64,000 bases of DNA from Azospirillum brasilense (GTDB taxonomy: Bacteria; Pseudomonadota; Alphaproteobacteria; Azospirillales; Azospirillaceae), in the NCBI RefSeq assembly GCF_003349955.1, contig NZ_QLKQ01000011.1, forward strand, positions 1-64,000, given 5' to 3'. Below, one piece after another: positions 1 to 64,000 of the stretch (the first letter of the stretch is position 1; each line of letters starts with the position of its first letter). A program made the translations under genes and the position numbers. The notes below the pieces were generated by a model. The model saw only the letters and a program-made list of their open reading frames with translations. It was not told where the DNA came from and made no database searches.

Positions 1-657
1 GGTGATGCGCAAGGGGGCGCTGTCCGGAGTCGAGGGGGCCGAAGCCGGGGCTTCCGCGGGAGTCTCCGTCGGGGCTGGGGCGGGAAGTTCCTCCGCCTCG
101 ATCGCCGCGGCGGGCTTGGCCTCGTCCTTGACCGCTTCCTTCGGGGCGTCCTTGGCCGCCTCCTTCACCGCGGGAGCCGGCTCCGGGTCCGTGGAATAGT
201 CGGCGACGATGCGGGCCTGGCTACCGGCGATGACCAGCACCTTCTGCCCGATCTCGATGGGCTTCTCCTCCCGCTGGGTGACCGACAGCAGCTCGCCGTC
301 CGGCTTGCGGACGATGTATTCCCAGCCCGTGGTGTCGCCGGTCACATGCTCGATCGAGGTGCCGATCAGCCCGCCGATGGCCGTGCCGCCGACCGCGCCC
401 AGCGCCGAGTTGATGCCGAAGGTGCCGGACTGCGAGCCGAGCACGCCGCCCGCGGCCCCGCCGGTGACGGCGCCGACGGTGCCGCTGGTGCTGATCTTGA
501 CCTGACGGAATCCGATGACGACCGCCCGCTCCACCTTGTTCGCCTGCTGGGTCGCGGTGGCGGCGTAGGTGTTCGGGGAGTAGTTCGGGGTGCAGCCTGC
601 GAGGATGCCGACGACCAGGGCCGCGGCTGGCAGGCCAAACATGACAGTGCGCGTCAC
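1..657 (-). CDS. Outer-membrane glycine-zipper lipoprotein, SlyB/Pcp-like (3' end outside window)
   Basis: The frame is open from a GTG at 657 (or the in-frame ATG at 642) to the window edge, so the C-terminus is missing. The N-terminus is a short hydrophobic signal ending in a lipobox, ILAGC, followed by TPNYSPNTY, as in SlyB/Pcp family outer-membrane lipoproteins. The middle is glycine-rich with repeated small-residue motifs (TGGAAGGVLG, AVGGTAIGGLIG), the glycine-zipper typical of this family. After about residue 150 it turns into a low-complexity Ala/Pro/Glu/Lys tail (PAPAVKEAAKDAPKEAVKDE) that ordinary SlyB proteins lack. Role: probably structural in the envelope; no enzymatic function is suggested. 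Start choice is uncertain because no strong ribosome-binding site is seen. Confidence 0.75.
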   Translation of the reverse strand, partial: MTRTVMFGLPAAALVVGILAGCTPNYSPNTYAATATQQANKVERAVVIGFRQVKISTSGTVGAVTGGAAGGVLGSQSGTFGINSALGAVGGTAIGGLIGTSIEHVTGDTTGWEYIVRKPDGELLSVTQREEKPIEIGQKVLVIAGSQARIVADYSTDPEPAPAVKEAAKDAPKEAVKDEAKPAAAIEAEELPAPAPTETPAEAPASAPSTPDSAPLRIT

Positions 658-756
658 GGGACATCATCCGTTTGGAAGCCTGTCCGGGTGATAGGCGATT
701 CCATGCGGGGAGTCATTCGACTTTTTGTGGGCTCTGGGCTGCTGCGCCGGGCGGAC

Positions 757-790
757 AAAAAGAAAGCGGGCCTTGCCGGACCCGCTTTCC
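757..790 (-). terminator. Intrinsic terminator downstream of lepA
   Basis: On the minus strand a GAAAGCGGG / CCCGCTTTC stem with a short loop runs straight into TTTTT. It lies 25 bases beyond the lepA stop codon, and lepA is the only gene it can serve. Confidence 0.85.
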
Positions 791-814
791 ATCACATCAC
801 CGCGAGACCGGCGC

Positions 815-2617
<1,803 letters not shown>

Positions 2618-2759
2618 CGGTGCCCGGAGCCCTGGTTTGGGGCGGAACATAGGGCGGACGGACGATGCGCGCAATGGCGGCGTGGACAGGCCCTATGGAA
2701 AGGCCCCATCCCCGTTCCACTCCTTTCGCGGGAAACGCGGGGGGCGGCCCCGCGCGCGC

Positions 2760-4238
2760 TTACGCCACCAACACCGGCGCCACCGCGCGGTATAGCTCCA
2801 TGTAATCCTCCGCCGGGCCGTGCCAGCCGAAGTCGCGGGTCATCGCGTGCTGCTGCAGGACGTGCCAGCGCTCCGGCTTGCGGTAGAGGGCGGCGGCGCG
2901 GCGCAGCGCCCAGGTCAGTTCCTGGGCGTTGGCGTTGACGAACTGGAAGCCCGTCGCGCTGCCGTCGTTCACCGCCGCCGGGTTGGCGTCCACGATGGTG
3001 TCGGCCAAGCCCCCGGTGCGGCGGACCAGCGGCAGGGTGCCGTACTTCAGAGCGTACATCTGGGTCAGGCCGCAGGGCTCCGACCGCGAAGGCACCAGGA
3101 ACAGGTCGGCGCCGGCCTGGATGCGGTGGGACAGCGCCTCGTCGTAGCCGATGCGCACGCCGACCGACTTCGGGTACCACGTGGCGAGATGGCGGAAGCC
3201 GGCCTCCAGCGCCGGTTCGCCGTTGCCGAGAACGGCGAGCTGGCCGCCCCAGGCGATCCACTGCGACGCCGCCTCCAGCACCAGATCCAGCCCCTTGTGA
3301 CCGGTCAGGCGGCTGACCACCGCGGCCAGCGGAGCGTCCGCCCGGCGGTCCAGGCCGAAGGTCGCCTGGAGATCGGCCTTGCACAGGTCTTTGCCGCCGA
3401 GGTCCGCGGCACCGTAGCGGGCGGCGATGTGCGGGTCGGTCGCGGGGTCCCAGATGTCGTAGTCCACGCCGTTGAGGATGCCGGTCAGCGCCTCGGCCCG
3501 CGTGGCGAGCAGCCCTTCCAGGCCCGAACCGTGCTCCGCCGTCTGGATCTCGTGGGCGTAGGTCGGGCTGACCGTGGTCAGGCGGTCGGAGTAGAAGCAG
3601 CCGGCTTTGAGGAAGCCGACGCCGCCGTAATACTCCACCCCGTCGATCCGGAAGGCGGCCGACGGCAGGCCGAGGTCGCTCATCATCCAGGCGCCGAACA
3701 GGCCCTGGTAGGCGATGTTGTGGATCGTCGTCACCGTGCCCGGCCGGAACGGCCCGGCGAAGCGGTCGGGGCGCAGCTCCAGATAGGCCGGGATCAGGCC
3801 GGTCTGCCAGTCGTGCCCGTGCAGCACGTCGGGACGCCACCACGGGTCGAGGCCGTCCTCCGCCGCGAAGCCCGCCGCGCACCAGGACAGGGCGGCGAAG
3901 CGCTCCGCGTTGTCCGGCCAGTCCTTGCCGTCCGGCCCCAGATAGGGGTTGCCGGGGCGGTCGTAGAGCGCCGGCGCGTCCAGCACATAGGCCAGCACCC
4001 CGTCCGGCATCCGTCCGATCCGCAAGGTCGCCGGGGCGCCGCCGGGCAGATCGGTCAGGGGCTTGCCGACCGGCTGCAGGTCGGTCAGCCCGTTCAGCAC
4101 CGCCGGATAGCCGGGCAGCAGCAGGCGGACCTCGGCTCCGGCGCGGTTCAGGGCGGGGGGCAGGGCGGCGGAGACATCGGCCAGCCCGCCGGTCTTCACC
4201 AGGGGGTAGCATTCCGGCGTGACGAACAGGACGCGCAT
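2760..4238 (-). CDS. glgA: Glycogen synthase (ADP-glucose type)
   Basis: 492 residues, GT5 glycosyltransferase. It starts MRVLFVTPECYPLVKTGGLAD; KTGGLAD (about residues 15-21) is the ADP-glucose-binding signature. The C-terminal half has PSRSEPCGLTQMYALKYG and VRRTGGLADT, the GT-B nucleotide-binding region with its catalytic glutamate. It adds glucose from ADP-glucose to the growing alpha-1,4-glucan in the cytoplasm. It follows glgC on the same strand, but a 220-base gap holding a palindromic repeat lies between them, so co-transcription is likely yet the two genes may not be made in equal amounts. Confidence 0.96.
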   Translation of the reverse strand: MRVLFVTPECYPLVKTGGLADVSAALPPALNRAGAEVRLLLPGYPAVLNGLTDLQPVGKPLTDLPGGAPATLRIGRMPDGVLAYVLDAPALYDRPGNPYLGPDGKDWPDNAERFAALSWCAAGFAAEDGLDPWWRPDVLHGHDWQTGLIPAYLELRPDRFAGPFRPGTVTTIHNIAYQGLFGAWMMSDLGLPSAAFRIDGVEYYGGVGFLKAGCFYSDRLTTVSPTYAHEIQTAEHGSGLEGLLATRAEALTGILNGVDYDIWDPATDPHIAARYGAADLGGKDLCKADLQATFGLDRRADAPLAAVVSRLTGHKGLDLVLEAASQWIAWGGQLAVLGNGEPALEAGFRHLATWYPKSVGVRIGYDEALSHRIQAGADLFLVPSRSEPCGLTQMYALKYGTLPLVRRTGGLADTIVDANPAAVNDGSATGFQFVNANAQELTWALRRAAALYRKPERWHVLQQHAMTRDFGWHGPAEDYMELYRAVAPVLVA

Positions 4239-4276
4239 GGAGGCGGGGTCTTTCGGTTTCTTCTTGGTCTTGCTTC

Positions 4277-4452
4277 ATCTCCCTCTCCCCTCTGGGGAGA
4301 GGGGCGGGGTGAGGGGGATGTCGAGGGACCGGACGCGCAGGCGGCGCAGGCCCCCCTCACCCTAACCCCCTCCCCGCTTTCGGCGGACCAAAGGTCCGCC
4401 TGTCGCGTCAGCGCAAACTTCGTTTGCGCGTGAGCGGAGGGGAGAGGGGATT
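4277..4452. repeat. Family A palindromic intergenic repeat, long composite copy
   Basis: Two CCCTCTCCCC / GGGGAGAGGG-type arms frame the element, which also carries TGAGGGGG and CCCCCTCACCCTAAC blocks shared with the copy at 15899-16022. This copy has two extra perfect hairpins: GGCGGACC-aaa-GGTCCGCC (4382-4400) and GCGCAAAC-ttc-GTTTGCGC (4411-4429). It fills the glgC-glgA spacer, where it could fold in the mRNA and influence transcript stability or read-through. Confidence 0.8.
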
Positions 4453-4457
4453 TATCG

Positions 4458-5729
4458 TCAGTCCTTGGGCAGGCGGTCGATCATGTCCTGGGTGATCAGG
4501 CAGACGCCGCCCTCGCTGCGGTGGAAGCGCTTGGCGTCCAGCTCCGGGTCCTCGCCGACGACCAGCCCCTCGGGGATCACCACGCCGCGGTCGATCACCA
4601 CCTTGGTCAGGCGGCAGTGGCGGCCGATGTCGACGTCCGGCAGGACCACCGCCTGGTGCAGCTCGCTGAAGGAGTTGACGCGCACCTCGCTGAACAGCAG
4701 CGAGTTCTTCACCAGCGAGCCGGAGATGATGCAGCCGCCCGACACCAGGCTGTCCACCGCCATGCCGCGCCGGTTCTCGTCGTCGAAGACGAACTTCGCC
4801 GGGGGAAGCTGCTCCTGGTAGGTGAAGATCGGCCACTCGCGGTCATACATGTTGAGCTGCGGCGTGACGTGGCAGAGGTCGAGGTTGGCCTCCCAATAGG
4901 CGTCGATGGTGCCGACGTCGCGCCAGTAGGGCTCGGACTCGTAACCGTTCAGGATGGCGGAATCGGCGAAGTCGTGGGCCATCACCCGCGCCCCGCTGGT
5001 CACCAGATGGGGGATGATGTCCTTGCCGAAGTCGCGCGACGAGCCGGGGTCGTTGAAGTCGCGCTCCAGCTGGTCGTAGAGGAACTGCGCGTTGAAGACG
5101 TAGATGCCCATGCTGGCCAGCGACTTGTCCGGGTTGCCCGGCATCGGCGGCGGGTCGGCGGGCTTCTCGACGAAGTCGATGACGCGCTGCGTCTCGTCCA
5201 CATGCATGACGCCGAAGCCGGTCGCCTGGGGGCGCGGCACCTGGATGCAGGGGATCGTCACGTCGGCCTTCTTGGCGATGTGGTCGAGCAGCAGCGCGCC
5301 GTAATCCATCTTGTAGATGTGGTCGCCGGCCAGGATCAGGATGTATTCCGGCTCGTGGTCGCGCAGGATGTCCAGGTTCTGGTACACCGCGTCGGCGGTG
5401 CCCTGGTACCAGGCGGTCTCGCTGATGCGCTGCTGGGCCGGCAGCAGGTCGCAGAACTCGTTCATCTCGCCGCGGAAGAAGTTCCAGCCGCGCTGCAGGT
5501 GGCGCAGCAGGCTGTGCGACTTGTACTGCGTCAGCACGCCGATGCGGCGGAAGCCCGAATTGATGCAGTTTGACAGGGCGAAGTCGATGATCCGGAACTT
5601 GCCCCCGAAATAGGTGGCTGGCTTGGCGCGACGGTCGGTCAGCTGCTTCAGCCGGCTGCCCCGGCCGCCAGCCAGGACGAGGGCCACGGCGCGGCGCGGC
5701 GCCAGCCGCAGATCCCGTTTGTCGAGCAT
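4458..5729 (-). CDS. glgC: Glucose-1-phosphate adenylyltransferase (ADP-glucose pyrophosphorylase)
   Basis: 423 residues. The ATG at 5729 has an AGGGGAG ribosome-binding site 7 bases upstream and gives [20 protein letters not shown]; longer in-frame starts lack a site. [21 protein letters not shown] is the nucleotidyltransferase signature with the regulatory lysine/arginine region, and the C-terminal part is a left-handed beta-helix (hexapeptide-like [19 protein letters not shown]). It makes ADP-glucose from glucose-1-phosphate and ATP, the committed step of glycogen synthesis, and is normally controlled allosterically by glycolytic intermediates. It is the first gene before glgA. Confidence 0.97.
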
Positions 5730-6067
5730 GTGTCTCCCCTTTCGGTTCTCTTTTTTGCTGTCGGCCATCCGGAAGCGACCGGCGGACCCCTGTGGGCGGG
5801 GACCGCTTGTCCCCATCCCCGTCCGGCTCCACCGGTTGAGATCGTGACCGTGCCACATTTCACCGGGGCGGGCCAATAGGCCGAGGGGAACAGGCCGGAA
5901 ATAGAAGGGGCTGCCCAACGGTTGTGCGGAATTCAGACGCATCATTGTGCGCAAAAAGCAGGCAAGCGCGCGGGAAACGAGCGCGCGACGCCTCAACAGG
6001 GGGCAGGCAACCTGCAATCCATGGGCGAATCACGCTGTGGCGCAAGGCTTTGGGTGGTCCGATTTTC
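5730..6067. other. Intergenic region between divergent glgC and amtB (proximal part)
   Basis: No credible gene is seen; small open frames here lack ribosome-binding sites and family resemblance. One GCGCGC-gggaaacga-GCGCGC hairpin (about 5966-5988) is visible. The rest must hold the glgC promoter, which I cannot locate with confidence. Confidence 0.5.
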
Positions 6068-6084
6068 TGCTCAATTTCTGAGCA
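6068..6084 (+). promoter_or_regulatory. NtrC-like upstream activator site for amtB
   Basis: TGCTCAATTTCTGAGCA is a perfect 6-base inverted repeat with a 5-base spacer. The 17-base span and the TGC...GCA ends match the architecture of NtrC enhancer sites (TGCACC-N5-GGTGCA), though the inner bases differ. It sits about 85-100 bases before the -24 element, the usual enhancer distance. Confidence 0.5.
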
Positions 6085-6166
6085 AGCCAGTGTGGCGACT
6101 CGGGTCCTATGCTGCTTTGCGGTCATCCGAAAGGCCGCAACCACCGCGATTCCTAGCCCTTTTGGG

Positions 6167-6183
6167 TTGGCACGCTTCTTGAA
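6167..6183 (+). promoter_or_regulatory. Sigma-54 (-24/-12) promoter of amtB
   Basis: TTGGCACGCTTCTTGAA matches the sigma-54 consensus TTGGCACG-N4-TTGC at every position of the -24 half and all but the final C of the -12 half. It lies about 95 bases before the amtB start. Known amt genes of this group are nitrogen regulated through NtrC, which fits. Confidence 0.6.
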
Positions 6184-6277
6184 AGCAAATCGACGTCACA
6201 CGGCCCCCTCCCGCCGCCCCGTCTGTACCGGGGACGGGGCGAAACGGGCCAGAAGCATTCGATAAAGAGGAGCCTCG

Positions 6278-7588
6278 ATGAGCCGTCTCTTCCATTCCGC
6301 CGCGCCGATGATGGCGGCGATTCTGGGCTTGGCCGGTCTGCCCGCCGCCGCCCTGGCCCAGGATGCGGCCGCCGCCGCGCCGACCCTGAACAGCGGCGAC
6401 ACGGCGTGGATGCTGATGTCCACCGCGCTGGTCCTGCTGATGACCATCCCCGGCCTGGCTCTCTTCTACGGCGGCATGGTCCGCAAGATGAACGTGCTGG
6501 CCACGGTGATGCAGAGCTTCGCGATCTGCTGCATGGTGTCCATCCTGTGGTTCGCCGTCGGCTACAGCATCGCCTTCACCGAGGGCACCCCGTATTTCGG
6601 TTCGCTGTCGAAGTTCATGCTGTCGGGCATCGCCGTCGACAGCCTGCAGGGCACCATTCCGGAGACGCTGTTCGTCGTCTTCCAGATGACCTTCGCGATC
6701 ATCACCCCGGCCCTGATCGCCGGCGCCTTCGCCGACCGCATGAAGTTCTCCTCCATGCTGATCTTCACGGCCCTCTGGTCGGTGCTGATCTACGCGCCGA
6801 TCACCCACTGGGTCTGGGGTCCGGGCGGCTTCCTGGGCGGTGACGGCGTGCTCGACTACGCCGGCGGCACCGTGGTGCACATCAACGCGGGCGTGGCCGG
6901 TCTCGTCGCCGCCATCGTCCTGGGCAAGCGCAAGGGCTACCCGAACGAGAACTTCGCCCCGCACAACCTCGTGCTCAGCCTGATCGGCGCCTCGCTGCTG
7001 TGGGTCGGCTGGTTCGGCTTCAACGCCGGCTCGGCGGTCGCCGCCGATGGCCGTGCGGGCATGGCCATGCTGGTCACGCAGATCGCCGCCGCCGCCGCCG
7101 CCATGGCGTGGATGCTGGTCGAATGGGCCGCCAAGGGCAAGCCGTCGATCCTCGGCATCATCTCCGGTGCGGTCGGCGGTCTGGTCGCCATCACCCCGGC
7201 CGCCGGCTTCGTCGGCCCGACCGGCGCGCTGGTGATCGGTCTCACCTCCGGCGTGATCTGCTACTGGGGCGCCACCGGCCTGAAGCGCTCTCTCGGCTAT
7301 GACGACTCGCTGGACGCCTTCGGCGTGCACGGCGTGGGCGGCATCGTCGGCGCCATCCTGACCGGCGTCTTCGCCCAGGAAGCCATCGGCGGCACCGCCG
7401 GCGCCCTGGAAGGCAACATCGGCCAGATCTGGACGCAGGTCTACGGCATCCTCGCCACCATCGCGTACACCGCCATCGGCTCCTTCATCCTGCTGAAGGT
7501 TGTGGACGTGGTGATCGGCCTGCGCGTGGACGAGGACGTCGAGCGTGACGGCCTGGACCTCGCCCTGCACGGCGAGAGCATCCACTAA
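6278..7588 (+). CDS. amtB: Ammonium transporter AmtB
   Basis: 436 residues. The ATG has a GAGGAG ribosome-binding site 7 bases upstream. A cleavable signal (MSRLFHSAAPMMAAILGLAG... ending ALAQ) leads to an Amt/MEP/Rh channel with about 11 membrane spans. LALFYGGMVRKMN, the pore-histidine segments GGTVVHINAGVAG and DAFGVHGVGG, and WFGFNAGSA are all present. It forms a trimer in the inner membrane that conducts ammonia/ammonium, and in this group it is gated by a GlnB/GlnZ-type PII protein. It is monocistronic, preceded by a sigma-54-type promoter and followed by a strong terminator. No PII gene is adjacent, unlike the usual glnK-amtB pair. Confidence 0.97.
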   Translation: MSRLFHSAAPMMAAILGLAGLPAAALAQDAAAAAPTLNSGDTAWMLMSTALVLLMTIPGLALFYGGMVRKMNVLATVMQSFAICCMVSILWFAVGYSIAFTEGTPYFGSLSKFMLSGIAVDSLQGTIPETLFVVFQMTFAIITPALIAGAFADRMKFSSMLIFTALWSVLIYAPITHWVWGPGGFLGGDGVLDYAGGTVVHINAGVAGLVAAIVLGKRKGYPNENFAPHNLVLSLIGASLLWVGWFGFNAGSAVAADGRAGMAMLVTQIAAAAAAMAWMLVEWAAKGKPSILGIISGAVGGLVAITPAAGFVGPTGALVIGLTSGVICYWGATGLKRSLGYDDSLDAFGVHGVGGIVGAILTGVFAQEAIGGTAGALEGNIGQIWTQVYGILATIAYTAIGSFILLKVVDVVIGLRVDEDVERDGLDLALHGESIH

Positions 7589-7624
7589 GCACCCTTTGCA
7601 GCCTGGTTGTTTCCTCCATGAACT

Positions 7625-7658
7625 TCCGCCGCCGGGGCCTCCCGGCGGCGGATTTTTC
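7625..7658 (+). terminator. Intrinsic terminator of amtB
   Basis: CCGCCGCCGGG-gcct-CCCGGCGGCGG stem followed by ATTTTTC, 37 bases after the amtB stop codon. Confidence 0.9.
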
Positions 7659-7693
7659 ATGTTGGGGCCCCGTCGTCGGAGGCCGTGACGCGC

Positions 7694-8932
7694 TCAGCGG
7701 CGCAGATACATCTTGCCGACGCCGTTCAGCGCCGTGAAAAGCTGCGCGAACTGCGCCAGGAAGGCGTCCCAGGCCAGCGGCCCGGCCTTTTCCGCCACCG
7801 CCTGATGGATGGCGCCCAGGCTGGTCCGCCCGTCCACCCGCGCCAGGATCGGCCCGGCCAGACGGGGCAGGGGCAGGGGGACGACGGCCCCCATCAGCTC
7901 GGCCTCCAGCACGCCGCCGGGGGGCAGCCCCTTGGCCACCGCGGCGCCGTCGAGGTCGCGCAGCACCGGGACCACCTCCGGCCCGTCCGGGCGGGCGATG
8001 GCGCCCTCGGCGTCCTCGGGACGGACGAGATAGGCGATGTGCTTGGTCATGCTGCCGGTGACCTGCTCGGCCCAGGCGGCGCGCTCCAGCCGGGACAGCC
8101 CGTCCAGCCGCTTCAGCAGGCGGGGGTCCTTCACCCAGACGGCGGGGTCGTAACGGTACGGGTCGACCAGCGCGGCGATGGCCAGACCGCCCGCCGCGGC
8201 CAGCTCCGCCAACTCCGGCACGGTGAAGGGCCGGTCGCAGGAATGCAGCAGCAGATCGTAGAGGTCGGCGTCGGCCTGTTTGTGGTCGTTGATGAAGGGG
8301 TTGCGCAGCAGCCAGTTGGACGTCGGCAGGCGTTCGATCAGCCGGCGGGCCAGCGCCACCTGCTCCTTCGGCGGCAGGTCCGCCGCGATGGTGCGCAGCG
8401 CCGCCTGCATGGGATAGACGCCGGTGCGCCCGTACGGCGCGTAGACCATCAGCCCGATCCCGCCGCCCGGCTTCAGCGCCCCGGCCAGCGAGCGGACGCC
8501 CGCCGCCGGCTCGTCCAGATGGTGCAGCACGCCGCAGCAGTCGATGTAGTCGAACGGGCCCCCCTCCTCCAACAACCCGCCGAGGTCGAGCAGCGAGCCG
8601 CGGCGGAAGTCGATGTTGGTCAGTCCGCGCGCCGTGGCCCGCGCCTCGGCGATGTCCCGCGCGGCGTCGGAGAGGTCGAGATAGGTGACGCGGCCCGGAT
8701 TGCCGGCGTCGGCCAGTTGCTGGGCGATCATGATCGTCCCGTCGCCGGTGCCGCCGCCGGCCACCAGCACCCTGAGGGGGCTGGCGTGGTCGAGGCGCCC
8801 GCCGAAGACGTTGTGGTTCACCTCGTCCAGATGGCTGGGCGATCCGGTGATCAGGCGCTTTTTCTCGTCGGCGGGGTTGCGCGCGGGATAGGGGAAGGCT
8901 TCGTACTGGGCGCGCAGGGTGTCGATGCTCAT
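7694..8932 (-). CDS. Class I SAM-dependent methyltransferase
   Basis: 412 residues. The N-terminus MSIDTLRAQYEAFPYPARNP is followed at about residues 52-75 by VLVAGGGTGDGTIMIAQQL, the SAM-binding loop (motif I), then YLDLS (the acidic residue that holds the ribose hydroxyls) and DYIDCCGVLHHLDEP (post-motif). Methylase folds like this act on small molecules or proteins; the substrate cannot be read from sequence. The C-terminal 150 residues are not part of the core fold and may form an accessory domain. It faces amtB tail to tail and is not in an obvious operon. Confidence 0.8.
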   Translation of the reverse strand: MSIDTLRAQYEAFPYPARNPADEKKRLITGSPSHLDEVNHNVFGGRLDHASPLRVLVAGGGTGDGTIMIAQQLADAGNPGRVTYLDLSDAARDIAEARATARGLTNIDFRRGSLLDLGGLLEEGGPFDYIDCCGVLHHLDEPAAGVRSLAGALKPGGGIGLMVYAPYGRTGVYPMQAALRTIAADLPPKEQVALARRLIERLPTSNWLLRNPFINDHKQADADLYDLLLHSCDRPFTVPELAELAAAGGLAIAALVDPYRYDPAVWVKDPRLLKRLDGLSRLERAAWAEQVTGSMTKHIAYLVRPEDAEGAIARPDGPEVVPVLRDLDGAAVAKGLPPGGVLEAELMGAVVPLPLPRLAGPILARVDGRTSLGAIHQAVAEKAGPLAWDAFLAQFAQLFTALNGVGKMYLRR

Positions 8933-9032
8933 GGATCGGGCAACCGGTCAGGTGGACGGGTGCCGGACCATAGCATCAATGGAACGGGCTTGGGGGATGG
9001 GGAGGGGAGGAACGCCTCCCCTCCGCCTGCTC

Positions 9033-9884
9033 TCACGCCAAAGGCAACCGGATTTCCGTCAGCCACTCCTCGGGGGGAAGGGTGCGGGGATTGTTCAGAT
9101 ATTCCTCGACGCAAGGGCGGTCGGCCGGCGCGTGGCCGCTCGACGGCAGCCAGTCGCGGTAGAGCCAGCGGTAGGGGCGTTCCAGCTCCGCGTAGGGACC
9201 CTTGTGGATCAGAACGGCGTGCCGGCCGCCGGCGACCTCCAAGGGATGGACGGCGCCGTCCTCGGGGATCGGTCCGTCGAGCATCAAGGCCGCTTCGGAG
9301 CGGAGTCGGTCGGCGGGGACGGATTCCGGGTCGTCGTAATAGACCGCAAAGGCGCGCACCCGCGGTCCCATCAGCCCGCGGGCGGCGGCCCAGGCGTACA
9401 GCCGTTCAAAGGCCGTGCCGATGTCCATGTAGGGGCCGCTGTGGGCCATGGCCGCAAGGCGCAGCGGCGGGAGGTCGCGGATGGTGACGTCGTGCATGCT
9501 TCGCTCCTCGTCCGGTGGTTGGTCGGATGGAGGAACCAGGCGGCCTTGCCGCCGGTAGGCGCCGGGGCTCAGGCCGTAGACCTGCCCGAAGGCGCGGGTG
9601 AACGCCTCCACGCTGCCGTAGCCGGCGCGCCGTGCGACCTGCGCCATGCCGTCTCCGCCCTTCACGAGGTCGCCTGCGGCCCGGTGCAGGCGCAGCCGCC
9701 GCAGCGTGTCCGCCACCGTTTCTCCCGCCATGGCGCGGTAGATGCGGTGGAAGTGGTAGGGCGAGAAGCAGGCGACGGCGGCCAGCCGCTCCAGCTCCAG
9801 CGTCTCGTCCAGATGGGCGGCGATGTGATCGACGACGCGCGCGATGCGGCGGCCGTAGTCCAGCAGGGTGTCGGGCTTGGTCAT
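9033..9884 (-). CDS. AraC-family regulator with GyrI-like effector-binding domain
   Basis: 283 residues. The AraC helix-turn-helix pair is at the N-terminus (about residues 15-110: LAAVACFSPYHFHRIYRAMAG and AGYGSVEAFTRAFGQVYG), and a GyrI-like domain fills the C-terminal half (DVTIRDLPPLRLAAMAHSGPY onward). Proteins of this layout (Rob/SoxS-like with a BmrR/GyrI fold) bind hydrophobic compounds and control efflux or stress genes. It lies between the methyltransferase and the asparaginase, about 55 bases from the end of the latter and on the same strand. Its targets are unknown. Confidence 0.88.
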   Translation of the reverse strand: MTKPDTLLDYGRRIARVVDHIAAHLDETLELERLAAVACFSPYHFHRIYRAMAGETVADTLRRLRLHRAAGDLVKGGDGMAQVARRAGYGSVEAFTRAFGQVYGLSPGAYRRQGRLVPPSDQPPDEERSMHDVTIRDLPPLRLAAMAHSGPYMDIGTAFERLYAWAAARGLMGPRVRAFAVYYDDPESVPADRLRSEAALMLDGPIPEDGAVHPLEVAGGRHAVLIHKGPYAELERPYRWLYRDWLPSSGHAPADRPCVEEYLNNPRTLPPEEWLTEIRLPLA

Positions 9885-9940
9885 GGCTCCTCCATGCCCG
9901 GCACCCTAGCCGAGGGCGGCTTGATCGCGCTTGCGGACCT

Positions 9941-11041
9941 TCAGCCCTCCGCCGGGCGGACCACGCCGACCTCCAGGCCGTTGCGGTTGATCACCGGCTG
10001 GTGAATGAGCTGGCCGGCCCGCGCCCACTGCTCGTCGGACAGGACCTTGGTGGCGCGGATCAGGGCGGCCAGGGCGACCTCGCGGGCGCGCGGGGTGCCG
10101 TCGTCGATCTTCAGGGCGATGCCCAGGCCCTGCTTGGGCAGGACGGCGCAGCCCACGCCTTCGGCTCCGCCCTTGACCAGCACCAGACCGCCCGCCGCCT
10201 GCATCATGCCGGTGTCGAAGCTGTCCTTGCCGGCGATCAGGTGCGGGTGCGACCGCCAGGCGCGGCGGATGCGGGCCACCGCCTCGGCGCGGGAATCGGG
10301 CAGGTCCTTGGGGTCGCCGATGCGGGCCATGGCGTAGGCGATGGCCCCCAGCGGGATGCCGATGGTCGGGATGGCGCAGCCGTCGACGCCCCAAGGGGCC
10401 TGCGACAGGTCCTGGCCGGTCATCTGCTCCATCACGCCCAGGATGCGCTGCTGCACCGGGTGGTCGAAGCGGACATAGCCCTTGGTCGGCTCGCCCTTGT
10501 GCAGGGCGGTGGTCAGGAAGCCGGCATGCTTGCCGGAGCAGTTGTTGTGGAGGGCGGTCGGCGTCTCGCCGTTGCGGATCATCTCGTGGGCGGTCTCGGT
10601 GTCGGTGGGCAGATGCGCCCCGCACTCGTAATCGCCCACGGTCAGGCCGATGCGCTTGATCCAGGCCTCCGCGATGCGGGTGTGGCGGATCTCCCCGTGG
10701 TGGGAGGAGCAGGCCAGAGCCAGCTCCTGGTCGCCCAGCTCGTAGGCGTCGAGCGCGCCCGTCTCGACCAGCGGGATCGCCTGGATCGCCTTGATGGCGG
10801 AGCGCGGGTAGACCGGCGCCTGGATGTCGCCCCATTGGGCCAGCACACGCCCGTCGGAGTCGACGATGCAGGCGCGCCCGCGATGGACGGATTCCACCAT
10901 GCCGCCGCGCGTCACCTCGACGAGGATCGGCGCCTCCGGCGGTCCGGACAGGTCGGCGTGACCCTCGGCGGGGTGGTTATGGTCGGCGTGGCCGTGGTGG
11001 TCACCGTGGCCGCCGCAGCAGGAGGAATGGTCGTGGCTCAT
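9941..11041 (-). CDS. L-asparaginase II family (AnsA/ReAV-like) with His-rich N-terminal extension
   Basis: 366 residues. The core from about residue 36 (PILVEVTRGGMVESVHRGRA) matches the asparaginase II family typified by the inducible Rhizobium etli enzyme, which hydrolyses L-asparagine to aspartate and ammonia. Family motifs are visible: SAIKAIQAIPLVE, LALACSSHHGE, NNCSGKHAG and DGCAIPT. The first 30 residues, MSHDHSSCCGGHGDHHGHAD and beyond, hold about ten histidines and two adjacent cysteines. No methionine exists between this stretch and the core, so it is probably translated. Rhizobium-type asparaginases bind zinc, so the tail may buffer or deliver metal. The start codons of this gene and of the divergent RNA methyltransferase gene are about 130 bases apart. 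Confidence 0.88.
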   Translation of the reverse strand: MSHDHSSCCGGHGDHHGHADHNHPAEGHADLSGPPEAPILVEVTRGGMVESVHRGRACIVDSDGRVLAQWGDIQAPVYPRSAIKAIQAIPLVETGALDAYELGDQELALACSSHHGEIRHTRIAEAWIKRIGLTVGDYECGAHLPTDTETAHEMIRNGETPTALHNNCSGKHAGFLTTALHKGEPTKGYVRFDHPVQQRILGVMEQMTGQDLSQAPWGVDGCAIPTIGIPLGAIAYAMARIGDPKDLPDSRAEAVARIRRAWRSHPHLIAGKDSFDTGMMQAAGGLVLVKGGAEGVGCAVLPKQGLGIALKIDDGTPRAREVALAALIRATKVLSDEQWARAGQLIHQPVINRNGLEVGVVRPAEG

Positions 11042-11169
11042 GGGTGGAGAGCTTGCCTCTGTCCGGGGCGCGAGGCAAGGTGTCGCACCGTCGGACCCGC
11101 CGGATCATGGCCGATTCGCGGCTGATTCTCGGTGTGTGCGGGCCGAAACTACGAGTGATTGTGCAAGCC

Positions 11170-11754
11170 ATGCGTGGATATTTCGCCATCGGGGTGGAGC
11201 GGATCAGCAAGCCGGGCAACGTCGGCAACCTGATGCGCTCCGCCCACGCCTTCGGCGCTTCCTTCTTCTTCGCCATCGACCCGGAACCCGACCTGCACGA
11301 GGCGCACATCGTCGACACCTCCGGCGCGTCGGAGCATCTGCCGCTGTACGTCTACGACCGGGTGGCCGATCTGGCGCTGCCCAAGGATTGCCAGCTCGTG
11401 GGCGTGGAGCTGACCGAGGACGCGGTGGAGCTGCCCAGCTTCCGCCATCCGACGCGCGCCGCCTATGTGCTGGGGCCGGAGCGCGGCAGCCTGTCCGAAC
11501 CGCTGCTGGAGCGCTGCGACTTCACGGTGAAGATCCCGATGAAGTTCTGCATCAACGTCGGGGTGGCCGGCGCCCTGGTGATGTACGACCGGATGATCAG
11601 CCTGGGCCGCTTCGCCGAGCGCCCGGTGCGAGTCGGCGGCCCGACCGAGCCGCTGCGCGATCACCAGCACGGCCGCCAGATCATGCGCAACCCGGAGCGC
11701 CGCCGCCGCATGCGCGGCATCCAGAAGCCGGTGATCGTCCGTGACGATGACTGA
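11170..11754 (+). CDS. RNA 2'-O-methyltransferase, TrmH/SpoU family
   Basis: 194 residues from the ATG at 11170 (MRGYFAIGVERISKPGNVGN); longer in-frame starts exist at 11044 (GTG) and 11107 (ATG), but the family normally begins near this point. NVGNLMRSAHAFGA is SpoU motif 1, YVLGPERGSLSEPLLERC is motif 2, and IPMKFCINVGVAGALVMYDR is motif 3; together these make the trefoil-knot SAM-binding site. It methylates the 2'-hydroxyl of a tRNA or rRNA nucleotide; which one is not clear. Translation signals are weak. Confidence 0.85.
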   Translation: MRGYFAIGVERISKPGNVGNLMRSAHAFGASFFFAIDPEPDLHEAHIVDTSGASEHLPLYVYDRVADLALPKDCQLVGVELTEDAVELPSFRHPTRAAYVLGPERGSLSEPLLERCDFTVKIPMKFCINVGVAGALVMYDRMISLGRFAERPVRVGGPTEPLRDHQHGRQIMRNPERRRRMRGIQKPVIVRDDD

Positions 11755-11799
11755 TACCGTCCGCGACGACGAGTGACCCGGGTCAGAACGTCACGCCCA

Positions 11800-12486
11800 T
11801 CAAAACTTGACAAACGGGTTGAGGATCAGCCCCAGCGCGCCGGTGAAACGAAGCGGCGCGTCGGTCACCGCCAGGCACAGGCAGCCCTCCTCGTCGGCCA
11901 CCGGGCGGTGGCGCACGGAGTCGTCGGCGACGGACAGGTCGCCGCGGGCGAACTGGCCGAGATCGTCGGTGAAGCCGCCGTCCAGAACCAGCGTCAACTC
12001 GATCCCGCGGTGGGTGTGGTGGGGCGGCCCGACGCCGCTCGCCAGCCGCATCAGCCGGGCCTTGCCACGGCGTGCCGAGTCGTAGCCGGAGCCGGACCCC
12101 AGCGGGATGTCGTAGCAGTCCATGCCGCGCATCAGCCGCTTCCAGGGCAGGCGCGACAGGTCGCCGCCGACATAGCGGCGCAGCGGTTCGGGCAGCAGCG
12201 GCACCTCGGCCGGCTGGCAGACCAGCTTCGGCCGGGGCACGCGGGGCAGGGGCGGCAGGTCGTCCAGCCGGGCCAGCACCGTCTCCAGGCAGGCGGGGTC
12301 GACCTCCTCCGGCTCGATGCTCTCCAGCAGGGCGCCGCCGACCGCCTCCATCTCGGCGACGTTCAGGCGGCAGCAGGGGCACAGCGCCAGATGGGTTGCC
12401 ACGATCAGCGACGCCGCCTCGCCCAGAGCGCCGCCGGCATAGTCGATCAGCAGGGTGTCGCCGGGATGGTGGGTGGGCACGGTCAT
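11800..12486 (-). CDS. chrR: ChrR-type zinc-binding anti-sigma factor
   Basis: 228 residues. The N-terminal anti-sigma domain carries the zinc motif HxxxCxxC (THLALCPCC, about residues 31-39) with an upstream histidine. The C-terminal half is a cupin (LPWKRLMRGMDCYDIPLGSG, HTHRGIELTLVLDGGFTDD). In Rhodobacter sphaeroides ChrR holds RpoE inactive and releases it on singlet oxygen; Azospirillum RpoE-ChrR pairs act on carotenoid and photo-oxidative stress genes. Its start overlaps the end of rpoE by four bases, so the two are translationally coupled. Confidence 0.92.
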   Translation of the reverse strand: MTVPTHHPGDTLLIDYAGGALGEAASLIVATHLALCPCCRLNVAEMEAVGGALLESIEPEEVDPACLETVLARLDDLPPLPRVPRPKLVCQPAEVPLLPEPLRRYVGGDLSRLPWKRLMRGMDCYDIPLGSGSGYDSARRGKARLMRLASGVGPPHHTHRGIELTLVLDGGFTDDLGQFARGDLSVADDSVRHRPVADEEGCLCLAVTDAPLRFTGALGLILNPFVKF

Positions 12487-13058
12487 CGGGAGTCCCTCAT
12501 GGCCTTGCGCAGCCGTTCCATGGCCAGCCGCAGGCGCGACTTGACGGTGCCCAGCGGAATGCCCTGTTCGGCGGAGATCAGGCTGTGCGGCTTGTCTTCG
12601 AAATAGGCCAGACGCAGCAGGTCGGCCTGTTCCGGCGGCAGGGTCCTCAGCGCGGCCCGCAGGCGTCCGGCGGTCTCGCGCGCCGCCACCCCATCGTCGG
12701 CGCTTTCCACCGGGTCGGGCACCAGGGTGGGGTCGGCGGGGTCGATCTCGGGCCGCTGCTCCCGCCGCAGCGCGTCGATCCGCCGGTTGCGGGCGATGGT
12801 GAACATCCAGGTCGCGGCGGATGCCTGGCTCGGGTCATAGGTCTCCGCGCGGCGCCACACCAACAGCATCACGTCCTGCACCAACTCCTCCGCACCACCC
12901 GCGTCACAGCCCTGGCGGCGCAGATAGGCCTTCAGCCGCGGGGCGAAATGGCCGAACAGGGCCGCGAAGGCCGCGCGGTCGCGGTTCCGCCCGACCGCGG
13001 TCAGCAGCTCTTCGAAGGTCCGGTCGGCGCCGGCGGCTGGGGAACCGAGATCCTGCAT
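12483..13058 (-). CDS. rpoE: ECF sigma factor RpoE (partner of ChrR)
   Basis: 191 residues from the ATG at 13058. Region 2 (AELVQDVMLLVWRRAETYDP with DPSQASAATWMFTIARNR) and region 4 (LPPEQADLLRLAYFEDKPHS and IPLGTVKSRLRLAMERLR) are complete. It directs RNA polymerase to stress promoters and is freed by ChrR. The frame stays open upstream to 13256, with possible ATG starts at 13133 and 13256. The extra N-terminal part would encode the repeated CPKKT block and has no sigma homology, so the short form is preferred, but no ribosome-binding site settles it. A matching autoregulatory promoter lies at 13305-13334. Confidence 0.9.
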   Translation of the reverse strand: MQDLGSPAAGADRTFEELLTAVGRNRDRAAFAALFGHFAPRLKAYLRRQGCDAGGAEELVQDVMLLVWRRAETYDPSQASAATWMFTIARNRRIDALRREQRPEIDPADPTLVPDPVESADDGVAARETAGRLRAALRTLPPEQADLLRLAYFEDKPHSLISAEQGIPLGTVKSRLRLAMERLRKAMRDSR

Positions 13059-13060
13059 CC

Positions 13061-13115
13061 ACGTCTTCGGGCACGTCTTCTTCGGGCACGTCTTCTTCGG
13101 GCACGTCTTCGGGAG
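13061..13115. repeat. 15-base tandem repeat at the 5' end of rpoE
   Basis: The unit GCACGTCTTCTTCGG occurs in full at 13071-13085 and 13086-13100, with shortened units on both flanks. Being a multiple of three, it keeps the frame open and encodes CPKKT repeats on the minus strand. It lies directly before the chosen rpoE start. Confidence 0.9.
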
Positions 13116-13304
13116 CGCCGTTTCCGCGCGCATGGGCTCCGCGTTCGCAGGCAAGCCCCGCAACACATGGTGCGCGGAGCGCCCCGCTGCAAAGCGTGTT
13201 TGGCGCTTCTCCGCCTCCTGGGCACCGTCATGGGATCTTGCGGCCAAGGGTGTCATGGGCGTGCTGCGGCGTTCGGTCCGGTGTTGGATCGGGGTTCGAT
13301 GGGC

Positions 13305-13334
13305 CTTCTACGCACCCGGCGCTCCACCGGATCA
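13305..13334 (-). promoter_or_regulatory. RpoE-type (ECF11) promoter upstream of rpoE
   Basis: On the minus strand TGATCC, 18 bases, then TAGAAG. The consensus of the Rhodobacter RpoE regulon is TGATCC-N18-TAAGA, so the -35 half is exact and the spacing exact. It implies that rpoE-chrR is autoregulated, with a transcript start near 13298 and a leader of up to 240 bases. The 13116-13503 interval otherwise holds no gene I can support. Confidence 0.6.
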
Positions 13335-13503
13335 CCGGCTTTCGATGCGAAATCGAGCGATCGATTGCAGGACCGGCCTTTGGGACAACCCGTGACTTTG
13401 CCGCCGGGACGGGGCGGCGGCCCTGGAAAGCCGCTCCGAATTGGGGTAGGGTCCGCCCCACTCCCGAACCCGTCCGCGAAACCATTCGAGCCTTCGCCAA
13501 CCG

Positions 13504-14067
13504 ATGTTGCCCATCCGCACCATCCGTCGCACCGCCGGCGCCGCTCTGCTTCTGGCCGGTCCGATCCTCGCCGCCACGCTTGCCGTCGCCACGGTCAACA
13601 CGGCGGCCGCCGCCGACCCGCGTTTGCTGGGGACCTTCAAGGACTGGAACGCCTTTGCCTTCGACGAGGGCGGGCACAAGGTCTGCTACATCTCCAGCCA
13701 GCCCAAGAAGAAGGAGCCCGCGGCGGCCAAGCGCGGTGACATCCACGTGCTGGTCACCCACCGCCCGGCGGAAAAGGCGCTGGACGTCGTGAGCTTCATC
13801 GTCGGCTATCCCCTCAAGAAGGACAGCGAGTCGACGGTGGACGTGGCCGGCAAGTCCTTCAAGCTGTTCACCGACGGCGAGACCGCCTGGGCGCGCGACG
13901 CCGACACCGACAAGGCGGTCACCGCCGCGATGCGCGACGCCAAAGGCAAGTCCATGGTGGTGAAGGGTGTTTCGGGCCGCGGCACGAAGACCACCGACAC
14001 CTACAGCACCGACGGCTTCGCCCAGGCTTACGACGCGATCAACCAGGCCTGCGGCGTGAAGCGCTGA
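13504..14067 (+). CDS. IalB-like (invasion-associated locus B family) secreted protein
   Basis: 187 residues. A signal peptide (MLPIRTIRRTAGAALLLAGP ... TAAAADP) exports it to the periplasm. The mature part resembles the IalB family: TFKDWNAFAFDEGGHKVCYI, then VSFIVGYPLKKDSESTVDV, DGETAWARD and a C-terminal INQACGVKR, with the paired cysteines usual for these proteins. IalB-like proteins are common in free-living alphaproteobacteria as envelope proteins of unknown role; nothing here implies invasion. It is transcribed away from rpoE and might belong to the same stress regulon, though no RpoE-type promoter was found for it. Confidence 0.82.
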   Translation: MLPIRTIRRTAGAALLLAGPILAATLAVATVNTAAAADPRLLGTFKDWNAFAFDEGGHKVCYISSQPKKKEPAAAKRGDIHVLVTHRPAEKALDVVSFIVGYPLKKDSESTVDVAGKSFKLFTDGETAWARDADTDKAVTAAMRDAKGKSMVVKGVSGRGTKTTDTYSTDGFAQAYDAINQACGVKR

Positions 14068-14083
14068 GCAGCGCTGCTCTTTT
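14066..14083 (+). terminator. Short hairpin plus T-run after the IalB-like gene
   Basis: GAGCA-gcgc-TGCTC followed by TTTT, overlapping the stop codon. The stem is only five base pairs, so it is a weak candidate. Confidence 0.4.
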
Positions 14084-14109
14084 CACTTGGTCGCTCCTCG
14101 TTTCGTCTT

Positions 14110-14138
14110 TTGACTCCGGACGCTCGTGGCCCTATTTA
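14110..14138 (+). promoter_or_regulatory. Sigma-70 promoter of rlmN, positioned for a leaderless mRNA
   Basis: TTGACT (14110-14115), 17 bases, TATTTA (14133-14138). The expected transcript start is 14145-14146, and the rlmN ATG is at 14146 with no Shine-Dalgarno sequence before it. Confidence 0.6.
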
Positions 14139-14145
14139 GGGGGCC

Positions 14146-15315
14146 ATGAGCGCCTCCAATCACGCTGCTGCCTTTGCCCTGCCGGCTGTTGACGCCGACG
14201 GGCGCAAGAACCTTGTTGGCCTGTCCCGCGACGAGCTGGAAGCCGAAATGCTGTCCGTCGGCCTGGAGAAATTCCGGGCCCGCCAGCTCTGGCACTGGAT
14301 CTACCACCGCGGAGCGACCGACTTCGCGGTGATGACCACGCTCGCCAAGCCGGTGCGCGAGAAGCTGGCCGAGAGCTACGCCGTGGCCCGCCCGACGGTC
14401 GTGCGCGACCTGAAGTCGGTGGACGGAACGCGCAAGTGGCTGCTGCGGATGCCCGACGGGCAGGAGGTGGAGAGCGTCCACATCCCCGAGGAGGACCGCG
14501 GCACGCTCTGCGTCTCCTCGCAGGTCGGCTGCACGCTGACCTGCCGCTTCTGCCACACCGGCACGCAGCGTCTGGTGCGCAACCTCGACGCCTCGGAGAT
14601 CGTGGCGCAGGTCATGCTGGCCCGCGACGCGCTCGGCGAATGGCCGGCGCCGCCGGACGGGCGGATGATCTCCAACATCGTCATGATGGGGATGGGGGAG
14701 CCGCTCTTTAACTACGAGAACGTCGCCAAGGCGCTGAAGATCGTCATGGACGGCGACGGGATCTCGATCTCGAAGCGCCGCATCACGCTCTCGACCTCCG
14801 GCGTCGTCCCGGCCATGAAGCGCTGCGGCGAGGAGCTGAACGTCAACCTCGCCGTCAGCCTGCACGCCGTGACCGACGAGCTGCGCGACATCATCATGCC
14901 CATCAACCGGAAATACCCGTTGAAGGAGCTGATGGACGCCTGCCGCAATTACCCCGGCCTGAACAACGCGCGGCGCATCACCTTCGAATACGTGATGCTG
15001 AAGGGCGTCAACGACAGCCCGGCGGACGCCCGCGCCCTGGTCAAGTTGCTGGAGGGCATCCCGTCGAAGATCAACCTGATCCCCTTCAACCCCTGGCCGG
15101 GCGCCCCCTACGAGCGTTCGACCGACCGGGCGATCCAGGTCTTCGGCGACATCGTCAACAACGCCGGCTACGCCAGCCCCGTCCGCACCACCCGCGGCGA
15201 GGACATCATGGCCGCCTGCGGCCAGTTGAAGAGCGCGTCCGTCCGCCTGTCCGCCGCCGACCGCGCCGCCATCGAGAAGGTGCTGGCCGAGAAGGACGCG
15301 GCGCTGGCCGGATAA
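14146..15315 (+). CDS. rlmN: 23S rRNA (adenine2503-C2)/tRNA (adenine37-C2) methyltransferase RlmN
   Basis: 389 residues, radical-SAM enzyme. [17 protein letters not shown] holds the iron-sulfur ligands Cys129, Cys133 and Cys136 (CxxxCxxC), and the second catalytic cysteine is in MAACGQLKS near residue 360. [13 protein letters not shown] and [10 protein letters not shown] are typical. It places a C2 methyl on A2503 of 23S rRNA and A37 of some tRNAs, supporting translational accuracy. The two small membrane-protein genes that follow are close enough to be co-transcribed. Confidence 0.97.
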
Positions 15316-15342
15316 GGCCGGAACCATCCCTGGGAGTGCTCC

Positions 15343-15579
15343 GTGCCTGAGTTCGCCGTCGATCCCGGCCTGATCCTGTTCCTGTTCAACGCGGCGGCGG
15401 TCTGGCCGCTGATGCGCATCTTCCGCCGGGCGGGCTTCTCGCCCTGGTGGGCGCTGGTGATCTTCGTGCCGGTGATCGGGCTGGTCGGCGTGCTGGGGCT
15501 GCTGACGATGCGGCGCTGGCCGGCGCGCGTCCTGGTCGACGGGCCGGCGCGTCCGCGCAAGGCGCGGAGGGCCGCGTGA
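15343..15579 (+). CDS. Small two-span membrane protein (first of a pair)
   Basis: 78 residues with a GTG start preceded by GGGAG. Two hydrophobic spans (about residues 8-24 and 34-55: SPWWALVIFVPVIGLVGVLG) and a basic C-terminus (PRPRKARRAA), which is probably cytoplasmic. The function is not recognised. The segment SPWWALVIFVPVIG resembles SPLWALVLLINGAD in the next gene, so the pair may be related. Its stop codon overlaps the next start (TGATG). Confidence 0.7.
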   Translation: MPEFAVDPGLILFLFNAAAVWPLMRIFRRAGFSPWWALVIFVPVIGLVGVLGLLTMRRWPARVLVDGPARPRKARRAA

Positions 15580-15890
15580 TGGAGATGCTCGACTCCGTCG
15601 TCGCCCTGCTCAACGCCGTCTACTGGCAGCCCTGGGCGGCGATCATGTCCACCGACCCGTGGACCGCCAACCTCGTCATGGCGATCCTGCTGATGCTGAA
15701 GCTGATCTTCGGCGGCTGGGTGCTGGCCAAGGGCGGGCGCAGCCCGCTGTGGGCGCTGGTCCTGCTGATCAACGGGGCGGACATCCTGGCGATGTGGCTC
15801 TACGCCTACATCCGCTGGCCCTTCGTGGACCGGGCGCCCGCCCGCCCCGCCGCGGAGAGCACCGTTGCGGCCGACGCCGGGACGGATTGA
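15579..15890 (+). CDS. Small membrane protein (second of a pair)
   Basis: 103 residues, starting MEMLDSVVALLNAVYWQPWA at an ATG that overlaps the previous stop. Two to three hydrophobic spans (ANLVMAILLMLKLIFGGWVL, SPLWALVLLINGADILAMWL) and a short Ala/Pro-rich end. No catalytic motif or family is recognised. The overlap and shared motif suggest it works with the upstream small protein, perhaps as a membrane subunit. A family A repeat follows immediately. Confidence 0.65.
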   Translation: MEMLDSVVALLNAVYWQPWAAIMSTDPWTANLVMAILLMLKLIFGGWVLAKGGRSPLWALVLLINGADILAMWLYAYIRWPFVDRAPARPAAESTVAADAGTD

Positions 15891-15898
15891 GTGCTCCA

Positions 15899-16022
15899 AC
15901 CCTCTCCCCTCCGGGGAGAGGGTGGCCCGAAGGGCCGGTGAGGGGGATGGGCTTGTGCCGGACGTGGCGCCACGCGCAACCCCCTCACCCTAACCCTCTC
16001 CCCAGAGGGGAGAGGGGACTTC
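15899..16022. repeat. Family A palindromic intergenic repeat
   Basis: Two inverted half-elements: CCCTCTCCCCTCCGGGGAGAGGG followed by TGGCCCGAAGGGCCGGTGAG, then CCCCCTCACCCTAACCCTC with a closing CCCCAGAGGGGAGAGGGG arm. It fills the space between the small membrane-protein genes and the argG promoter. The TGGCCCGAAGGGCCGG block also occurs at 42586-42634. Confidence 0.85.
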
Positions 16023-16057
16023 AAGTGTCGTTGCTGGGGCGGACCGAGCGGGACCGA

Positions 16058-16086
16058 TTGATTCGCACCGGTCGTAGGGCTACTGT
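16058..16086 (+). promoter_or_regulatory. Sigma-70 promoter of argG
   Basis: TTGATT (16058-16063), 17 bases, TACTGT (16081-16086). This puts the transcript start near 16093, giving a leader of about 33 bases before the argG ATG. Confidence 0.55.
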
Positions 16087-16125
16087 CCGGCACCGATATT
16101 TTTCCCCACCCGCGTGAGTAGTCCC

Positions 16126-17361
16126 ATGAGCGGTGCGTCCGGCAAACAGATCAAGAAAGTGGTGCTCGCCTATTCGGGCGGCCTCGACACCTCGGTGATC
16201 CTGAAGTGGCTCCAGGAAACCTATCAATGCGAGGTGGTGACCTTCACCGCCGACCTCGGCCAGGGCGAGGAGCTGGAGCCGGCGCGCAAGAAGGCCGAGC
16301 TTCTGGGCATCAAGCCGGAAAACATCTTCATCGACGACCTGCGCGAGGAATTCGTGCGGGACTTCGTGTTCCCGATGTTCCGCGCCAACACCCTCTATGA
16401 GGGCACCTACCTGCTCGGCACCTCGATCGCCCGGCCGCTGATCGCCAAGCGCCAGATCGAGATCGCCAACCAGGTCGGCGCCGACGCCGTGGCCCATGGC
16501 GCCACCGGCAAGGGCAACGACCAGGTCCGCTTCGAGCTGGGCTATTACGCGCTCCGCCCGGACATCAAGATCATCGCCCCGTGGCGCGAGTGGGATCTGA
16601 ACAGCCGCACCCGGCTGATCGACTACGCCGAGAAGAACCAGATTCCGATCGCCAAGGACAAGCGCGGCGAGGCCCCGTACTCCACCGACGCCAACCTCCT
16701 GCACATCTCCTACGAGGGGAAGGCGCTTGAGGACCCGTGGGTCGAGCCGTTCGAGGACATGTACACCCGCTCCGTCGCCCCGGAGAAGGCCCCGGACACC
16801 CCGACCTACGTCGAGGTCGAGTTCAAGCGCGGCGACGCCGTGGCGATCGACGGCAAGGCCCTGTCCCCGGCGGCCCTGCTGACCGAGCTGAACCGCCTGG
16901 GCGGCGAGAACGGCATCGGCCGCCTCGACCTCGTCGAGAACCGCTACGTCGGCATGAAGTCGCGCGGCGTGTACGAGACGCCGGGCGGCACCATCCTGCT
17001 GGCCGCCCACCGCGCGATGGAGAGCATCACGCTCGACCGCGGCGCCGGCCATCTGAAGGATGAGCTGATGCCGCGCTACGCCGAGCTGATCTACTGCGGC
17101 TACTGGTTCAGCCCGGAGCGTCTGGCGCTCCAGGCGCTGATCGACCAGACCCAGGAGCCGGTGAACGGCGTGGTCCGCCTGAAGCTGTTCAAGGGCAACG
17201 TCACGGTCGTCGGCCGCAAGTCGCCGAACAGCCTCTACCGCATGGACTATGTGACGTTCGAGGAAGACAGCGTCTACAACCAGAAGGACGCGGAAGGCTT
17301 CATCAAGCTGAACGCGCTCCGCCTGCGTCTGGGCGCCATGGCCCGCGCCAACGTCAAGTAA
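16126..17361 (+). CDS. argG: Argininosuccinate synthase
   Basis: 411 residues. The ATG at 16126 ([20 protein letters not shown]) is chosen over an upstream GTG because it fits the family start. [12 protein letters not shown] is the ATP-pyrophosphatase P-loop, and [15 protein letters not shown] and [14 protein letters not shown] are family signatures. It joins citrulline and aspartate using ATP in arginine synthesis, in the cytoplasm. It stands alone with its own promoter and a strong terminator; no other arg gene is close. Confidence 0.98.
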
Positions 17362-17386
17362 GCGCGAGACCTGTTTCGGATGTGGA

Positions 17387-17416
17387 ACGAGGGGGCTTCG
17401 GCCCCCTCGTTTCGTT
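17387..17416 (+). terminator. Intrinsic terminator of argG
   Basis: ACGAGGGGGC-ttcg-GCCCCCTCGT, a perfect ten-base stem with a stable UUCG tetraloop, followed by TTCGTTT. Confidence 0.9.
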
Positions 17417-17439
17417 TCTGCAATGGCTGCGTGGTGCGC

Positions 17440-19110
17440 TCACGCCGCCCGGATGTTGACGAGGAAGCGCTCGACCTCCAGGCGGAGCGTTTCCGCCTGC
17501 CGGCTCAGCTCCTCGGCCGACGACAGCACCTGGGAAGCCGCCGACCCGGTCTCCACCGCGGCCTGATGGACCTGGACGATGCTGCCCGACACCTCCGTGG
17601 TGCCGTGGGCGGCCTGCTGGACGTTGCGGGCGATCTCGCCGGTGGCCGCACCCTGCTCCTCCACCGCGGCGGCGATGGTGGTGGCGATGCCGTTGATCTC
17701 GCCGATCGTCCCGCCGATGGTCTTGATGGCGCGGACGGTTTCGGTGGTCACCCCCTGGATCGTCTGGATCTGGGTGGCGATCTCCTCGGTCGCCCTGGCC
17801 GTCTGGTTGGCCAGCGACTTGACCTCCGAGGCCACCACGGCGAAGCCCTTGCCGGCCTCGCCGGCGCGGGCGGCCTCGATGGTGGCGTTGAGCGCCAGCA
17901 GGTTGGTCTGGTCGGCGATGGCCTTGATGAGCCCGACCACCTCGCCGATCTTCTGACCGGCCTCCGCCAGCCCCTGGACCGTCCGGTCGGTGCGGGCGGC
18001 CTCGTCCACGGCGTTGCCGGCGATGGTGGTGGAGGTCGCGACGTGGCGGCCGATCTCGGTGATGGAGGCGGACAGCTCCTCGGTGGCGCCGGCGACCGCC
18101 TGGACGTTGGTGGTCGCCTGCTCCGACGCGGCGGCAACCGTGGACGCCTGCCGGCTGGTCTCCTCGGCGGTGGACGACATGGACTCCGCGGTGGCGCGCA
18201 TCTCGGTGGCGGCCGACGCCAGCATCTTCAGCGTCGCGTGCACCGTGCTGTCGAAGCCGACGATGTATTTTTCCACGAGCGCCTGCCGGGCCTCCTTGCG
18301 GGCCTGCTCCTGGCGCTGCTCCTCCTCCATCCGGCGGTTCGCGACGGCGGAGTCCTTGAACACCGCCAGCGAGCGGGCGAGCGTGCCGACCTCGTCCATC
18401 CGGTCCGTGCCGTCGACGGTGATCCCGAGATCGCCCTTGGCGAGGCGCTGCATCAGTTCGGCCATGGCGCGCAACGGGCCGACCACGCGGAACAGCGTCG
18501 TCGTCACCGCGAAGGCGGCGGCCAGCACGCCGAGCAGCACGGCGATCCCCAGGATCCAGCGGGAGGTGTCGTAAGCGGCGTTGGTCCGCTCATACACCGC
18601 CTCGGCCTCCTTCAACTGCAGGTCGACCAGCTTGCCGACGGCGGCCGCCACCGGGTCGATGCTGGGGTAGAGCGTGGACACCGCGAAGGTGTCCAGCGCG
18701 GCCTGATCCTTGGCCTGCATCAGCGCGCGGGCGGTGGTCGCGGCGGCGCGCGCCTTGCCCATGTGGCGCTCGGCCTCGTTCGCCAGCTCCTTTTCGCGGG
18801 CGTTCATCGAGGTGGCCGTGAAGGCCGACCAGCGCGTCGCGATCTCGCCGAGCGCGGCATCGATGGATTTGAGACCGCCTTCCCACGTCTCGGCGCCGCC
18901 GCGCACCTTGTGCGTGGTGTCGACGATGTTGACGGCGAACATGTCGGAAACGACCTTCAGGTCGCGCAACGGGACGACGCGGTCCTTGAACACCGTCTCC
19001 ATGCCTTGGTGCGACTGCCCCAAGGCCAGCCAGCCGGTGGCCGCAATCGCGAAAAGAAAGAAGCACAGGACAGAGAGGGCAACCAGAAGGCGTGCTTTGA
19101 CCGTAGACAT
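17440..19110 (-). CDS. Methyl-accepting chemotaxis protein with four-helix-bundle sensor
   Basis: 556 residues from the ATG at 19110 ([20 protein letters not shown]). It has a first membrane span (residues 8-30), a periplasmic helical region of about 150 residues (four-helix-bundle MCP type), a second span ([20 protein letters not shown]), a HAMP domain ([20 protein letters not shown]), then the long cytoplasmic signalling coiled coil. The conserved tip [20 protein letters not shown] binds CheA/CheW. There is no NWETF-like CheR tether at the C-terminus. The ligand is unknown. No che gene is nearby. Its upstream region is unusually AT-rich. Confidence 0.95.
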
Positions 19111-19220
19111 CGGCTCGTTCCACGATGCGTTGACGTTGCAGGTCATGGCATCGTGGGCGAAACATATTAATATTAAGCTACATTTTAACGAAAATATATT
19201 ACGCCCGAAGGTTACAACTC

Positions 19221-19261
19221 TCGCTCCCGAGCGACACCGTCATGACTGTCATGACGGTGTC
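19221..19261. repeat. Two adjacent perfect palindromes upstream of the chemoreceptor gene
   Basis: 19221-19234 is TCGCTC-cc-GAGCGA. 19233-19261 is a 29-base palindrome with 14-base arms (GACACCGTCATGAC, one central base, GTCATGACGGTGTC). The long one is too symmetric to be chance. No T-run follows on either strand, so an operator or a protein-binding site is likelier than a terminator. Confidence 0.85.
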
Positions 19262-19329
19262 CTGCTCCGAATGGTGACAAACCCCACCACCCTATCTTCA
19301 GTCAAAGATTGTGGATTTGGGTGTGCCGC

Positions 19330-19764
19330 TCACCCCTCCAGCTTGAAGCTCCCGTCCTCGCCCAGCGCGGCGAAGGGGTTCCAGGCGACCTCCCAGGGGT
19401 GGCCGTCCGGGTCGGCGAAATAGCCGCTGTAGCCGCCCCAGAAGACGTCCTGCGCCGGCTTCAGGATGCGCCCGCCGGCCCGCTCGGCCTGGGCCATCAC
19501 GGCGTCCACCTCCGCCTTGCTGCGCAGATTGTGGGCCAACGTGATGCCGCCGAAGCCCGAGGTCGGGCCGGATTCCGCCAGATGCGCGTCCTCGGCCAGC
19601 GCCTCCCGCCCGAACAGGGCGAGCGCGACGCCGCCCAGCTGGTAGAAGGTGATGGCGTCCTGGCTGACCGGGGAGGGGGTCCAGCCCAGCCCCTCCTCGT
19701 AGAAGCGGCGGCTGCGCGCGAGGTCGGCGACGCCCAGCGTGATCAGGCTGACTCTCTGTTCCAT
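19330..19764 (-). CDS. VOC-superfamily (glyoxalase/dioxygenase-like) protein
   Basis: 144 residues. Two beta-alpha-beta-beta-beta modules typical of the vicinal-oxygen-chelate fold: LGVADLARSRRFYEEGLGW at the start and GGYSGYFADPDGHPWEVAWN near the end, the second holding the metal-ligand glutamate. Members include glyoxalases, extradiol dioxygenases and antibiotic-binding proteins; the substrate cannot be assigned. It starts directly at the stop of the rhodanese gene (no gap), so the two are co-translated. Confidence 0.85.
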   Translation of the reverse strand: MEQRVSLITLGVADLARSRRFYEEGLGWTPSPVSQDAITFYQLGGVALALFGREALAEDAHLAESGPTSGFGGITLAHNLRSKAEVDAVMAQAERAGGRILKPAQDVFWGGYSGYFADPDGHPWEVAWNPFAALGEDGSFKLEG

Positions 19765-20178
19765 TCAGCTGTCCTTCCGTTCCATGGCGGGCGGCATGGC
19801 GACGGGCAGCCCGGCCTCTTTCCAGCCCTTGAAGCCGCCGTCGAGGTGGCAGACGTTCTCCAGCCCCATCGACTGCACGGTGTCGGTGGCGAGCGCCGAG
19901 CGCCAGCCGCTGGCGCAGTAGAAGACGAAGCGCTTGCCCGACGCGAAGACCGGCTTGTGATAGGGGCTGTCCGGGTCCACCCAGAATTCCAGCATGCCGC
20001 GGGTGGCCGGGAAGGCGCCGGGGATCATGCCGTCGCGCGTCAGCTCGCGCGGGTCGCGGATGTCCACGAAGACCACGTCGGGGTCGCCGTGCAGGGACAG
20101 CGCCTCCTGCGGCGTGATCGCCTGGATGCGGGCGTTCGCTTCGGCCAGCAGATCCTTGTAGCCCTTCTTCATCGGCAT
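19765..20178 (-). CDS. Rhodanese-domain sulfurtransferase
   Basis: 137 residues from the ATG at 20178, which has GGAGGAAAC upstream. One rhodanese domain: VVFVDIRDPRELTRDGMIPG in the N-terminal part, then the active-site loop YCASGWRSALA, where the cysteine carries the persulfide, and HLDGGFKGWKEAGLPV at the end. It moves sulfane sulfur to an unknown acceptor. It is the first gene of a two-gene unit with the VOC protein and is divergent from the DUF1232 gene. Confidence 0.9.
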   Translation of the reverse strand: MPMKKGYKDLLAEANARIQAITPQEALSLHGDPDVVFVDIRDPRELTRDGMIPGAFPATRGMLEFWVDPDSPYHKPVFASGKRFVFYCASGWRSALATDTVQSMGLENVCHLDGGFKGWKEAGLPVAMPPAMERKDS

Positions 20179-20339
20179 GGCGGTTTCCTCCATCAATCTT
20201 GACGCTTTGGCCGTACACGAACCCTTGGCGGGACCGTTGGCGCGTCTGCGCTGTTGTCACTCCACGCAACTGTGCAACAGGCCGCCCCGCCCGGTCCATC
20301 GGGAAGGGCGGCCGGTGCAGGGGGAGCCCAGGGAAAGCC

Positions 20340-20783
20340 ATGCCGATCGCCACCGACGGACCCACCGAAGCCGCCGCCGCCTTGCCCACCGTCATCGACC
20401 CGGTCCGCGTGGAGCGGAACGAGCGCTACGTCCGCCGCCGCTTCTGGAACACGCTGCGCGCCAACCTGCACCGCATTCCCTTCCTGGAGCAGGCGTTGGC
20501 GGCCTTCTTCTGCGCGACCGACCCGCAGACGCCCTTCAAGGCGAAGGCGATCCTGATGGCGGCTCTGGCCTATTTCGTGTTGCCCGCGGATTCGATCCCG
20601 GACTGGCTGATCGCGGTCGGTTTCGTGGACGACGCGGCGGTGCTGGCCACGGCCGTCCATGCGGTGCGGAGCAACCTGAAGCCGGAGCATGAGGACCGCG
20701 CCCGCGCCGCCCTGCGCAAGGAACAGGGGATGAATCCCCCTCCGGATGACGCGTCCGGGATGACGCCCGCCGGGAACGGCTGA
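20340..20783 (+). CDS. YkvA/DUF1232 family membrane protein
   Basis: 147 residues from the ATG at 20340, preceded by GGGAAA. The family core is KAILMAALAYFVLPADSIPD followed by WLIAVGFVDDAAVLATAVHA: a hydrophobic hairpin with the conserved PxDxIPD motif. Function unknown in the family. It ends four bases before the stop of the convergent transporter gene. Confidence 0.82.
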   Translation: MPIATDGPTEAAAALPTVIDPVRVERNERYVRRRFWNTLRANLHRIPFLEQALAAFFCATDPQTPFKAKAILMAALAYFVLPADSIPDWLIAVGFVDDAAVLATAVHAVRSNLKPEHEDRARAALRKEQGMNPPPDDASGMTPAGNG

Positions 20784-20787
20784 CGGC

Positions 20788-21672
20788 TCACGCCTTGGCG
20801 GAGGCCGTCCGCTCCGCGCGGGACTGCGCGGCGTCGCGATGGGCGGTGTAGAGCGCGGAGGCCGCGATCACCCCGGCGCCGACCCAGCCCCACAGGTCCA
20901 TGGCCTCGCCGAACAGCGGCCAGGCGAGCAGGGCGGTGAAGGGCAGGCGGGCGTAGTCGTAGGGCATCATCGCCGAGGCCGGCGCCAGCTTGAAGGCGCG
21001 GGTCATCGCCAGTTGCCCCAGGGTCAGGACGCCGCCCAGCAGGACGAGCCAGCCGAGCGCCGTCCAGCTCGGCCACTCCCACACGAACAGCGCCGGCACC
21101 AGCGCCATCGGGGTCAGGAACAGCCCCATGTAGGCGACCACCACCATCACCCCGTCCGAGGTCGCCAGCGCCCGCACCTGGAGCGTGGTGATGGCGGCGG
21201 CGACGCAATGCAGGAGCATGACCAGGATCGTCGGGTCCAGGGTGGCGTCGTCGGGGCGGATGACGATCATCACCCCGGCCAGCCCGACCAGAACGGCGGC
21301 CCAGCGCCGCGCCCGCACCGTCTCGTTCAGGAACAGCGCGGCCCCGGCGGTGACGAACAGCGGGATGGTGAAGCTGAGCGCCGTGGCGTCGGGCAGCGGC
21401 ATATGGGTGACGCTGTAGAACCAGCACAGCATCGCCACCAGACTGGTCGCCGAGCGCGAGGCGTAGAGCCCCGCCCGCCCGGTGCGCAGCCGCCCCAGCC
21501 CGACCGCCGCGATCCAGGGCAGCATGAACATCAGGCTGAACAGGTTGCGGAAGAAGACGATTTCGAAGGGATGAAGCTCGCCGCTGACGTGGCGGATCAT
21601 CGCGTTGCCGATGGCGATGAACAGAGCCGCCCCCAGCATCCACAAGGCCGCCTCCAGCGGCTTCCCCGCCAT
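20788..21672 (-). CDS. EamA/DMT-superfamily transporter
   Basis: 294 residues from the ATG at 21672; a TTG at 21720 would add 16 residues. Ten hydrophobic segments in two repeated EamA halves (for example LFIAIGNAMIRHVSG, FFRNLFSLMFMLPWI, TALSFTIPLFVTAGAALFLN, GWLVLLGGVLTLGQLAMTRA). Members export or import small metabolites such as amino acids, nucleotide bases or SAM; no substrate can be inferred. It stands alone. Confidence 0.85.
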   Translation of the reverse strand: MAGKPLEAALWMLGAALFIAIGNAMIRHVSGELHPFEIVFFRNLFSLMFMLPWIAAVGLGRLRTGRAGLYASRSATSLVAMLCWFYSVTHMPLPDATALSFTIPLFVTAGAALFLNETVRARRWAAVLVGLAGVMIVIRPDDATLDPTILVMLLHCVAAAITTLQVRALATSDGVMVVVAYMGLFLTPMALVPALFVWEWPSWTALGWLVLLGGVLTLGQLAMTRAFKLAPASAMMPYDYARLPFTALLAWPLFGEAMDLWGWVGAGVIAASALYTAHRDAAQSRAERTASAKA

Positions 21673-21842
21673 GCCGGGGCCGGAGGCGGGACCTTTGGCG
21701 GTGAGCGCATGGGTGGGCAATCGGTCGCGTCCCTGGCGGATCGGCTTGCGGGTGGCGCGTTCCGTTCGGGCGCGCCACCCCAGCGTGCAACGCCATCCTG
21801 CTCTTCAGGCGCGCCGGGTTGCAAGGGACATTCGAAAGACGC

Positions 21843-23291
21843 TCAGCCGCCAGCCTTCAGCGAGTCGAGGCGGGAGCGAATCAGCGTGTATTCCGGCTCC
21901 TCCGGTTTGAACTGGGCCAGCAGGCGGGTCCACAGGTCGGTGGCCTCCGCCGTCTGGCCGACGCCCGCGGCGTTCAGGCCGAGAAGCCAGAGCGCGTCGC
22001 GGTTGTCGGGTTCGGCCGCCAGCGCCTGACGGAGCGCGGCGACGGCCTCCTCCGGCATCGGGCCGGGCTTGCTGCTCCGCGGTTCCGCCGACAGCAGGGC
22101 GGAGGCGTAGGCGACCAGCACGTCGGGCCGCTGGGGCGCCCGCTCCCGCGCCTTGCGGGCGGCGTCGATGGCCTTGGCCGATTCGCCCATCACGCCGTAG
22201 GAGCGCGACAGCCGCAGCCAGCCGTCCACGTCGTCCGGGTTGGCCTCCAGCCGGGCGGCCAGCCCGTCGACCATGCCGCGGATCATCTGCTGCTGGTCCT
22301 CGCCCTGCGCTTGGCCCTGGTTCTGGCCCTGGTGCTGGACCTCGTTCTGGCCCTCGCTCTGGGCGACCGGCGGCGGTTGCTGGGCGGGCAGGGGCTCCGG
22401 CGTCACCTTGGCCGGGTCGAGGTTCAGCGCCTTGGCGGCCTCCGCGATCTGCGTCCGGACGATCGGCACCCAGGGCGCGTCGGCGTGGGACTCGGCGAGC
22501 AGGGCGCCCCAGCGCTCCAGCGCGTCCTTGCTGTCGCCGGCCTGGAAACGGGCCAGCGCGGCGTAGAAGCGGGCGCGGGGCTCCGTCGGGTCCTTGGCCA
22601 GCACGCGGTCGAAGGTCTTACGGGCCTCGTCCGGAACGGTGCCGCCGTTGGCCGAGATCAGGACCTCGCCATAGCTCCCGAGCAGTTCCAGGTCGTCGCC
22701 GGCCAGGGCGACCGCCTTGCCCAGCGCGTCGGCGGCCTCGGGCAGGCGGCCCATCTTGGCGTAGGCCTGGCCGAGGATGGCCCAGCCCTGCGGGTCGTCG
22801 GGGGTCTCGGCGAGCTGGGCCTTCAGCTTGTCCATCGCCGCCAGAACGTTCTTCGGCGGCCCGCCGCGCTCATGGTCGAGGTTGCGCGAGGCCAGCGGCT
22901 GTGCCGGCAGCTCGGGGCGGCCCAGCTTGCCGTAGACGGCCAGCGTGCCGAGCGGCAGCAGGACGGCCAGCAGGGCGGCCAGCGCCATGGCGCTGCGCGG
23001 CGCGCGGGCGGCGGGGGCCTTGTCCTTGGCGCCATTCTTCGCAGAACCCTTGCCGCGGTCGGCGATGGCCAGCATGCGGCGGCCGATCTCGGCGCGGGCG
23101 GCGGCGGCCTGGGCCTCGCTGATCAGGCCACGGCCCTGGTCGCGCTCCAGCTCGCCGAGCTGGTCGCGGTAGACCTCCAGGTCGTAGGCGGCGCGCTCCT
23201 CGGCGGCGCCCTCGGGCTTCCTCAGCAGCGGCGGCACGATCAGCAGCACCACGGCCGCCGTCAGGGCGGCGGCGACGATCCAGAACAGCAT
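21843..23291 (-). CDS. ccmI: Cytochrome c maturation protein CcmI (CycH)
   Basis: 482 residues. N-terminal membrane span (MLFWIVAAALTAAVVLLIVP), cytoplasmic linker with a leucine-zipper-like helix (YDLEVYRDQLGELERDQGRG), second span (SAMALAALLAVLLPLGTLAV), then periplasmic TPR repeats (AKMGRLPEAADALGKAVALA; DALWLLGLNAAGVGQ). It binds apocytochrome c C-termini and hands them to CcmF/CcmH. A glutamine-rich insert (NEVQHQGQNQGQAQGEDQQQ) splits the TPR part. It is the last gene of the ccmCDEFGHI run, and the ccmH stop overlaps its start by one base. Confidence 0.93.
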   Translation of the reverse strand: MLFWIVAAALTAAVVLLIVPPLLRKPEGAAEERAAYDLEVYRDQLGELERDQGRGLISEAQAAAARAEIGRRMLAIADRGKGSAKNGAKDKAPAARAPRSAMALAALLAVLLPLGTLAVYGKLGRPELPAQPLASRNLDHERGGPPKNVLAAMDKLKAQLAETPDDPQGWAILGQAYAKMGRLPEAADALGKAVALAGDDLELLGSYGEVLISANGGTVPDEARKTFDRVLAKDPTEPRARFYAALARFQAGDSKDALERWGALLAESHADAPWVPIVRTQIAEAAKALNLDPAKVTPEPLPAQQPPPVAQSEGQNEVQHQGQNQGQAQGEDQQQMIRGMVDGLAARLEANPDDVDGWLRLSRSYGVMGESAKAIDAARKARERAPQRPDVLVAYASALLSAEPRSSKPGPMPEEAVAALRQALAAEPDNRDALWLLGLNAAGVGQTAEATDLWTRLLAQFKPEEPEYTLIRSRLDSLKAGG

Positions 23292-23767
23292 CAGGCTTTG
23301 TCCTTGCGGAGCAGGGCGTCCAGGCGCCGCCGCTCGTCCTCGGTCAGCGGGGCGGTGTCGCCGCCCGCGGCAACAGCGGCACCCTTACGCCCGCGCAGGT
23401 ACAGGGCCGTGGCGACGCCGCCGATGGCCAGGATCACGAAGGGGCCGATCCATAGGAACAGCGTCGTCGCCTTGAAGGGCGGGCGCAGCAGCACATAGTC
23501 GCCGTAGCGGTCGGTGACGAAGCTCAGCACCTGCTGGTTGCTGTCGCCGGCGGTCAGCCGCTCGCGGACCAGCACGCGCAGGTCGCGGGCGAGCGGCGCG
23601 TTGGAGTCGTCGATCGACTGGTTCTGGCAGACGAGGCAGCGCAGATCCTTGCTGATCTCCCGGGCGCGGCCTTCCAGCGCCGGATCCTTCAGCACCTCGT
23701 CGGGCTGGACGGCGGAGGCGGCGACCGGGGTCAGCACCAGAAGGACGGCGAGAAGGAGGGCTCTCAC
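23291..23767 (-). CDS. ccmH: Cytochrome c maturation protein CcmH (CycL), apocytochrome thiol reductant
   Basis: 158 residues from a GTG at 23767 that overlaps the ccmG stop by four bases. A signal/anchor (VRALLLAVLLVLTPVAASAV) precedes the thioredoxin-reductant motif LRCLVCQNQSIDDSNAPLAR, with the LRCxxCQ signature; a second membrane span (FLWIGPFVILAIGGVATALY) follows. It reduces the CxxCH cysteines of apocytochrome c so haem can be attached by the CcmF/H/I ligase. Confidence 0.94.
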   Translation of the reverse strand: MRALLLAVLLVLTPVAASAVQPDEVLKDPALEGRAREISKDLRCLVCQNQSIDDSNAPLARDLRVLVRERLTAGDSNQQVLSFVTDRYGDYVLLRPPFKATTLFLWIGPFVILAIGGVATALYLRGRKGAAVAAGGDTAPLTEDERRRLDALLRKDKA

Positions 23768-24300
23768 GACGCGCTCCGCAGATGCTTGACCATGGGCAGG
23801 ATCTGTTCCTCGACCACCTGCGGGGTCAGGGGGCCGACATGCTTGAAGCGGATGCGGCCCTGGCGGTCGAGCAGGAAGGTCTCCGGCACGCCGTAGACCC
23901 CCCAGTCGATGGACACGCGGCCGTCCAGGTCGACACCGATGCTGGCGTAGGGGTCGCCGTTGCGGTTCAGCCAGGCGATGGCGTCCTCCGCCTTGTCCTT
24001 GTGGTTGATGCCGCGCACCGTCACGCCCTGCTCGCGGGCCAGCCGGGTGATGATCGGGTGCTCGGCCTTGCAGGGGATGCACCAGGAGGCGAAGACGTTC
24101 ACCAGCGTGACGTCGCCCTTCAGCGTCGCGTTGGACAGCCCTTCCTTGTGGCCCGGCAGCGGCGGCAGCGAGAATTCCGGCGCCGGCTTGTCGATCAGGG
24201 CGGAGGGGATGTCGCGCGGGTCGCGGTCGAACCCGCGCAGGAAGGCCACGCCGACACCGACGAACAGCAGCAGCGGCAACAGATAGATCAGGCGGCGCAT
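23764..24300 (-). CDS. ccmG: Thiol:disulfide interchange protein CcmG/DsbE
   Basis: 178 residues. A single N-terminal membrane anchor (LIYLLPLLLFVGVGVAFLRG) and a periplasmic thioredoxin fold with FASWCIPCKAEHPI, the WCxPC active site, and YGVPETFLLD containing the cis-proline region. It keeps the apocytochrome haem-binding cysteines and CcmH reduced. Thirty bases after ccmF in the operon. Confidence 0.95.
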   Translation of the reverse strand: MRRLIYLLPLLLFVGVGVAFLRGFDRDPRDIPSALIDKPAPEFSLPPLPGHKEGLSNATLKGDVTLVNVFASWCIPCKAEHPIITRLAREQGVTVRGINHKDKAEDAIAWLNRNGDPYASIGVDLDGRVSIDWGVYGVPETFLLDRQGRIRFKHVGPLTPQVVEEQILPMVKHLRSAS

Positions 24301-24330
24301 CGGAGGCGTGTCCTTACTCGGCGGGCGTTC

Positions 24331-26322
24331 TTATTCGGCGGGCTGAAGATTGCCCTTGGCGGCGCGGCGGCGCTCCGGGGCGCCGACGCGGAAGCGGCGG
24401 TCGGACAGGCTGACCAGCCCGCCCAGCATCATCCCCAGCGAGCCGATCCAGATCCACGGCACCAGCGGGTGATGGTACAGCCGCACGGTCCAGGCCGTGC
24501 CGTTCTGCGTCGGGTCGCCCAACGCCACATAGACGTCGGACAGCCAGGTGGTGTGGATCGCCGCCTCGGTCGTCGTCATGCGGGTGACCGGATAGCTGCG
24601 GCGCTGCGGCGTCAGGGTGGCGATGTGGTTGCCGTTGCGGGTGACGGTGAAAACGCCCTGCTCGGCGCTGTAGTTCGGGCCCTGCACCGTGCCGACGCGG
24701 TCGAAATGCACGGCGTAGGCGCCGACCGTGGCGGTGTCGCCCGGCTTCATCGCCTTGATCGTCTCGCTCTGCCACGCCGAGGTGCCGGTCATGCCGGCGA
24801 TGGCGATGCCCATGCAGGCGTGGGCGATGGTCATGCCCCAGGCGCTGCGCGGCAGGTTGACCGCGCGGTTCCAGCTGTCCTTCACCGGGATGCGGAACAG
24901 GCGGATGCGCTCCGCGAACTCGGCGATCGAACCGAAGAAGGCCCAGGCGGCAAGCGCGACGCCGACCAGAGCCAGCAGCGGGCCGCCGCCGTTGGTGACG
25001 TAGGCGGCGATGGCGACGCAGGCCACGGTTGCCACGCCCGCCGTCCACAGCCGGCTCAGGGCGCCCAGCAGGTCGGCGCGCTTCCAGGCCAGGAACGGGC
25101 CGACCACCATGGCGATCACCATCGGAATGGCGACCGGGATGAAGGTGGCGTTGAAGAAGGGCGGGCCGACCGACACCTTGCCGAGGTCGAGCACGTCGAG
25201 GAACAGCGGGTAGAGCGTGCCGATGAAGACCGTCGCCGTCGCGGTGGACAGCAGCAGGTTGTTCAGCACCAGCGAGCCCTCGCGGCTGACCGGGGCGAAC
25301 AGGCCGCCGGTCTTCAGGCTGGGCGCCCGCACCGAGTAGAGCAGCAGCGAGCCGCCGGTGGCGATCGCCAGCAGGACCAGAATGAAGACGCCGCGCGCCG
25401 GGTCCACCGCGAAGGCGTGGACCGAGGTCAGGATGCCCGACCGCACCAGGAAGGTGCCCATCAGCGACAGCGAGAAGGTGATGATCGCCAGCAGGATGGT
25501 CCAGGTCTTCAGCGCGTCGCGCTTTTCCACCACGATGGCGGAGTGCAGCAGCGCGGTGCCGGCCAGCCAGGGCATGAAGGAGGCGTTCTCGACCGGGTCC
25601 CAGTACCACCAGCCGCCCCAGCCCAGCTCGTAATAGGCCCACCAGGAGCCGAGCGCGATGCCGGCGGTCAGGGTCGACCAGGCGGCCAGCGTCCAGGGCC
25701 GCACCCAGCGCGCCCAAGCCGGGTCGACGCGCCCTTCGATGAGCGCGGCGACCGCGAAGGAGAAGGCGACGGAGAAGCCGACATAGCCCGCGTAGAGGAA
25801 GGGCGGGTGGAAGGCGAGTCCGGGGTCCTGGAGCAGCGGGTTCAGGTCGTTGCCGTCGAGCGGCGCCGGAACCACGCGCAGGAAGGGGTTCGAGGTGATC
25901 AGGATGAACAGCAGGAAGCCGACGCCGATCATGCCCTGGACGGCGATGACGCGGGCCTTCAGCGAGGGCGGCAGGTTGCGCCCGAAGATGCCGACCGCCG
26001 CGCCGAACACCGTCAGCATGACGATCCACAGCATCATCGAGCCTTCGTGGTTCCCCCACACGCCCGACACCTTGTAGAGCATCGGCTTCATCGAGTGGCT
26101 GTTGGCGACCACGTTCGACACGCTGAAGTCCGACACCACATGCGCCCAGGTCAGGGCGCCGTAGGCGACCAGGACCAGCAGCATCTGGGCGATGGCGGCG
26201 GGGCGGGCGACGCCCATCCAGGCGGCGTTGCCGGTGGCGGCACCCACCAGGGGGACGCCGGATTGCACCAGCGCCACGAACAGCGCCAGCACCAGCGCGT
26301 AATGGCCGAGTTCGGGAATCAC
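24331..26322 (-). CDS. ccmF: Cytochrome c haem lyase subunit CcmF
   Basis: 663 residues, a polytopic inner-membrane protein of the haem handling family. WGGWWYWDPVENASFMPWLA is the tryptophan-rich WWD motif that binds haem, with conserved histidines in neighbouring loops (HSMKPMLYKVSGVWGNHEGS). It takes haem from holo-CcmE and joins it to apocytochrome c with CcmH and CcmI. Fifty-five bases separate it from ccmE. Confidence 0.97.
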   Translation of the reverse strand: MIPELGHYALVLALFVALVQSGVPLVGAATGNAAWMGVARPAAIAQMLLVLVAYGALTWAHVVSDFSVSNVVANSHSMKPMLYKVSGVWGNHEGSMMLWIVMLTVFGAAVGIFGRNLPPSLKARVIAVQGMIGVGFLLFILITSNPFLRVVPAPLDGNDLNPLLQDPGLAFHPPFLYAGYVGFSVAFSFAVAALIEGRVDPAWARWVRPWTLAAWSTLTAGIALGSWWAYYELGWGGWWYWDPVENASFMPWLAGTALLHSAIVVEKRDALKTWTILLAIITFSLSLMGTFLVRSGILTSVHAFAVDPARGVFILVLLAIATGGSLLLYSVRAPSLKTGGLFAPVSREGSLVLNNLLLSTATATVFIGTLYPLFLDVLDLGKVSVGPPFFNATFIPVAIPMVIAMVVGPFLAWKRADLLGALSRLWTAGVATVACVAIAAYVTNGGGPLLALVGVALAAWAFFGSIAEFAERIRLFRIPVKDSWNRAVNLPRSAWGMTIAHACMGIAIAGMTGTSAWQSETIKAMKPGDTATVGAYAVHFDRVGTVQGPNYSAEQGVFTVTRNGNHIATLTPQRRSYPVTRMTTTEAAIHTTWLSDVYVALGDPTQNGTAWTVRLYHHPLVPWIWIGSLGMMLGGLVSLSDRRFRVGAPERRRAAKGNLQPAE

Positions 26323-26377
26323 GGGCCCGATGCTCCCTGAAAGAACGGAATGGGGAGGAGTGGAGAAGCCGCCAGCG

Positions 26378-26833
26378 TCACGAGCTGGGCTTCTGCTCCT
26401 TCGAGTTCGCCTTGAAGTGCTCCGCCTCCTTCAGGGCGGCGGCGACCTCTGGCGGCATGTAGTTCTCGTCGTGCTTGGCCAGCACCTCGCGCGCCTGGAA
26501 GACGCCGTTGATCATGCGGCCTTCCGTGATGACGCCCTGGCCCTCGCGGAACAGGTCGGGAAGCTGGCCGCGGTAGCTGACGGCGACGGTGTGCACCGTG
26601 TCGGTGACGCGGAACTGCGTCGTCACTCCGTCGGGCATCTTGCTGACGCTGCCTTCCTCGACGAGGCCGCCCAGGCGGAAGTTGCGGTCGCCGATGTCCT
26701 GGGTCTGCAACTGCGTGGGGCTGAAGAAGAAGACGATGTTGTCCTCGAACGCCGTCAGCGTCAGGGCGGTGGCCGCGCCAAGGCCCAGCAGGGCGAGGCC
26801 CAGCATGTAGAGGCGCCGTTTCTTGCGGGTCAT
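26378..26833 (-). CDS. ccmE: Periplasmic haem chaperone CcmE
   Basis: 151 residues. One N-terminal membrane anchor (RRLYMLGLALLGLGAATALT) and an OB-fold domain. His121 in LAKHDENYMPPE is the residue that binds haem covalently, with the stabilising Tyr125. It receives haem exported by CcmABCD and passes it to CcmF. Its start overlaps the ccmD stop by four bases. Confidence 0.96.
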   Translation of the reverse strand: MTRKKRRLYMLGLALLGLGAATALTLTAFEDNIVFFFSPTQLQTQDIGDRNFRLGGLVEEGSVSKMPDGVTTQFRVTDTVHTVAVSYRGQLPDLFREGQGVITEGRMINGVFQAREVLAKHDENYMPPEVAAALKEAEHFKANSKEQKPSS

Positions 26834-27048
26834 CCTTCACCAACCTCCGCCGCGGGCGACGCCGCGGCTCCGTTGCGCGCCCGGCGCCGCCGTGGCGGGC
26901 GGCTGCCTTCCAGCGCCTTCAGGGTCGTCTCGGCGCCGCGCAGCGCCTTCAGCGTGGCGACCAGCAGGCCGACCATCACCAGCGCCGCCAGCGCGTAGGA
27001 CGACCAGACATACGCGGCGTAGCCGCCCATCGCGAAAAACTCTGCCAT
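26830..27048 (-). CDS. ccmD: Haem exporter protein CcmD
   Basis: 72 residues: a single membrane helix (AAYVWSSYALAALVMVGLLV) followed by a basic, low-complexity cytoplasmic tail, the usual CcmD layout. It helps release holo-CcmE from the CcmABC complex. It is longer at the C-terminus than many CcmD proteins. Confidence 0.9.
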   Translation of the reverse strand: MAEFFAMGGYAAYVWSSYALAALVMVGLLVATLKALRGAETTLKALEGSRPPRRRRARNGAAASPAAEVGEG

Positions 27049-27079
27049 CCTTGCCTCCGGCCCCGCCTGTTCCCGTGCC

Positions 27080-27799
27080 TCAGCCCTGCGCCTCGGTCAG
27101 GCGCATCGTCTGGATCTTGCGTTGCACGATCTCCGCCCGCAGGCGCAGCAGGACCACCGTGATGAAGTAGGCGGTGAAGCCCAGCGCCATGACCAGCAGC
27201 GGGACCAGCATGGACCCGTCGATGGTCGGTCCGCCCATGCGGATGACGCTGGCCGGCTGGTGCAGGGTGTTCCACCAGTCCACCGAGAATTTGATGATCG
27301 GCACGTTCACGATGCCGACGAGGAGCAGCACGTTGCCCGCCCGCGTCCCGCGCTGCGGGTCGTCGAAGGCGTTCACCAGCGCCATGTAGCCGAGATAGAG
27401 GAAGAACAGGATCAGCACGCTGGTCAGCCGCGCGTCCCACACCCACCAGGTCCCCCACATCGGCGCGCCCCACAGCGAGCCGGTGACGAGGCAGATGAAG
27501 GTGAAGCCGGCGCCGACCGGAGCGGCGGCCTTGGCGAACAGGTCGGCCAGCGGGTGCTTCCACACCAATCCGCAGGCGGCGGCGATGGCCATGTTGACGT
27601 AGACGAACAGGCTCATCCAGGCGGCGGGCACATGGATGTACATGATCCGCACGGTGTCGCCCTGCTGGTAGTCGCGGGGCGAGCCGATCAGCGCGACGTA
27701 GAGCCCGACGATCAGCAGGATCACGGTCGCCCCCGCCGTCCAGGGCAGGATCGCCGCCGACAGGCGCTGGAAGCGGGCAGGATTTGCAAATCGATGCAT
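27080..27799 (-). CDS. ccmC: Haem exporter/loader protein CcmC
   Basis: 239 residues from the ATG at 27799 (MHRFANPARFQRLSAAILPW). Six membrane spans; MWGTWWVWDARLTSVLILFF is the WWD haem-binding motif, and conserved histidines flank it (MYIHVPAAWMS). It loads haem onto CcmE. It is the first gene of the ccmCDEFGHI operon; the ATP-binding and permease partners CcmA and CcmB are 9 kb away. Confidence 0.96.
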   Translation of the reverse strand: MHRFANPARFQRLSAAILPWTAGATVILLIVGLYVALIGSPRDYQQGDTVRIMYIHVPAAWMSLFVYVNMAIAAACGLVWKHPLADLFAKAAAPVGAGFTFICLVTGSLWGAPMWGTWWVWDARLTSVLILFFLYLGYMALVNAFDDPQRGTRAGNVLLLVGIVNVPIIKFSVDWWNTLHQPASVIRMGGPTIDGSMLVPLLVMALGFTAYFITVVLLRLRAEIVQRKIQTMRLTEAQG

Positions 27800-28035
27800 A
27801 GGACCTATGGGCCTCTGGTCGTGCTGCGGACGATATAAGCTCAGTGATGCCCCAGCGCGAGGGGTTTCGCCTTGATCTTGGTCAGGAAACATGGCCGCAC
27901 ACCGTGGTGTTTTCAGGACGGTGCGGCGGCCTGTCGCACTGACGGTACGACGGGTTGACGCGGCCTTTCCATGCTACGTTGGTGCAGGACGGGGGAAAAA
28001 GTCCGGCCGGTCCGGATAAGGGGTCGAAACCGCGC

Positions 28036-29085
28036 TCAGTGCCGGTGCGCGTGGTGGGCGTCCGGAAAGTGGGCGTGCCGGTGCCGCAGGCGCCCGTGGC
28101 GATGCCGGTGGCTGTGCGGTTCGGTCACCGGGCCATCTTGCGGGCCGTCGTGGTGGTGCCGGTGGTGCTCGTCATGGACGTGCGGGTGGTCGTGCTCCAT
28201 CTCGTCATGGTCGTGCTCATGGTCGTGGTCCTCGGTCAGGTGCAGCCAGACGCCGATCCCCATCAGGACCGCCGCCGCCGCCAGCCCGAGCGTCACGGGC
28301 TCCCCGAAGATCGCCAGGGAGGCGATGCCGCCGACGAAGGGGGCCGTCGAGAAATAGGCCCCGGTGCGGGCGGCGCCGATGTGGCGCAGGGCGACCACGA
28401 ACAGCACGAGGCTGACGCCGTAGCCGAGCAGCCCGACCAGCATCGCCGCCGCCGCGGTTGGCGCGGCGGGCAGGGCGTCGCCGAGCGCCAGGGCGATCCC
28501 GACATTGACGCTGCCGGCCACCAGCCCCTTGATCGTGGCGATGTCCGCCGGGTCGGCCAGGGACACCTTGCGGGTCAGGTTGTTGTCCACCGCCCACATC
28601 AGGCAGGCGGCGGCGACCGCCGCCGGTCCCCAACCGCCGGAAAGGCTCACCGGTCCGCCCCAGGACAGCACGACCGCTCCCGCCACGATGGCGACCATGC
28701 CGGCGACGAGCCGCCGGTCGACGCCCTCGCGGAAGACGAACCACGCCAGCAGGGCGGTGAACACCCCTTCCAGATTGAGCAGCAGCGAGGCGGTCGATGC
28801 CGGCGTCGCCGTCAGGCCGAACATCAGCAGCACCGGACCGGCGACGCCTCCGGCGGCGACGGCGGCCATCAGCCAGAGCCATTCGGCGCCGCGGAGGCCG
28901 CGTTCGCCACGCTTCCGCGACCCTGTCAGCAGACGGAGCAATCCCAGCCCGATGCCGGAGCCGAGATACAGCAGGCCCGCCAGCATCCAGGGGGACAGGT
29001 CGTGGACCAGCAGCTTCGCCAGCGGCGTGCTGAGGCCGAAAAGGACCGCGGCCAGGATGGCGGTCGTCGCGCCGGTTCGGGGCAT
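28036..29085 (-). CDS. EamA/DMT-superfamily transporter with long His-rich C-terminal tail
   Basis: 349 residues. Ten hydrophobic segments in two EamA repeats occupy residues 1-275. The last 70 residues are dominated by histidine with Asp, Glu and Arg (for example DHDHEHDHDEMEHDHPHVHD), a metal-binding type tail like those of zinc/nickel exporters and ZIP/CDF proteins. This suggests export of, or control by, a divalent metal, but the core itself gives no substrate. The tail lies on the cytoplasmic side if the usual even-numbered topology holds. No metal regulator is adjacent. Confidence 0.8.
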   Translation of the reverse strand: MPRTGATTAILAAVLFGLSTPLAKLLVHDLSPWMLAGLLYLGSGIGLGLLRLLTGSRKRGERGLRGAEWLWLMAAVAAGGVAGPVLLMFGLTATPASTASLLLNLEGVFTALLAWFVFREGVDRRLVAGMVAIVAGAVVLSWGGPVSLSGGWGPAAVAAACLMWAVDNNLTRKVSLADPADIATIKGLVAGSVNVGIALALGDALPAAPTAAAAMLVGLLGYGVSLVLFVVALRHIGAARTGAYFSTAPFVGGIASLAIFGEPVTLGLAAAAVLMGIGVWLHLTEDHDHEHDHDEMEHDHPHVHDEHHRHHHDGPQDGPVTEPHSHRHRHGRLRHRHAHFPDAHHAHRH

Positions 29086-29121
29086 GAGCGCCTCGCACGC
29101 CTGTTGAGTGGGGGAAGTGTC

Positions 29122-29222
29122 GCCCCCACCCTAACCCTCCCCCGCTCTCGCAGGGGAGGGAACTGCCGCCGCTTCGCAAAATCTCCCTCCCCTGCGAAGC
29201 GGGGGAGGGCCGGGGTGGGGGC
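29122..29222. repeat. Family B palindromic intergenic repeat
   Basis: CCCCCACCCTAACCCTCCCC ... CAGGGGAGGGA, a spacer, then TCCCTCCCCTGCGAAGCGGG and GGGGTGGGGGCA: two inverted halves of one element. Related copies are at 52531-52632 and 61839-61924. It lies between the downstream end of the amino-acid ABC operon and the DMT transporter promoter. Confidence 0.85.
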
Positions 29223-29228
29223 AGCCGC

Positions 29229-29918
29229 CTATCCCCGCGCCCGCAGATAGGGGGTCATGCGCCACTCGGCGTAGCGGATCAGGCGCGAGGCGACGAAGTT
29301 CAGCAGCAGATAGATGCTGCCGGCGACGATGAACACCTCGAACACCGCGAAGCTCTGCGCGATGATCTTGCGGGCGATGCCGGTGATCTCCAGCAGCGTG
29401 ATGGTGCTGGCGAGCGAGCTGGCCTTCACCATCAAAATCACCTCGTTGCCGTAGGCCGGCAGCATCTGGCGGATCGCCACCGGCATCACGATCCGGCGGA
29501 ACAGCAGCGTGCGCGACATGCCGCAGGCCCGCGCCGCCTCGATCTGGCCCTGCGGCACCGACAGGATGGCGCCGCGCAGGATCTCGCTGGTGTAGGCGCC
29601 GGTGTTCAGCGTCAGCGCCAGGATCGCGCACCAGAAGGGCTCGCGCAGGTAGATCCACAGGACGCTGCTGCGCACCAGCTCGAACTGGCCCATCCCATAA
29701 TAGATCAGGAAGATCTGCACGAGCAGCGGCGTGCCGCGGAAGACGAAGACGTAGGCGGCCATCAGCCGCTCGGTCACGCGGTTGCCGTACAGCCGCAGAA
29801 GCGCCACCGCGAAGGCCACCCCCGCGCCGAACAGCAGCGCCAGCCCGACCAGCTGCAGGGTCACCGGAACGCCGCGCAGGAGGGTGGGCACGCTGTCCCA
29901 CATCAGTTCCCAGTTCAT
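29229..29918 (-). CDS. Polar amino-acid ABC transporter permease, HisM-like
   Basis: 229 residues from the ATG at 29918 (MNWELMWDSVPTLLRGVPVT). Inner-membrane permease with four to five spans and the EAA loop EAARACGMSRTLLFRRIVMP that contacts the ATPase. It pairs with the HisQ-like protein four bases upstream to form the channel. Likely substrate range: basic or polar amino acids, by analogy with the binding protein. Last gene of the operon, followed by a family B repeat. Confidence 0.93.
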   Translation of the reverse strand: MNWELMWDSVPTLLRGVPVTLQLVGLALLFGAGVAFAVALLRLYGNRVTERLMAAYVFVFRGTPLLVQIFLIYYGMGQFELVRSSVLWIYLREPFWCAILALTLNTGAYTSEILRGAILSVPQGQIEAARACGMSRTLLFRRIVMPVAIRQMLPAYGNEVILMVKASSLASTITLLEITGIARKIIAQSFAVFEVFIVAGSIYLLLNFVASRLIRYAEWRMTPYLRARG

Positions 29919-29922
29919 GGGG

Positions 29923-30627
29923 TCAGGCCCTCCGCACGCCGCGATTGGCGTAGCGCTCCGCCCGCTCGAACGCCACCGTGGAGACGGTGGTGAGCAGGAG
30001 GTAGAGCACCGCCGCGGTGGTGTAGAACAGGAACGGCTGGCGGGTCGACCCCGCCGCCACATGCGACACGCGCATGATCTCGGCCAGAGCCGTCACGGAG
30101 ATCAGCGCCGTGTCCTTCAGGGTGAGCTGCCAGACGTTGCCCAGCCCCGGCAGGGCGTAGCGCAGGGTCTGCGGCACCAGGATGCGGCGCAGGATCAGCC
30201 AGCGCGACATGCCGCAGGCGCGCGCCGCCTCGATCTGGCCGTGGGGCACCGCCTGGACCGCGCCGCGGATCACCTCCGTCGAATAGGCACCGGAGATCAG
30301 ACCGACCGCCAGGACGCCGATGGAGAAGGCGTTCAGCTCGATGTAGCCCTCGTAGCCGAAGACCCGGCCGACGGCCATGACCGCGCCGCTGCCGCCGAAG
30401 AACAGCAGATAGATGACCAGCAGTTCGGGCACGCCGCGGACGACGGTGGTGTAGACCTCCGCCACGCCGGTGAGGGCGAGGCTGCGGCTGAGCTTCGCCG
30501 ACGCGCCGAGCGACCCGAAGACGAGGCCGAGGAGGAAGGCCGACACCGACACGGCGACCGTCATCGCGGCCCCGCCGAGAAGCTGGCCGCCCCACCCGTT
30601 CGGGCCGAAGGAGAGAAGTTCGAGCAT
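29923..30627 (-). CDS. Polar amino-acid ABC transporter permease, HisQ-like
   Basis: 234 residues with about five membrane spans and the EAA loop EAARACGMSRWLILRRILVP. VVRGVPELLVIYLLFFGGSG is the usual HisQ/ArtQ segment. It is the heterodimer partner of the next permease. It follows the binding-protein gene after a 69-base spacer that contains a stable hairpin. Confidence 0.93.
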   Translation of the reverse strand: MLELLSFGPNGWGGQLLGGAAMTVAVSVSAFLLGLVFGSLGASAKLSRSLALTGVAEVYTTVVRGVPELLVIYLLFFGGSGAVMAVGRVFGYEGYIELNAFSIGVLAVGLISGAYSTEVIRGAVQAVPHGQIEAARACGMSRWLILRRILVPQTLRYALPGLGNVWQLTLKDTALISVTALAEIMRVSHVAAGSTRQPFLFYTTAAVLYLLLTTVSTVAFERAERYANRGVRRA

Positions 30628-30643
30628 GGGTTCCCGGCGTGAG

Positions 30644-30686
30644 CCTCCGCGGGGGCGCCTCGCGGAAAACCGCCGCCCCGCGGAGG
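30644..30686. other. Intercistronic hairpin between binding protein and permease genes
   Basis: CCTCCGCGGGG and CCCCGCGGAGG form a perfect 11-base stem around a 21-base loop. No T-run follows, so it is more likely to shield the 3' end of the binding-protein mRNA, or to limit read-through into the permeases, than to be a full terminator. Confidence 0.65.
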
Positions 30687-30696
30687 GAAGGCGGCC

Positions 30697-31533
30697 TTAC
30701 TTGATCGAGATGTCGTAGCCGAAGTGCTGGGTGCTCAGCTTCGTGATGGTGCCGTCCTGGTTGGCCTCGGCGATGGCCTTGTTGAACAGCTCCTTCAGGT
30801 CGCCGTCGGCCTTGCGCAGGCCCACGCCCACGCCCTTGCCCAGCACGCCGCGCGCGAAGGCCGGGCCGAACAGGGTCATGCCGTTGCCGGCGTCGGCCTT
30901 GAGGATGGCGTCCACCGCCGAACGGTCGCCGAAGATGGCGTCGACGCGGCCGGCGGCCATGTCGATGCCGGCGTTGTCCAGCTTGTCATAGGTGCGGACG
31001 GCGACCTGCGGCAGAAGCTTTTCCATGAAGTTCGCCTGGATGGTCGAGGTCTGCACGCCGACCGTCTTGCCCTTCAGCGCGTCGGCCAGGGCGGCGATGG
31101 CGGCCTTCGGGTCGTCCTTGGACAGGTCGTAGCGCTCGCCGGGGAAGGTCGCCTTGGCGAGCGGCGAGGTCTTCATGGTGCCGAACATCGACGGCTCGGT
31201 GCCGTAGGGGCCGGCGAAGGCGATGACCTTCTCACGCTCGTCGGTGATCGACATCGCGGCCATGATGGCGTCGTACTTGCCCTGCTGGATGGCCGGGATC
31301 ATGCCGTCCCAATCCTGGGCGACGATCTCGCACTCGGCCTTCATCTTCTTGCAGAGTTCCATGGCGAGGTCCGGCTCGAAGCCGACCAGCTTGCCCGACG
31401 GGTCCGTCGCGTTCCACGGGGCGTAGGCGCCCTCGGTGGCGATGCGGATCTTCTTCCAGTCCTTGGCCTCGGCGGCGGTGCCGGCGACCGCAACGATGGC
31501 GCCGAGCGCCAGGGCCGCAACGATCTTCTTCAC
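30697..31533 (-). CDS. Periplasmic amino-acid-binding protein (HisJ/ArgT/NocT-like)
   Basis: 278 residues. Signal peptide MKKIVAALALGAIVAVAGTA ending at AEA-KDW. The mature protein is an SBP_bac_3 cluster protein: GAYAPWNATDPSGKLVGFEP, DWDGMIPAIQQGKYDAIMAA and MSITDEREKVIAFAGPY are classic, and HFGYDISIK ends it. It captures a polar or basic amino acid (histidine, lysine, arginine, ornithine or an opine-like ligand); the exact ligand cannot be read. Second gene of the four-gene importer. Confidence 0.93.
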   Translation of the reverse strand: MKKIVAALALGAIVAVAGTAAEAKDWKKIRIATEGAYAPWNATDPSGKLVGFEPDLAMELCKKMKAECEIVAQDWDGMIPAIQQGKYDAIMAAMSITDEREKVIAFAGPYGTEPSMFGTMKTSPLAKATFPGERYDLSKDDPKAAIAALADALKGKTVGVQTSTIQANFMEKLLPQVAVRTYDKLDNAGIDMAAGRVDAIFGDRSAVDAILKADAGNGMTLFGPAFARGVLGKGVGVGLRKADGDLKELFNKAIAEANQDGTITKLSTQHFGYDISIK

Positions 31534-31654
31534 GGGAAAACCTCCTCTGTTCTGATGCCCTTATGGATGGCTCTTATGCTCGGGCAGGCTCTGAGGTTTA
31601 CGGTTTTACAGCGCCAGTCAAGGGAATTGAGCGGGCCGACTTCGCGCGACCGAT

Positions 31655-32461
31655 TCAGCCGCCGCCGGACAGGTGGCGCGACAGGAACTGTCGCACGCGG
31701 TCCGATTCCGGATCGACCAGAACCCGGTCGGGCGGTCCCCGCTCCTCGATCCGGCCCTGGTGGAGGAACACCACCTCCGACGCGACCTCGCGGGCGAAGC
31801 CCATCTCGTGCGTCACCAGAATCATGGTGTTGCCCTCCTCGGCGAGCTGGCGGATGACCAGCAGCACCTCGCCGACCAGCTCGGGGTCGAGCGCGGAGGT
31901 CGGCTCGTCGAACAGCATCACCTTGGGCTGCATGGCCAGCGCGCGGGCGATGGCGGCGCGCTGCTGCTGCCCGCCGGACAGCTGCACCGGGTAGGACTCG
32001 GCCTTGGCCAGGATGCCCACCTTGTCCAGCAGCTTGCGGGCGCGGTCCACCGCCTCCGCCTTCGGGACGCCCAGCACATGGACCGGCGCCTCGATGACGT
32101 TCTCCAGGATGGTCATGTGGGTCCAGAGGTTGAAGCTCTGGAACACCATGCCGAGCCGGGTGCGGATGCGGTCCACCTGACGGGAATCGGCGGGGACGGT
32201 CTGGCCGCCGCGCCCCTTCTTCAGGCCGATGGCCTCGCCGCCGATGACGATCCGCCCCTCGTCCGGCACCTCCAGCATGTTGATGCAGCGCAGGAGCGTG
32301 CTCTTGCCGGAGCCGGAGGAGCCGATCAGCGTGATGACGTCGCCCTCGCGCGCGGTCAGGGAGACGCCCTTCAGCACCTCCAGCGGACCGAAGCGCTTGT
32401 GGACATTCTCGACGAGGACGGCTTCGGGGGCGTTGGGATTCGCGGGCGGGTGTCGGTGCAT
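31655..32461 (-). CDS. Polar amino-acid ABC transporter ATP-binding protein, HisP-like
   Basis: 268 residues from the ATG at 32461 (MHRHPPANPNAPEAVLVENV). Walker A GSSGSGKST, signature LSGGQQQR and Walker B VMLFDEP, with ITHE/VTHEMGF-type H-loop (LVTHEMGFAREVA). It drives uptake by the two permeases downstream. A 121-base gap separates it from the binding-protein gene. First gene of the unit. Confidence 0.95.
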   Translation of the reverse strand: MHRHPPANPNAPEAVLVENVHKRFGPLEVLKGVSLTAREGDVITLIGSSGSGKSTLLRCINMLEVPDEGRIVIGGEAIGLKKGRGGQTVPADSRQVDRIRTRLGMVFQSFNLWTHMTILENVIEAPVHVLGVPKAEAVDRARKLLDKVGILAKAESYPVQLSGGQQQRAAIARALAMQPKVMLFDEPTSALDPELVGEVLLVIRQLAEEGNTMILVTHEMGFAREVASEVVFLHQGRIEERGPPDRVLVDPESDRVRQFLSRHLSGGG

Positions 32462-32583
32462 GCGGGGCTTGCTGGCGGGGAACGGTCTGGACCGCCCAAC
32501 CCTGGACGGTGCCGCTAGGCTAGACCGCCGGACAATCCCCCGCAACGCGGATTTTCACAACCGTCTCCGGGACGTCCCGCCCC

Positions 32584-34263
32584 TCACCACAGCATCAGCA
32601 CCAGAAGCTGCGGCGCCAGGATGCGCAGGCACATGGCCAGCGGGTAGACGGTGGCGTAGGCCAGCGCCGGCGCCTCCGACGCGACCACCGCGTTGGCGTA
32701 GGCGAGGCCCGGCGGGTTGGTCTGCGCCCCGGCCAGCACGCCGCAGATGCTGAGGAAATTCAGCTTCATCATTCCGCGCGCCAGCAGCCCGGTCAGCAGC
32801 AGCGGCACGATGGTCACCAGCACGCCCCAGGCCATCCAGGGCAGCCCGGCGCCGCTCGCCATCGTCTCGACGAAGCGGTCGCCCGACGCGATGCCCAGCA
32901 CGGCGAGGAACAGGACGATGCCGATCTCGCGCAAGGCGAGGTTGGCGGCGGGCGGCATGAACCAGACCAGCGGCCCGATGTGGCCGATGCGCGCCAGCAC
33001 GATGGCGACGATCAGCGGCCCGCCGGCCATGCCCAGCCGCAAGGGCGCCGGCATGCCCGGCAGGAACAGCGGGATGGCGCCGAGCAGAGCGCCCAGCGTG
33101 ATGCCGACGAAGACCGGGATCATCTCCACCGTCTGCAGCCGCCGTTCGGAGTTGCCGATGATGCAGCCGGCCGCCTTGAGGTCGTCGGGCTTGCCGATCA
33201 CCGTCAGGATGTCGCCGAACTGGAGCTTCAGCGCGGCGTTGGGCACCAGCTCCACGCCGGCGCGGTTGACGCGGCTGACCACCACGTCGCAGGCCCCTTT
33301 CAGGTTGAGCGCGGCGATGGACTTGCCCAGCACCGGGTTGGCGGTGACGACGATGCGCTCCCAGCGCAGGTCGCTGCCCTTGGTGGTCAGCCGGACGTCG
33401 GCCTCCCGTCCCATCAGCAGGCGGACCTGCTCCAGCCTCGGGCGCGGGCCGACCACGTGCAGCACGTCGCCCTCCTCCAGCCGGGTGTCCTCGCCGGGCA
33501 CGCGGAGTTGGCCGCCGCGCAGCAGCCGCGACGCGCAGACCCCCAGGCTTTGCAGCATGGTCAGGTCGCCCAGCCGCACCCCGCGCAGGGCCGGGTTGGT
33601 GACGGCGATGTCCATGGTGTCGAGCGCCGCGACCTCGGCGCGCCGGGCGGCCTCGAAGGCCCTGGCCTCCTCCTGCGGGTCGATGCGGAAGACGATCCGC
33701 ACCGCCGCCATGGCCAGCAGGTTGCCGGCGATGCCGAAGGGGTAGGTGACGGCGAAGGCCAGGCCGGGCAGGGCCATCACCGCGGCGTCGGCCCCGACCT
33801 CCTTCAGCACCTGCTGCGAGGCGGCCAGCGCCGGGGCGTTGGTCACCCCGCCCGCGAAGACGCCGAGGCCGGAGCCCAGCGGCACGAGGTCGAACAGCAC
33901 CAGGAGGGCGGTCAGCAGGATGCTCGACCCGACCATCAGCAGCGCCAGCCCGTTCAGCGCCAGCCCGGACTTCTTCAGCGCCGCGAAGAAGCCGGGGCCG
34001 ACCTGGATGCCGATGGTGTAGACGAACAGGATCAGGCCGAAGTCGCGGATGAACTCCATCATCTCGCCGTTCAGCGTCACCCCGGCCTGCTTGGCGAAAT
34101 GGCCGACCGCGATGCCCGCGAACAGCACGCCGCCGATGCCCAGCCCGACCCCGCGCAACCGTATGTGGCCGAGCGCCAGCCCGAGGGCCGAGGTGATGCC
34201 CAGCATGAACACCACGCGCGCGATCGGCGGCATGGCCAGGAAGAGGTCGATGAGCGCGTGCAT
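32584..34263 (-). CDS. AspT/YidE-like transporter (first of a tandem pair)
   Basis: 559 residues. Two membrane blocks (about residues 5-175 and 375-559) flank a central cytoplasmic part with two TrkA-C (RCK) domains, for example LRVPGEDTRLEEGDVLHVVG and LQFGDILTVIGKPDDL. GPGFFAALKKSG and ARIGHIGPLVWFMPPAANLA are hallmarks of the aspartate:alanine exchanger (AAEx) family, to which AspT and E. coli YidE/YbjL belong. The substrate is probably a carboxylate or amino acid. About 70 bases after the paralogue on the same strand, hence a tandem duplication. Confidence 0.88.
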   Translation of the reverse strand: MHALIDLFLAMPPIARVVFMLGITSALGLALGHIRLRGVGLGIGGVLFAGIAVGHFAKQAGVTLNGEMMEFIRDFGLILFVYTIGIQVGPGFFAALKKSGLALNGLALLMVGSSILLTALLVLFDLVPLGSGLGVFAGGVTNAPALAASQQVLKEVGADAAVMALPGLAFAVTYPFGIAGNLLAMAAVRIVFRIDPQEEARAFEAARRAEVAALDTMDIAVTNPALRGVRLGDLTMLQSLGVCASRLLRGGQLRVPGEDTRLEEGDVLHVVGPRPRLEQVRLLMGREADVRLTTKGSDLRWERIVVTANPVLGKSIAALNLKGACDVVVSRVNRAGVELVPNAALKLQFGDILTVIGKPDDLKAAGCIIGNSERRLQTVEMIPVFVGITLGALLGAIPLFLPGMPAPLRLGMAGGPLIVAIVLARIGHIGPLVWFMPPAANLALREIGIVLFLAVLGIASGDRFVETMASGAGLPWMAWGVLVTIVPLLLTGLLARGMMKLNFLSICGVLAGAQTNPPGLAYANAVVASEAPALAYATVYPLAMCLRILAPQLLVLMLW

Positions 34264-34334
34264 GGCCGCGTCTCCCCACGCGAGGACAGACCGCCCCTCG
34301 ATCCCGTGGGAAGCGTCCCCGCTGGGCCGCCTCC

Positions 34335-36014
34335 TTACCAGAGAAACAGGACGATCAACTGCGGCGCAAGGATACGCAGAAACATAACCATAGGGTAAAC
34401 AGTGGCATAGGCGAGGGCGGGAGCCTCCGATGCGCTCATTGCGTTTGCAAAGGCGAGCGCGGGCGGGTCCGTCATGCTGCCGGACAGCAGCCCGCAGATC
34501 GTCAGGTAATTCTGCCGGGCGAAGACCCGCGCGATGAAGCCGACGGTCAGCAGCGGGATCAGCGTCACCAGCACGCCGCAGCCGATCCACAGCAGCCCGT
34601 CGCCGTGCACCAGCGTCTCGACGAAGCGGTCGCCGGACATCAGCCCGACCACCGCCAGGAACAGGACGATGCCGATCTCGCGCAGCGCCATGTTGGCGGC
34701 GGGCGGCATGAACCAGACCAGCGGCCCGATGTGGCCGATGCGCGCCAGCAGGATCGCCGCCACCAGCGGCCCGCCGGCCAGACCCAGCTTCAGCGGCGCC
34801 GGCATCCCCGGAATGTAGAAGGGGATGGAGCCGAGCAGCACGCCCAGCAGAATACCGATGAAGACCGGCACGAACTCCACCTGCTGGAGCCGCCGCGCCG
34901 AGTTGCCCATCAGCGCCGCCACCCGCTGGAGGTCCGACGGCTTGCCGATGGCGGTCAGGATGTCGCCGAACTGGAGGTGCAGGGCCGGGCTCGGCACCAG
35001 TTCCACGCCCGCCCGGTTGACCCGGCTGACCACCACGTCGTAGGCGTCGGCGAGGTCGAGCTGGCCGATGGCCTTGCCCAGAACATGCTCGTTGGTGACG
35101 ACCAGACGGTCCCAGCGCATGTCGGTGCCCTTGGTGGTCAGGGTGACCTCCGCCGCCTCGCCGAGCAGCCGCTTCGTCGCCTCCAGCTTGACCCGCGGCC
35201 CGACCAGATGCACCACGTCGCCGGCGCGCAGGCAGGTGTCCGGGTGCGGCACCTGGAGCCGCCCCTCGCGCAGCAGGCGGGAGATCATCACCCCCTGGTC
35301 GCCGAACAGCTCCATCTCGCGCAGCGGCAGCCCCATCGCCGACCGGTTGCGCACGGCGACGTCCAGCGTCTCCAGGGTTTCCACCTGGGCGCGGCGCTTG
35401 CGTTCGAAGGCTTCGGCCTCCGCCACCGGGTCGATGCGGAAGACGACGCGGATCAGACCCATGGTGATGAGGATGCCGACGATGCCGAAGGGATAGGCGA
35501 CGGCGTAGCCGAGGCTGGGCGTGTTGATCTCCGCCGCCGAGGCCCCGACCTCGCGCAGCATCTCCTGCGCGGCCCCCAGCGACGGCGTGTTGGTGACGGC
35601 GCCGGAGAAGATTCCCAGCACCGCCGGCAGCGGCACCCCGCCGATCTCGTGGATCGCCACCGCCACCAGCACCCCCAGCCCGACCAGCGAGGCGGCCAGC
35701 AGGTTCAGCGTCAGGCCCGACCTCTTCAGGGCGGCGAAGAAGCCGGGGCCGACCTGCACGCCGATGGTGTAGACGAACAGGATCAGCCCGAACTCCCGCA
35801 TGAAATGCAGAACGTGGTGGTCGAAGGTCAGGCCCAGCGCCTTGGCGACGTGCCCGGCGGCGATGCCGGCGAACAGCACGCCGCCGATGCCCAGCCCCAC
35901 CCCGCGCAGCTTGATCTGCCCCAGCGCCAGCCCCGACGCCGCCACCACGCTGAGCATCAGCATGATGCGGGCGATGTCGGGAAGGCCGTTGAACAGGTCG
36001 ATCAGCAGGGTCAT
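34335..36014 (-). CDS. AspT/YidE-like transporter (second of a tandem pair)
   Basis: 559 residues from the ATG at 36014 (MTLLIDLFNGLPDIARIMLM). Same layout as its neighbour: N-terminal membrane block, two TrkA-C domains (LQVPHPDTCLRAGDVVHLVG; LQFGDILTAIGKPSDLQRV) and a C-terminal membrane block. The equal length and many identical segments (IGPLVWFMPPAAN; LREIGIVLFLAV; LAYATVYP) show recent duplication. Two paralogues might form a heteromeric exchanger or differ in substrate. It is first in the transcript. Confidence 0.88.
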   Translation of the reverse strand: MTLLIDLFNGLPDIARIMLMLSVVAASGLALGQIKLRGVGLGIGGVLFAGIAAGHVAKALGLTFDHHVLHFMREFGLILFVYTIGVQVGPGFFAALKRSGLTLNLLAASLVGLGVLVAVAIHEIGGVPLPAVLGIFSGAVTNTPSLGAAQEMLREVGASAAEINTPSLGYAVAYPFGIVGILITMGLIRVVFRIDPVAEAEAFERKRRAQVETLETLDVAVRNRSAMGLPLREMELFGDQGVMISRLLREGRLQVPHPDTCLRAGDVVHLVGPRVKLEATKRLLGEAAEVTLTTKGTDMRWDRLVVTNEHVLGKAIGQLDLADAYDVVVSRVNRAGVELVPSPALHLQFGDILTAIGKPSDLQRVAALMGNSARRLQQVEFVPVFIGILLGVLLGSIPFYIPGMPAPLKLGLAGGPLVAAILLARIGHIGPLVWFMPPAANMALREIGIVLFLAVVGLMSGDRFVETLVHGDGLLWIGCGVLVTLIPLLTVGFIARVFARQNYLTICGLLSGSMTDPPALAFANAMSASEAPALAYATVYPMVMFLRILAPQLIVLFLW

Positions 36015-36063
36015 GGCGGGCACCCGGTCCGGTTGAGCGGCGAAGGCCGAAGGCGCCTATGAA

Positions 36064-36312
36064 TGCCCGCTCCGTCCCGTCCGGGCAATGCCCTGGAATG
36101 GAAAGGGACATTCATCGGATCAAAATTTCGCCACTTTCTGGCCCTAAACCGGACGGAGCCTTACGGCATGAAGTGGCTGGCCGGACCCGTGAACCCCTGC
36201 GGCCCGGCCCCTAAGCGACGATCAGGGCTCCGGTTTTCCGGCGCCCCCAGCCAGGCCCCGGCTGGATCGGCGGCCATCGCAAGAACCCCCTTGCGATGGC
36301 CGTTTCTTTTTT
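36064..36312 (+). ncRNA. Possible small RNA ending at an orphan terminator
   Basis: There is no supported gene on the plus strand between 36015 and 36393, yet a strong plus-strand terminator lies at 36271-36312. A loose promoter, TTGAGC, 19 bases, TATGAA (36033-36063), would start a transcript of about 245 bases. A short reading frame (36168-36314) exists but runs through the terminator stem, so coding is unlikely. Confidence 0.25.
36271..36312 (+). terminator. Strong orphan intrinsic terminator
   Basis: CGGCCATCGCAAG-aaccccc-CTTGCGATGGCCG minus one shared base, a perfect stem of 12-13 pairs, followed by TTTCTTTTTT. No plus-strand gene precedes it within the region; ccmAB starts only downstream. 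Confidence 0.85.
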
Positions 36313-36325
36313 AGGGCGTTTCTTT

Positions 36326-36353
36326 TTGGCGCCCGGACGGGCTGTGCTATAGC
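36326..36353 (+). promoter_or_regulatory. Sigma-70 promoter of ccmAB
   Basis: TTGGCG (36326-36331), 16 bases, TATAGC (36348-36353), with a TGC extended -10 just before it. Transcript start near 36360, about 34 bases before the ccmA ATG. Confidence 0.55.
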
Positions 36354-36393
36354 TCCCCCCGCCCCGTCCACCACAAGAGCCCTGCCCGCCGCC

Positions 36394-37068
36394 ATGCCCG
36401 TTTTCGCCGGTTCCGCGCTGACCTGCCTCCGTGGCGACCGGCTGGTCTTCACCGGGCTGGACTTCCGGATCGCGCCGGGCGAGGCGCTGTTCCTGCTCGG
36501 CCCCAACGGCAGCGGCAAGTCCAGCCTGCTGCGCGTCATGGCCGGGCTGCTCAAGCCGATCCGCGGCCGGCTGTCCTGGGACGACGTTCCCGTGACCGAC
36601 GACCCGGACGCCCACCGCGGCCGCATCCATTACGTCGGCCATCTCGACGCGGTGAAGCCGGTGCTGAGCGCGGTGGAGAACCTGTCCTTCTGGGCCACGC
36701 TGGGCGGCGCCGCCGACCCGCGGGGCAACGCGCTGAAGGCGCTGGACCGGCTGGGCGTGCCGCACATCGCCAACGTGCCGGGGCGCTACCTGTCGGCGGG
36801 GCAGAAGCGGCGCCTGAACCTCGCCCGCATCATCGCCGCCCCCGCCGCCCTCTGGCTGCTCGACGAGCCGACCGTGGCGCTCGACCGCGCGGCCATCGCC
36901 CTGTTCGAGGAGATCATCGCGGAGCACCGGGCCGGCGGCGGCATGGTCGCCGTGTCCACCCATGTGGACATCGCCATGCCCGGCGCCGGCGAGTTGCACC
37001 TCGACGACTTCACCCCCGTCCCGCACGGCGAGGATGACGAGGTTTTGGAAGAGGAGGACGCGGCGTGA
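36394..37068 (+). CDS. ccmA: Haem exporter ATP-binding protein CcmA
   Basis: 224 residues. Walker A LLGPNGSGKSSLLR (about residues 35-48), signature YLSAGQKRRLNLAR, Walker B LWLLDEPTVALDR and H-loop STHVDIA, a standard ABC ATPase. With CcmB it powers release of haem-loaded CcmE from CcmCD. The C-terminus is very acidic (GEDDEVLEEEDAA). It overlaps ccmB by four bases. The rest of the ccm genes are on the other strand 9-14 kb upstream. Confidence 0.94.
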   Translation: MPVFAGSALTCLRGDRLVFTGLDFRIAPGEALFLLGPNGSGKSSLLRVMAGLLKPIRGRLSWDDVPVTDDPDAHRGRIHYVGHLDAVKPVLSAVENLSFWATLGGAADPRGNALKALDRLGVPHIANVPGRYLSAGQKRRLNLARIIAAPAALWLLDEPTVALDRAAIALFEEIIAEHRAGGGMVAVSTHVDIAMPGAGELHLDDFTPVPHGEDDEVLEEEDAA

Positions 37069-37730
37069 CCCGCTTCCTGCGCCTGATCGGGCGCGACCTG
37101 CGGCTGGCGCTGCGCCAGGGGTCGGACGCCAGCATCGCCGTGATGTTCTTCGTGCTGTGCGTGGTGCTGTTCCCCTTCGGGGTGGGGCCGGAGCCGAACA
37201 TCCTCGCCCGCATCGCCGCCGGGGTGATCTGGGTGGCGGCCCTGCTCGCCTCGCTGCTGTCGCTGGAACGGCTGTTCCAGAACGATTACGAGGACGGTTC
37301 TCTGGAGTTGCTGTCGCTGTCCACCCTGCCGATGGAGGCGGTGGTGCTGGCCAAGACGCTGGCCCACTGGCTGGTGACCGGCCTGCCGCTGATCGCCGCC
37401 GCCCCGCTGCTGGCCCTGCTGCTGAACATGGACGCGGAGGGGTTCGGGATTCTGGTTTTGACCCTGCTGGTCGGCACGCCGATCCTCAGCCTGATCGGCA
37501 GCATCGGCGCGGCGCTGACTCTGGGCGCCCGGCGCGGCGGCGTGCTGCTGTCGCTGCTGATCCTGCCGCTCTACATCCCCGTGCTGATCTTCGGCGCCGG
37601 AGCCATCGACGCCGCGCTGAACGGCCTGACCCCGCGCCCGCATCTGCTGCTGCTGGGCGGCCTTCTGGCCGGCGCCCTGCCGCTGGCCCCTTGGGCGAGC
37701 GCCGCCGCCCTGCGTCAGGCGGTGGAGTAA
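37065..37730 (+). CDS. ccmB: Haem exporter membrane protein CcmB
   Basis: 221 residues with a GTG start that overlaps the ccmA stop (GTGA). Six membrane spans; LERLFQNDYEDGSLELLSLS and LAKTLAHWLVTGLPLIAAAP are conserved in CcmB. It is the transmembrane subunit of the CcmA ATPase. No terminator was found after it; the mrr gene follows in 110 bases. Confidence 0.94.
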   Translation: MTRFLRLIGRDLRLALRQGSDASIAVMFFVLCVVLFPFGVGPEPNILARIAAGVIWVAALLASLLSLERLFQNDYEDGSLELLSLSTLPMEAVVLAKTLAHWLVTGLPLIAAAPLLALLLNMDAEGFGILVLTLLVGTPILSLIGSIGAALTLGARRGGVLLSLLILPLYIPVLIFGAGAIDAALNGLTPRPHLLLLGGLLAGALPLAPWASAAALRQAVE

Positions 37731-37839
37731 AGGCGGCGCCTCACGGGGGCGCCGTTGCGATCCGGAAGTGTTGCCTGCCGCACCCGGTCTGATAGAGTGC
37801 CGCCGCCTTGCACACTTTTGAAGAGACGTTGGGCTCGCG

Positions 37840-38757
37840 ATGGGCATTCCCGATTTCCAGACCCTGATGCTCCCCGTGCTGAAGACCGCCGCCGGGGGCG
37901 GTGAGGTCCGCATCCGCGATGTGGTGGACATTCTTGCGGATGAGTTCGCCCTGACCGACGAGGAGCGGGCTCATCTCGTGCCGTCGAAGCAACAGACGAC
38001 ATTCGGGAACCGCGTGAGTTGGGCGAAGAGCTATCTCAGCAAAGCCGGGCTGGTCGAACCGACCCGACGGGCACATTTCTGTATCACCGAGACCGGCCGG
38101 CAGGTGCTGAACTCGCCCCCCGACCGGATCACCGTTCGATTCCTGGAGCAATTCCCGAGCTTCAAAGGTTTCCGCGACGGCGAAGCTGGGACAGCCGAGG
38201 CGGCCGAAGTCGTGCTTTCGGTTGCCGAGAGTCCCTTGACCCCCGATGAGGTGATGCGGCAGGCCCATCTGCGGATCGAGGCGTCGTTGGCGGAGGAGAT
38301 CCTCCAGCGCGTACGGTCCGGGACGCCAGCCTTCTTCGAGAAGACCGTGGTCCGCCTGCTGATCACCATGGGCTACGGCGGGTCCGTGACGGAACTCGAC
38401 AAGGCCCTGGTCGGCAAATCGGGTGACGATGGTGTGGACGGCATCATCGACCAGGACCCGCTTGGGCTGGATCGGGTCTATGTCCAGGCCAAGCGGTACG
38501 CCGACGGGAACACCGTCGGAGCCGGGGCGATTCGTGATTTCTTCGGCAGCCTGAACCTGTTCAAGGCGACCAAGGGGCTGTTCGTCACCACCTCCGCCTT
38601 CACCACGTCGGCCAGGGAGACGGCCGACCGGTTGGGCACCCGCATCGTGCTGATCGATGGCATCCAACTGGCCAAGCTGATGATCCGGCACGAGGTCGGC
38701 TGCCGGATCGAAGAGACCCTGCACATCAAGCGTGTGGACGAGGACTTCTTCGAGTAG
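37840..38757 (+). CDS. mrr: Mrr-type restriction endonuclease
   Basis: 305 residues. An N-terminal winged helix (Mrr N domain, about residues 8-95) binds DNA. The C-terminal nuclease core (about 160-285) has GDDGVDGII (195-203) and QAKRY (216-220), the D-(E/Q)xK motif of Mrr enzymes. Type IV restriction enzymes of this kind cut DNA carrying methylated bases. It is a lone gene with ordinary composition, beside the haem exporter genes and a tRNA gene. It may act against incoming modified DNA. Confidence 0.9.
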   Translation: MGIPDFQTLMLPVLKTAAGGGEVRIRDVVDILADEFALTDEERAHLVPSKQQTTFGNRVSWAKSYLSKAGLVEPTRRAHFCITETGRQVLNSPPDRITVRFLEQFPSFKGFRDGEAGTAEAAEVVLSVAESPLTPDEVMRQAHLRIEASLAEEILQRVRSGTPAFFEKTVVRLLITMGYGGSVTELDKALVGKSGDDGVDGIIDQDPLGLDRVYVQAKRYADGNTVGAGAIRDFFGSLNLFKATKGLFVTTSAFTTSARETADRLGTRIVLIDGIQLAKLMIRHEVGCRIEETLHIKRVDEDFFE

Positions 38758-38887
38758 AGGAGGCTTGCTGTCGGGGGGAGGGAGGCGATTCGGCCAAAAC
38801 CGTCGTGCGACAGGGCGGTGTCACACCGCGGGGAATTCCGCCGAACGTCAGCGAATTCCTGTGTCGCATCACTGTCTTGGGGGGGAT

Positions 38888-38963
38888 TGGTGGAGCCGAG
38901 GAGGATCGAACTCCCGACCTACGCATTGCGAACGCGTCGCTCTCCCAGCTGAGCTACGGCCCC
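38888..38963 (-). tRNA. tRNA-Ala (anticodon CGC)
   Basis: 76 bases including an encoded CCA. Acceptor GGGGCCG pairs with CGGCTCC (one G-U pair), D-arm GCTCAGCTGGGAGAGC, anticodon loop TTCGCAA giving CGC, and T-arm GGGAGTTCGATCCTCC. It reads GCG, a frequent alanine codon at this G+C content. Confidence 0.95.
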
Positions 38964-38988
38964 ACACACCGTCACCGGCGTGCGGCGG

Positions 38989-39017
38989 ATAATGGTGATG
39001 CGGAGGAAGCCTGTCAA
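38989..39017 (-). promoter_or_regulatory. Sigma-70 promoter of tRNA-Ala
   Basis: On the minus strand TTGACA, 17 bases, CATTAT: a near-consensus promoter. The predicted start is about 20 bases before the tRNA. Confidence 0.75.
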
Positions 39018-39170
39018 GCCCTCTGAACGCGCCCGGTCGCGAGCATCGGCGGTGGCGCGCAAGGGGATGGCCAAGGGCATGATAGCGGCCCGCCGCGCGG
39101 CACTGGACAGCACTCGCCGCTTGTGCTTAGGGTGCCCCGCAAAATCGGACAATAAAGGGACGGGCCGGGC

Positions 39171-39455
39171 ATGATTGCGCTCTACCTGCTGATCGACACC
39201 GTTCTCAGCCTCTATGTCTGGCTGCTCATCGCTTCGGCGGTGCTGAGCTGGCTGGTGGCCTTCAACGTCGTCAACACCCGCAACCGCGCGGTCTACGTCA
39301 TCGGCGACTTCCTCTACCGCGTCACCGAACCGGCGCTTCGCCCGATCCGCCGCGTCCTGCCGAACATGGGCGGCCTGGACCTGTCGCCGATCGCGCTGAT
39401 CCTGCTGATCTTCTTCATCCGCAACCTGATGGCGGAATACTGGCCGCGCTTCTGA
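39171..39455 (+). CDS. YggT family membrane protein
   Basis: 94 residues with two hydrophobic hairpins ([20 protein letters not shown] and [17 protein letters not shown]) and the family motif [20 protein letters not shown] between them. YggT proteins are linked to osmotic/K+ tolerance and cell-division-site functions; the exact role is unclear. First gene of a five-gene run; its stop overlaps the next start (TGATG). Confidence 0.92.
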
Positions 39456-39814
39456 TGGCAAGCCCCTTCGAGGCCGTGCCCTTCGAGGCGGTGGCGGACG
39501 GCGTCCGGCTGGCGCTGCGGGTGACGCCCAAGGCGTCGCGCAACGCCATCGCCGGGCTGGCCGCCACGGCGTCCGGAGGAACGGCCCTGAAGGTGACCGT
39601 CACGGCCGTGCCGGAGAACGGCAAGGCGAACGAGGCGGTGGTGAAACTGCTGGCCAAGGCGTGGAAACTGCCCAAGACCAGCCTGACGGTGGTGGCCGGC
39701 GCCACCGACCGGAACAAGATTGTCCATGTGGCCGGCGACCCGGCCGACCTGATGCGCCGGCTGACGGCGCTGGTGGAAACAGCAAAGCCTGATACGGGGA
39801 ACAGCGATGGCTGA
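39455..39814 (+). CDS. DUF167 (YggU family) protein
   Basis: 119 residues. The conserved core is [20 protein letters not shown] and [20 protein letters not shown], ending with [17 protein letters not shown] small alpha/beta protein of unknown function usually found beside yggT, as here. It overlaps the folD start by eight bases. Confidence 0.92.
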
Positions 39815-40715
39815 GGCGAAGATCATCGACGGCAAGGCGTTCGCCGCGGGGCTGCGCGCCCGCGTGGCCGAGGGTGTGGCCGCGCTCAAGGGCAGCCACG
39901 GCGTCACCCCCGGCCTCGCCGTCGTGCTGGTGGGCGAGGACCCGGCGAGCCAGGTCTATGTCCGGTCCAAGGAAAAGGCCCTGGCCGACCTCGGCATGAA
40001 CAGCTTCGACCACCACATGCCGGCCGATCTCGGCGAGGCGGAGCTGCTGGCCCTGATCGACCGGCTGAACGCCGACCCGGCGGTGCACGGCATCCTGGTC
40101 CAGCTTCCCCTGCCCAGGCACATCGACACGGCCCGCGTGCTGGCCCGCATCGTCCCGGAAAAGGACGCGGACGGCTTCCACGTCGTCAACGCCGGCCTGC
40201 TGGCGACCGGCGGCGCCGGCGCCATCGTGCCCTGCACCCCGCTGGGCAGCCTGCTGCTGCTCCGCGACACGCTGGGCAACGACCTGAAGGGCAAGCGGGC
40301 GCTGGTGCTCGGCCGCTCCAACATCGTCGGCAAGCCGATGGCGCAGCTTCTGCTCCAGCAGGACTGCACGGTCACCGTCGCCCATTCCCGCACCCAGGAC
40401 CTGCCCGGCGAATGCCGGCGCGCCGACATCCTGGTCGCCGCGGTGGGCCGTCCGGAGATGGTGCGCGGCGACTGGATCAAGCCGGGCGCCGTGGTCATCG
40501 ACGTCGGCATCAACCGCATCCCGCACCCGACCGAGCCGGGCAAGACCAGGCTGGTCGGCGACGTCGCCTACGACGAGGCGGTCAAGGTCGCCGGCGCCAT
40601 CACCCCGGTGCCGGGCGGCGTCGGGCCGATGACCATCGCCTGCCTGATGCTGAACACGCTGGCCGCCGCCTGCCGCGCCGCCGGCGCGCCGGTCCCCGCC
40701 GAGGCCCTTGCATGA
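39807..40715 (+). CDS. folD: Bifunctional methylenetetrahydrofolate dehydrogenase/cyclohydrolase
   Basis: 302 residues. [20 protein letters not shown] holds the catalytic Tyr/Lys pair, [11 protein letters not shown] the substrate site, and [20 protein letters not shown] the NADP-binding loop; [17 protein letters not shown] is near the end. It interconverts methylene-, methenyl- and formyl-tetrahydrofolate. Relevant to formate metabolism elsewhere in the window. Overlaps corA by four bases. Confidence 0.97.
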
Positions 40716-41725
40716 TCACGGTCCACGCCCGGGTGGGCGGCCGCGTGGTCGAGCAGCCGCTCGCCCTCGGCGAGCCGCTGCCGCCCAACACGGTGTGGAT
40801 CGACCTTCTCCGTCCCGACGAGGCGGAGCGCGCGCATGTCGGCGCCGTCACCGGCTGCGACCTGCCGACGCGCGAGGAAATGAAGGAAATCGAGGCGTCG
40901 AGCCAGCTCTACACCGAGGGGGAGGCCGTCTACCTCACCTCCTCGGTGATCGCGCGGGCCGATTCGCCGATGCCGGAGCAGGGCGAGGTCACCTTCGTGC
41001 TGACCCCCCGCCACATGATCACGGTGCGCTTCACAGAGCCGCGCTCCGTCGCCACCTTCGCCGCGCGGACCATCCGCCAGCCGGAGCTTCTGGCCAGCGC
41101 GGAGGACGCGCTGCTGGGCATCCTGGACGCGGTGATCGACCGGGTGGCCGATGTGCTGGAGCTGATCGGCGCCCGCATCGACGGGCTGTCCGCGCGCATC
41201 TTCACCGACTCGCTGAACAGCGGCGGGCTCGGCGGCGGCGGTGGCGGTGGCGGGCGGGCCGCCAAGAAGCCGGACGAGCTCCAGGACGTGCTGCGCGGCA
41301 TCGGGCGGGCCGGCGACCTGACACACAAGGTGCGCGACAGCCTCGCCGGGCTGGACCGGCTGGTCGCCTTCCTCTCCTCCGTCGCCGCCGGGCGGCTGAC
41401 CAAGGAGCAGAAGGCGGCGCTGAAGACCCTGACGCGCGACCTGCGGTCCCTGAACGAGCATGCCGGATTCCTGGCGCACGAGGCGAACTTCCTGCTCGAC
41501 GCCACGCTCGGCCTCATCAACATCGAGCAGAACGCGATCATCAAGATCTTCTCGGTCGTCTCGGTGGCGCTGATGCCGCCGACGCTGATCGCGTCCGCCT
41601 ATGGCATGAACTTCCATTACATGCCCGAGCTGGACTGGGACTTCGGCTATCCGATGGCGATCCTGCTGATGGTGCTGTCGGCCGTGGTGCCGCTCTGGTA
41701 CTTCCGCCGCCGCGGGTGGCTTTGA
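40712..41725 (+). CDS. CorA-like magnesium/divalent cation channel
   Basis: 337 residues from the ATG at 40712 (overlapping the folD stop). A long cytoplasmic domain is followed by two C-terminal membrane helices; YGMN (residues 297-300) is the CorA selectivity signature, and [12 protein letters not shown] is the loop. A run of eight glycines (about 174-181) sits in the helical region and is unusual. Imports Mg2+ (or exports Co/Zn in ZntB-like members). Confidence 0.9.
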
Positions 41726-41745
41726 CCGGAAGAAGGGAACCGCCG

Positions 41746-42573
41746 ATGATCGTCCTGTCCGATGCCGCGCTCGACGCGCTTCTCGCCCAGGACGTTCCCT
41801 ACGGCGACCTGACCACCGACTCGCTGGGCATCGCCGCCGCTCCGGCGCGCATCCGCTTCGCGGCGCGCGGCGCCATGGTGCTGGCCGGGACCGAGGAAGC
41901 CGCCCGCCTGATCGAGAAGGCCGGCGGCACGGTGACCTTCGTCCGGCCCAGCGGCACGGCGGTGGAGGCCGGAACGCCCTTCCTGGATGGGCACGGCCCG
42001 GCGGGCGCCCTGCACCGCGGCTGGAAGGTGGCGCAAACCCTGGTCGAATACGCCTCCGGCATCGCCACCCGCGCCCGCCGCATCGTCGAGGCCGCGCCCG
42101 GCGTCACCGTCGCCTGCACCCGCAAGAATTTTCCCGGCGCGAAGGACCTGTCGGTCAAGGCGGTGCTGGCCGGCGGAGCGGTGATGCACCGGCTGGGCCT
42201 GTCGGAAACCATCCTGGTCTTCCCCGAACACCGCGTCTTCCTGTCCGGGTCGCCCGAGGCGTGGATCGCCGACCTGCGCCGCCGGGCGCCGGAGAAGAAG
42301 ATCGTGGTCGAGGTCGACACGGTGGCGGACGCCATCGCCTTCGCCCGCGCCGGGGCCGACGTGTTGCAGTTGGAGAAGCGAACGCCGGAGGAGGCCCGCG
42401 CCGTGGTCGAGGCGACGCGCGGCCTGCCGCGCCCGCCGGTCGTCGCGGCGGCTGGTGGCGTGACGGAGGACAACGCGGCGGCCTACGCCGCCGCCGGCTG
42501 TCCGTTGCTGGTCACCACCGCCCCCTTCTTCGGGCGCCCGGCGGATGTGAAGGTGATTCTGGAACCGGCGTGA
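41746..42573 (+). CDS. modD: ModD-like pyrophosphorylase (quinolinate phosphoribosyltransferase family)
   Basis: 275 residues; ATG preceded by AGAAGGGAAC. Similar in fold to NadC: AQDVPYGDLTTDSLGI, VACTRKNFPGAKDLSVKAVL (the KNFPGAKDL motif), QLEKRTPEEARAVV and AAAGGVTEDNAAAYA. ModD genes normally accompany molybdate transport genes; the reaction is not settled. Here it closes the yggT-folD-corA operon with no mod gene in view, although a molybdopterin-dependent formate dehydrogenase is encoded 20 kb away. Confidence 0.85.
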   Translation: MIVLSDAALDALLAQDVPYGDLTTDSLGIAAAPARIRFAARGAMVLAGTEEAARLIEKAGGTVTFVRPSGTAVEAGTPFLDGHGPAGALHRGWKVAQTLVEYASGIATRARRIVEAAPGVTVACTRKNFPGAKDLSVKAVLAGGAVMHRLGLSETILVFPEHRVFLSGSPEAWIADLRRRAPEKKIVVEVDTVADAIAFARAGADVLQLEKRTPEEARAVVEATRGLPRPPVVAAAGGVTEDNAAAYAAAGCPLLVTTAPFFGRPADVKVILEPA

Positions 42574-42585
42574 GCGCCGTTTCAG

Positions 42586-42634
42586 TCCCTCTCCCGTCTC
42601 GGGAGAGGGTGGCCCGAAGGGCCGGGTGAGGGGC
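42586..42634. repeat. Family A palindromic repeat, short copy
   Basis: CCCTCTCCCGTCTCGGGAGAGGG followed by TGGCCCGAAGGGCCGGGTGA, the same order as in the copy at 15899-16022. It lies 12 bases after the modD stop and may act as a transcription end structure. Confidence 0.85.
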
Positions 42635-42829
42635 GCGCGAGGATTAAGGCGCTGATTCTTGCAGCATGAAGGCGAATGGGTGCCCAGCGGTGCGGGTGGA
42701 GGATCTGTAAAGGGGCCTGCGAATGGCTCATCAGGGATGCTCATGATGCCCAGCCGCACCAGAAAGCGTTTTGCGCAAGAAAAGATCAAAAGTATCGCGT
42801 TAACAATAAGCTGTAACGCTTCAGGATGG
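42635..42829. other. Intergenic stretch, lower G+C, no gene
   Basis: No coding frame is supported. A GCGTTA-acaataagctg-TAACGC inverted repeat (about 42797-42819) is visible. Composition shifts toward A+T here, marking the start of an atypical segment running to about 44390. Confidence 0.5.
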
Positions 42830-42858
42830 TTGACACGTGAGTGCGATTCGCATACTTT
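42830..42858 (+). promoter_or_regulatory. Near-consensus sigma-70 promoter with no gene behind it
   Basis: TTGACA (42830-42835), 17 bases, TACTTT (42853-42858). The predicted start is 42865. Only the 3' end of the opposite-strand DUF3800 gene follows, so the transcript would be non-coding or antisense to that gene. Confidence 0.55.
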
Positions 42859-42864
42859 CAATGT

Positions 42865-42920
42865 GCCGGGAGTGCGTCACTTAGCACGTCGGGGGTTAAG
42901 GCCCCCGCCCGGCGTCTCCA
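42865..42920 (+). ncRNA. Candidate compact structured RNA
   Basis: From the predicted start, GCCGGG can pair with CCCGGC near the 3' end; between them are two hairpins, GTGC-gtcactta-GCAC and GGGGG-ttaagg-CCCCC. This makes a closed three-way junction of about 50 bases ending GTCTCCA. No known RNA family was recognised; a tRNA or tmRNA fragment was considered but the T-loop bases do not fit. It may instead be a terminator-like end for the DUF3800 transcript. Confidence 0.3.
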
Positions 42921-42925
42921 ATTAT

Positions 42926-43681
42926 TTACCGCCAGTTGGACTTCGGTGTTTTTATTACGCCGTAGCCATCAGGATTTCCATTTGGCCCCTGCCGAAGCGA
43001 ATCTTTGATTAAGCCGAACCAGCGGTCATCCCCCTTCTCGTAATGCCGCCACACAGCACCAGCGACCAAATCTGAGAGTTGTATGCCAACGCTCATATGC
43101 GATGGGGCGATGAAAAGCCCCTCCACAAGGTTGCTGTACCGCGTAATGTGTTCGCCAGATGAATAAAGGAGCTTCTGGTGTTGCTGACGCAACCGCTTGT
43201 CGTCGCGCGGCCCTCGGTGGTCGCAGACGATAATGCCATTTTCCTTGCGACCGACCGTCTTGGACAAATCTTGCAAATAGTATTGAAAACGCTCAGTCGA
43301 GGTCTTGTAGGTGAGATGATACAGATCATCAGCGTTATTAACGCTGCGCATCTCAAAAGCAGCTTCGATTGATGTGACAGTGCAGATGATCCGTACGGAT
43401 GCGCGCTTGGTGATAAGCCCAAAAAGCTCAGCCCTGAACTCATCACGTTCAGCCTGCGGACGTCCTTTCAGTGGGTTTGACGCATCATCGTTGTTCGGCG
43501 CGAAGTATCGCCATTTTATCTCCCCGCGAATGCGCCGGTTCTTTTTTAGGTTCGTCATCTCATCAGCAATTTCATGCCAAAGATTTGACGGTATGATTAC
43601 GCCGCCGATTACAAAATAGCGTTGCTGTTTCGTCGGGCGCTGAGGGGCGGTGCCGCTTTCATCCATAAAATAGATCTGCAT
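42926..43681 (-). CDS. DUF3800 domain protein
   Basis: 251 residues from the ATG at 43681. The start MQIYFMDESGT carries the family's conserved MDESG, followed by GGVIIPSNLWHEIADEM; a second acidic block is IIVCDHRGPRDDKRLRQQHQ and a third is HMSVGIQLSDLVAGAVWRHY. The D/E pattern resembles an RNase-H-like nuclease core; the family is common on mobile and defence-associated DNA but its function is unknown. Codon use is noticeably more A/T-rich than neighbours (ATT, AAA and TTT codons frequent), a sign of transfer. Confidence 0.8.
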   Translation of the reverse strand: MQIYFMDESGTAPQRPTKQQRYFVIGGVIIPSNLWHEIADEMTNLKKNRRIRGEIKWRYFAPNNDDASNPLKGRPQAERDEFRAELFGLITKRASVRIICTVTSIEAAFEMRSVNNADDLYHLTYKTSTERFQYYLQDLSKTVGRKENGIIVCDHRGPRDDKRLRQQHQKLLYSSGEHITRYSNLVEGLFIAPSHMSVGIQLSDLVAGAVWRHYEKGDDRWFGLIKDSLRQGPNGNPDGYGVIKTPKSNWR

Positions 43682-43916
43682 TCCCTTGCCCCTCCTGCGC
43701 CCCCATACACGCAGCATGCATTGGCGCATGCCCATGCCACCCATACGAGTAGGCAGGCGGACGCACGGCGAGTCAAGGTGTAACGCTGAGGCCCTTTCGT
43801 TTGGCAGGACTTGGCCAGTTCGGTACGGTCACGGAGGATCCTTGATGTTCTTATGGCCCCACCCTCCACGCAGTCCCCTTCCCCTCTCTAACCCGCTCTA
43901 CCAGATCGGAGGCCTG

Positions 43917-44282
43917 TCAGGTGACGGCGTTGTGCACGAGCTTCCCGACAAACTGCACAGTGCGTGCGTCGGTCGCGTCGATGCCGTGGGCTTCCATGAC
44001 CTTCGCGGCGATTTCCCGGACCTGCAAGGGCGCCGGGGCGACGCGCAGCACGTCCAGCACCATGCGGGACAGTTCGCCGGCCTTGAACCAGTCGTTGCGC
44101 TTCCTGACGGCCTTGGGCGCGATGAACTCCGGCTCCACCTCCGGGGCGTAGAGCCGCAACACGGCGTCGATGTGAACCAGATCGGCCCGGTGCTGGGCGA
44201 CGCGCTTCTCAAGGTCCGCAATGATGCCTGAGACTTCCGCGCGCTTGGCCGTAAGCCCGCTGATAACGTAGGTGTCGCTCAT
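43917..44282 (-). CDS. Hypothetical protein with coiled coil and winged-helix-like C-terminus
   Basis: 121 residues. The N-terminal 50 residues form a likely coiled coil (RAEVSGIIADLEKRVAQHRA), followed by a linker (PKAVRKRNDWFKAGELSRMV) and a C-terminal part shaped like a small winged helix (PLQVREIAAKVMEAHGIDAT). No family is recognised with confidence. It could bind DNA. Two direct repeats overlap its upstream region, and a 235-base gap without a clear gene separates it from the DUF3800 gene on the same strand. Confidence 0.6.
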   Translation of the reverse strand: MSDTYVISGLTAKRAEVSGIIADLEKRVAQHRADLVHIDAVLRLYAPEVEPEFIAPKAVRKRNDWFKAGELSRMVLDVLRVAPAPLQVREIAAKVMEAHGIDATDARTVQFVGKLVHNAVT

Positions 44283-44324
44283 GGCGCGTTTATGGTGCAG
44301 TGGTCAACCTCCGGGTATCTTACC

Positions 44325-44375
44325 GCTCCATAATACACTTATTGTGCGAAATTTTGGTGGCGTTTGCTCCATAAT
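44325..44375 (-). promoter_or_regulatory. Two direct repeats overlapping likely promoter elements
   Basis: GCTCCATAAT occurs at 44325-44334 and 44366-44375, 41 bases apart, close to four helical turns. On the minus strand each reads ATTATGGAGC and includes a -10-like TATTAT or CATTAT, just upstream of the 121-residue gene at 44282. They look like operator sites or twin promoters. Confidence 0.5.
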
Positions 44376-44392
44376 GCCGGATTCTTGGCGAT

Positions 44393-44452
44393 ACCCTCAC
44401 CCTCCCGCCGCTCTGCGGCGGGTCCTCCCTATCCCGGTACGGGAGAGGGGAG
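44393..44452. repeat. Family A palindromic repeat, variant copy
   Basis: CCCTCACCCTCCCGCCGCTC-TGCGGCGGG-type arm, then CCTATCCCGGTACGGGAGAG. It ends four bases from the phhB stop codon. Confidence 0.7.
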
Positions 44453-44455
44453 TCT

Positions 44456-44758
44456 TCAGCGGTCGCGGTTCGGGGCGATCTGGTCGACGCGGTGGGCGAA
44501 ATCGACGTCGGCCTGGGTCAGGCCGTCGGCGCTGCGGGTGCACAGGATGATTTCCACACGGCCCATATCGTTGAACCATTCCGGATGGTGGTTCAGCCGT
44601 TCCGCCAGCAGGGCGACCTGGCTCATGAACCCCCAGGCGGCGGGGAAGTCGGGGAAATGGTAGGTCTTGCGGATCGCGTCGCGCTCCAGCACCTCCGCCC
44701 AGCCGTGCAGTTCCTTCAGCGCGATCTGCCGCTTGGCGCCCACCAGCTTGTCCGACAT
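44456..44758 (-). CDS. phhB: Pterin-4a-carbinolamine dehydratase
   Basis: 100 residues; ATG preceded by AAGGGGGGAAGG. Motifs: ERDAIRKTYHFPDFPAAWGF, LLAERLNHHPEWFNDMGRVE (the histidine pair HH with the PEW segment is the active site) and TRSADGLTQADVDFAHRVDQ. It dehydrates 4a-hydroxytetrahydrobiopterin. No phenylalanine hydroxylase gene is in view; in many bacteria such a protein also has a folate/pterin role, possibly for molybdopterin. Confidence 0.95.
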   Translation of the reverse strand: MSDKLVGAKRQIALKELHGWAEVLERDAIRKTYHFPDFPAAWGFMSQVALLAERLNHHPEWFNDMGRVEIILCTRSADGLTQADVDFAHRVDQIAPNRDR

Positions 44759-44893
44759 TCCTTCCCCCCTTGTTGATTGACCACTGCAAGGCGTAACGGA
44801 CACGGATCGATCGTGGATCAAATCGGTGTTCCGGTCCGTCTTCCGGTTTAGCGCCGCTTGGCCTGGGCGGCAAGCAACGCTACCTTCACCGGT

Positions 44894-45307
44894 ATGATGC
44901 GCAAACCGGCACACACCCACACCGTTCCCCCCTCCACCCCCGACCTCGAGCGGATGGCCGAGGACGCGCTGGAGACGATTCCGCGGGAACTCCTGGCCCC
45001 GATCGCCAATCTGTCGATCCATGTCGAGGATTTCCCCGACGAGGAGACCGAGCGCGAGATGGAGCTGGAGAGCCCCTTCGACCTGCTCGGCCTTTACCGG
45101 GGCGTCGATATGACGCGGCAGAGCGTCGCCGACCTGCGCAGCGGGCCGGACATGATCTTCCTCTACCGCCGCCCGATCCTGGATTACTGGTGCGAGACCG
45201 GCGAGGACCTGTTCGCCATCGTCCGCCACGTCCTGATCCACGAGATCGGCCACCATTTCGGCATGTCGGACGAGGACATGGAGCGCATCGAGGCCATGGA
45301 GGGGTGA
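44894..45307 (+). CDS. Zincin-like metallopeptidase family protein
   Basis: 137 residues from the ATG at 44894. The zinc signature HEIGHHFGMSDEDME (about residues 117-131) is complete, with FAIVRHVLIHEIGHHFG typical of the PF06262 possible-acetylglucosamine-binding / zincin family. Little is known about substrates; likely cytoplasmic. It is convergent with the glycosylase gene, whose stop lies two bases away. Confidence 0.88.
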   Translation: MMRKPAHTHTVPPSTPDLERMAEDALETIPRELLAPIANLSIHVEDFPDEETEREMELESPFDLLGLYRGVDMTRQSVADLRSGPDMIFLYRRPILDYWCETGEDLFAIVRHVLIHEIGHHFGMSDEDMERIEAMEG

Positions 45308-45308
45308 G

Positions 45309-45899
45309 TCACCCGTCCAGGGCCGCCGTGACGCGGCGGCGCAGCGCGGTCACCAGTTCCGCGTCGAACCAGGGGTTCTTCTTCAGCCAGGCGGTGTTGC
45401 GCCAGCTCGGGTGGGGCAAGGGCAGGAACTCCGGCAGGTAGTCCCGCCACGCCGCCACCGTGTCGGTCATCGTCCGTTGGCGGCGGTTTCCCAGGTAATG
45501 GGCCTGCGCGTAGCTGCCGACCAGCAGGGTCAGCCGCACCCCGGTCAGGGCGGCGCGCAGCGGCGGGTGCCAGAGCGGGGCGCATTCCGGGCGCGGCGGG
45601 TAGTCGCCGCCCTTCGGCGCCGTTCCGGGGTAGCAGAGCCCCATGGGGACGATGGCGATCCGGCTCTCGTCGTAGAAGGCGTCACGGTCCATGGCCAGCC
45701 ACTGGCGCAGCCGGTCGCCGGACGGGTCGTTCCAGGGAATGCCGCTGGCGTGCACCCGCGCGCCCGGCGCCTGCCCGACGATCAGCAGGCGGGCGGACGG
45801 GCTGCCACGCAGCACCGGGCGGCAGCCGTGCGGCAGGACGGCCTCGCACAGCCGGCAGGCGCGGGCCTGCTCGAACAGATTCTTCAGATCGTCCGTCAA
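45309..45899 (-). CDS. Uracil-DNA glycosylase superfamily protein
   Basis: 196 residues from a TTG at 45899 that overlaps the cobB stop by two bases. LLIVGQAPGARVHASGIPWN carries motif A with the catalytic region, and PLPHPSWRNTAWLKKNPWFD holds motif B (HPS). CRLCEAVLPHGCRP near the N-terminus has cysteines reminiscent of the Fe-S family 4/5 enzymes, but the complete ligand set is not clear. It would excise uracil or related damaged bases. TTG is unusual; no other start fits the core. Confidence 0.82.
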   Translation of the reverse strand: MTDDLKNLFEQARACRLCEAVLPHGCRPVLRGSPSARLLIVGQAPGARVHASGIPWNDPSGDRLRQWLAMDRDAFYDESRIAIVPMGLCYPGTAPKGGDYPPRPECAPLWHPPLRAALTGVRLTLLVGSYAQAHYLGNRRQRTMTDTVAAWRDYLPEFLPLPHPSWRNTAWLKKNPWFDAELVTALRRRVTAALDG

Positions 45900-46642
45900 A
45901 GGCTCAGCAGCTCGGTCACGAAGGCCGGGACGATCTCGGTCGCCGGGCCGTTGACGGAGTCCGCGAACAGGCTGGCCCCCGCCGACGGCTCCAGGTTCAG
46001 CTCCAGCGTCAGGGCGCCGGCGTTGCGCGCCTCGGCCACGAAGCCGGCGGCGGGGTAGACGTTGCCGGAGGTGCCGATGGAGACGAACAGGTCGCAGGCG
46101 CCCAGCGCGCGGTAAATCCGCTCCATCTGGTAGGGCATCTCGCCGAACCACACCACGTCGGGGCGCATCCCGCCCTTGCGGGCGCAGGACGGGCAGACGT
46201 CCGTCACCGACAGGTCGCCGGTCCAGTGCTCCACCTTGTTCTGGCAGTGGCGGCAGAAGACCGCGTTCAGCTCTCCGTGCATGTGGATCAGCGTCTGCGA
46301 CCCGGCGCGCTCGTGCAGGTCGTCGATGTTCTGGGTGACCAGCAGCAGCTCGCCCCGCCAGCGCCGCTCCAGCTCGGCCAATGCCCGATGGGCGGCGTTC
46401 GGCTGCACTGCGGGATCGCGCAGGCCGCGCCGCCGGTCGTTGTAGAAGCGGTGGACCAGCACCGGGTCGCGGGCGAAGCCCTCCGGCGTGGCGACGTCCT
46501 CCAGATCGACCTTGGCCCAGATGCCGTCGGCGCAGCGGAAGGTGTCCAGGCCGGATTCCTTGGAAATGCCGGCCCCGGTCAGAATGACGATGGAGTCGGT
46601 CGGCTTCAGATGGTTGGCGATGGTCGTGATGGCAAAAGTCAT
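45896..46642 (-). CDS. cobB: NAD-dependent protein deacylase, class III sirtuin (CobB)
   Basis: 248 residues from the ATG at 46642. ILTGAGISKESGLDTFR binds NAD, TQNIDDLHERAG and HMHGEL hold the catalytic histidine, and the zinc site is CRHCQNKVEHWTGD with CPSC. FYNDRRR has the YxxR pair that recognises succinyl/malonyl-lysine in CobB-type (SIRT5-like) sirtuins. It removes acyl groups from lysines of metabolic enzymes. Divergent from the phosphatase gene by 69 bases. Confidence 0.95.
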   Translation of the reverse strand: MTFAITTIANHLKPTDSIVILTGAGISKESGLDTFRCADGIWAKVDLEDVATPEGFARDPVLVHRFYNDRRRGLRDPAVQPNAAHRALAELERRWRGELLLVTQNIDDLHERAGSQTLIHMHGELNAVFCRHCQNKVEHWTGDLSVTDVCPSCARKGGMRPDVVWFGEMPYQMERIYRALGACDLFVSIGTSGNVYPAAGFVAEARNAGALTLELNLEPSAGASLFADSVNGPATEIVPAFVTELLSL

Positions 46643-46711
46643 GGTGCCCTGGCGGGTTCGGGGAACGGCTGCTAGATCTCGGGTGCGGAGACCAGAGAGG
46701 AGGAGGCCGGG

Positions 46712-47185
46712 ATGGTCAAGGTCCTGTTCGTGTGCACGGGCAACATCTGCCGGTCGCCCACCGCGGAAGGTGTGTTCCGCGACCGGGTTCGGCAAGCCGG
46801 TTTGGCGGGCCGCATCGGCACCGACTCGGCGGGCACCCACGGCTATCACGTGGGGGAAGCGCCCGACCCGCGCAGCCAGCGCGCCGCCAAGGCCAGGGGG
46901 GTGGACCTGTCGGACCTGCGCGCCCGCAAGGTGACCGCGGCGGACTTCGCCGACTTCGATTACATCCTGGCGATGGACGGCGGGCATCTGGCGCAGTTGC
47001 GGCGCATGGCCCCGCCGGACGGTCGGGCGACGGTCGCCCTGTTCCTCGACTACGCCCCCGACGCGTCGAAGCGCGAGGTGCCCGACCCCTATTACGGCGA
47101 GGGGCTGCATTTCACCGAGGTGCTGGACCTGTGCGAGGCCGGGGCCGAAGGGTTGTTGGAAACGATCCGACGGGACCGGTTGTAA
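46712..47185 (+). CDS. Low-molecular-weight protein tyrosine phosphatase
   Basis: 157 residues; ATG preceded by GAGGAGG. VLFVCTGNICRSPTAEGVFR holds the CX5R(S/T) active site (Cys8-Arg14), and VPDPYYGEGLHF contains the general acid in the DPY motif. It dephosphorylates tyrosine, possibly on exopolysaccharide kinases, or acts on small arsenate/phospho substrates. No exopolysaccharide genes are nearby. Confidence 0.95.
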   Translation: MVKVLFVCTGNICRSPTAEGVFRDRVRQAGLAGRIGTDSAGTHGYHVGEAPDPRSQRAAKARGVDLSDLRARKVTAADFADFDYILAMDGGHLAQLRRMAPPDGRATVALFLDYAPDASKREVPDPYYGEGLHFTEVLDLCEAGAEGLLETIRRDRL

Positions 47186-47194
47186 ACCGCGACC

Positions 47195-47392
47195 TTACCG
47201 CCACAGCGGTTTGCGCGCTTCGGTGACCGCGTCGTAGCGGCTGATGCCGATGTCCCGCAGTTCGCGGTCGGACAGGGACAGCAGGGCGTCGCGCTGGCGG
47301 CTCTGTTCGCGAAGATGGGCGATCCAGGCCAGCAGCCTGCGAAGGCGGCGGGCCGGTGGCGGCACGGTGCGGGGGAGGACGTGCAGCGTCAT
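47195..47392 (-). CDS. Small DUF1127 (YjiS-like) protein
   Basis: 65 residues, arginine-rich. The family core is LLSLSDRELRDIGISRYDAV, preceded by a basic helix (RRLRRLLAWIAHLREQSRQR). DUF1127 proteins of alphaproteobacteria bind RNA and affect phosphate or stress responses. It converges with the phosphatase gene, leaving nine bases between them. Confidence 0.88.
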   Translation of the reverse strand: MTLHVLPRTVPPPARRLRRLLAWIAHLREQSRQRDALLSLSDRELRDIGISRYDAVTEARKPLWR

Positions 47393-47498
47393 GGTGGCCT
47401 CCGGCGGTTGCGGTGATCACCAAGCATCGGGCCGTCCCTGCCGCTCCGGCAAACGGGACCTTTTCATCGTCGGGTGAGTGGATTTCACCCGAAGCGGC

Positions 47499-48395
47499 TC
47501 ACCGCCCCGTGGCGAACTCCGCCCGCATCCAGGCGCGGAAGGCGGCGACCTCCGGGCGGCGCAGGCTGTCCTGGGCGGTGACCAGCCAATAGGCGCTTTT
47601 CGCGCGCAGGCGCGGCCCCATCACCTCGACCAGCCGGCCGGACTCCAGCTCCGGATCGACGGTCGGACGCCGCCCGATGATGACGCCCAGCCCGCGCACC
47701 GCGGCATCCACCGCCATGTGGATCGCGTCGAGCCGCAACCCGCGCCTCAGCCCGTCGTCCAGCGCCGACGGCGGCAGGCCCGCCGCCTCGGCCCAGGCGC
47801 TCCAGTCCTCCGACACGTCGGCGACGTGGAGCAGCGGGACGGTGGCGAGGTCGGCGGGGCAGGCGATGCGCGCCGCCAGGGCGGGGGCGGCCACCGGGAC
47901 GAGGTCCTCCTCCATCAGCTTCAGCGCGGCCAGACCGGGCCAGTCGCCGCGGCCCAGCCGGATGCCGGCGTCGATGCCGTCGCGGGGGAACTCCACCACC
48001 CGGTGGGCGGTGTCCAGCGCCACCGTGATCGCCGGGTGACGCTCCTGGAAGGCGGGCAGGCGGGGAATCAGCCAGCGCAGGGCGAAGGTCGGGGCGGCGC
48101 TGACCGACAGCCGCCCGCTGGGGGCGCGGCCCGGCACGCTCTCCGTCGCCAGCGCCAGCGACTGCAGCGCGTCGCGCACGCGGGGCAGATAGGCGTGGCC
48201 GGCGGGAGTCAGCGACAGGCTGCGGTTGCCGCGCAGGAACAGCTCCACCCCCAGCCAGTCCTCCAGCGTCTGGATGCCGTGGCTGACCGCGCTGGGGGTC
48301 AGGTGCAGCTCTTCCGCCGCCGCCTTGAAGCTCTGGTGGCGGCCGGCGGCCTCGAACAGGCGCAGGGTGTTGAGGGGCGGCAGTCGGTAGGCCAT
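47499..48395 (-). CDS. LysR-family transcriptional regulator (GcvA-like)
   Basis: 298 residues from the ATG at 48395 (MAYRLPPLNTLRLFEAAGRH). The N-terminal HTH AAEELHLTPSAVSHGIQTLE is a standard LysR reader head, closest to the GcvA/AmpR type; the rest is a periplasmic-binding-like effector domain (GRLSVSAAPTFALRWLIPRL). The target and ligand are unknown; it is not divergent to a neighbour, the common arrangement for this family, so its target is probably elsewhere. Confidence 0.92.
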   Translation of the reverse strand: MAYRLPPLNTLRLFEAAGRHQSFKAAAEELHLTPSAVSHGIQTLEDWLGVELFLRGNRSLSLTPAGHAYLPRVRDALQSLALATESVPGRAPSGRLSVSAAPTFALRWLIPRLPAFQERHPAITVALDTAHRVVEFPRDGIDAGIRLGRGDWPGLAALKLMEEDLVPVAAPALAARIACPADLATVPLLHVADVSEDWSAWAEAAGLPPSALDDGLRRGLRLDAIHMAVDAAVRGLGVIIGRRPTVDPELESGRLVEVMGPRLRAKSAYWLVTAQDSLRRPEVAAFRAWMRAEFATGR

Positions 48396-48433
48396 GGCCT
48401 GCGCAGTCTCCGACAGGCCGCAAGGCCGCGCAA

Positions 48434-48465
48434 ACAAAAAGCCCCGCCGGAGGGGCGGGGCTTTT
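48434..48465 (-). terminator. Intrinsic terminator of trxA
   Basis: On the minus strand AAAAGCCCCGCC-cctcc-GGCGGGGCTTTT, then GTTTG: a strong hairpin with a T-tail, 24 bases past the trxA stop codon. Confidence 0.9.
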
Positions 48466-48488
48466 CGATCGTCCGGGGACCGCTTGGC

Positions 48489-48812
48489 TCAGAGAGCCTC
48501 GTCGACCCACGTGAACAGGGCGGTCTTCGGCAGGGCGCCGATCTTGGTGGCGGCGACGTTGCCGTTCTTGAACAGCATCAGCGTCGGGATGCCGCGCACG
48601 CCGTACTTGGTCGGGGTGCCGGGGTTGTCGTCGATGTTCAGCTTGGCGACGGTGACCTTGCCGCCATATTCCTTGGCGAGGTCGTCGAGCGCGGGAGCAA
48701 TCATCTTGCAGGGGCCGCACCACTCCGCCCAGAAATCGACCAGGACCGGACCGTCGGCCTTCAGCACGTCCTGCTCGAAGCTGTCGTCGGTGACCTTGAT
48801 GGGATCGCTCAT
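48489..48812 (-). CDS. trxA: Thioredoxin
   Basis: 107 residues from the ATG at 48812. [20 protein letters not shown] has the WCGPC active site (residues 31-35), and [17 protein letters not shown] has the cis-proline. Cytoplasmic disulfide reductase serving ribonucleotide reductase and others. In alphaproteobacteria it commonly follows addBA, and it does follow addA here, but with a 211-base gap and its own promoter. Confidence 0.97.
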
Positions 48813-48898
48813 GTGACCTCTATGCCTGGGTTCAGGGGCACCGCCGCGCCGATTTTCCACCGGCGGCGGACCCATCCCTCATCGGTGGAATTTGCCAA

Positions 48899-48928
48899 AA
48901 TGTATGACCGAGCCCCCTCACTGGTCAA
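48899..48928 (-). promoter_or_regulatory. Sigma-70 promoter of trxA
   Basis: On the minus strand TTGACC, 18 bases, TACATT. It lies in the 211-base addA-trxA gap, about 80 bases before the trxA start, so trxA can be made independently of addA. Confidence 0.5.
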
Positions 48929-49023
48929 GCCGGGGCGCGAATGCGGTCTCGTCAACCCAATCCGCCGCCCCGTGCAACGCGGCCGGGGGTGAAAAGTTCC
49001 AACGGCGGACCATCGCGCGCGCC

Positions 49024-52000
49024 TCACTCCGGAAGCTCCATCAGGGCCGGGGTGTCGGTCCACAGCAGGACGCAGCGCACCCGCTTCTCCGGATAGATGG
49101 CGCGCAGCGCCGCGCGGTAGGCCTCCATCTGGCGGACATAGACCGGCGGCACGTCCTCCGCCCGGACCGGCGGCGGGCGGTTGGTCTTGTAGTCGACGAT
49201 CCACACCGCGTCCTCCTCGATCACCAGCCGGTCGACCCGGCCCGACAGGGCGCGCCCGGTCACCAGACCGACCACCTCCACCTCGGCGCGGGAATTGGGG
49301 CCGAACAGGCGGGAAAAGCGCGGGTCGGTCAGGACGCGCATCGTTTCGGATGCGATTTCATCCTGCCGCTCCGCCGTCAGATCGTGGCCGGGGCGGGCGA
49401 GGTAGCGGCGGGCGGCGGCCTCCCGCGCGTCGGGCGGCAGGTCGGGCAGGGTCTGCATCAGCCGGTGGATCAGCAGGCCGCGCTTGAAGCGCGCCCCGTC
49501 GTCCTCGCCCAGCGGCGAGCGCATCGCCGGCTCGTCCCCGTCGGGGCGGGAGGGGGTGAGGGGGCGCGACGGCTCCGGCTCCTCCGGCGCGGTGGCGGTC
49601 AGCCAGGGCGGGGCCTCCTGCGCCGCCAGCACGCGGCCAGCCCCGGCGCCGTCCGGCTTGGGAACGGCGGTCTGCGGGTCGGCCAGCCGCCAGCCCTCGC
49701 CGCTCCAGCCGTCCGGGCAGAGGGTGGAGAAGTCGAAGGGGTGCGGCACGCCGATCTCGCCCATTGCGGCCTCGACCAGCTTGTACCAGCAGGCCTCCGA
49801 CGGCTCCTTCCTGCCCTGGTAGCCGCAGACGTACAGCCGGTCCTCCGCGCGGGTCAGCGCGACGTACAGCAGGCGCCTGTACTCCTGGTCGCGGCGGCGG
49901 TTGGCGCGGGCGCGCGCCTCGGCGCACAGCGCGTCCTCCTGCGAGCGGCGGGCGGCGAAGAGCGGTACGGCGCAGCCCTCGTCCGGCCAGAGGATCGGCG
50001 GACTCTGGGTCGGTGTGCCCAGCGTGTCGGGCAGGAAGACGATGGGGGCCTGGAGCCCCTTCGACCCGTGCACCGTCATGATGCGTACGCGTCCGCCGCC
50101 CTGCTCCAGCTCGCGCTTGATCTCCGCCTCGCTGGCCGCCAGCCAGGCCAGGAAATTCTGGAGAGAGGGCGGCTCGGTCTTCTCGAAGGCCAGGCATACG
50201 GCCAGGAACTCGTCCAGCGGGTCCTGGGCGTCGGGGCCGAGCCGCTTCAGGAGGGCGCGGCGGCCCGAGCCGCCTTCGTCGGCCGGGCAGGGGGCGGCGA
50301 GCAGCCCGGCGAGCAGCTCGTAGGGCGCCAGGAAGTCGGTGCGGGCGAGCTGGCCGCCCAGATAGCGGCGGGCCGGGCGGTAGGCCGGGTCGTCCTCCGC
50401 CTTCGCCACCAGCGCCCGCCACAGCGTGCCGCGCCGCCCGTTGGCGAGGTCGAACAGTTGGTCCTCATTCAGCCCGATCAGCGGCCCCTTGAGGACGGTG
50501 GCCAGCGTCAGGTCGTCTTCCGGCAGCAGCAGGAACTCGCAGAGCGCCATCAGATCCATGACCGCCAGCTGCTCGGTCAGCACCATGCGGTCGACACCGG
50601 CCACCGGAACGGCGCGGTCCTTGAGGGCGCGCACCAGCTCCGTCACGAAGGCGGTGCGGCGGCGGACCAGCACCATGACGTCGCCGGGCTGGATCGGGCG
50701 GCCCCGCGACTCGAGCGACTCGCCGCGTTCGGTCCAGTCGCGGATGGTGTCGGCGATGACCGCGGCCAGCCGGGCCGACGGCGAATCGGTGGCCTCGCGC
50801 TCCACCGGCGGCGCCCAGGCGGGCGGGTCGGCGGCCTCCGCCGGCTTCACCGGGGGCCACAGCTCGACCAGACCGGCATGGCCGCGGCGGAAGGCGCGGT
50901 GACGGATCACCGGGTTCGTTTCGGAAGCGACACCATCCTTGGCGCCGTCCAGCCCGAACACCGCGTCCACCGTTTGCAGCACGGTGGCGGTGGAGCGGAA
51001 GGAGATGTCCAGCGCCACGGCGTGCCAGTCGCGCTCGGCCGCCTTGGCGCGGGTCTGGAAATGGCGGCGCATCCGGGCGAATTCCGCGGGGTCGGCGCGC
51101 TGGAAGCTGAAGATCGACTGCTTCTCGTCGCCCACGGCGAAGACGGTGCGGGTCGTTTCGCCCCCGTCACGGGCGCTGAGGCCGGCGAAGAACTCCTCGG
51201 CGATGGAGCCGACGACCTGCCACTGCTCCGGGTTGGTGTCCTGCGCCTCGTCGATCAGGATGTGGTCCAGCCCGCCGTCCAGCTTGAACAGCACCCAGGG
51301 AACGGCGGGCACGCCGTCCTTGCCGCGCAGCAGGGCGTTGGCCGACAGGATCAGGTCGTCGTAGTCGAGCAGCGCCTTGGCCTTCTTCTTCGCCTCATAG
51401 GCGCTCAGAAGCGACTCGGCCAGGGTCAGCAGCGCGGTGGTGGAGGCCGCGACTCCGGCCGAGCGAACCCGTTTCATCAGCGAAACGAGCCGCTCCGCCT
51501 CGCGCTCCAGCGCCGTCAGGGCGGCGGGGAAGGCGGTTGCCGGCTTCTTGGTGATCAGGGTCTTGCGGGCCCCGCCCTCCGCCGTCAGGAAATGGCGGGC
51601 GTAGATCTGGAAGGCGCGCACCCGGCTGTCCGCGGCGTCGAGCCAGCTCTGGATGCCGACCCCGCGCTCCTCGTCGGTCTTGCTGCCGGTGGACAGAGCC
51701 CGGCAGGCGTCGCGCAGCCCCGGAACGTCGAAGGCGTGGTCGGCGCAGGCCTCGCGCAGGATGGCGGCCTCGGTGATGCCGGGCGGCACGCCCAGCGCCT
51801 CGTGAACCGCGTCCACCGCGCCATCCAGCCCATGGACGCTCTCGAACAGGCGCTGGATGCGCCCGCGCTCGCTGGCCAGTTCGGCCAGGATGTCGGCGAA
51901 CTCCTCGGCGTTCAGCTCGGCGGTCAGGCGGGCCATCGCCTTGCCGAGCGGGCTGTCGGGCGCGGCGCGTCCGGCGTGCAGCACCTCGTCCCGCGCCTCG

Positions 52001-52494
52001 GTCAGCAGGCCGGCGGCGGTGCGCTCGTCCATCACCTCGAAATGCGGGGCGAGCCCGGCCTCCAGTGGGAAGCGGCGCAGCAGCGACTGGCAGAAGGCAT
52101 GGATGGTCTGGATCTTCATGCCGCCCGGACAATCCACCACCTGGGCGAACAGCCGCCGGGCGATGGTGCGGGTCTCGGCGCTCGGCCGCTCGCCGCAGAG
52201 GTCGTAGAGCCGATCCTCCAGCCCCTCATCGGGCAGGGTCGCCCAGATGCCCAGCGTGCGGTTGATGCGGATGGACATCTCCGCCGCCGCCGCCTTGGTG
52301 AAGGTCAGGCAAAGGATGCGCGCCGGCGCGGTGCCGGACAGCATCAGCCGCAGCACGCGGTCGGTCAGCACCTTCGTCTTGCCGGACCCGGCGGAGGCGC
52401 CCACCCACACCGACGACAGCGGGTCGGAGGCGAGGCGCTGCGCGACGTTGGGGTCCAGCGGCAGGTCGCGGACGGGGAAGTCGAGGACGGTCAT
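49024..52494 (-). CDS. addA: Double-strand break repair helicase-nuclease AddA
   Basis: 1156 residues, the alphaproteobacterial AddA type. Walker A VGASAGSGKTKVL (residues 31-43), ILCLTFTKAAAAEM (motif Ia), IDEAQDTNPEQW (motif II) and VMTVHGSKGLQAPIVFLPD (motif V); QEYRRLLYVALTRAEDRLYV is motif VI. The C-terminal nuclease is in GRVDRLVIEEDAVWIVDYKT. AddA works with AddB to resect DNA ends up to Chi-like sites before recombination. In relatives addB lies directly upstream; here the upstream gene is the SDR of an unrelated operon, separated by a family B repeat. Confidence 0.96.
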   Translation of the reverse strand: MTVLDFPVRDLPLDPNVAQRLASDPLSSVWVGASAGSGKTKVLTDRVLRLMLSGTAPARILCLTFTKAAAAEMSIRINRTLGIWATLPDEGLEDRLYDLCGERPSAETRTIARRLFAQVVDCPGGMKIQTIHAFCQSLLRRFPLEAGLAPHFEVMDERTAAGLLTEARDEVLHAGRAAPDSPLGKAMARLTAELNAEEFADILAELASERGRIQRLFESVHGLDGAVDAVHEALGVPPGITEAAILREACADHAFDVPGLRDACRALSTGSKTDEERGVGIQSWLDAADSRVRAFQIYARHFLTAEGGARKTLITKKPATAFPAALTALEREAERLVSLMKRVRSAGVAASTTALLTLAESLLSAYEAKKKAKALLDYDDLILSANALLRGKDGVPAVPWVLFKLDGGLDHILIDEAQDTNPEQWQVVGSIAEEFFAGLSARDGGETTRTVFAVGDEKQSIFSFQRADPAEFARMRRHFQTRAKAAERDWHAVALDISFRSTATVLQTVDAVFGLDGAKDGVASETNPVIRHRAFRRGHAGLVELWPPVKPAEAADPPAWAPPVEREATDSPSARLAAVIADTIRDWTERGESLESRGRPIQPGDVMVLVRRRTAFVTELVRALKDRAVPVAGVDRMVLTEQLAVMDLMALCEFLLLPEDDLTLATVLKGPLIGLNEDQLFDLANGRRGTLWRALVAKAEDDPAYRPARRYLGGQLARTDFLAPYELLAGLLAAPCPADEGGSGRRALLKRLGPDAQDPLDEFLAVCLAFEKTEPPSLQNFLAWLAASEAEIKRELEQGGGRVRIMTVHGSKGLQAPIVFLPDTLGTPTQSPPILWPDEGCAVPLFAARRSQEDALCAEARARANRRRDQEYRRLLYVALTRAEDRLYVCGYQGRKEPSEACWYKLVEAAMGEIGVPHPFDFSTLCPDGWSGEGWRLADPQTAVPKPDGAGAGRVLAAQEAPPWLTATAPEEPEPSRPLTPSRPDGDEPAMRSPLGEDDGARFKRGLLIHRLMQTLPDLPPDAREAAARRYLARPGHDLTAERQDEIASETMRVLTDPRFSRLFGPNSRAEVEVVGLVTGRALSGRVDRLVIEEDAVWIVDYKTNRPPPVRAEDVPPVYVRQMEAYRAALRAIYPEKRVRCVLLWTDTPALMELPE

Positions 52495-52530
52495 GGGCGG
52501 GTCGTACGGTGTGGGGCGGTTTGGTGCTTT

Positions 52531-52632
52531 GCCCCCACCCTCCCGCTTCGCGGGTCCCTCCCTCCCCCGCTGCGCAGGGGAGGGCCAGAATCCCCCTCCC
52601 CTGCGCAGCGGGGGAGGGTTGGGGTGGGGGCA
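52531..52632. repeat. Family B palindromic repeat between addA and the riboswitch operon
   Basis: GCCCCCACCCTCCCGC ... CCTCCCCCGCTGCGCAGGGG, spacer, then CCCCTCCCCTGCGCAGCGGG and GGGGTGGGGGCA. Two inverted halves as in the copy at 29122-29222. It sits exactly where the upstream operon ends. Confidence 0.88.
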
Positions 52633-52636
52633 AGGG

Positions 52637-53404
52637 TCACCCCATCACCAACCCGCCATCCACATACAGCACCTGCCCCGTCATGAAGCGGCTCCAGCCG
52701 GACGCCAGGAACAGCACCGGGCCGGTGACGTCCTCCGGCGTGGCGATGCGGCGCAGCGGGGTCTGGGCGACGATGGCGTCCTTCACGTCCTCCTTCGTCG
52801 TCCGGCTGGCGTCGGTGGGGTAGACCAGCCCCGGCGCCACGCAGTTGACGCGGATGCCCAGCGGCCCCAGCTCCGCCGCCAGATTGCGGCTGAAGCCGAC
52901 CAGCGCCGCCTTGGCCGTCGTGTAGTCGTGATAGGGCACGGTTGGCCGGGCGACGAGGTCGGTCGCCATGTTCACGATGCTGCCGCCCGGCCGCCGCCGC
53001 ATCACCGGCAACACCGCCCGGCAGACGTTGTAGGTGCCGAGCAGCGCCCCATCCACCTGCCCCCGGTAGTCCGCCCACTCGGTGTCCCAGAACAGCGTGC
53101 GCTTCTCCGGGTCGAAGGCGTAGGGGCGGAAGGCGTTGTTCACCACCACGTCGATCTTGCCGAACTCCTCCGCCGTGCGCTCCACCATGCGGTTCACCGC
53201 CTCGGCGTCGGTAACGTCGGCCTGCACCGCCCAGGCGTCGCCGCCGGCCTCCCGGCAGGCCGCCGCCACCGCCTCCGCGGCGTCCGCGTTGCTCAGGTAG
53301 TTGACGGCCACCGCCGCCCCCTCCGCCGCGAAGGCCTTGGCGATGGCGGCGCCGATGCCGCGGCTGGCGCCGGTGACGAGGACGGTCTTGTCGCGGAAAT
53401 CCAT
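52637..53404 (-). CDS. Short-chain dehydrogenase/reductase, last gene of TPP-riboswitch operon
   Basis: 255 residues. VLVTGASRGIGAAIAKAFAA is the NAD(P)-binding TGxxxGIG motif, and YHDYTTAKAALVGF holds the YxxxK catalytic pair. The usual catalytic serine 13 residues before the tyrosine is a threonine here (VNMATDL), which can still work as a hydrogen-bond donor. VNNAFRPYAFDPEKRTLFWD resembles no well-known subfamily I can name. The natural role in this operon would be to reduce an aldehyde to an alcohol or the reverse. It follows the binding-protein gene by 18 bases and ends at a family B repeat. Confidence 0.85.
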   Translation of the reverse strand: MDFRDKTVLVTGASRGIGAAIAKAFAAEGAAVAVNYLSNADAAEAVAAACREAGGDAWAVQADVTDAEAVNRMVERTAEEFGKIDVVVNNAFRPYAFDPEKRTLFWDTEWADYRGQVDGALLGTYNVCRAVLPVMRRRPGGSIVNMATDLVARPTVPYHDYTTAKAALVGFSRNLAAELGPLGIRVNCVAPGLVYPTDASRTTKEDVKDAIVAQTPLRRIATPEDVTGPVLFLASGWSRFMTGQVLYVDGGLVMG

Positions 53405-53422
53405 GGCGGGTTTAAGCCTTCC

Positions 53423-54400
53423 TCACTCGGGGATCAGGTCGGACCGGACCAGCTTGGACATGTCGAGGTCCGTCCCGATCAGGCCGAGCTGCTTGAAGGT
53501 GTCCGCCCCCTTCTGCATCAGGTCCGGGTCGAAGTGGCCGAGGCCCTTGGCCTTGGTCGTCTCCGACACGCTGGAGGCGTTGCGCAGCTTGATGATGGCG
53601 AGGTTGGTGGCCTCGTCGCGGCCGTTGATGGCGCGGGTCACGGCGAGACGGGCGGCCTCCTCCGGCTCGGCGATCATCCAGGCGGCGCTGTCGCGGTAGG
53701 CGGCGAGGAAGCGCTTCAGAACGTCGGCCTTCGTCCGGTAGGTCTCCTCCGTCACCACGAAGATGTCGGAGGGCAGGTTCAGCGTGTCCTTGACCTCGAT
53801 GACGTTGATGTCCTTCAGCCCCTTCTGCATCCCGACATGCAGGCCGGTGTCGGTCGCCGCGGTGGCGTCCACCTGCCCCTGGATGACGGGGGCGAAGTTC
53901 AGCAGGCCGGTCACCTCGATGGTCACGTCCTTCTCGCTCAGCCCCACCTGATGCAGCAGCACCTGGAGGTTCTGGCGAGTGCCGCTGGACAGGCTGTAGA
54001 CGCCGATGCGCTTGCCCTTGAGGTCTTCGGGCTTGGTGATGTTGCGCTCCTTCGGCGACACCACGTTGAAGACGTTCTGCGGGTAGATGTTGTAGATGGC
54101 GATCAGCTTCTCGCCCTTGTCGAGCGCCAGATAGAAGGAGGCCGGGTCGGTGAAGGCCACGTCGGCCTGACCGGTCAGCATGTTCTGGATGGCCGAGCCG
54201 CCGCCGGTCCCCGGCACATAGCCGAGATCGATCCCCTTGGCCCTGAAGAAGCCCTTGTCCGGCTCGGCCAGCAGGTTGGTGATCTCGCTGATCGGCTGGC
54301 TCCAGCCCGCCACGGTCACCGTGTCGAGCGCCAGCGCGGGGGAGGACAGGAGCAGGGCGGAAACGGCGACGGCACCCAAAGTACGCAGGAACCCGAACAT
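53423..54400 (-). CDS. ABC transporter substrate-binding protein, NMT1/ThiY-like
   Basis: 325 residues from the ATG at 54400. Signal peptide MFGFLRTLGAVAVSALLLSS ... ALA. The mature part is an NMT1/SsuA-type protein: VAGWSQPISEITNLLAEPDK, GTGGGSAIQNMLTGQADVAF, GKRIGVYSLSSGTRQNLQVL. This family includes ThiY, which binds thiamine pyrimidine precursors, and also sulfonate and nitrate binders, so the ligand is inferred only from the thiamine riboswitch that controls the operon. It lies seven bases after the permease gene. Confidence 0.85.
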   Translation of the reverse strand: MFGFLRTLGAVAVSALLLSSPALALDTVTVAGWSQPISEITNLLAEPDKGFFRAKGIDLGYVPGTGGGSAIQNMLTGQADVAFTDPASFYLALDKGEKLIAIYNIYPQNVFNVVSPKERNITKPEDLKGKRIGVYSLSSGTRQNLQVLLHQVGLSEKDVTIEVTGLLNFAPVIQGQVDATAATDTGLHVGMQKGLKDINVIEVKDTLNLPSDIFVVTEETYRTKADVLKRFLAAYRDSAAWMIAEPEEAARLAVTRAINGRDEATNLAIIKLRNASSVSETTKAKGLGHFDPDLMQKGADTFKQLGLIGTDLDMSKLVRSDLIPE

Positions 54401-54407
54401 CGTGTGA

Positions 54408-55154
54408 TTATCCTTTCCACGGACGGCGCAGCAGCCACCGCTCAAACCCGGCGGCGGCCTGATAAACGATCATGCCCAGCAGCGTGATGACGATGAACAG
54501 GGCGAACATCATGGTCGAATCCATCATCCCCTGCGCCGCGATGATCGAGGCGCCCAGCCCTTGCCGGCCGCCGATGAACTCACCGACGACGGCGCCGACC
54601 AGCGCCAGCACCACGGCGACGCGCAGGCCCGCCAGGATCACCGGCAGGCCGGAGGGAATCTTCAGGCGCAGCAGGGTTTGCAGGCGCGTCGCCCGCAGCA
54701 TCCGGAACAGCTCCCGCTTGTTGGGATCGACCTGCTGAAGGCCGGTCATGGTGTTTTCCAGAAGCGGGAAGAAGCAGATCAGAGCCGTGATGACGACGGT
54801 GGAGGTCATGCCGAAGCCGAACCAGACGATGAACAGCGGCCCCAGCGCCAGCTTCGGCACCACCTGGCTGGCCAGGATGTAGGGGTAGAACAGGCGGCGC
54901 AGCATCGGCACCTCGGCCAGCAGCACCCCGGCGAGGAAGCCGACGGTGCAGCCGGCGGCGAGGCCCATCGCCATCTCCGCCGTGGTGACCCACAGATGCG
55001 GCAGCAGATAGCCGCCGGCCAGCCCGTCCCACAGCGTGCGCAGCACCGCCGACGGCAGCGGCACGACCAGCGCCGACACCCCCGCCATCCGGCAATAGAC
55101 CTCCCACCCCGCCAGCAGCAGGACGAGCAGCAGGGCGGAGGCGGCACGGACCAT
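54408..55154 (-). CDS. ABC transporter permease, SsuC/ThiX-like
   Basis: 248 residues from the ATG at 55154, overlapping the ATPase stop by one base (an alternative GTG is at 55157). Six spans with the coupling loop LFRMLRATRLQTLLRLKIPS and the EAA-like segment VAVVLALVGAVVGEFIGGRQ. QVVPKLALGPLFIVWFGFGM is typical of the nitrate/sulfonate/pyrimidine permease group. Partner of the binding protein and ATPase. Confidence 0.9.
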   Translation of the reverse strand: MVRAASALLLVLLLAGWEVYCRMAGVSALVVPLPSAVLRTLWDGLAGGYLLPHLWVTTAEMAMGLAAGCTVGFLAGVLLAEVPMLRRLFYPYILASQVVPKLALGPLFIVWFGFGMTSTVVITALICFFPLLENTMTGLQQVDPNKRELFRMLRATRLQTLLRLKIPSGLPVILAGLRVAVVLALVGAVVGEFIGGRQGLGASIIAAQGMMDSTMMFALFIVITLLGMIVYQAAAGFERWLLRRPWKG

Positions 55155-55924
55155 CACGACGCGCGCTCCAACGCCACGTCGGACTTCGAGCCGTCCATGG
55201 CATGGCGCAGCTCCAGGCACAGGGCGTTGAAGCGCGGGCTGTAGCGCACGTCGCGCCCGCGCGGGCGGGCCAGCGGCACCGGCAGGGCGTGGCGCAAGCG
55301 TCCGCCCTCCATCACCGCCACCCGGTCGGCCAGATAGACCGCCTCCGCGATGTCGTGGGTGACGAACAGCACGGTGGTGCGGTGGCGGGCGCAGAGCTTC
55401 AAGAGGTCGTTCTGCAACTCCTCCCGCGTGATGGCGTCGAGCGCGGCGAAGGGCTCGTCGAGCAGGAGCAGCGGCGGCTCGGTGACCAGCGCGCGGGCCA
55501 GCGCGACGCGGCTCTGCTGCCCACCCGACAACTGGCTGGGATAGCGCTCTTCGAGCCCGGTCAGGCCGACGAGGTCCAGCAGTTCCTCCGCCTTGCGGCG
55601 GTCCGCCGGCCGCGGGCGGCGCTCCAGCGACACCGGCAGCAGCAGGTTGTCGAGCACCGTGCGCCACTCCAGCAGTGTCGGCGCCTGGAAGACGAAGCCG
55701 ACCTGGGCGCCCGGCCCCCGCACCGGCTGCCCCTGGATGCGGACGGTTCCGGTCGAGGGGGCCAGCAGCCCGGCGACCAGCTTCAGCAGGGTCGTCTTGC
55801 CGCAACCGCTGCGCCCGACCAGGGCGTGGAACTCGCCCTCCCCGATGGTCCAGTCGATGCGGTCCAGGATGGTGCCGCCGCTCGGGACGCCGTAGCCGGC
55901 CTGCTCGATGCTGACGAAGCTCAT
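55154..55924 (-). CDS. ABC transporter ATP-binding protein, SsuB/ThiZ-like
   Basis: 256 residues. Walker A VGRSGCGKTTLLK, signature SQLSGGQQSRVALARAL, Walker B LLLLDEPFAALD, H-loop FVTHDIAEAV. VGFVFQAPTLLEWRTVLDNL is characteristic of the SsuB/TauB/ThiZ group. It energises uptake of the operon's substrate. Ten bases after the LuxC-like gene. Confidence 0.93.
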   Translation of the reverse strand: MSFVSIEQAGYGVPSGGTILDRIDWTIGEGEFHALVGRSGCGKTTLLKLVAGLLAPSTGTVRIQGQPVRGPGAQVGFVFQAPTLLEWRTVLDNLLLPVSLERRPRPADRRKAEELLDLVGLTGLEERYPSQLSGGQQSRVALARALVTEPPLLLLDEPFAALDAITREELQNDLLKLCARHRTTVLFVTHDIAEAVYLADRVAVMEGGRLRHALPVPLARPRGRDVRYSPRFNALCLELRHAMDGSKSDVALERAS

Positions 55925-55934
55925 GGCCGGCGCC

Positions 55935-57398
55935 TCAATCCGTGTAGGGGGCGAACGCGTCCGCCGCCCGTTCCGCCGAGCCTTCGATCTCGGTCATGGT
56001 GACGAGGTCCAGCAGGTTGAACCGCCCGTCATGGTGCCAGCCCGCCTCGGGCGCGGTCATGCGGCCGAGCGCGCAGAGGCGCGTCACCCCGACCGCCCCC
56101 AGCGCCCCGGCGAGCGCGAACAGCTCCTCCGGCGACGCGGCGATGCCAACGGTCTGGAGGAAGGCGCGGTAGGGCGCCAGCCCCGGCACCGCCTCGGCCA
56201 GCCGGTCCACCGCCACCACCGTCACCGTGCGGTTCAGGCCGCATGGCGAGAGGCCGTCCGCCGCGTCGGTGTAGGCGACGGCCCAGCTTCCCGCCGGATC
56301 GCCCAGCAGGGCGCGGCTGGGGTCGGCAAAGCCCTTCGTCTCCTCCGCGTTGCGCCAGGACGCGACGCTGCCCGCCTCGCCCATCGACAGGGGGCGGCGC
56401 GGGAACTTGCTGCCCAGCGCGTCCAGCTCGTGCGCCAGATAGCCGGCGAATTCGCGCGGCGACACCCGCCCGCCACGCTCCACGAAAAAGGTCTGGGGCG
56501 AGTAGCAGCCTTGCTGGTCGTAGCGCGCCACGTCGTAGGCCGCCTGCCGCGCCGCCGCCCCCGCCTTCCCGGCGTCGAGCGCGGAGCGGGCGACCATGGC
56601 GAAGCTGATCTTGTGCCCGTAGGGCAGGAAGCGCGTGGTGATCGGCACCCGCGCCCGGATGGCCTCCAGCGCGTCGTTGCCGCCATAGGCGACCACCGTG
56701 TCGGCACGGGTCAGCCACGCGCGTTCCGCCGCCACGTCGCCGCCCTTCCACCAGACGATGGCGATGCAGTCGGCCAGTTTGGGGTCGATCTCCGCCAGGA
56801 TTTGCGCGAACCAGCCGGCGAACAGCGGCTCGGCGCTCGGCAGCTTGCCAACCGTTCCGGCCTTGACCAGCAGGCCGGAAATCAGGCTCCACAGCGGCAG
56901 GCCCGGCACGTTGCCCGCCCAGACATGCAGCAGAAGCTCCGGCCCGAAGGCGCGGGCGAAGCCGCCCTTGGGCATGGGCTGGAAATCGTCGAGCACCGCC
57001 GGGTTGGCGAAATCCTCGGCGATGAACTTCCGCAGCTCCGGCCCACGGAAGGTCTTCAGATAGCCGGTCAGCCCCAGCCGGACCATTTCGGCGTCGTAGC
57101 CGGTGACCAGCGGCAGCAGCCGTTCCGCCTTTTGCCGCCACGGGTCGCCGCGGTCGAGCAGCCGGGCGACGGCGCGGTCGATGGTGGCGGCGATCTCGGC
57201 CACGGTGCGGCTTTTCAGGTAAATCCGCGCGTTGGCGCGCACCCGCGTTGCCAATTCGGCGACCTGCGCCTCGCTCAGCACCGGCACCGCCACGTCGAGC
57301 GTCTCGGCGCCGCGCCGGAAGGTCAGCGTCCGCCAGTCCACCGCGTCGGCGGACAGCCCCGGCAGATGCCCGGCGCGCTCCATCACGCCAACGGTCAT
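55935..57398 (-). CDS. LuxC-like acyl-CoA/acyl-protein reductase
   Basis: 487 residues, LuxC family (aldehyde-dehydrogenase-like). The ATG at 57398 overlaps the upstream stop by four bases. HVWAGNVPGLPLWSLISGLL and VAYGGNDALEAIRARVPITT match the NAD(P)H-binding part; YDQQGCYSPQTFFVERGG carries the catalytic cysteine (Cys298) that takes the acyl group. LuxC in luminous bacteria reduces an activated fatty acid to an aldehyde together with LuxE. No luxA, luxB or luxD is present and the operon is under a thiamine riboswitch, so the substrate is probably a different carboxylate. Confidence 0.88.
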   Translation of the reverse strand: MTVGVMERAGHLPGLSADAVDWRTLTFRRGAETLDVAVPVLSEAQVAELATRVRANARIYLKSRTVAEIAATIDRAVARLLDRGDPWRQKAERLLPLVTGYDAEMVRLGLTGYLKTFRGPELRKFIAEDFANPAVLDDFQPMPKGGFARAFGPELLLHVWAGNVPGLPLWSLISGLLVKAGTVGKLPSAEPLFAGWFAQILAEIDPKLADCIAIVWWKGGDVAAERAWLTRADTVVAYGGNDALEAIRARVPITTRFLPYGHKISFAMVARSALDAGKAGAAARQAAYDVARYDQQGCYSPQTFFVERGGRVSPREFAGYLAHELDALGSKFPRRPLSMGEAGSVASWRNAEETKGFADPSRALLGDPAGSWAVAYTDAADGLSPCGLNRTVTVVAVDRLAEAVPGLAPYRAFLQTVGIAASPEELFALAGALGAVGVTRLCALGRMTAPEAGWHHDGRFNLLDLVTMTEIEGSAERAADAFAPYTD

Positions 57399-58474
57399 TG
57401 GGCCCGCGCCGCTTTGAGGAAGTCCTCGACCGCCATGGAGCAGCCCTTGGCGTCCGCCCCGTCGGCCCGGCCGAGAAGCTGGAAGCCGCCCTCCACCTCG
57501 ACCCCCGCATCCTCGGTCAGGATGGCCGACGCGCAGTTGAAATGGGCCAGATCGTGATGGACCAGCACGCCGACGCTGCCGCGCGGCACCTCCTGCCCGG
57601 TCAGCGGGTTGATGACCCGGCTGCGGATCCAGTGCGGGCCGGACTTCACCGACGGGCAGGCCTCGTTGCCGTCGTCGTAGAACTGGGTGCTCAGCTCCGT
57701 CATGCCGTACATGTTGATGCACAGACGGCGCGGCACGCCGAAGGTGGCGGACAGGCGGCCGTAGAACTCCTCCGCCGCCATCTCGCGCGACTGGCCCTTG
57801 AAGCCGCCGGTGTCGAGGATGCGGCTGCCCGGCGGCAAGGCGAAGCTCCGCCCCCGCTCGGCCAGCGCGTCCATCAGATGCACGACGCTGAAGCTCGCCC
57901 CCAGCAGGGCGTAGGGTTCGCCGGTCGCCTCGACGCGGGACAGCGCCTCGATCGCCCCGTCCACGTCCAGCCCGGCGTCGGAGACGAAATAGCGGCTCTC
58001 ATCCGTCCCGAATTCGCTCTTGGCCAGCGCCAGATAATGGGCGAGCGAGGAGTTGGGCATCGCCTGCTCGGTCGGGAACAGGATGCCCATGCGCAGCCGA
58101 TCATGCTCACCCATAAAGCGGCGGCGGAAGTTGACGGTCATCGAGCGGTCGTAGACCGCCAGCGTCGGGTGGTGGCTCTTGCCCCGCACGCCCTTGGTGG
58201 TGCCGCTGGTCATGAAGACGTGCGGGCATTCCTCCGGCGGGCGGCCGCTCAGCGTCAGGTCCTTGAAGGCGCTGATCGGCACGGCGGGCACGTCGCGCCA
58301 GCTCTTCACCGTGCGCAGGGTGCGCGCCCGCTGGGTGGCGAAGCGGCGGTAGGGGGCGTTGGTCTCGAACTGGTGGGCGAAGACGGCCAGCGCCATGCGG
58401 TTGAACGCCTCCTCGTCCGCCTTTCCGGCGGCGATGAAGGCCAGCAGCTCTTCGACAAGTCGGGCTTCGGTCAC
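57395..58474 (-). CDS. LuxE-like acyl-activating enzyme (acyl-protein synthetase family)
   Basis: 359 residues with a GTG start, 93 bases downstream of the TPP riboswitch. Adenylate-forming core: HVFMTSGTTKGVRGKSHH (the SGTTKG loop, residues 90-95) and CINMYGMTELSTQFYDDGNE. RADGADAKGCSMAVEDFL near the end holds Cys345, in the position where LuxE carries its acyl-thioester. It should activate a carboxylic acid with ATP and pass it to the LuxC-like partner. First gene of the operon. Confidence 0.88.
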   Translation of the reverse strand: MTEARLVEELLAFIAAGKADEEAFNRMALAVFAHQFETNAPYRRFATQRARTLRTVKSWRDVPAVPISAFKDLTLSGRPPEECPHVFMTSGTTKGVRGKSHHPTLAVYDRSMTVNFRRRFMGEHDRLRMGILFPTEQAMPNSSLAHYLALAKSEFGTDESRYFVSDAGLDVDGAIEALSRVEATGEPYALLGASFSVVHLMDALAERGRSFALPPGSRILDTGGFKGQSREMAAEEFYGRLSATFGVPRRLCINMYGMTELSTQFYDDGNEACPSVKSGPHWIRSRVINPLTGQEVPRGSVGVLVHHDLAHFNCASAILTEDAGVEVEGGFQLLGRADGADAKGCSMAVEDFLKAARAQ

Positions 58475-58566
58475 GTCCGCACACCTTTTGCAGCGCCAAC
58501 AAACTGTTGCCGGGACAAGCGGTGTCTGGATGGAATGGGGGTACGCCGTGCCGCCCTTCAGTCCCG

Positions 58567-58672
58567 TCCCTACGCCGGTATGACCCGGATCAGGTTCGAT
58601 GGGTCACCGCGTTGTCCGGATGAAAGCGCCGGACCGGCGGAGTCTCAGCCTCCTAGCGAGGCCCCCCAGGGA
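58567..58672 (-). promoter_or_regulatory. TPP (THI-box) riboswitch
   Basis: On the minus strand TCCCTGGGGGGCCTCGCTAG leads into GGAGGCTGAGA (CTGAGA at 58648-58643), then a variable stem, and GTGACCCATCGAACCTGATC (core at 58588-58595) with CCGGGTCATACCGGCGTAGG ending in AGGGA, which pairs with the opening TCCCT as stem P1. All conserved TPP-sensor segments are present. A 93-base leader to the LuxE-like GTG start holds the expression platform; GGGAC and GTCCC blocks there could form alternative pairings. High TPP should lower expression. Confidence 0.95.
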
Positions 58673-58680
58673 ACATTCGC

Positions 58681-58709
58681 AAGCTAAGGGACCGGCCCCC
58701 GCCCGTCAA
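58681..58709 (-). promoter_or_regulatory. Sigma-70 promoter of the riboswitch operon
   Basis: On the minus strand TTGACG, 17 bases, TAGCTT. The expected start is near 58674, so the transcript begins almost exactly at riboswitch stem P1. Confidence 0.6.
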
Positions 58710-58745
58710 GGAGGTCGGGTTTAGGGTAAGACCCTCGCATCTGGA

Positions 58746-58772
58746 TTCCCCTCTCCCCAGGGGGGAGAGGGT
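58746..58772. repeat. Family A repeat, minimal copy
   Basis: CCCCTCTCCCCAGGGGGGAG-type palindrome, about 27 bases, between the upstream methyltransferase stop and the riboswitch operon promoter. It is the core arm of the family without the extra blocks. Confidence 0.65.
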
Positions 58773-58800
58773 TGCTAATGCCATATGCAATTCCCCGGAT

Positions 58801-59373
58801 TCAGGCCGCCTTCACCACCTCCAGGACCATGGCGATCTCGTCGATGACGTTGTTCTGGCTCTCCATCGCCTCCATCACCTCCTGGTTCGAGACCTCCCCG
58901 GAGGCCAGCTTGTGGTGCCAGCGCGGGGTCGGGGCGTAGGCGATCGACAGGATGCGGAAATCGACGTTCAGATGCATCGCCAGGCGGGTGTTCGGCCAGC
59001 CGCGTTCGATGAATTTCCGGTTCTCCTCCATCGAGAACAGGCTCAGCACGTTGGGCGTGATCGGGCGGACGTGGGTCGGGTCGCCGAGATAGCCGTCGCT
59101 GCGCGGGTGCGGCACCTTGATGGTGATCCGCGCGCCGTGGCGGCAGACGCGGTACAGCTCCCTCATGATGTTCAGGAACCCCTCGGTCGTCTGGCCCATA
59201 TGCTCCAGGGCGTGGATGAGCTGGACGTCGGCGACGCTGCCTTCCTCGAACGGCCAGGGCACGACCTCCAGGTCGGCCACGATGTCCGGCCCGAACGTGC
59301 CGTACTTGTCCACGTTGACGTAGCCGGGCATCCGGGTGTCGCCGCAGCCGAGGTTGAGCTTGAGGTCCGTCAT
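58801..59373 (-). CDS. Class I SAM-dependent methyltransferase
   Basis: 190 residues. LKLNLGCGDTRMPGYVNVDK is SAM motif I, followed by DIVADLEVVPWPFEEGSVAD and LIHALEHMGQTTEGFLNIMR, typical of methylases acting on sugars or lipid-like substrates. Substrate unknown. It precedes the riboswitch operon on the same strand but is separated from it by a family A repeat and a promoter, so it is probably not part of it. It follows the M20 gene by 45 bases. Confidence 0.85.
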   Translation of the reverse strand: MTDLKLNLGCGDTRMPGYVNVDKYGTFGPDIVADLEVVPWPFEEGSVADVQLIHALEHMGQTTEGFLNIMRELYRVCRHGARITIKVPHPRSDGYLGDPTHVRPITPNVLSLFSMEENRKFIERGWPNTRLAMHLNVDFRILSIAYAPTPRWHHKLASGEVSNQEVMEAMESQNNVIDEIAMVLEVVKAA

Positions 59374-59418
59374 CGCGCGCGCTTCCCGCCAGCCGAAGTT
59401 GTTGCCACGATCGCGACC

Positions 59419-60702
59419 CTACACCTCCCCCCGCAGCAGCGACAGGGCGGCCATCGCCATCACCTGCGCGGAATGGACCATGTCGTCGATGCCCACATAC
59501 TCGTCCGGCTGGTGGGCGAGGTCGAGGATGCCGGGGCCGTAGGCGATGCAGTCCTTCAGATGCCCGACCCGCGCGATGTGCTTCTGGTCGTAGGTTCCGG
59601 GGGACACCACCTGTGCCGCCGGGCGGCCCAGCACCGTCTCGATGGCCGCCCCCACCGCCCGCACCACCGGCGCGTCGGCGTCGGTCAGGGTGGGCAGGAA
59701 GGCCAGCACCTCGCGCAGCTCGTAATCGAAGCCGGGACGCTCGCGGCGCAAATCCTCCAGAATGCCGACGACCTCCGCCCGCACCTCCTCCGGGTCCTCC
59801 TCGATCAGGTAGCGGCGGTCGATGACCATGCGGCAGCGGTCGGGCACCATCGGGCTGGGCAGGCCGCCGTGATCCTCCGGCTGGCCGCCATGGATGGCGT
59901 TGATGTTCAGGGTGGATTGCCGCGCCCCTTCCGGGACCACCGGCATGGCGGTGCGCTTGGCGGCCAGCCGGGGGATCAGCTCCGTCTCGATCCGGTGCAG
60001 CACGGCGCCCATGTGGCGCACCGCGCAGTTGCCGAGGAAGGGCATGGAGCCGTGGGCGACGCGGCCCTTCGTCTCGATCTCCGCCCACCAGACGCCGCGA
60101 TGGCCGATGCACACGCGGTCCACGTTCAGCGGCTCCGGAATGATGACATGGTCGACCCGCGGGCGGGAGAAGTAGCCGAGCGTCGCCAAGTGCCCGACCC
60201 CGCCGTAGCCGCCGGACTCCTCGTCCACCGTGCCGGAGATTTCCAGCGCGCCGGGGAAGGGGATGCCCGCCTCCAGGATCGCCTCGACGGCGATGATCGA
60301 CGCGGCGATCCCGCCCTTCATGTCGCAGGCGCCGCGGCCGTAGACGCGCCCGTCCTTCACCACCCCTTCGAAGGGATCGACCGTCCAGCCCCGGCCGGCG
60401 GGCACCACGTCGATGTGGCCGTTGAAATGCACGCAGGGGCCAGGCTCGCGCCCCTCGACGCGGGCGACGACGTTGGTGCGCGGGTATCGGTCGCTGTCGC
60501 CCGGCGCGCCGTCAGCCCGCACATACTCCACGGCGAAGCCACGCCCGGCCAGCCGCCGCCCGAGGAATTCCGCGCAGTCGGTGTAGACGTCGCCGGGCGG
60601 GTTCACGGTGGGGATGCGGATCAGGTCGCGGGTCAGCGCGACAAGCTCGTCGCGCCGCTCCGCGATCCGGCGGAACAGCGACTCCCGTTGGTCGAGCGGC
60701 AT
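59419..60702 (-). CDS. M20 family amidohydrolase (ArgE/DapE/YlmB-like)
   Basis: 427 residues from the ATG at 60702. CVHFNGHIDVVPAGRGWTVD gives the first zinc ligand histidine, YGRGACDMKGGIAASIIAVE the bridging aspartate, and ISGTVDEESGGYGG the catalytic glutamate pair; a C-terminal metal histidine is in the last third. M20 members remove acyl groups from acetylornithine, succinyl-DAP or, for Bacillus YlmB, formyl-aminopyrimidine in thiamine salvage. YlmB is of about the same length. The proximity to a TPP operon makes that role worth testing, but nothing in the sequence proves it. Confidence 0.85.
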   Translation of the reverse strand: MPLDQRESLFRRIAERRDELVALTRDLIRIPTVNPPGDVYTDCAEFLGRRLAGRGFAVEYVRADGAPGDSDRYPRTNVVARVEGREPGPCVHFNGHIDVVPAGRGWTVDPFEGVVKDGRVYGRGACDMKGGIAASIIAVEAILEAGIPFPGALEISGTVDEESGGYGGVGHLATLGYFSRPRVDHVIIPEPLNVDRVCIGHRGVWWAEIETKGRVAHGSMPFLGNCAVRHMGAVLHRIETELIPRLAAKRTAMPVVPEGARQSTLNINAIHGGQPEDHGGLPSPMVPDRCRMVIDRRYLIEEDPEEVRAEVVGILEDLRRERPGFDYELREVLAFLPTLTDADAPVVRAVGAAIETVLGRPAAQVVSPGTYDQKHIARVGHLKDCIAYGPGILDLAHQPDEYVGIDDMVHSAQVMAMAALSLLRGEV

Positions 60703-60776
60703 GCATCCCCCCTGCGCACAATTGGTTGTGCGGAAGGATCGGTCATGCCGGCGCGGCTGTCGAGAGGTTCCGCGCC

Positions 60777-61781
60777 TCACTCCGCCGCATGATGCCGCAG
60801 CCGTCCGTCCGGATCGGCCTGCCCGTTGCGGAGCTGCTCCTCGTACCAGCGGCGGTGATGATCCTTGGCCCAGTTCTCGTCCACCACGCCGCTGCCCATG
60901 GCGTCGAAGGCGCCCTCCATGCCGATGGTGCCGATGTAGATGTGCCCGATGATCAGCGCGATCATCAGCGCCGCCACCACCCCGTGCGCCACATGGAGGA
61001 TCTGCATACCGCCGATCCCGGTGACGGCGAAGGGCATCATCAGCAGGAAGCCGGTGAGCGACAGCGCGAAGCCGCCGAACACCACCGCCCAGAAGACGCC
61101 CTTCTGGCCGGCGTTGAAGCGCCCGGCCTCCGGATGCTCGCCGGATTTGCTCAGCACGCCGCCGAGCGTCTTCAGCCAGACGAGGTCGGCCTTCTCCGGG
61201 ATGTTGTCGCGCACCCACAGCACGAAGATCATCAGCAGGCCCAGGACGAAGGGCACGCTGAAGAAGTTGTGCATGTACTTGCTGGCCTCGGCCAGCATCG
61301 TGAAGTTCGGGTGGCCGATCAGCGGGATCAGCAGCATGCGCCCGAAGGTCAGGATCAGCCCGGTCAGCGCCATCAGCAGGAAGCTGACCGCCGTCGTCCA
61401 GTGGGCGAAGCGGTCCATGCCGCCGAAGCGCGGCACCTGACGCCCCGACCGGCCGCCCTGGATGCGGATGGTGCCACGGATCAGGTAGAAGAGTCCCAGC
61501 GCCGCGATCGGTCCCAGGATCAGCGCGCCCGCGATGATCTTCAGCCAGACCATGCGGAACTCGCGCCATTCCCGCCCCTCCGGCTGGACCAGGACGCCCA
61601 GCTTCGCGTCCGGGATGCTGATCCGCCCGGAGAGTTTGCCGTCCGGCGTCTGATAGAGCTGCACCTCGTCCTTCGAGGTCGGCGAGGTCGGCCCCGGCGT
61701 CTGGTAGAACTGCGCCTGCACCGCCGGGGCGGCGAGCAGCAGAACGAACAGGACCAGCAGGGGGCGCAGGAGCTTCGTCAT
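60777..61781 (-). CDS. Formate dehydrogenase cytochrome b556 (gamma) subunit
   Basis: 334 residues. An N-terminal signal (MTKLLRPLLVLFVLLLAAPA) leads into a periplasmic stretch, then four membrane spans with haem histidines (FAHWTTAVSFLLMALTGLIL; QILHVAHGVVAALMIALIIG; IGHIYIGTIGMEGAFDAMGS). This is the FdnI/FdoI family that anchors the catalytic subunits and passes electrons to quinone. It is last in the fdh run; a family B repeat separates it from the iron-sulfur subunit gene. Confidence 0.93.
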   Translation of the reverse strand: MTKLLRPLLVLFVLLLAAPAVQAQFYQTPGPTSPTSKDEVQLYQTPDGKLSGRISIPDAKLGVLVQPEGREWREFRMVWLKIIAGALILGPIAALGLFYLIRGTIRIQGGRSGRQVPRFGGMDRFAHWTTAVSFLLMALTGLILTFGRMLLIPLIGHPNFTMLAEASKYMHNFFSVPFVLGLLMIFVLWVRDNIPEKADLVWLKTLGGVLSKSGEHPEAGRFNAGQKGVFWAVVFGGFALSLTGFLLMMPFAVTGIGGMQILHVAHGVVAALMIALIIGHIYIGTIGMEGAFDAMGSGVVDENWAKDHHRRWYEEQLRNGQADPDGRLRHHAAE

Positions 61782-61838
61782 GTCGCGTCCTTCCCTAGAG
61801 ACAATGCGCTTTGCGGGGTGCCGCGTCGGGACAGGCTT

Positions 61839-61924
61839 GCCCCCACCCCGGCCCTCCCCCGCTGTCGCAGGGGAGGGAGTTTCGTCCCCTCCCCTGCAAA
61901 GCGGGGGAGGGTTAGGGAGGGGGC
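61839..61924. repeat. Family B palindromic repeat inside the fdh operon
   Basis: GCCCCCACCCCGGCCCTCCC ... CGCAGGGGAGGGA, spacer, then CCCCTCCCCTGCAAAGCGGG and GTTAGGGAGGGGGCAA. It occupies the spacer between the iron-sulfur and cytochrome subunit genes, where it may reduce or separate expression of the last gene. Confidence 0.85.
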
Positions 61925-61934
61925 AATACCCCCC

Positions 61935-62570
61935 TCAGCTTCCGCCGGTGCCCTCGCGGCCCGGGCCGAAGGCGTTGCCACGGTCGTTCTCGCGGTAGGC
62001 GGTGGTCCAGCCCCAGGCGCCGGAGCCGTAGCCACGGCGCACCACCCGCTCCTTGTAGATGTCGGCCAGAACGTCGCCGTCGCCAGCCATCAGCGCGCGG
62101 GTGGAGCACATCTCCGCGCAGAGCGGCAGCTTGCCCTCGGCCAGCCGGTTGGCGCCGTATTTCTGGTACTCCTCCAACGAGTTGTCCGGTTCCGGACCGC
62201 CGGCGCAGAAGGTGCATTTGTCCATCTTGCCGCGCCCGCCGAAATTGGTCGCCTGCGGGTACTGCGGCGCGCCGAAGGGGCAGGCGTAGAAGCAGTAGCC
62301 GCAGCCGATGCACAGGTCCTTCGAGTGCAGCACCACCCCGTCCGCCGTCTGGTAGAAGCAGTCCACCGGGCAGACCGCGGCGCAGGGCGGGTCGTTGCAG
62401 TGCATGCAGGCCATGGAGATGGAGCGCTCCCCCGGCACGCCGTCCTTCAGCGTGATGACGCGGCGGCGGTTGATGCCCCAGGGGATGTCGTGCTCGTTCT
62501 TGCAGGCGGTGACGCAGGCGTTGCACTCGATGCAGCGTTCCGCGTCGCACAGGAATTTCATGCGGGCCAT
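61935..62570 (-). CDS. Formate dehydrogenase iron-sulfur (beta) subunit
   Basis: 211 residues. Four 4Fe-4S ligand sets in order: CIECNACVTACKNEH, CMHCNDPPCAAVCPVDC, CIGCGYCFYACPFGA and CTFCAGGPEPDNS with a later CAEMC. It relays electrons from the molybdenum subunit to the cytochrome b subunit, on the side of the membrane set by the missing N-terminus of the alpha subunit. It starts 25 bases after the alpha subunit gene. Confidence 0.95.
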   Translation of the reverse strand: MARMKFLCDAERCIECNACVTACKNEHDIPWGINRRRVITLKDGVPGERSISMACMHCNDPPCAAVCPVDCFYQTADGVVLHSKDLCIGCGYCFYACPFGAPQYPQATNFGGRGKMDKCTFCAGGPEPDNSLEEYQKYGANRLAEGKLPLCAEMCSTRALMAGDGDVLADIYKERVVRRGYGSGAWGWTTAYRENDRGNAFGPGREGTGGS

Positions 62571-62595
62571 GGTCTCGTGTCCTCCTTGCGGCGCG

Positions 62596-64000
62596 TCAGG
62601 CCGGTTCGACGCGGCACAGCGTCACCTTGGTTTCCTGCATGAAGGTCATGGGGTCGTAGCCGTAGGTCGTCACCCCGTTGGCCGGTTCGCCCAGGACGAT
62701 GGGGTCGGTGCCCGGCGGGTAGTTCTCCCGCAGGCTGTTGCCCTGCCAGTAGCCGGAGAAGTGGAAGGGCATGAAGACCGTGCCGGCGCCGATGCGTTCG
62801 GTCACCAGGGCGCGCATCCGCGCCTTGGAGCTGTCCTCCGGCCCGTAGACCCAGACCATGCCGCCGTCGCGGATGCCCAGGCGTTCGGCGTCCTTGGGGT
62901 TGATCTCCACGAACATCGACTGCTGAAGCTCGGCCAACCAAGGGTTGGAGCGGGTCTCCTCGCCGCCGCCCTCATACTCGACCAGCCGTCCGGAGGTCAG
63001 GATGAAGGGGAAGCGCTGGCGGATGTCGCTGTCCGCGATCTTGAACTGGAGCGAGCGGGCAAGCTGCGGCAGGCGGTAGTCGCGCCGGTCCTCGATCGCC
63101 GGGTACTCCTTCACCAGCTCCGGCCGCGGCGAATAGATCGGCTCGCGGTGCAGCGGTACCGGGTCGGGCAGGTTCCAGGCGACGGCGCGGGCCTTGGCGT
63201 TGCCGTGCGGCGAACATCCATGCTTCAGCGCGACGCGGATGATGCCCATCGACAGGTCGGTCTGCCAGCTCACCTCGTCCACCTTGTCGCCGCCGATGGC
63301 CTGGATGACGCGCATCTCCTCCGCCGTCAGGTCCTTGTCCCAGCCCAGCTTGCGCAGCATCGCCATGGTGAATTCGGGATAGCCGTCCTCGATCTCCGAC
63401 CCCTTGGAATAGGAGCCGTCGGCGAGCAGGCTGACGCCGTTGCGCTCCACCCCGAAGCGGGCGCGGAAGACGCCGCCGCCTTCCATCACATGCTTGGAGG
63501 TGTCGTAGAGGACGGCACAGCCGGGGTGGCGAAGCTCCGGATGGCCCCAGCAGGGCCAGGGCAGGCCGTAATACTCGCCCTTCAGCGGGCCGCTGGTCGC
63601 CTGCATGGTGATCTTGTCGAAATCGGCCTGATGCTTCATGTGCATCTTCAGCCGTTCCGGCGACTGGCCGGTGTAGCCGGTGGACAGGCAGCCGCGGTTG
63701 ATCTCGCGCAGGATGTCCTCGGGCACCGGGCGGGTTTCCTCCACCGTGATGTGCTTGAACATCGCGTCGGCGAAGCCGAACTTGCGGGCCAGCAGATAGA
63801 TGATGGTGTAGTCGTCCTTGGACTCGAAGATCGGCTCCACGACCTTCTCGCCCCACTGCATCGACCGGTTGGAGCAGGTGCGCGAGCCGTCCGTCTCGAA
63901 CTGGGTGCAGGCCGGCAGGATGTAGGTGCCGTTCTTGCGGTCCTTGAAGGCGGCGAAGGTGGTCGGGTGCGGGTCGGCGATGACCAGCAGGGACAGCTGC
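62596..64000 (-). CDS. Formate dehydrogenase molybdopterin (alpha) subunit, N-terminus outside window
   Basis: The frame runs off the right edge, so the active-site cysteine or selenocysteine region is not visible; about 467 C-terminal residues are. SRTCSNRSMQWGEKVVEPIF, FPFILTSGRLVEYEGGGEET and VEINPKDAERLGIRDGGMVW with FMPFHFSGYWQGNSLRENYP are typical molybdopterin-binding regions of membrane formate dehydrogenases. It oxidises formate to CO2 with a bis-MGD cofactor. It is the first gene of the fdh set in this window. Confidence 0.93.
   Translation of the reverse strand, partial: QLSLLVIADPHPTTFAAFKDRKNGTYILPACTQFETDGSRTCSNRSMQWGEKVVEPIFESKDDYTIIYLLARKFGFADAMFKHITVEETRPVPEDILREINRGCLSTGYTGQSPERLKMHMKHQADFDKITMQATSGPLKGEYYGLPWPCWGHPELRHPGCAVLYDTSKHVMEGGGVFRARFGVERNGVSLLADGSYSKGSEIEDGYPEFTMAMLRKLGWDKDLTAEEMRVIQAIGGDKVDEVSWQTDLSMGIIRVALKHGCSPHGNAKARAVAWNLPDPVPLHREPIYSPRPELVKEYPAIEDRRDYRLPQLARSLQFKIADSDIRQRFPFILTSGRLVEYEGGGEETRSNPWLAELQQSMFVEINPKDAERLGIRDGGMVWVYGPEDSSKARMRALVTERIGAGTVFMPFHFSGYWQGNSLRENYPPGTDPIVLGEPANGVTTYGYDPMTFMQETKVTLCRVEPA

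What the first reader, a model, noticed from the sequence alone, without database searches (positions are those of the whole stretch)
52637..58709. TPP riboswitch controls a LuxE-LuxC-ABC-SDR operon: candidate carboxylate-reduction salvage pathway for thiamine
Seen: a complete TPP riboswitch and promoter head six co-oriented genes with overlaps or gaps of 18 bases or less: LuxE-like activator, LuxC-like reductase (Cys298 present), ABC ATPase, permease, NMT1/ThiY-like binding protein, SDR. No luxA, luxB or luxD is present. Known: TPP riboswitches control thiamine synthesis and transport; LuxE/LuxC turn a carboxylic acid into an aldehyde; ThiY-type proteins bind thiamine pyrimidines. Inference: the cell imports an oxidised thiamine fragment (for example a pyrimidine carboxylate, or a thiazole/thiamine acetic acid) and reduces acid to aldehyde (LuxE/LuxC) to alcohol (SDR), giving HMP, thiazole alcohol or thiamine. 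I do not know of a described pathway of this kind.
Basis: partly seen in the sequence, partly recalled or inferred. Interest (0 to 1): 0.93.

Follow-up and report, generated by a model that had tools for sequence, protein, structure and literature searches.

The report
LuxE–LuxC vitamin B1 pyrimidine salvage operon
A gene cluster headed by a predicted vitamin B1-sensing RNA switch, present in many unrelated bacteria, likely takes up an oxidised piece of vitamin B1 and would reduce it back to the vitamin's pyrimidine building block, a predicted recycling route that still has to be tested at the bench.

Summary
A TPP riboswitch (70.6 bits) heads luxE-luxC-ATPase-permease-SBP-SDR on the minus strand of an Azospirillum-like genome; the claimed promoter was not confirmed. 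The unit is conserved: in the 80 closest luxE loci (of 405), luxC follows luxE in 80, the SDR is present in 78 (the other two stop at contig ends), and a TPP-riboswitch signature precedes luxE in 78. It spans Alpha-, Beta- and Gammaproteobacteria and Bacillota. No ThiC was found in 13 of 50 tested carriers; 10 of these have ThiG, 12 ThiD, none ThiM; TPK is absent in 49 of 51 carriers. That pattern points to the pyrimidine (HMP) half of thiamin. The transporter varies: a ThiY-like ABC (nearest fold the FAMP-binding protein 3ix1), an NCS2-family nucleobase permease in lactobacilli and Niallia, or none. Best reading: 4-amino-2-methylpyrimidine-5-carboxylate is imported, reduced by LuxE/LuxC and then by the SDR to HMP. 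Substrate and products are inferred. Against it: most carriers keep thiC, nine thiC-less relatives lack luxE, one locus has no riboswitch, ThiW shares the Niallia operon. My paper searches showed no described pathway of this kind.

The parts
58549..58678 (-). TPP riboswitch aptamer (RF00059)
   Evidence: cmscan 70.6 bits, gathering 54.3
57395..58474 (-). LuxE-like acid-activating, acyl-protein synthetase-like enzyme (359 aa, GTG start; predicted acyl-acceptor Cys345 in KGCS)
   Evidence: PF04443; aligns to LuxE of 7xc6 with the KGCS Cys in register; Cys345 84/84
55935..57398 (-). LuxC-like acyl-thioester reductase (487 aa; predicted catalytic Cys298)
   Evidence: PF05893 291 bits; aligns to LuxC of 7xc6 at QQxCxS; Cys 84/84
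55154..55924 (-). ABC transporter ATPase
   Evidence: PF00005
54408..55157 (-). ABC transporter permease
   Evidence: PF00528
53423..54400 (-). NMT1/THI5-like (ThiY-like) solute-binding protein with a signal-peptide-like N-terminus by eye (ORF open to 54445)
52637..53404 (-). Short-chain dehydrogenase/reductase (255 aa; Tyr161/Lys165), predicted aldehyde-to-alcohol reductase
   Evidence: PF13561 218 bits; Tyr and Lys 82/82

Best explanation
The operon is a TPP-riboswitch-headed luxE-luxC-(ABC transporter)-SDR unit, conserved across Proteobacteria and Bacillota, that is predicted to import 4-amino-2-methylpyrimidine-5-carboxylate (an oxidised thiamin pyrimidine) and to reduce it in two steps to HMP. 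Shown: gene order, riboswitch match, conserved catalytic residues, conservation, and the pattern of thi genes found and not found. Inferred steps: (1) when TPP is low the riboswitch lets the operon be expressed; (2) the ThiY-like SBP with its ABC transporter (or, in lactobacilli and Niallia, an NCS2-family permease) brings in the acid; (3) LuxE adenylates the carboxylate and takes it onto Cys345; (4) the acyl group moves to Cys298 of LuxC, which reduces it with NAD(P)H to the 5-formyl pyrimidine; (5) the SDR reduces the aldehyde to HMP; (6) ThiD phosphorylates HMP and ThiE joins it to thiazole phosphate. In thiC-less carriers this would be a main source of HMP; in thiC carriers, such as the window genome, it would spare the costly ThiC reaction.
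For: Conserved unit: luxE-luxC adjacent in 80 of 80 loci, SDR in 78 of 80, ABC ATPase in 63 of 80; riboswitch pattern upstream of luxE in 76 of 80, plus L062 (63.6 bits) and L101 (52.9 bits, under the gathering score). The catalytic residues are conserved in all three enzymes, which fits acid to aldehyde to alcohol. Pyrimidine branch: no ThiC in 13 of 50 carrier genomes; of these 10 of 13 have strong ThiG, 12 of 13 ThiD, 0 of 13 any ThiM hit. In 7 of the 13 the second TPP site lies beside thiO. In G089, one closed contig that matches G399 (99% complete), the two TPP sites found (69.6 and 51.2 bits, the latter under gathering) head luxE-luxC-SDR and thiO-thiG-thiE, so the luxE operon stands where thiC would be expected. 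G109, the only ThiC carrier of its 27-genome order, has riboswitch-thiC directly upstream of riboswitch-luxE. SBP fold nearest to FAMP-binding ThiY and a thiamin-bound SBP. An NCS2-family purine/pyrimidine permease replaces the ABC genes in two lactobacillus plasmids and Niallia, again behind TPP riboswitches. G088 has the ABC genes in a separate riboswitch-headed locus.
Confidence: 0.7

Rival explanations
1. The unit salvages the thiazole half: 4-methylthiazole-5-acetic acid is reduced to HET.
For: Same acid-aldehyde-alcohol chemistry fits; ThiW shares the Niallia operon; some carriers have full-length ThiM (9 of 51 at over 250 bits).
Against: HET needs ThiM: 0 of 13 thiC-less carriers have any ThiM hit and G000 has none over the cut-off. 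Ten of the 13 thiC-less carriers have their own thiazole synthase, so thiazole is not what they lack. An NCS2 nucleobase permease would be an odd thiazole carrier (inference).
Confidence: 0.08
2. The unit repairs whole thiamin: thiamine acetic acid is reduced to thiamin.
For: Thiamin-bound 4nmy is the nearest SBP fold by Foldseek and second by VIA-align.
Against: Thiamin pyrophosphokinase is absent in 49 of 51 carriers; thiamin kinase ThiK was not tested. If whole thiamin were supplied, the thiC-less carriers would not need the ThiG and ThiD that most of them have. NCS2 permeases are not known (recalled) to carry thiamin.
Confidence: 0.05
3. The acid is made inside the cell: the trio is the last stage of a thiC-independent HMP synthesis or recycling route, and the transporter is an optional extra.
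For: 17 of 80 loci lack the ABC genes; G089 and six other thiC-less genomes have no close SBP yet have riboswitch, luxE, luxC and SDR. The luxE tree needs at least 4 changes of the transporter-less state.
Against: A dedicated transporter is present in most loci and an unrelated one takes its place in three Bacillota plasmids; I saw no candidate gene for making the acid in the operons; unknown transporters are not excluded.
Confidence: 0.1
4. The acid is not thiamin-derived; the operon makes an aldehyde or alcohol for another purpose and TPP is only a regulatory signal.
For: LuxE/LuxC and FabG-like SDRs are broad families; proteins of the SBP's fold bind several kinds of ligand (one search list).
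Against: TPP riboswitch kept across phyla and operon forms; most thiC-less carriers have the rest of the pathway; adjacency to riboswitch-thiC in G109.
Confidence: 0.07

Closest known systems
LuxC-LuxE fatty acid reductase of bioluminescent bacteria (7xc6)
   Same: Acid activation on LuxE and thioester reduction on LuxC; both catalytic Cys in register.
   Different: Far below the NCBIfam LuxE and LuxC equivalog cut-offs (78.5 of 550 and 75.9 of 750 bits); no luxA/B/D in the operon; TPP riboswitch; an SDR predicted to finish at the alcohol; predicted heteroaromatic substrate.
ThiXYZ/YlmB/TenA salvage of FAMP and AmMP (base-degraded thiamin; pathway recalled)
   Different: Enzymes are reductive (LuxE, LuxC, SDR) instead of hydrolytic; predicted input is a carboxylate.
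CytX/ThiV type transport of HMP in thiamin metabolism (named in passages of PMC12236431 and PMC10881298)
   Same: Secondary carrier supplying a thiamin pyrimidine; CytX is of a nucleobase-carrier family (NCS1).
   Different: Here the carrier is of the NCS2 family (passes NF037981 purine/pyrimidine permease, stays under the xanthine-permease and NCS2-superfamily cut-offs) and is joined to a reductive enzyme set.
Carboxylic acid reductases (CAR; recalled) and PaaK-type aryl-acid ligases (by fold)
   Different: Separate LuxE and LuxC proteins with predicted Cys relays, not a phosphopantetheine arm or CoA.

Membership tests
TPP riboswitch (RF00059) | Covariance-model match above gathering score, full length | tested here: met
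   70.6 bits, 1-105/105 in window; of 28 of the 80 relative loci given to the model, 21 reach gathering, 5 more are significant below it, 2 none (L071, L089)
TPP riboswitch (RF00059) | TPP binding and control of expression | not testable with these tools
   needs in-line probing or a reporter assay
LuxE long-chain-fatty-acid protein ligase (NF052244) | Equivalog score cut-off 550 bits | tested here: not met
   78.5 bits
LuxE superfamily (PF04443) | Pfam cut-off and C-terminal acyl-acceptor Cys | tested here: met
   71.4 bits, cut-off 24.9; Cys345 in 84 of 84, in register with 7xc6 LuxE
LuxC fatty-acyl reductase (NF052251) | Equivalog score cut-off 750 bits | tested here: not met
   75.9 bits
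LuxC superfamily (PF05893) | Pfam cut-off and catalytic Cys | tested here: met
   291 bits, cut-off 21; Cys298 in 84 of 84
ThiY / thiamin-pyrimidine-binding SBP | NMT1 domain and ThiY-type fold | tested here: met
ThiY / thiamin-pyrimidine-binding SBP | Binding of a thiamin pyrimidine | not testable with these tools
   no binding data; ligand residues not mapped
Classical SDR | TGxxxGIG, catalytic Asn, Ser/Thr, YxxxK | tested here: met
   Gly12, Arg15, Asn89, Tyr161, Lys165 in 82 of 82; Ser 58 / Thr 24 of 82 at 148
FAMP/AmMP salvage (YlmB-TenA) | YlmB deformylase and TenA hydrolase in the operon | tested here: not met
   none of the six operon genes matches such a family; TenA and YlmB elsewhere in the genome were not searched

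The most novel reading that the evidence does not exclude
LuxE-LuxC-SDR is a third, ThiC- and THI5-independent way for cells to obtain the thiamin pyrimidine: reduction of a pyrimidine carboxylate to HMP. It is mobile on plasmids, crosses phyla, and holds the place of thiC as the working HMP source of an uncultured alphaproteobacterial order. In transporter-less members the acid may even be made or regenerated inside the cell, which would make it a new HMP biosynthetic or recycling route and not only salvage.
Probability: 0.3. Interest if true: 0.95.

Novelty: new variant of a known kind. Interest (0 to 1): 0.86.

Why it matters
[quoted passage not shown] If this operon makes HMP from an oxidised vitamer, some of those calls need revision, a vitamer absent from the lists I saw (the pyrimidine carboxylate) becomes part of the B1 cycle, and many proteins now annotated as long-chain fatty acid--CoA ligase or acyl-CoA reductase (names) gain a specific, testable role. 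The prediction is simple to test in an E. coli K-12 thiC deletion.

Tried and rejected
Promoter and terminator scan: 0 promoter-like and 0 terminator-like sites in 52400-58900; folding of the leader gave no excess stability over shuffles (z -0.26), so no expression platform is claimed. Operon neighbours as a clue to substrate: the genes beyond the SDR vary between loci; a search of the 80 loci with ThiC, ThiO, ThiG and ThiE found ThiC in L078 only, and a weak ThiO-like (FAD oxidoreductase) hit in L068. A home-made TPP covariance model was dropped because the seed alignment was poor; Rfam's model was used on 28 of the 80 loci instead. LuxE structure: model of middling quality (pLDDT 77.7); nearest folds are PaaK and aryl-acid ligases, which fits but does not prove an aromatic acid; the LuxE of 7xc6 is not among the 50 rows shown. 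A class-wide sample found luxE in 8 of 387 Alphaproteobacteria; I did not score ThiC in that sample, having chosen TPK for the last genome search, so no class-wide thiC association is claimed. TenA, YlmB, ThiK, ThiL, THI5 and luxA/B/D were not searched genome-wide. ThiE was read only in the fetched loci of G089, G094 and G118. The name ThiO rests on gene order and similarity between loci; Pfam gives a FAD-dependent oxidoreductase.

Papers: (TPP riboswitch or thiamin with LuxE/LuxC or acyl-CoA reductase terms) returned 0 papers. Searches (16 of 16 listed; 20 of 164; 15 of 170; 4 of 4; 12 of 20; 12 of 248) showed no title or abstract start on carboxylate reduction in thiamin salvage. Of PMC3766115 I saw the outline and passages of the main text ('lux' 0 occurrences), not its supplements; of PMC12236431 and PMC10881298 passages; all others only search listings. 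Subscription papers and the RegPrecise tables were not open to me, so an earlier mention there is possible.

Full report
What is there. On the minus strand a full-length TPP riboswitch (58678-58549, 70.6 bits) is followed 74 bases later by a GTG-started luxE-like gene and then by luxC, an ABC ATPase, a permease, an NMT1/THI5-like binding protein and an SDR, all co-oriented with overlaps or gaps of at most 18 bases. The next gene downstream is addA (49024-52494, TIGR02784), after a 142-base gap that holds a palindromic repeat. The genome (G000, 7.1 Mb) has three TPP sites: this one, one before thiC and one before thiO-thiS-thiG, and it has ThiD. It therefore encodes its own HMP and thiazole synthases, and the operon is an addition, not a patch. 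A promoter was not confirmed.

Enzymes. LuxE and LuxC are superfamily members by Pfam but lie far below the NCBIfam equivalog cut-offs for the fatty-acid enzymes (78.5 of 550 and 75.9 of 750 bits). Against the one LuxC-LuxE structure that the sequence search found, 7xc6, the acyl-acceptor Cys of LuxE (KGCS, Cys345) and the catalytic Cys of LuxC (QQGCYS, Cys298) are in register. Across the window, the 80 loci and three Bacillota plasmids both are invariant (84 of 84), and the SDR keeps Asn, Tyr and Lys in 82 of 82. The three activities together would make acid to aldehyde to alcohol; this order is inferred from the families.

Conservation. A named-genome scan with 23 aligned LuxE proteins gave 405 loci, of which the best 80 were kept. 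By record title they include Azospirillum, Bosea, Azorhizobium, Methylobacterium and uncultured Alphaproteobacteria, Polaromonas and Curvibacter (Beta), Pantoea, Erwinia and Enterobacter (Gamma), Geobacillus and Domibacillus (Bacillota). luxC starts within 52 bases of the luxE end in 80 of 80; the SDR is in 78 of 80, L083 and L102 ending at contig edges; the ABC ATPase is in 63; the order of the genes is the same throughout. A TPP pattern lies upstream of luxE in 76 of 80, against 33 of 2687 other 480-base stretches of the same loci. Of the four misses, L062 scores 63.6 bits, L101 52.9 bits, just under the gathering score, L089 starts 143 bases upstream of luxE and shows only what looks like the 3' end of the element (no model match), and L071 has none. 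With Rfam's model on 28 of the 80, 21 pass gathering, five more are significant below it, two have nothing (L071, L089). Within the window's order strong LuxE is found in 22 of 45 same-genus genomes and in none of the other 37, and in 8 of 387 sampled Alphaproteobacteria. The luxE tree puts the enterobacterial copies inside a supported clade (100/98) otherwise made of Bosea and other Hyphomicrobiales, and needs at least four changes of the transporter-less state. With plasmid copies in Pantoea, Azospirillum, Priestia, Niallia and lactobacilli among 27 plasmid records, this is a patchy trait that looks mobile.

Which half of thiamin. Of 50 genomes behind the loci (chosen from the 80), 37 have a ThiC match and 13 do not. 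By title and tree the 13 are mostly uncultured Alphaproteobacteria, plus one Burkholderiaceae MAG (G126). Ten of the 13 have strong ThiG (E below 1e-90); G088, G091 and G120 have only weak matches, and in G091 the second riboswitch lies 88 bases from a contig end. ThiD passes its cut-off in 12 of 13, all but G120. ThiM has no hit in any of the 13 and none over the cut-off in G000; 17 of 51 genomes pass the cut-off, nine of them with a match over 250 bits. TPK is present in 2 of 51, both Bacillota. So most of these genomes can make thiazole phosphate and phosphorylate HMP but show no ThiC. All 13 carry a riboswitch before luxE (G126's is 53.6 bits, just under gathering). In seven the second TPP site lies beside thiO. 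G089 is a single closed contig and matches G399, listed at 99% completeness; two TPP sites were found in it, heading luxE-luxC-SDR (69.6 bits) and thiO-thiG-thiE (51.2 bits, under gathering). G093 and G118 match G463 and G324, both listed at 98%. The rest are MAGs of unlisted completeness, so single absences should be read with care. In the order of G089, ThiC occurs in 1 of 27 genomes and LuxE in 18 of 27. The one ThiC carrier, G109, has riboswitch-thiC immediately before riboswitch-luxE (L152). The nine remaining genomes have neither (two of them only 1.3-1.4 Mb), so thiC absence alone does not demand the operon.

Mechanism and verdict. The simplest account is that 4-amino-2-methylpyrimidine-5-carboxylate, which I recall as a known oxidation product of thiamin in animals, is imported, adenylated and thioesterified by LuxE, reduced by LuxC to the aldehyde and by the SDR to HMP, which ThiD and ThiE use. 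Substrate, products and direction are inferred. It works like LuxC-LuxE but is not the fatty-acid enzyme by the curated cut-offs; it would serve the same end as the FAMP salvage route but by reduction. My paper searches showed no description; supplements and subscription papers were out of reach.

Noticed in passing
L176 (Niallia taxi plasmid pMEGANia) 6697-6993: Two tandem TPP riboswitches (85.0 and 72.9 bits) head a ThiW-NCS2-luxE-luxC-SDR operon.
   Followed up: partly
G132, G133, G138, G140, G141, G142, G145, G146, G148 (order of G089): Nine genomes have neither a ThiC nor a LuxE match; their HMP source is unknown.
   Followed up: no
L071 9500-10060: The one locus of 80 with enough upstream DNA and no riboswitch before luxE; ThiC in this genome (G106) appears as four overlapping partial matches.
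   Followed up: partly
L096 (titled Flavobacteriales MAG TMED123): Its luxE is sister to an alphaproteobacterial one (L082) in the tree; the contig may be mis-binned.
   Followed up: no
L049 13450-13998; L056 15801-16325: A small secreted-looking ORF begins right at the SDR end in uncultured alphas with and without the transporter genes; no Pfam match for the L049 copy.
   Followed up: partly
window 52570-52608: A perfect 15-base inverted pair (CTGCGCAGGGGAGGG) lies between the SDR and addA; near copies at 29185 and 61887 suggest a dispersed palindromic element, though 2 of 100 shuffles reach 4 matches.
   Followed up: partly
L150 (G101:C230) 1-454: In thiC-less G101 a second TPP riboswitch (77.3 bits) heads another ABC ATPase gene cut by the contig end.
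   Followed up: no
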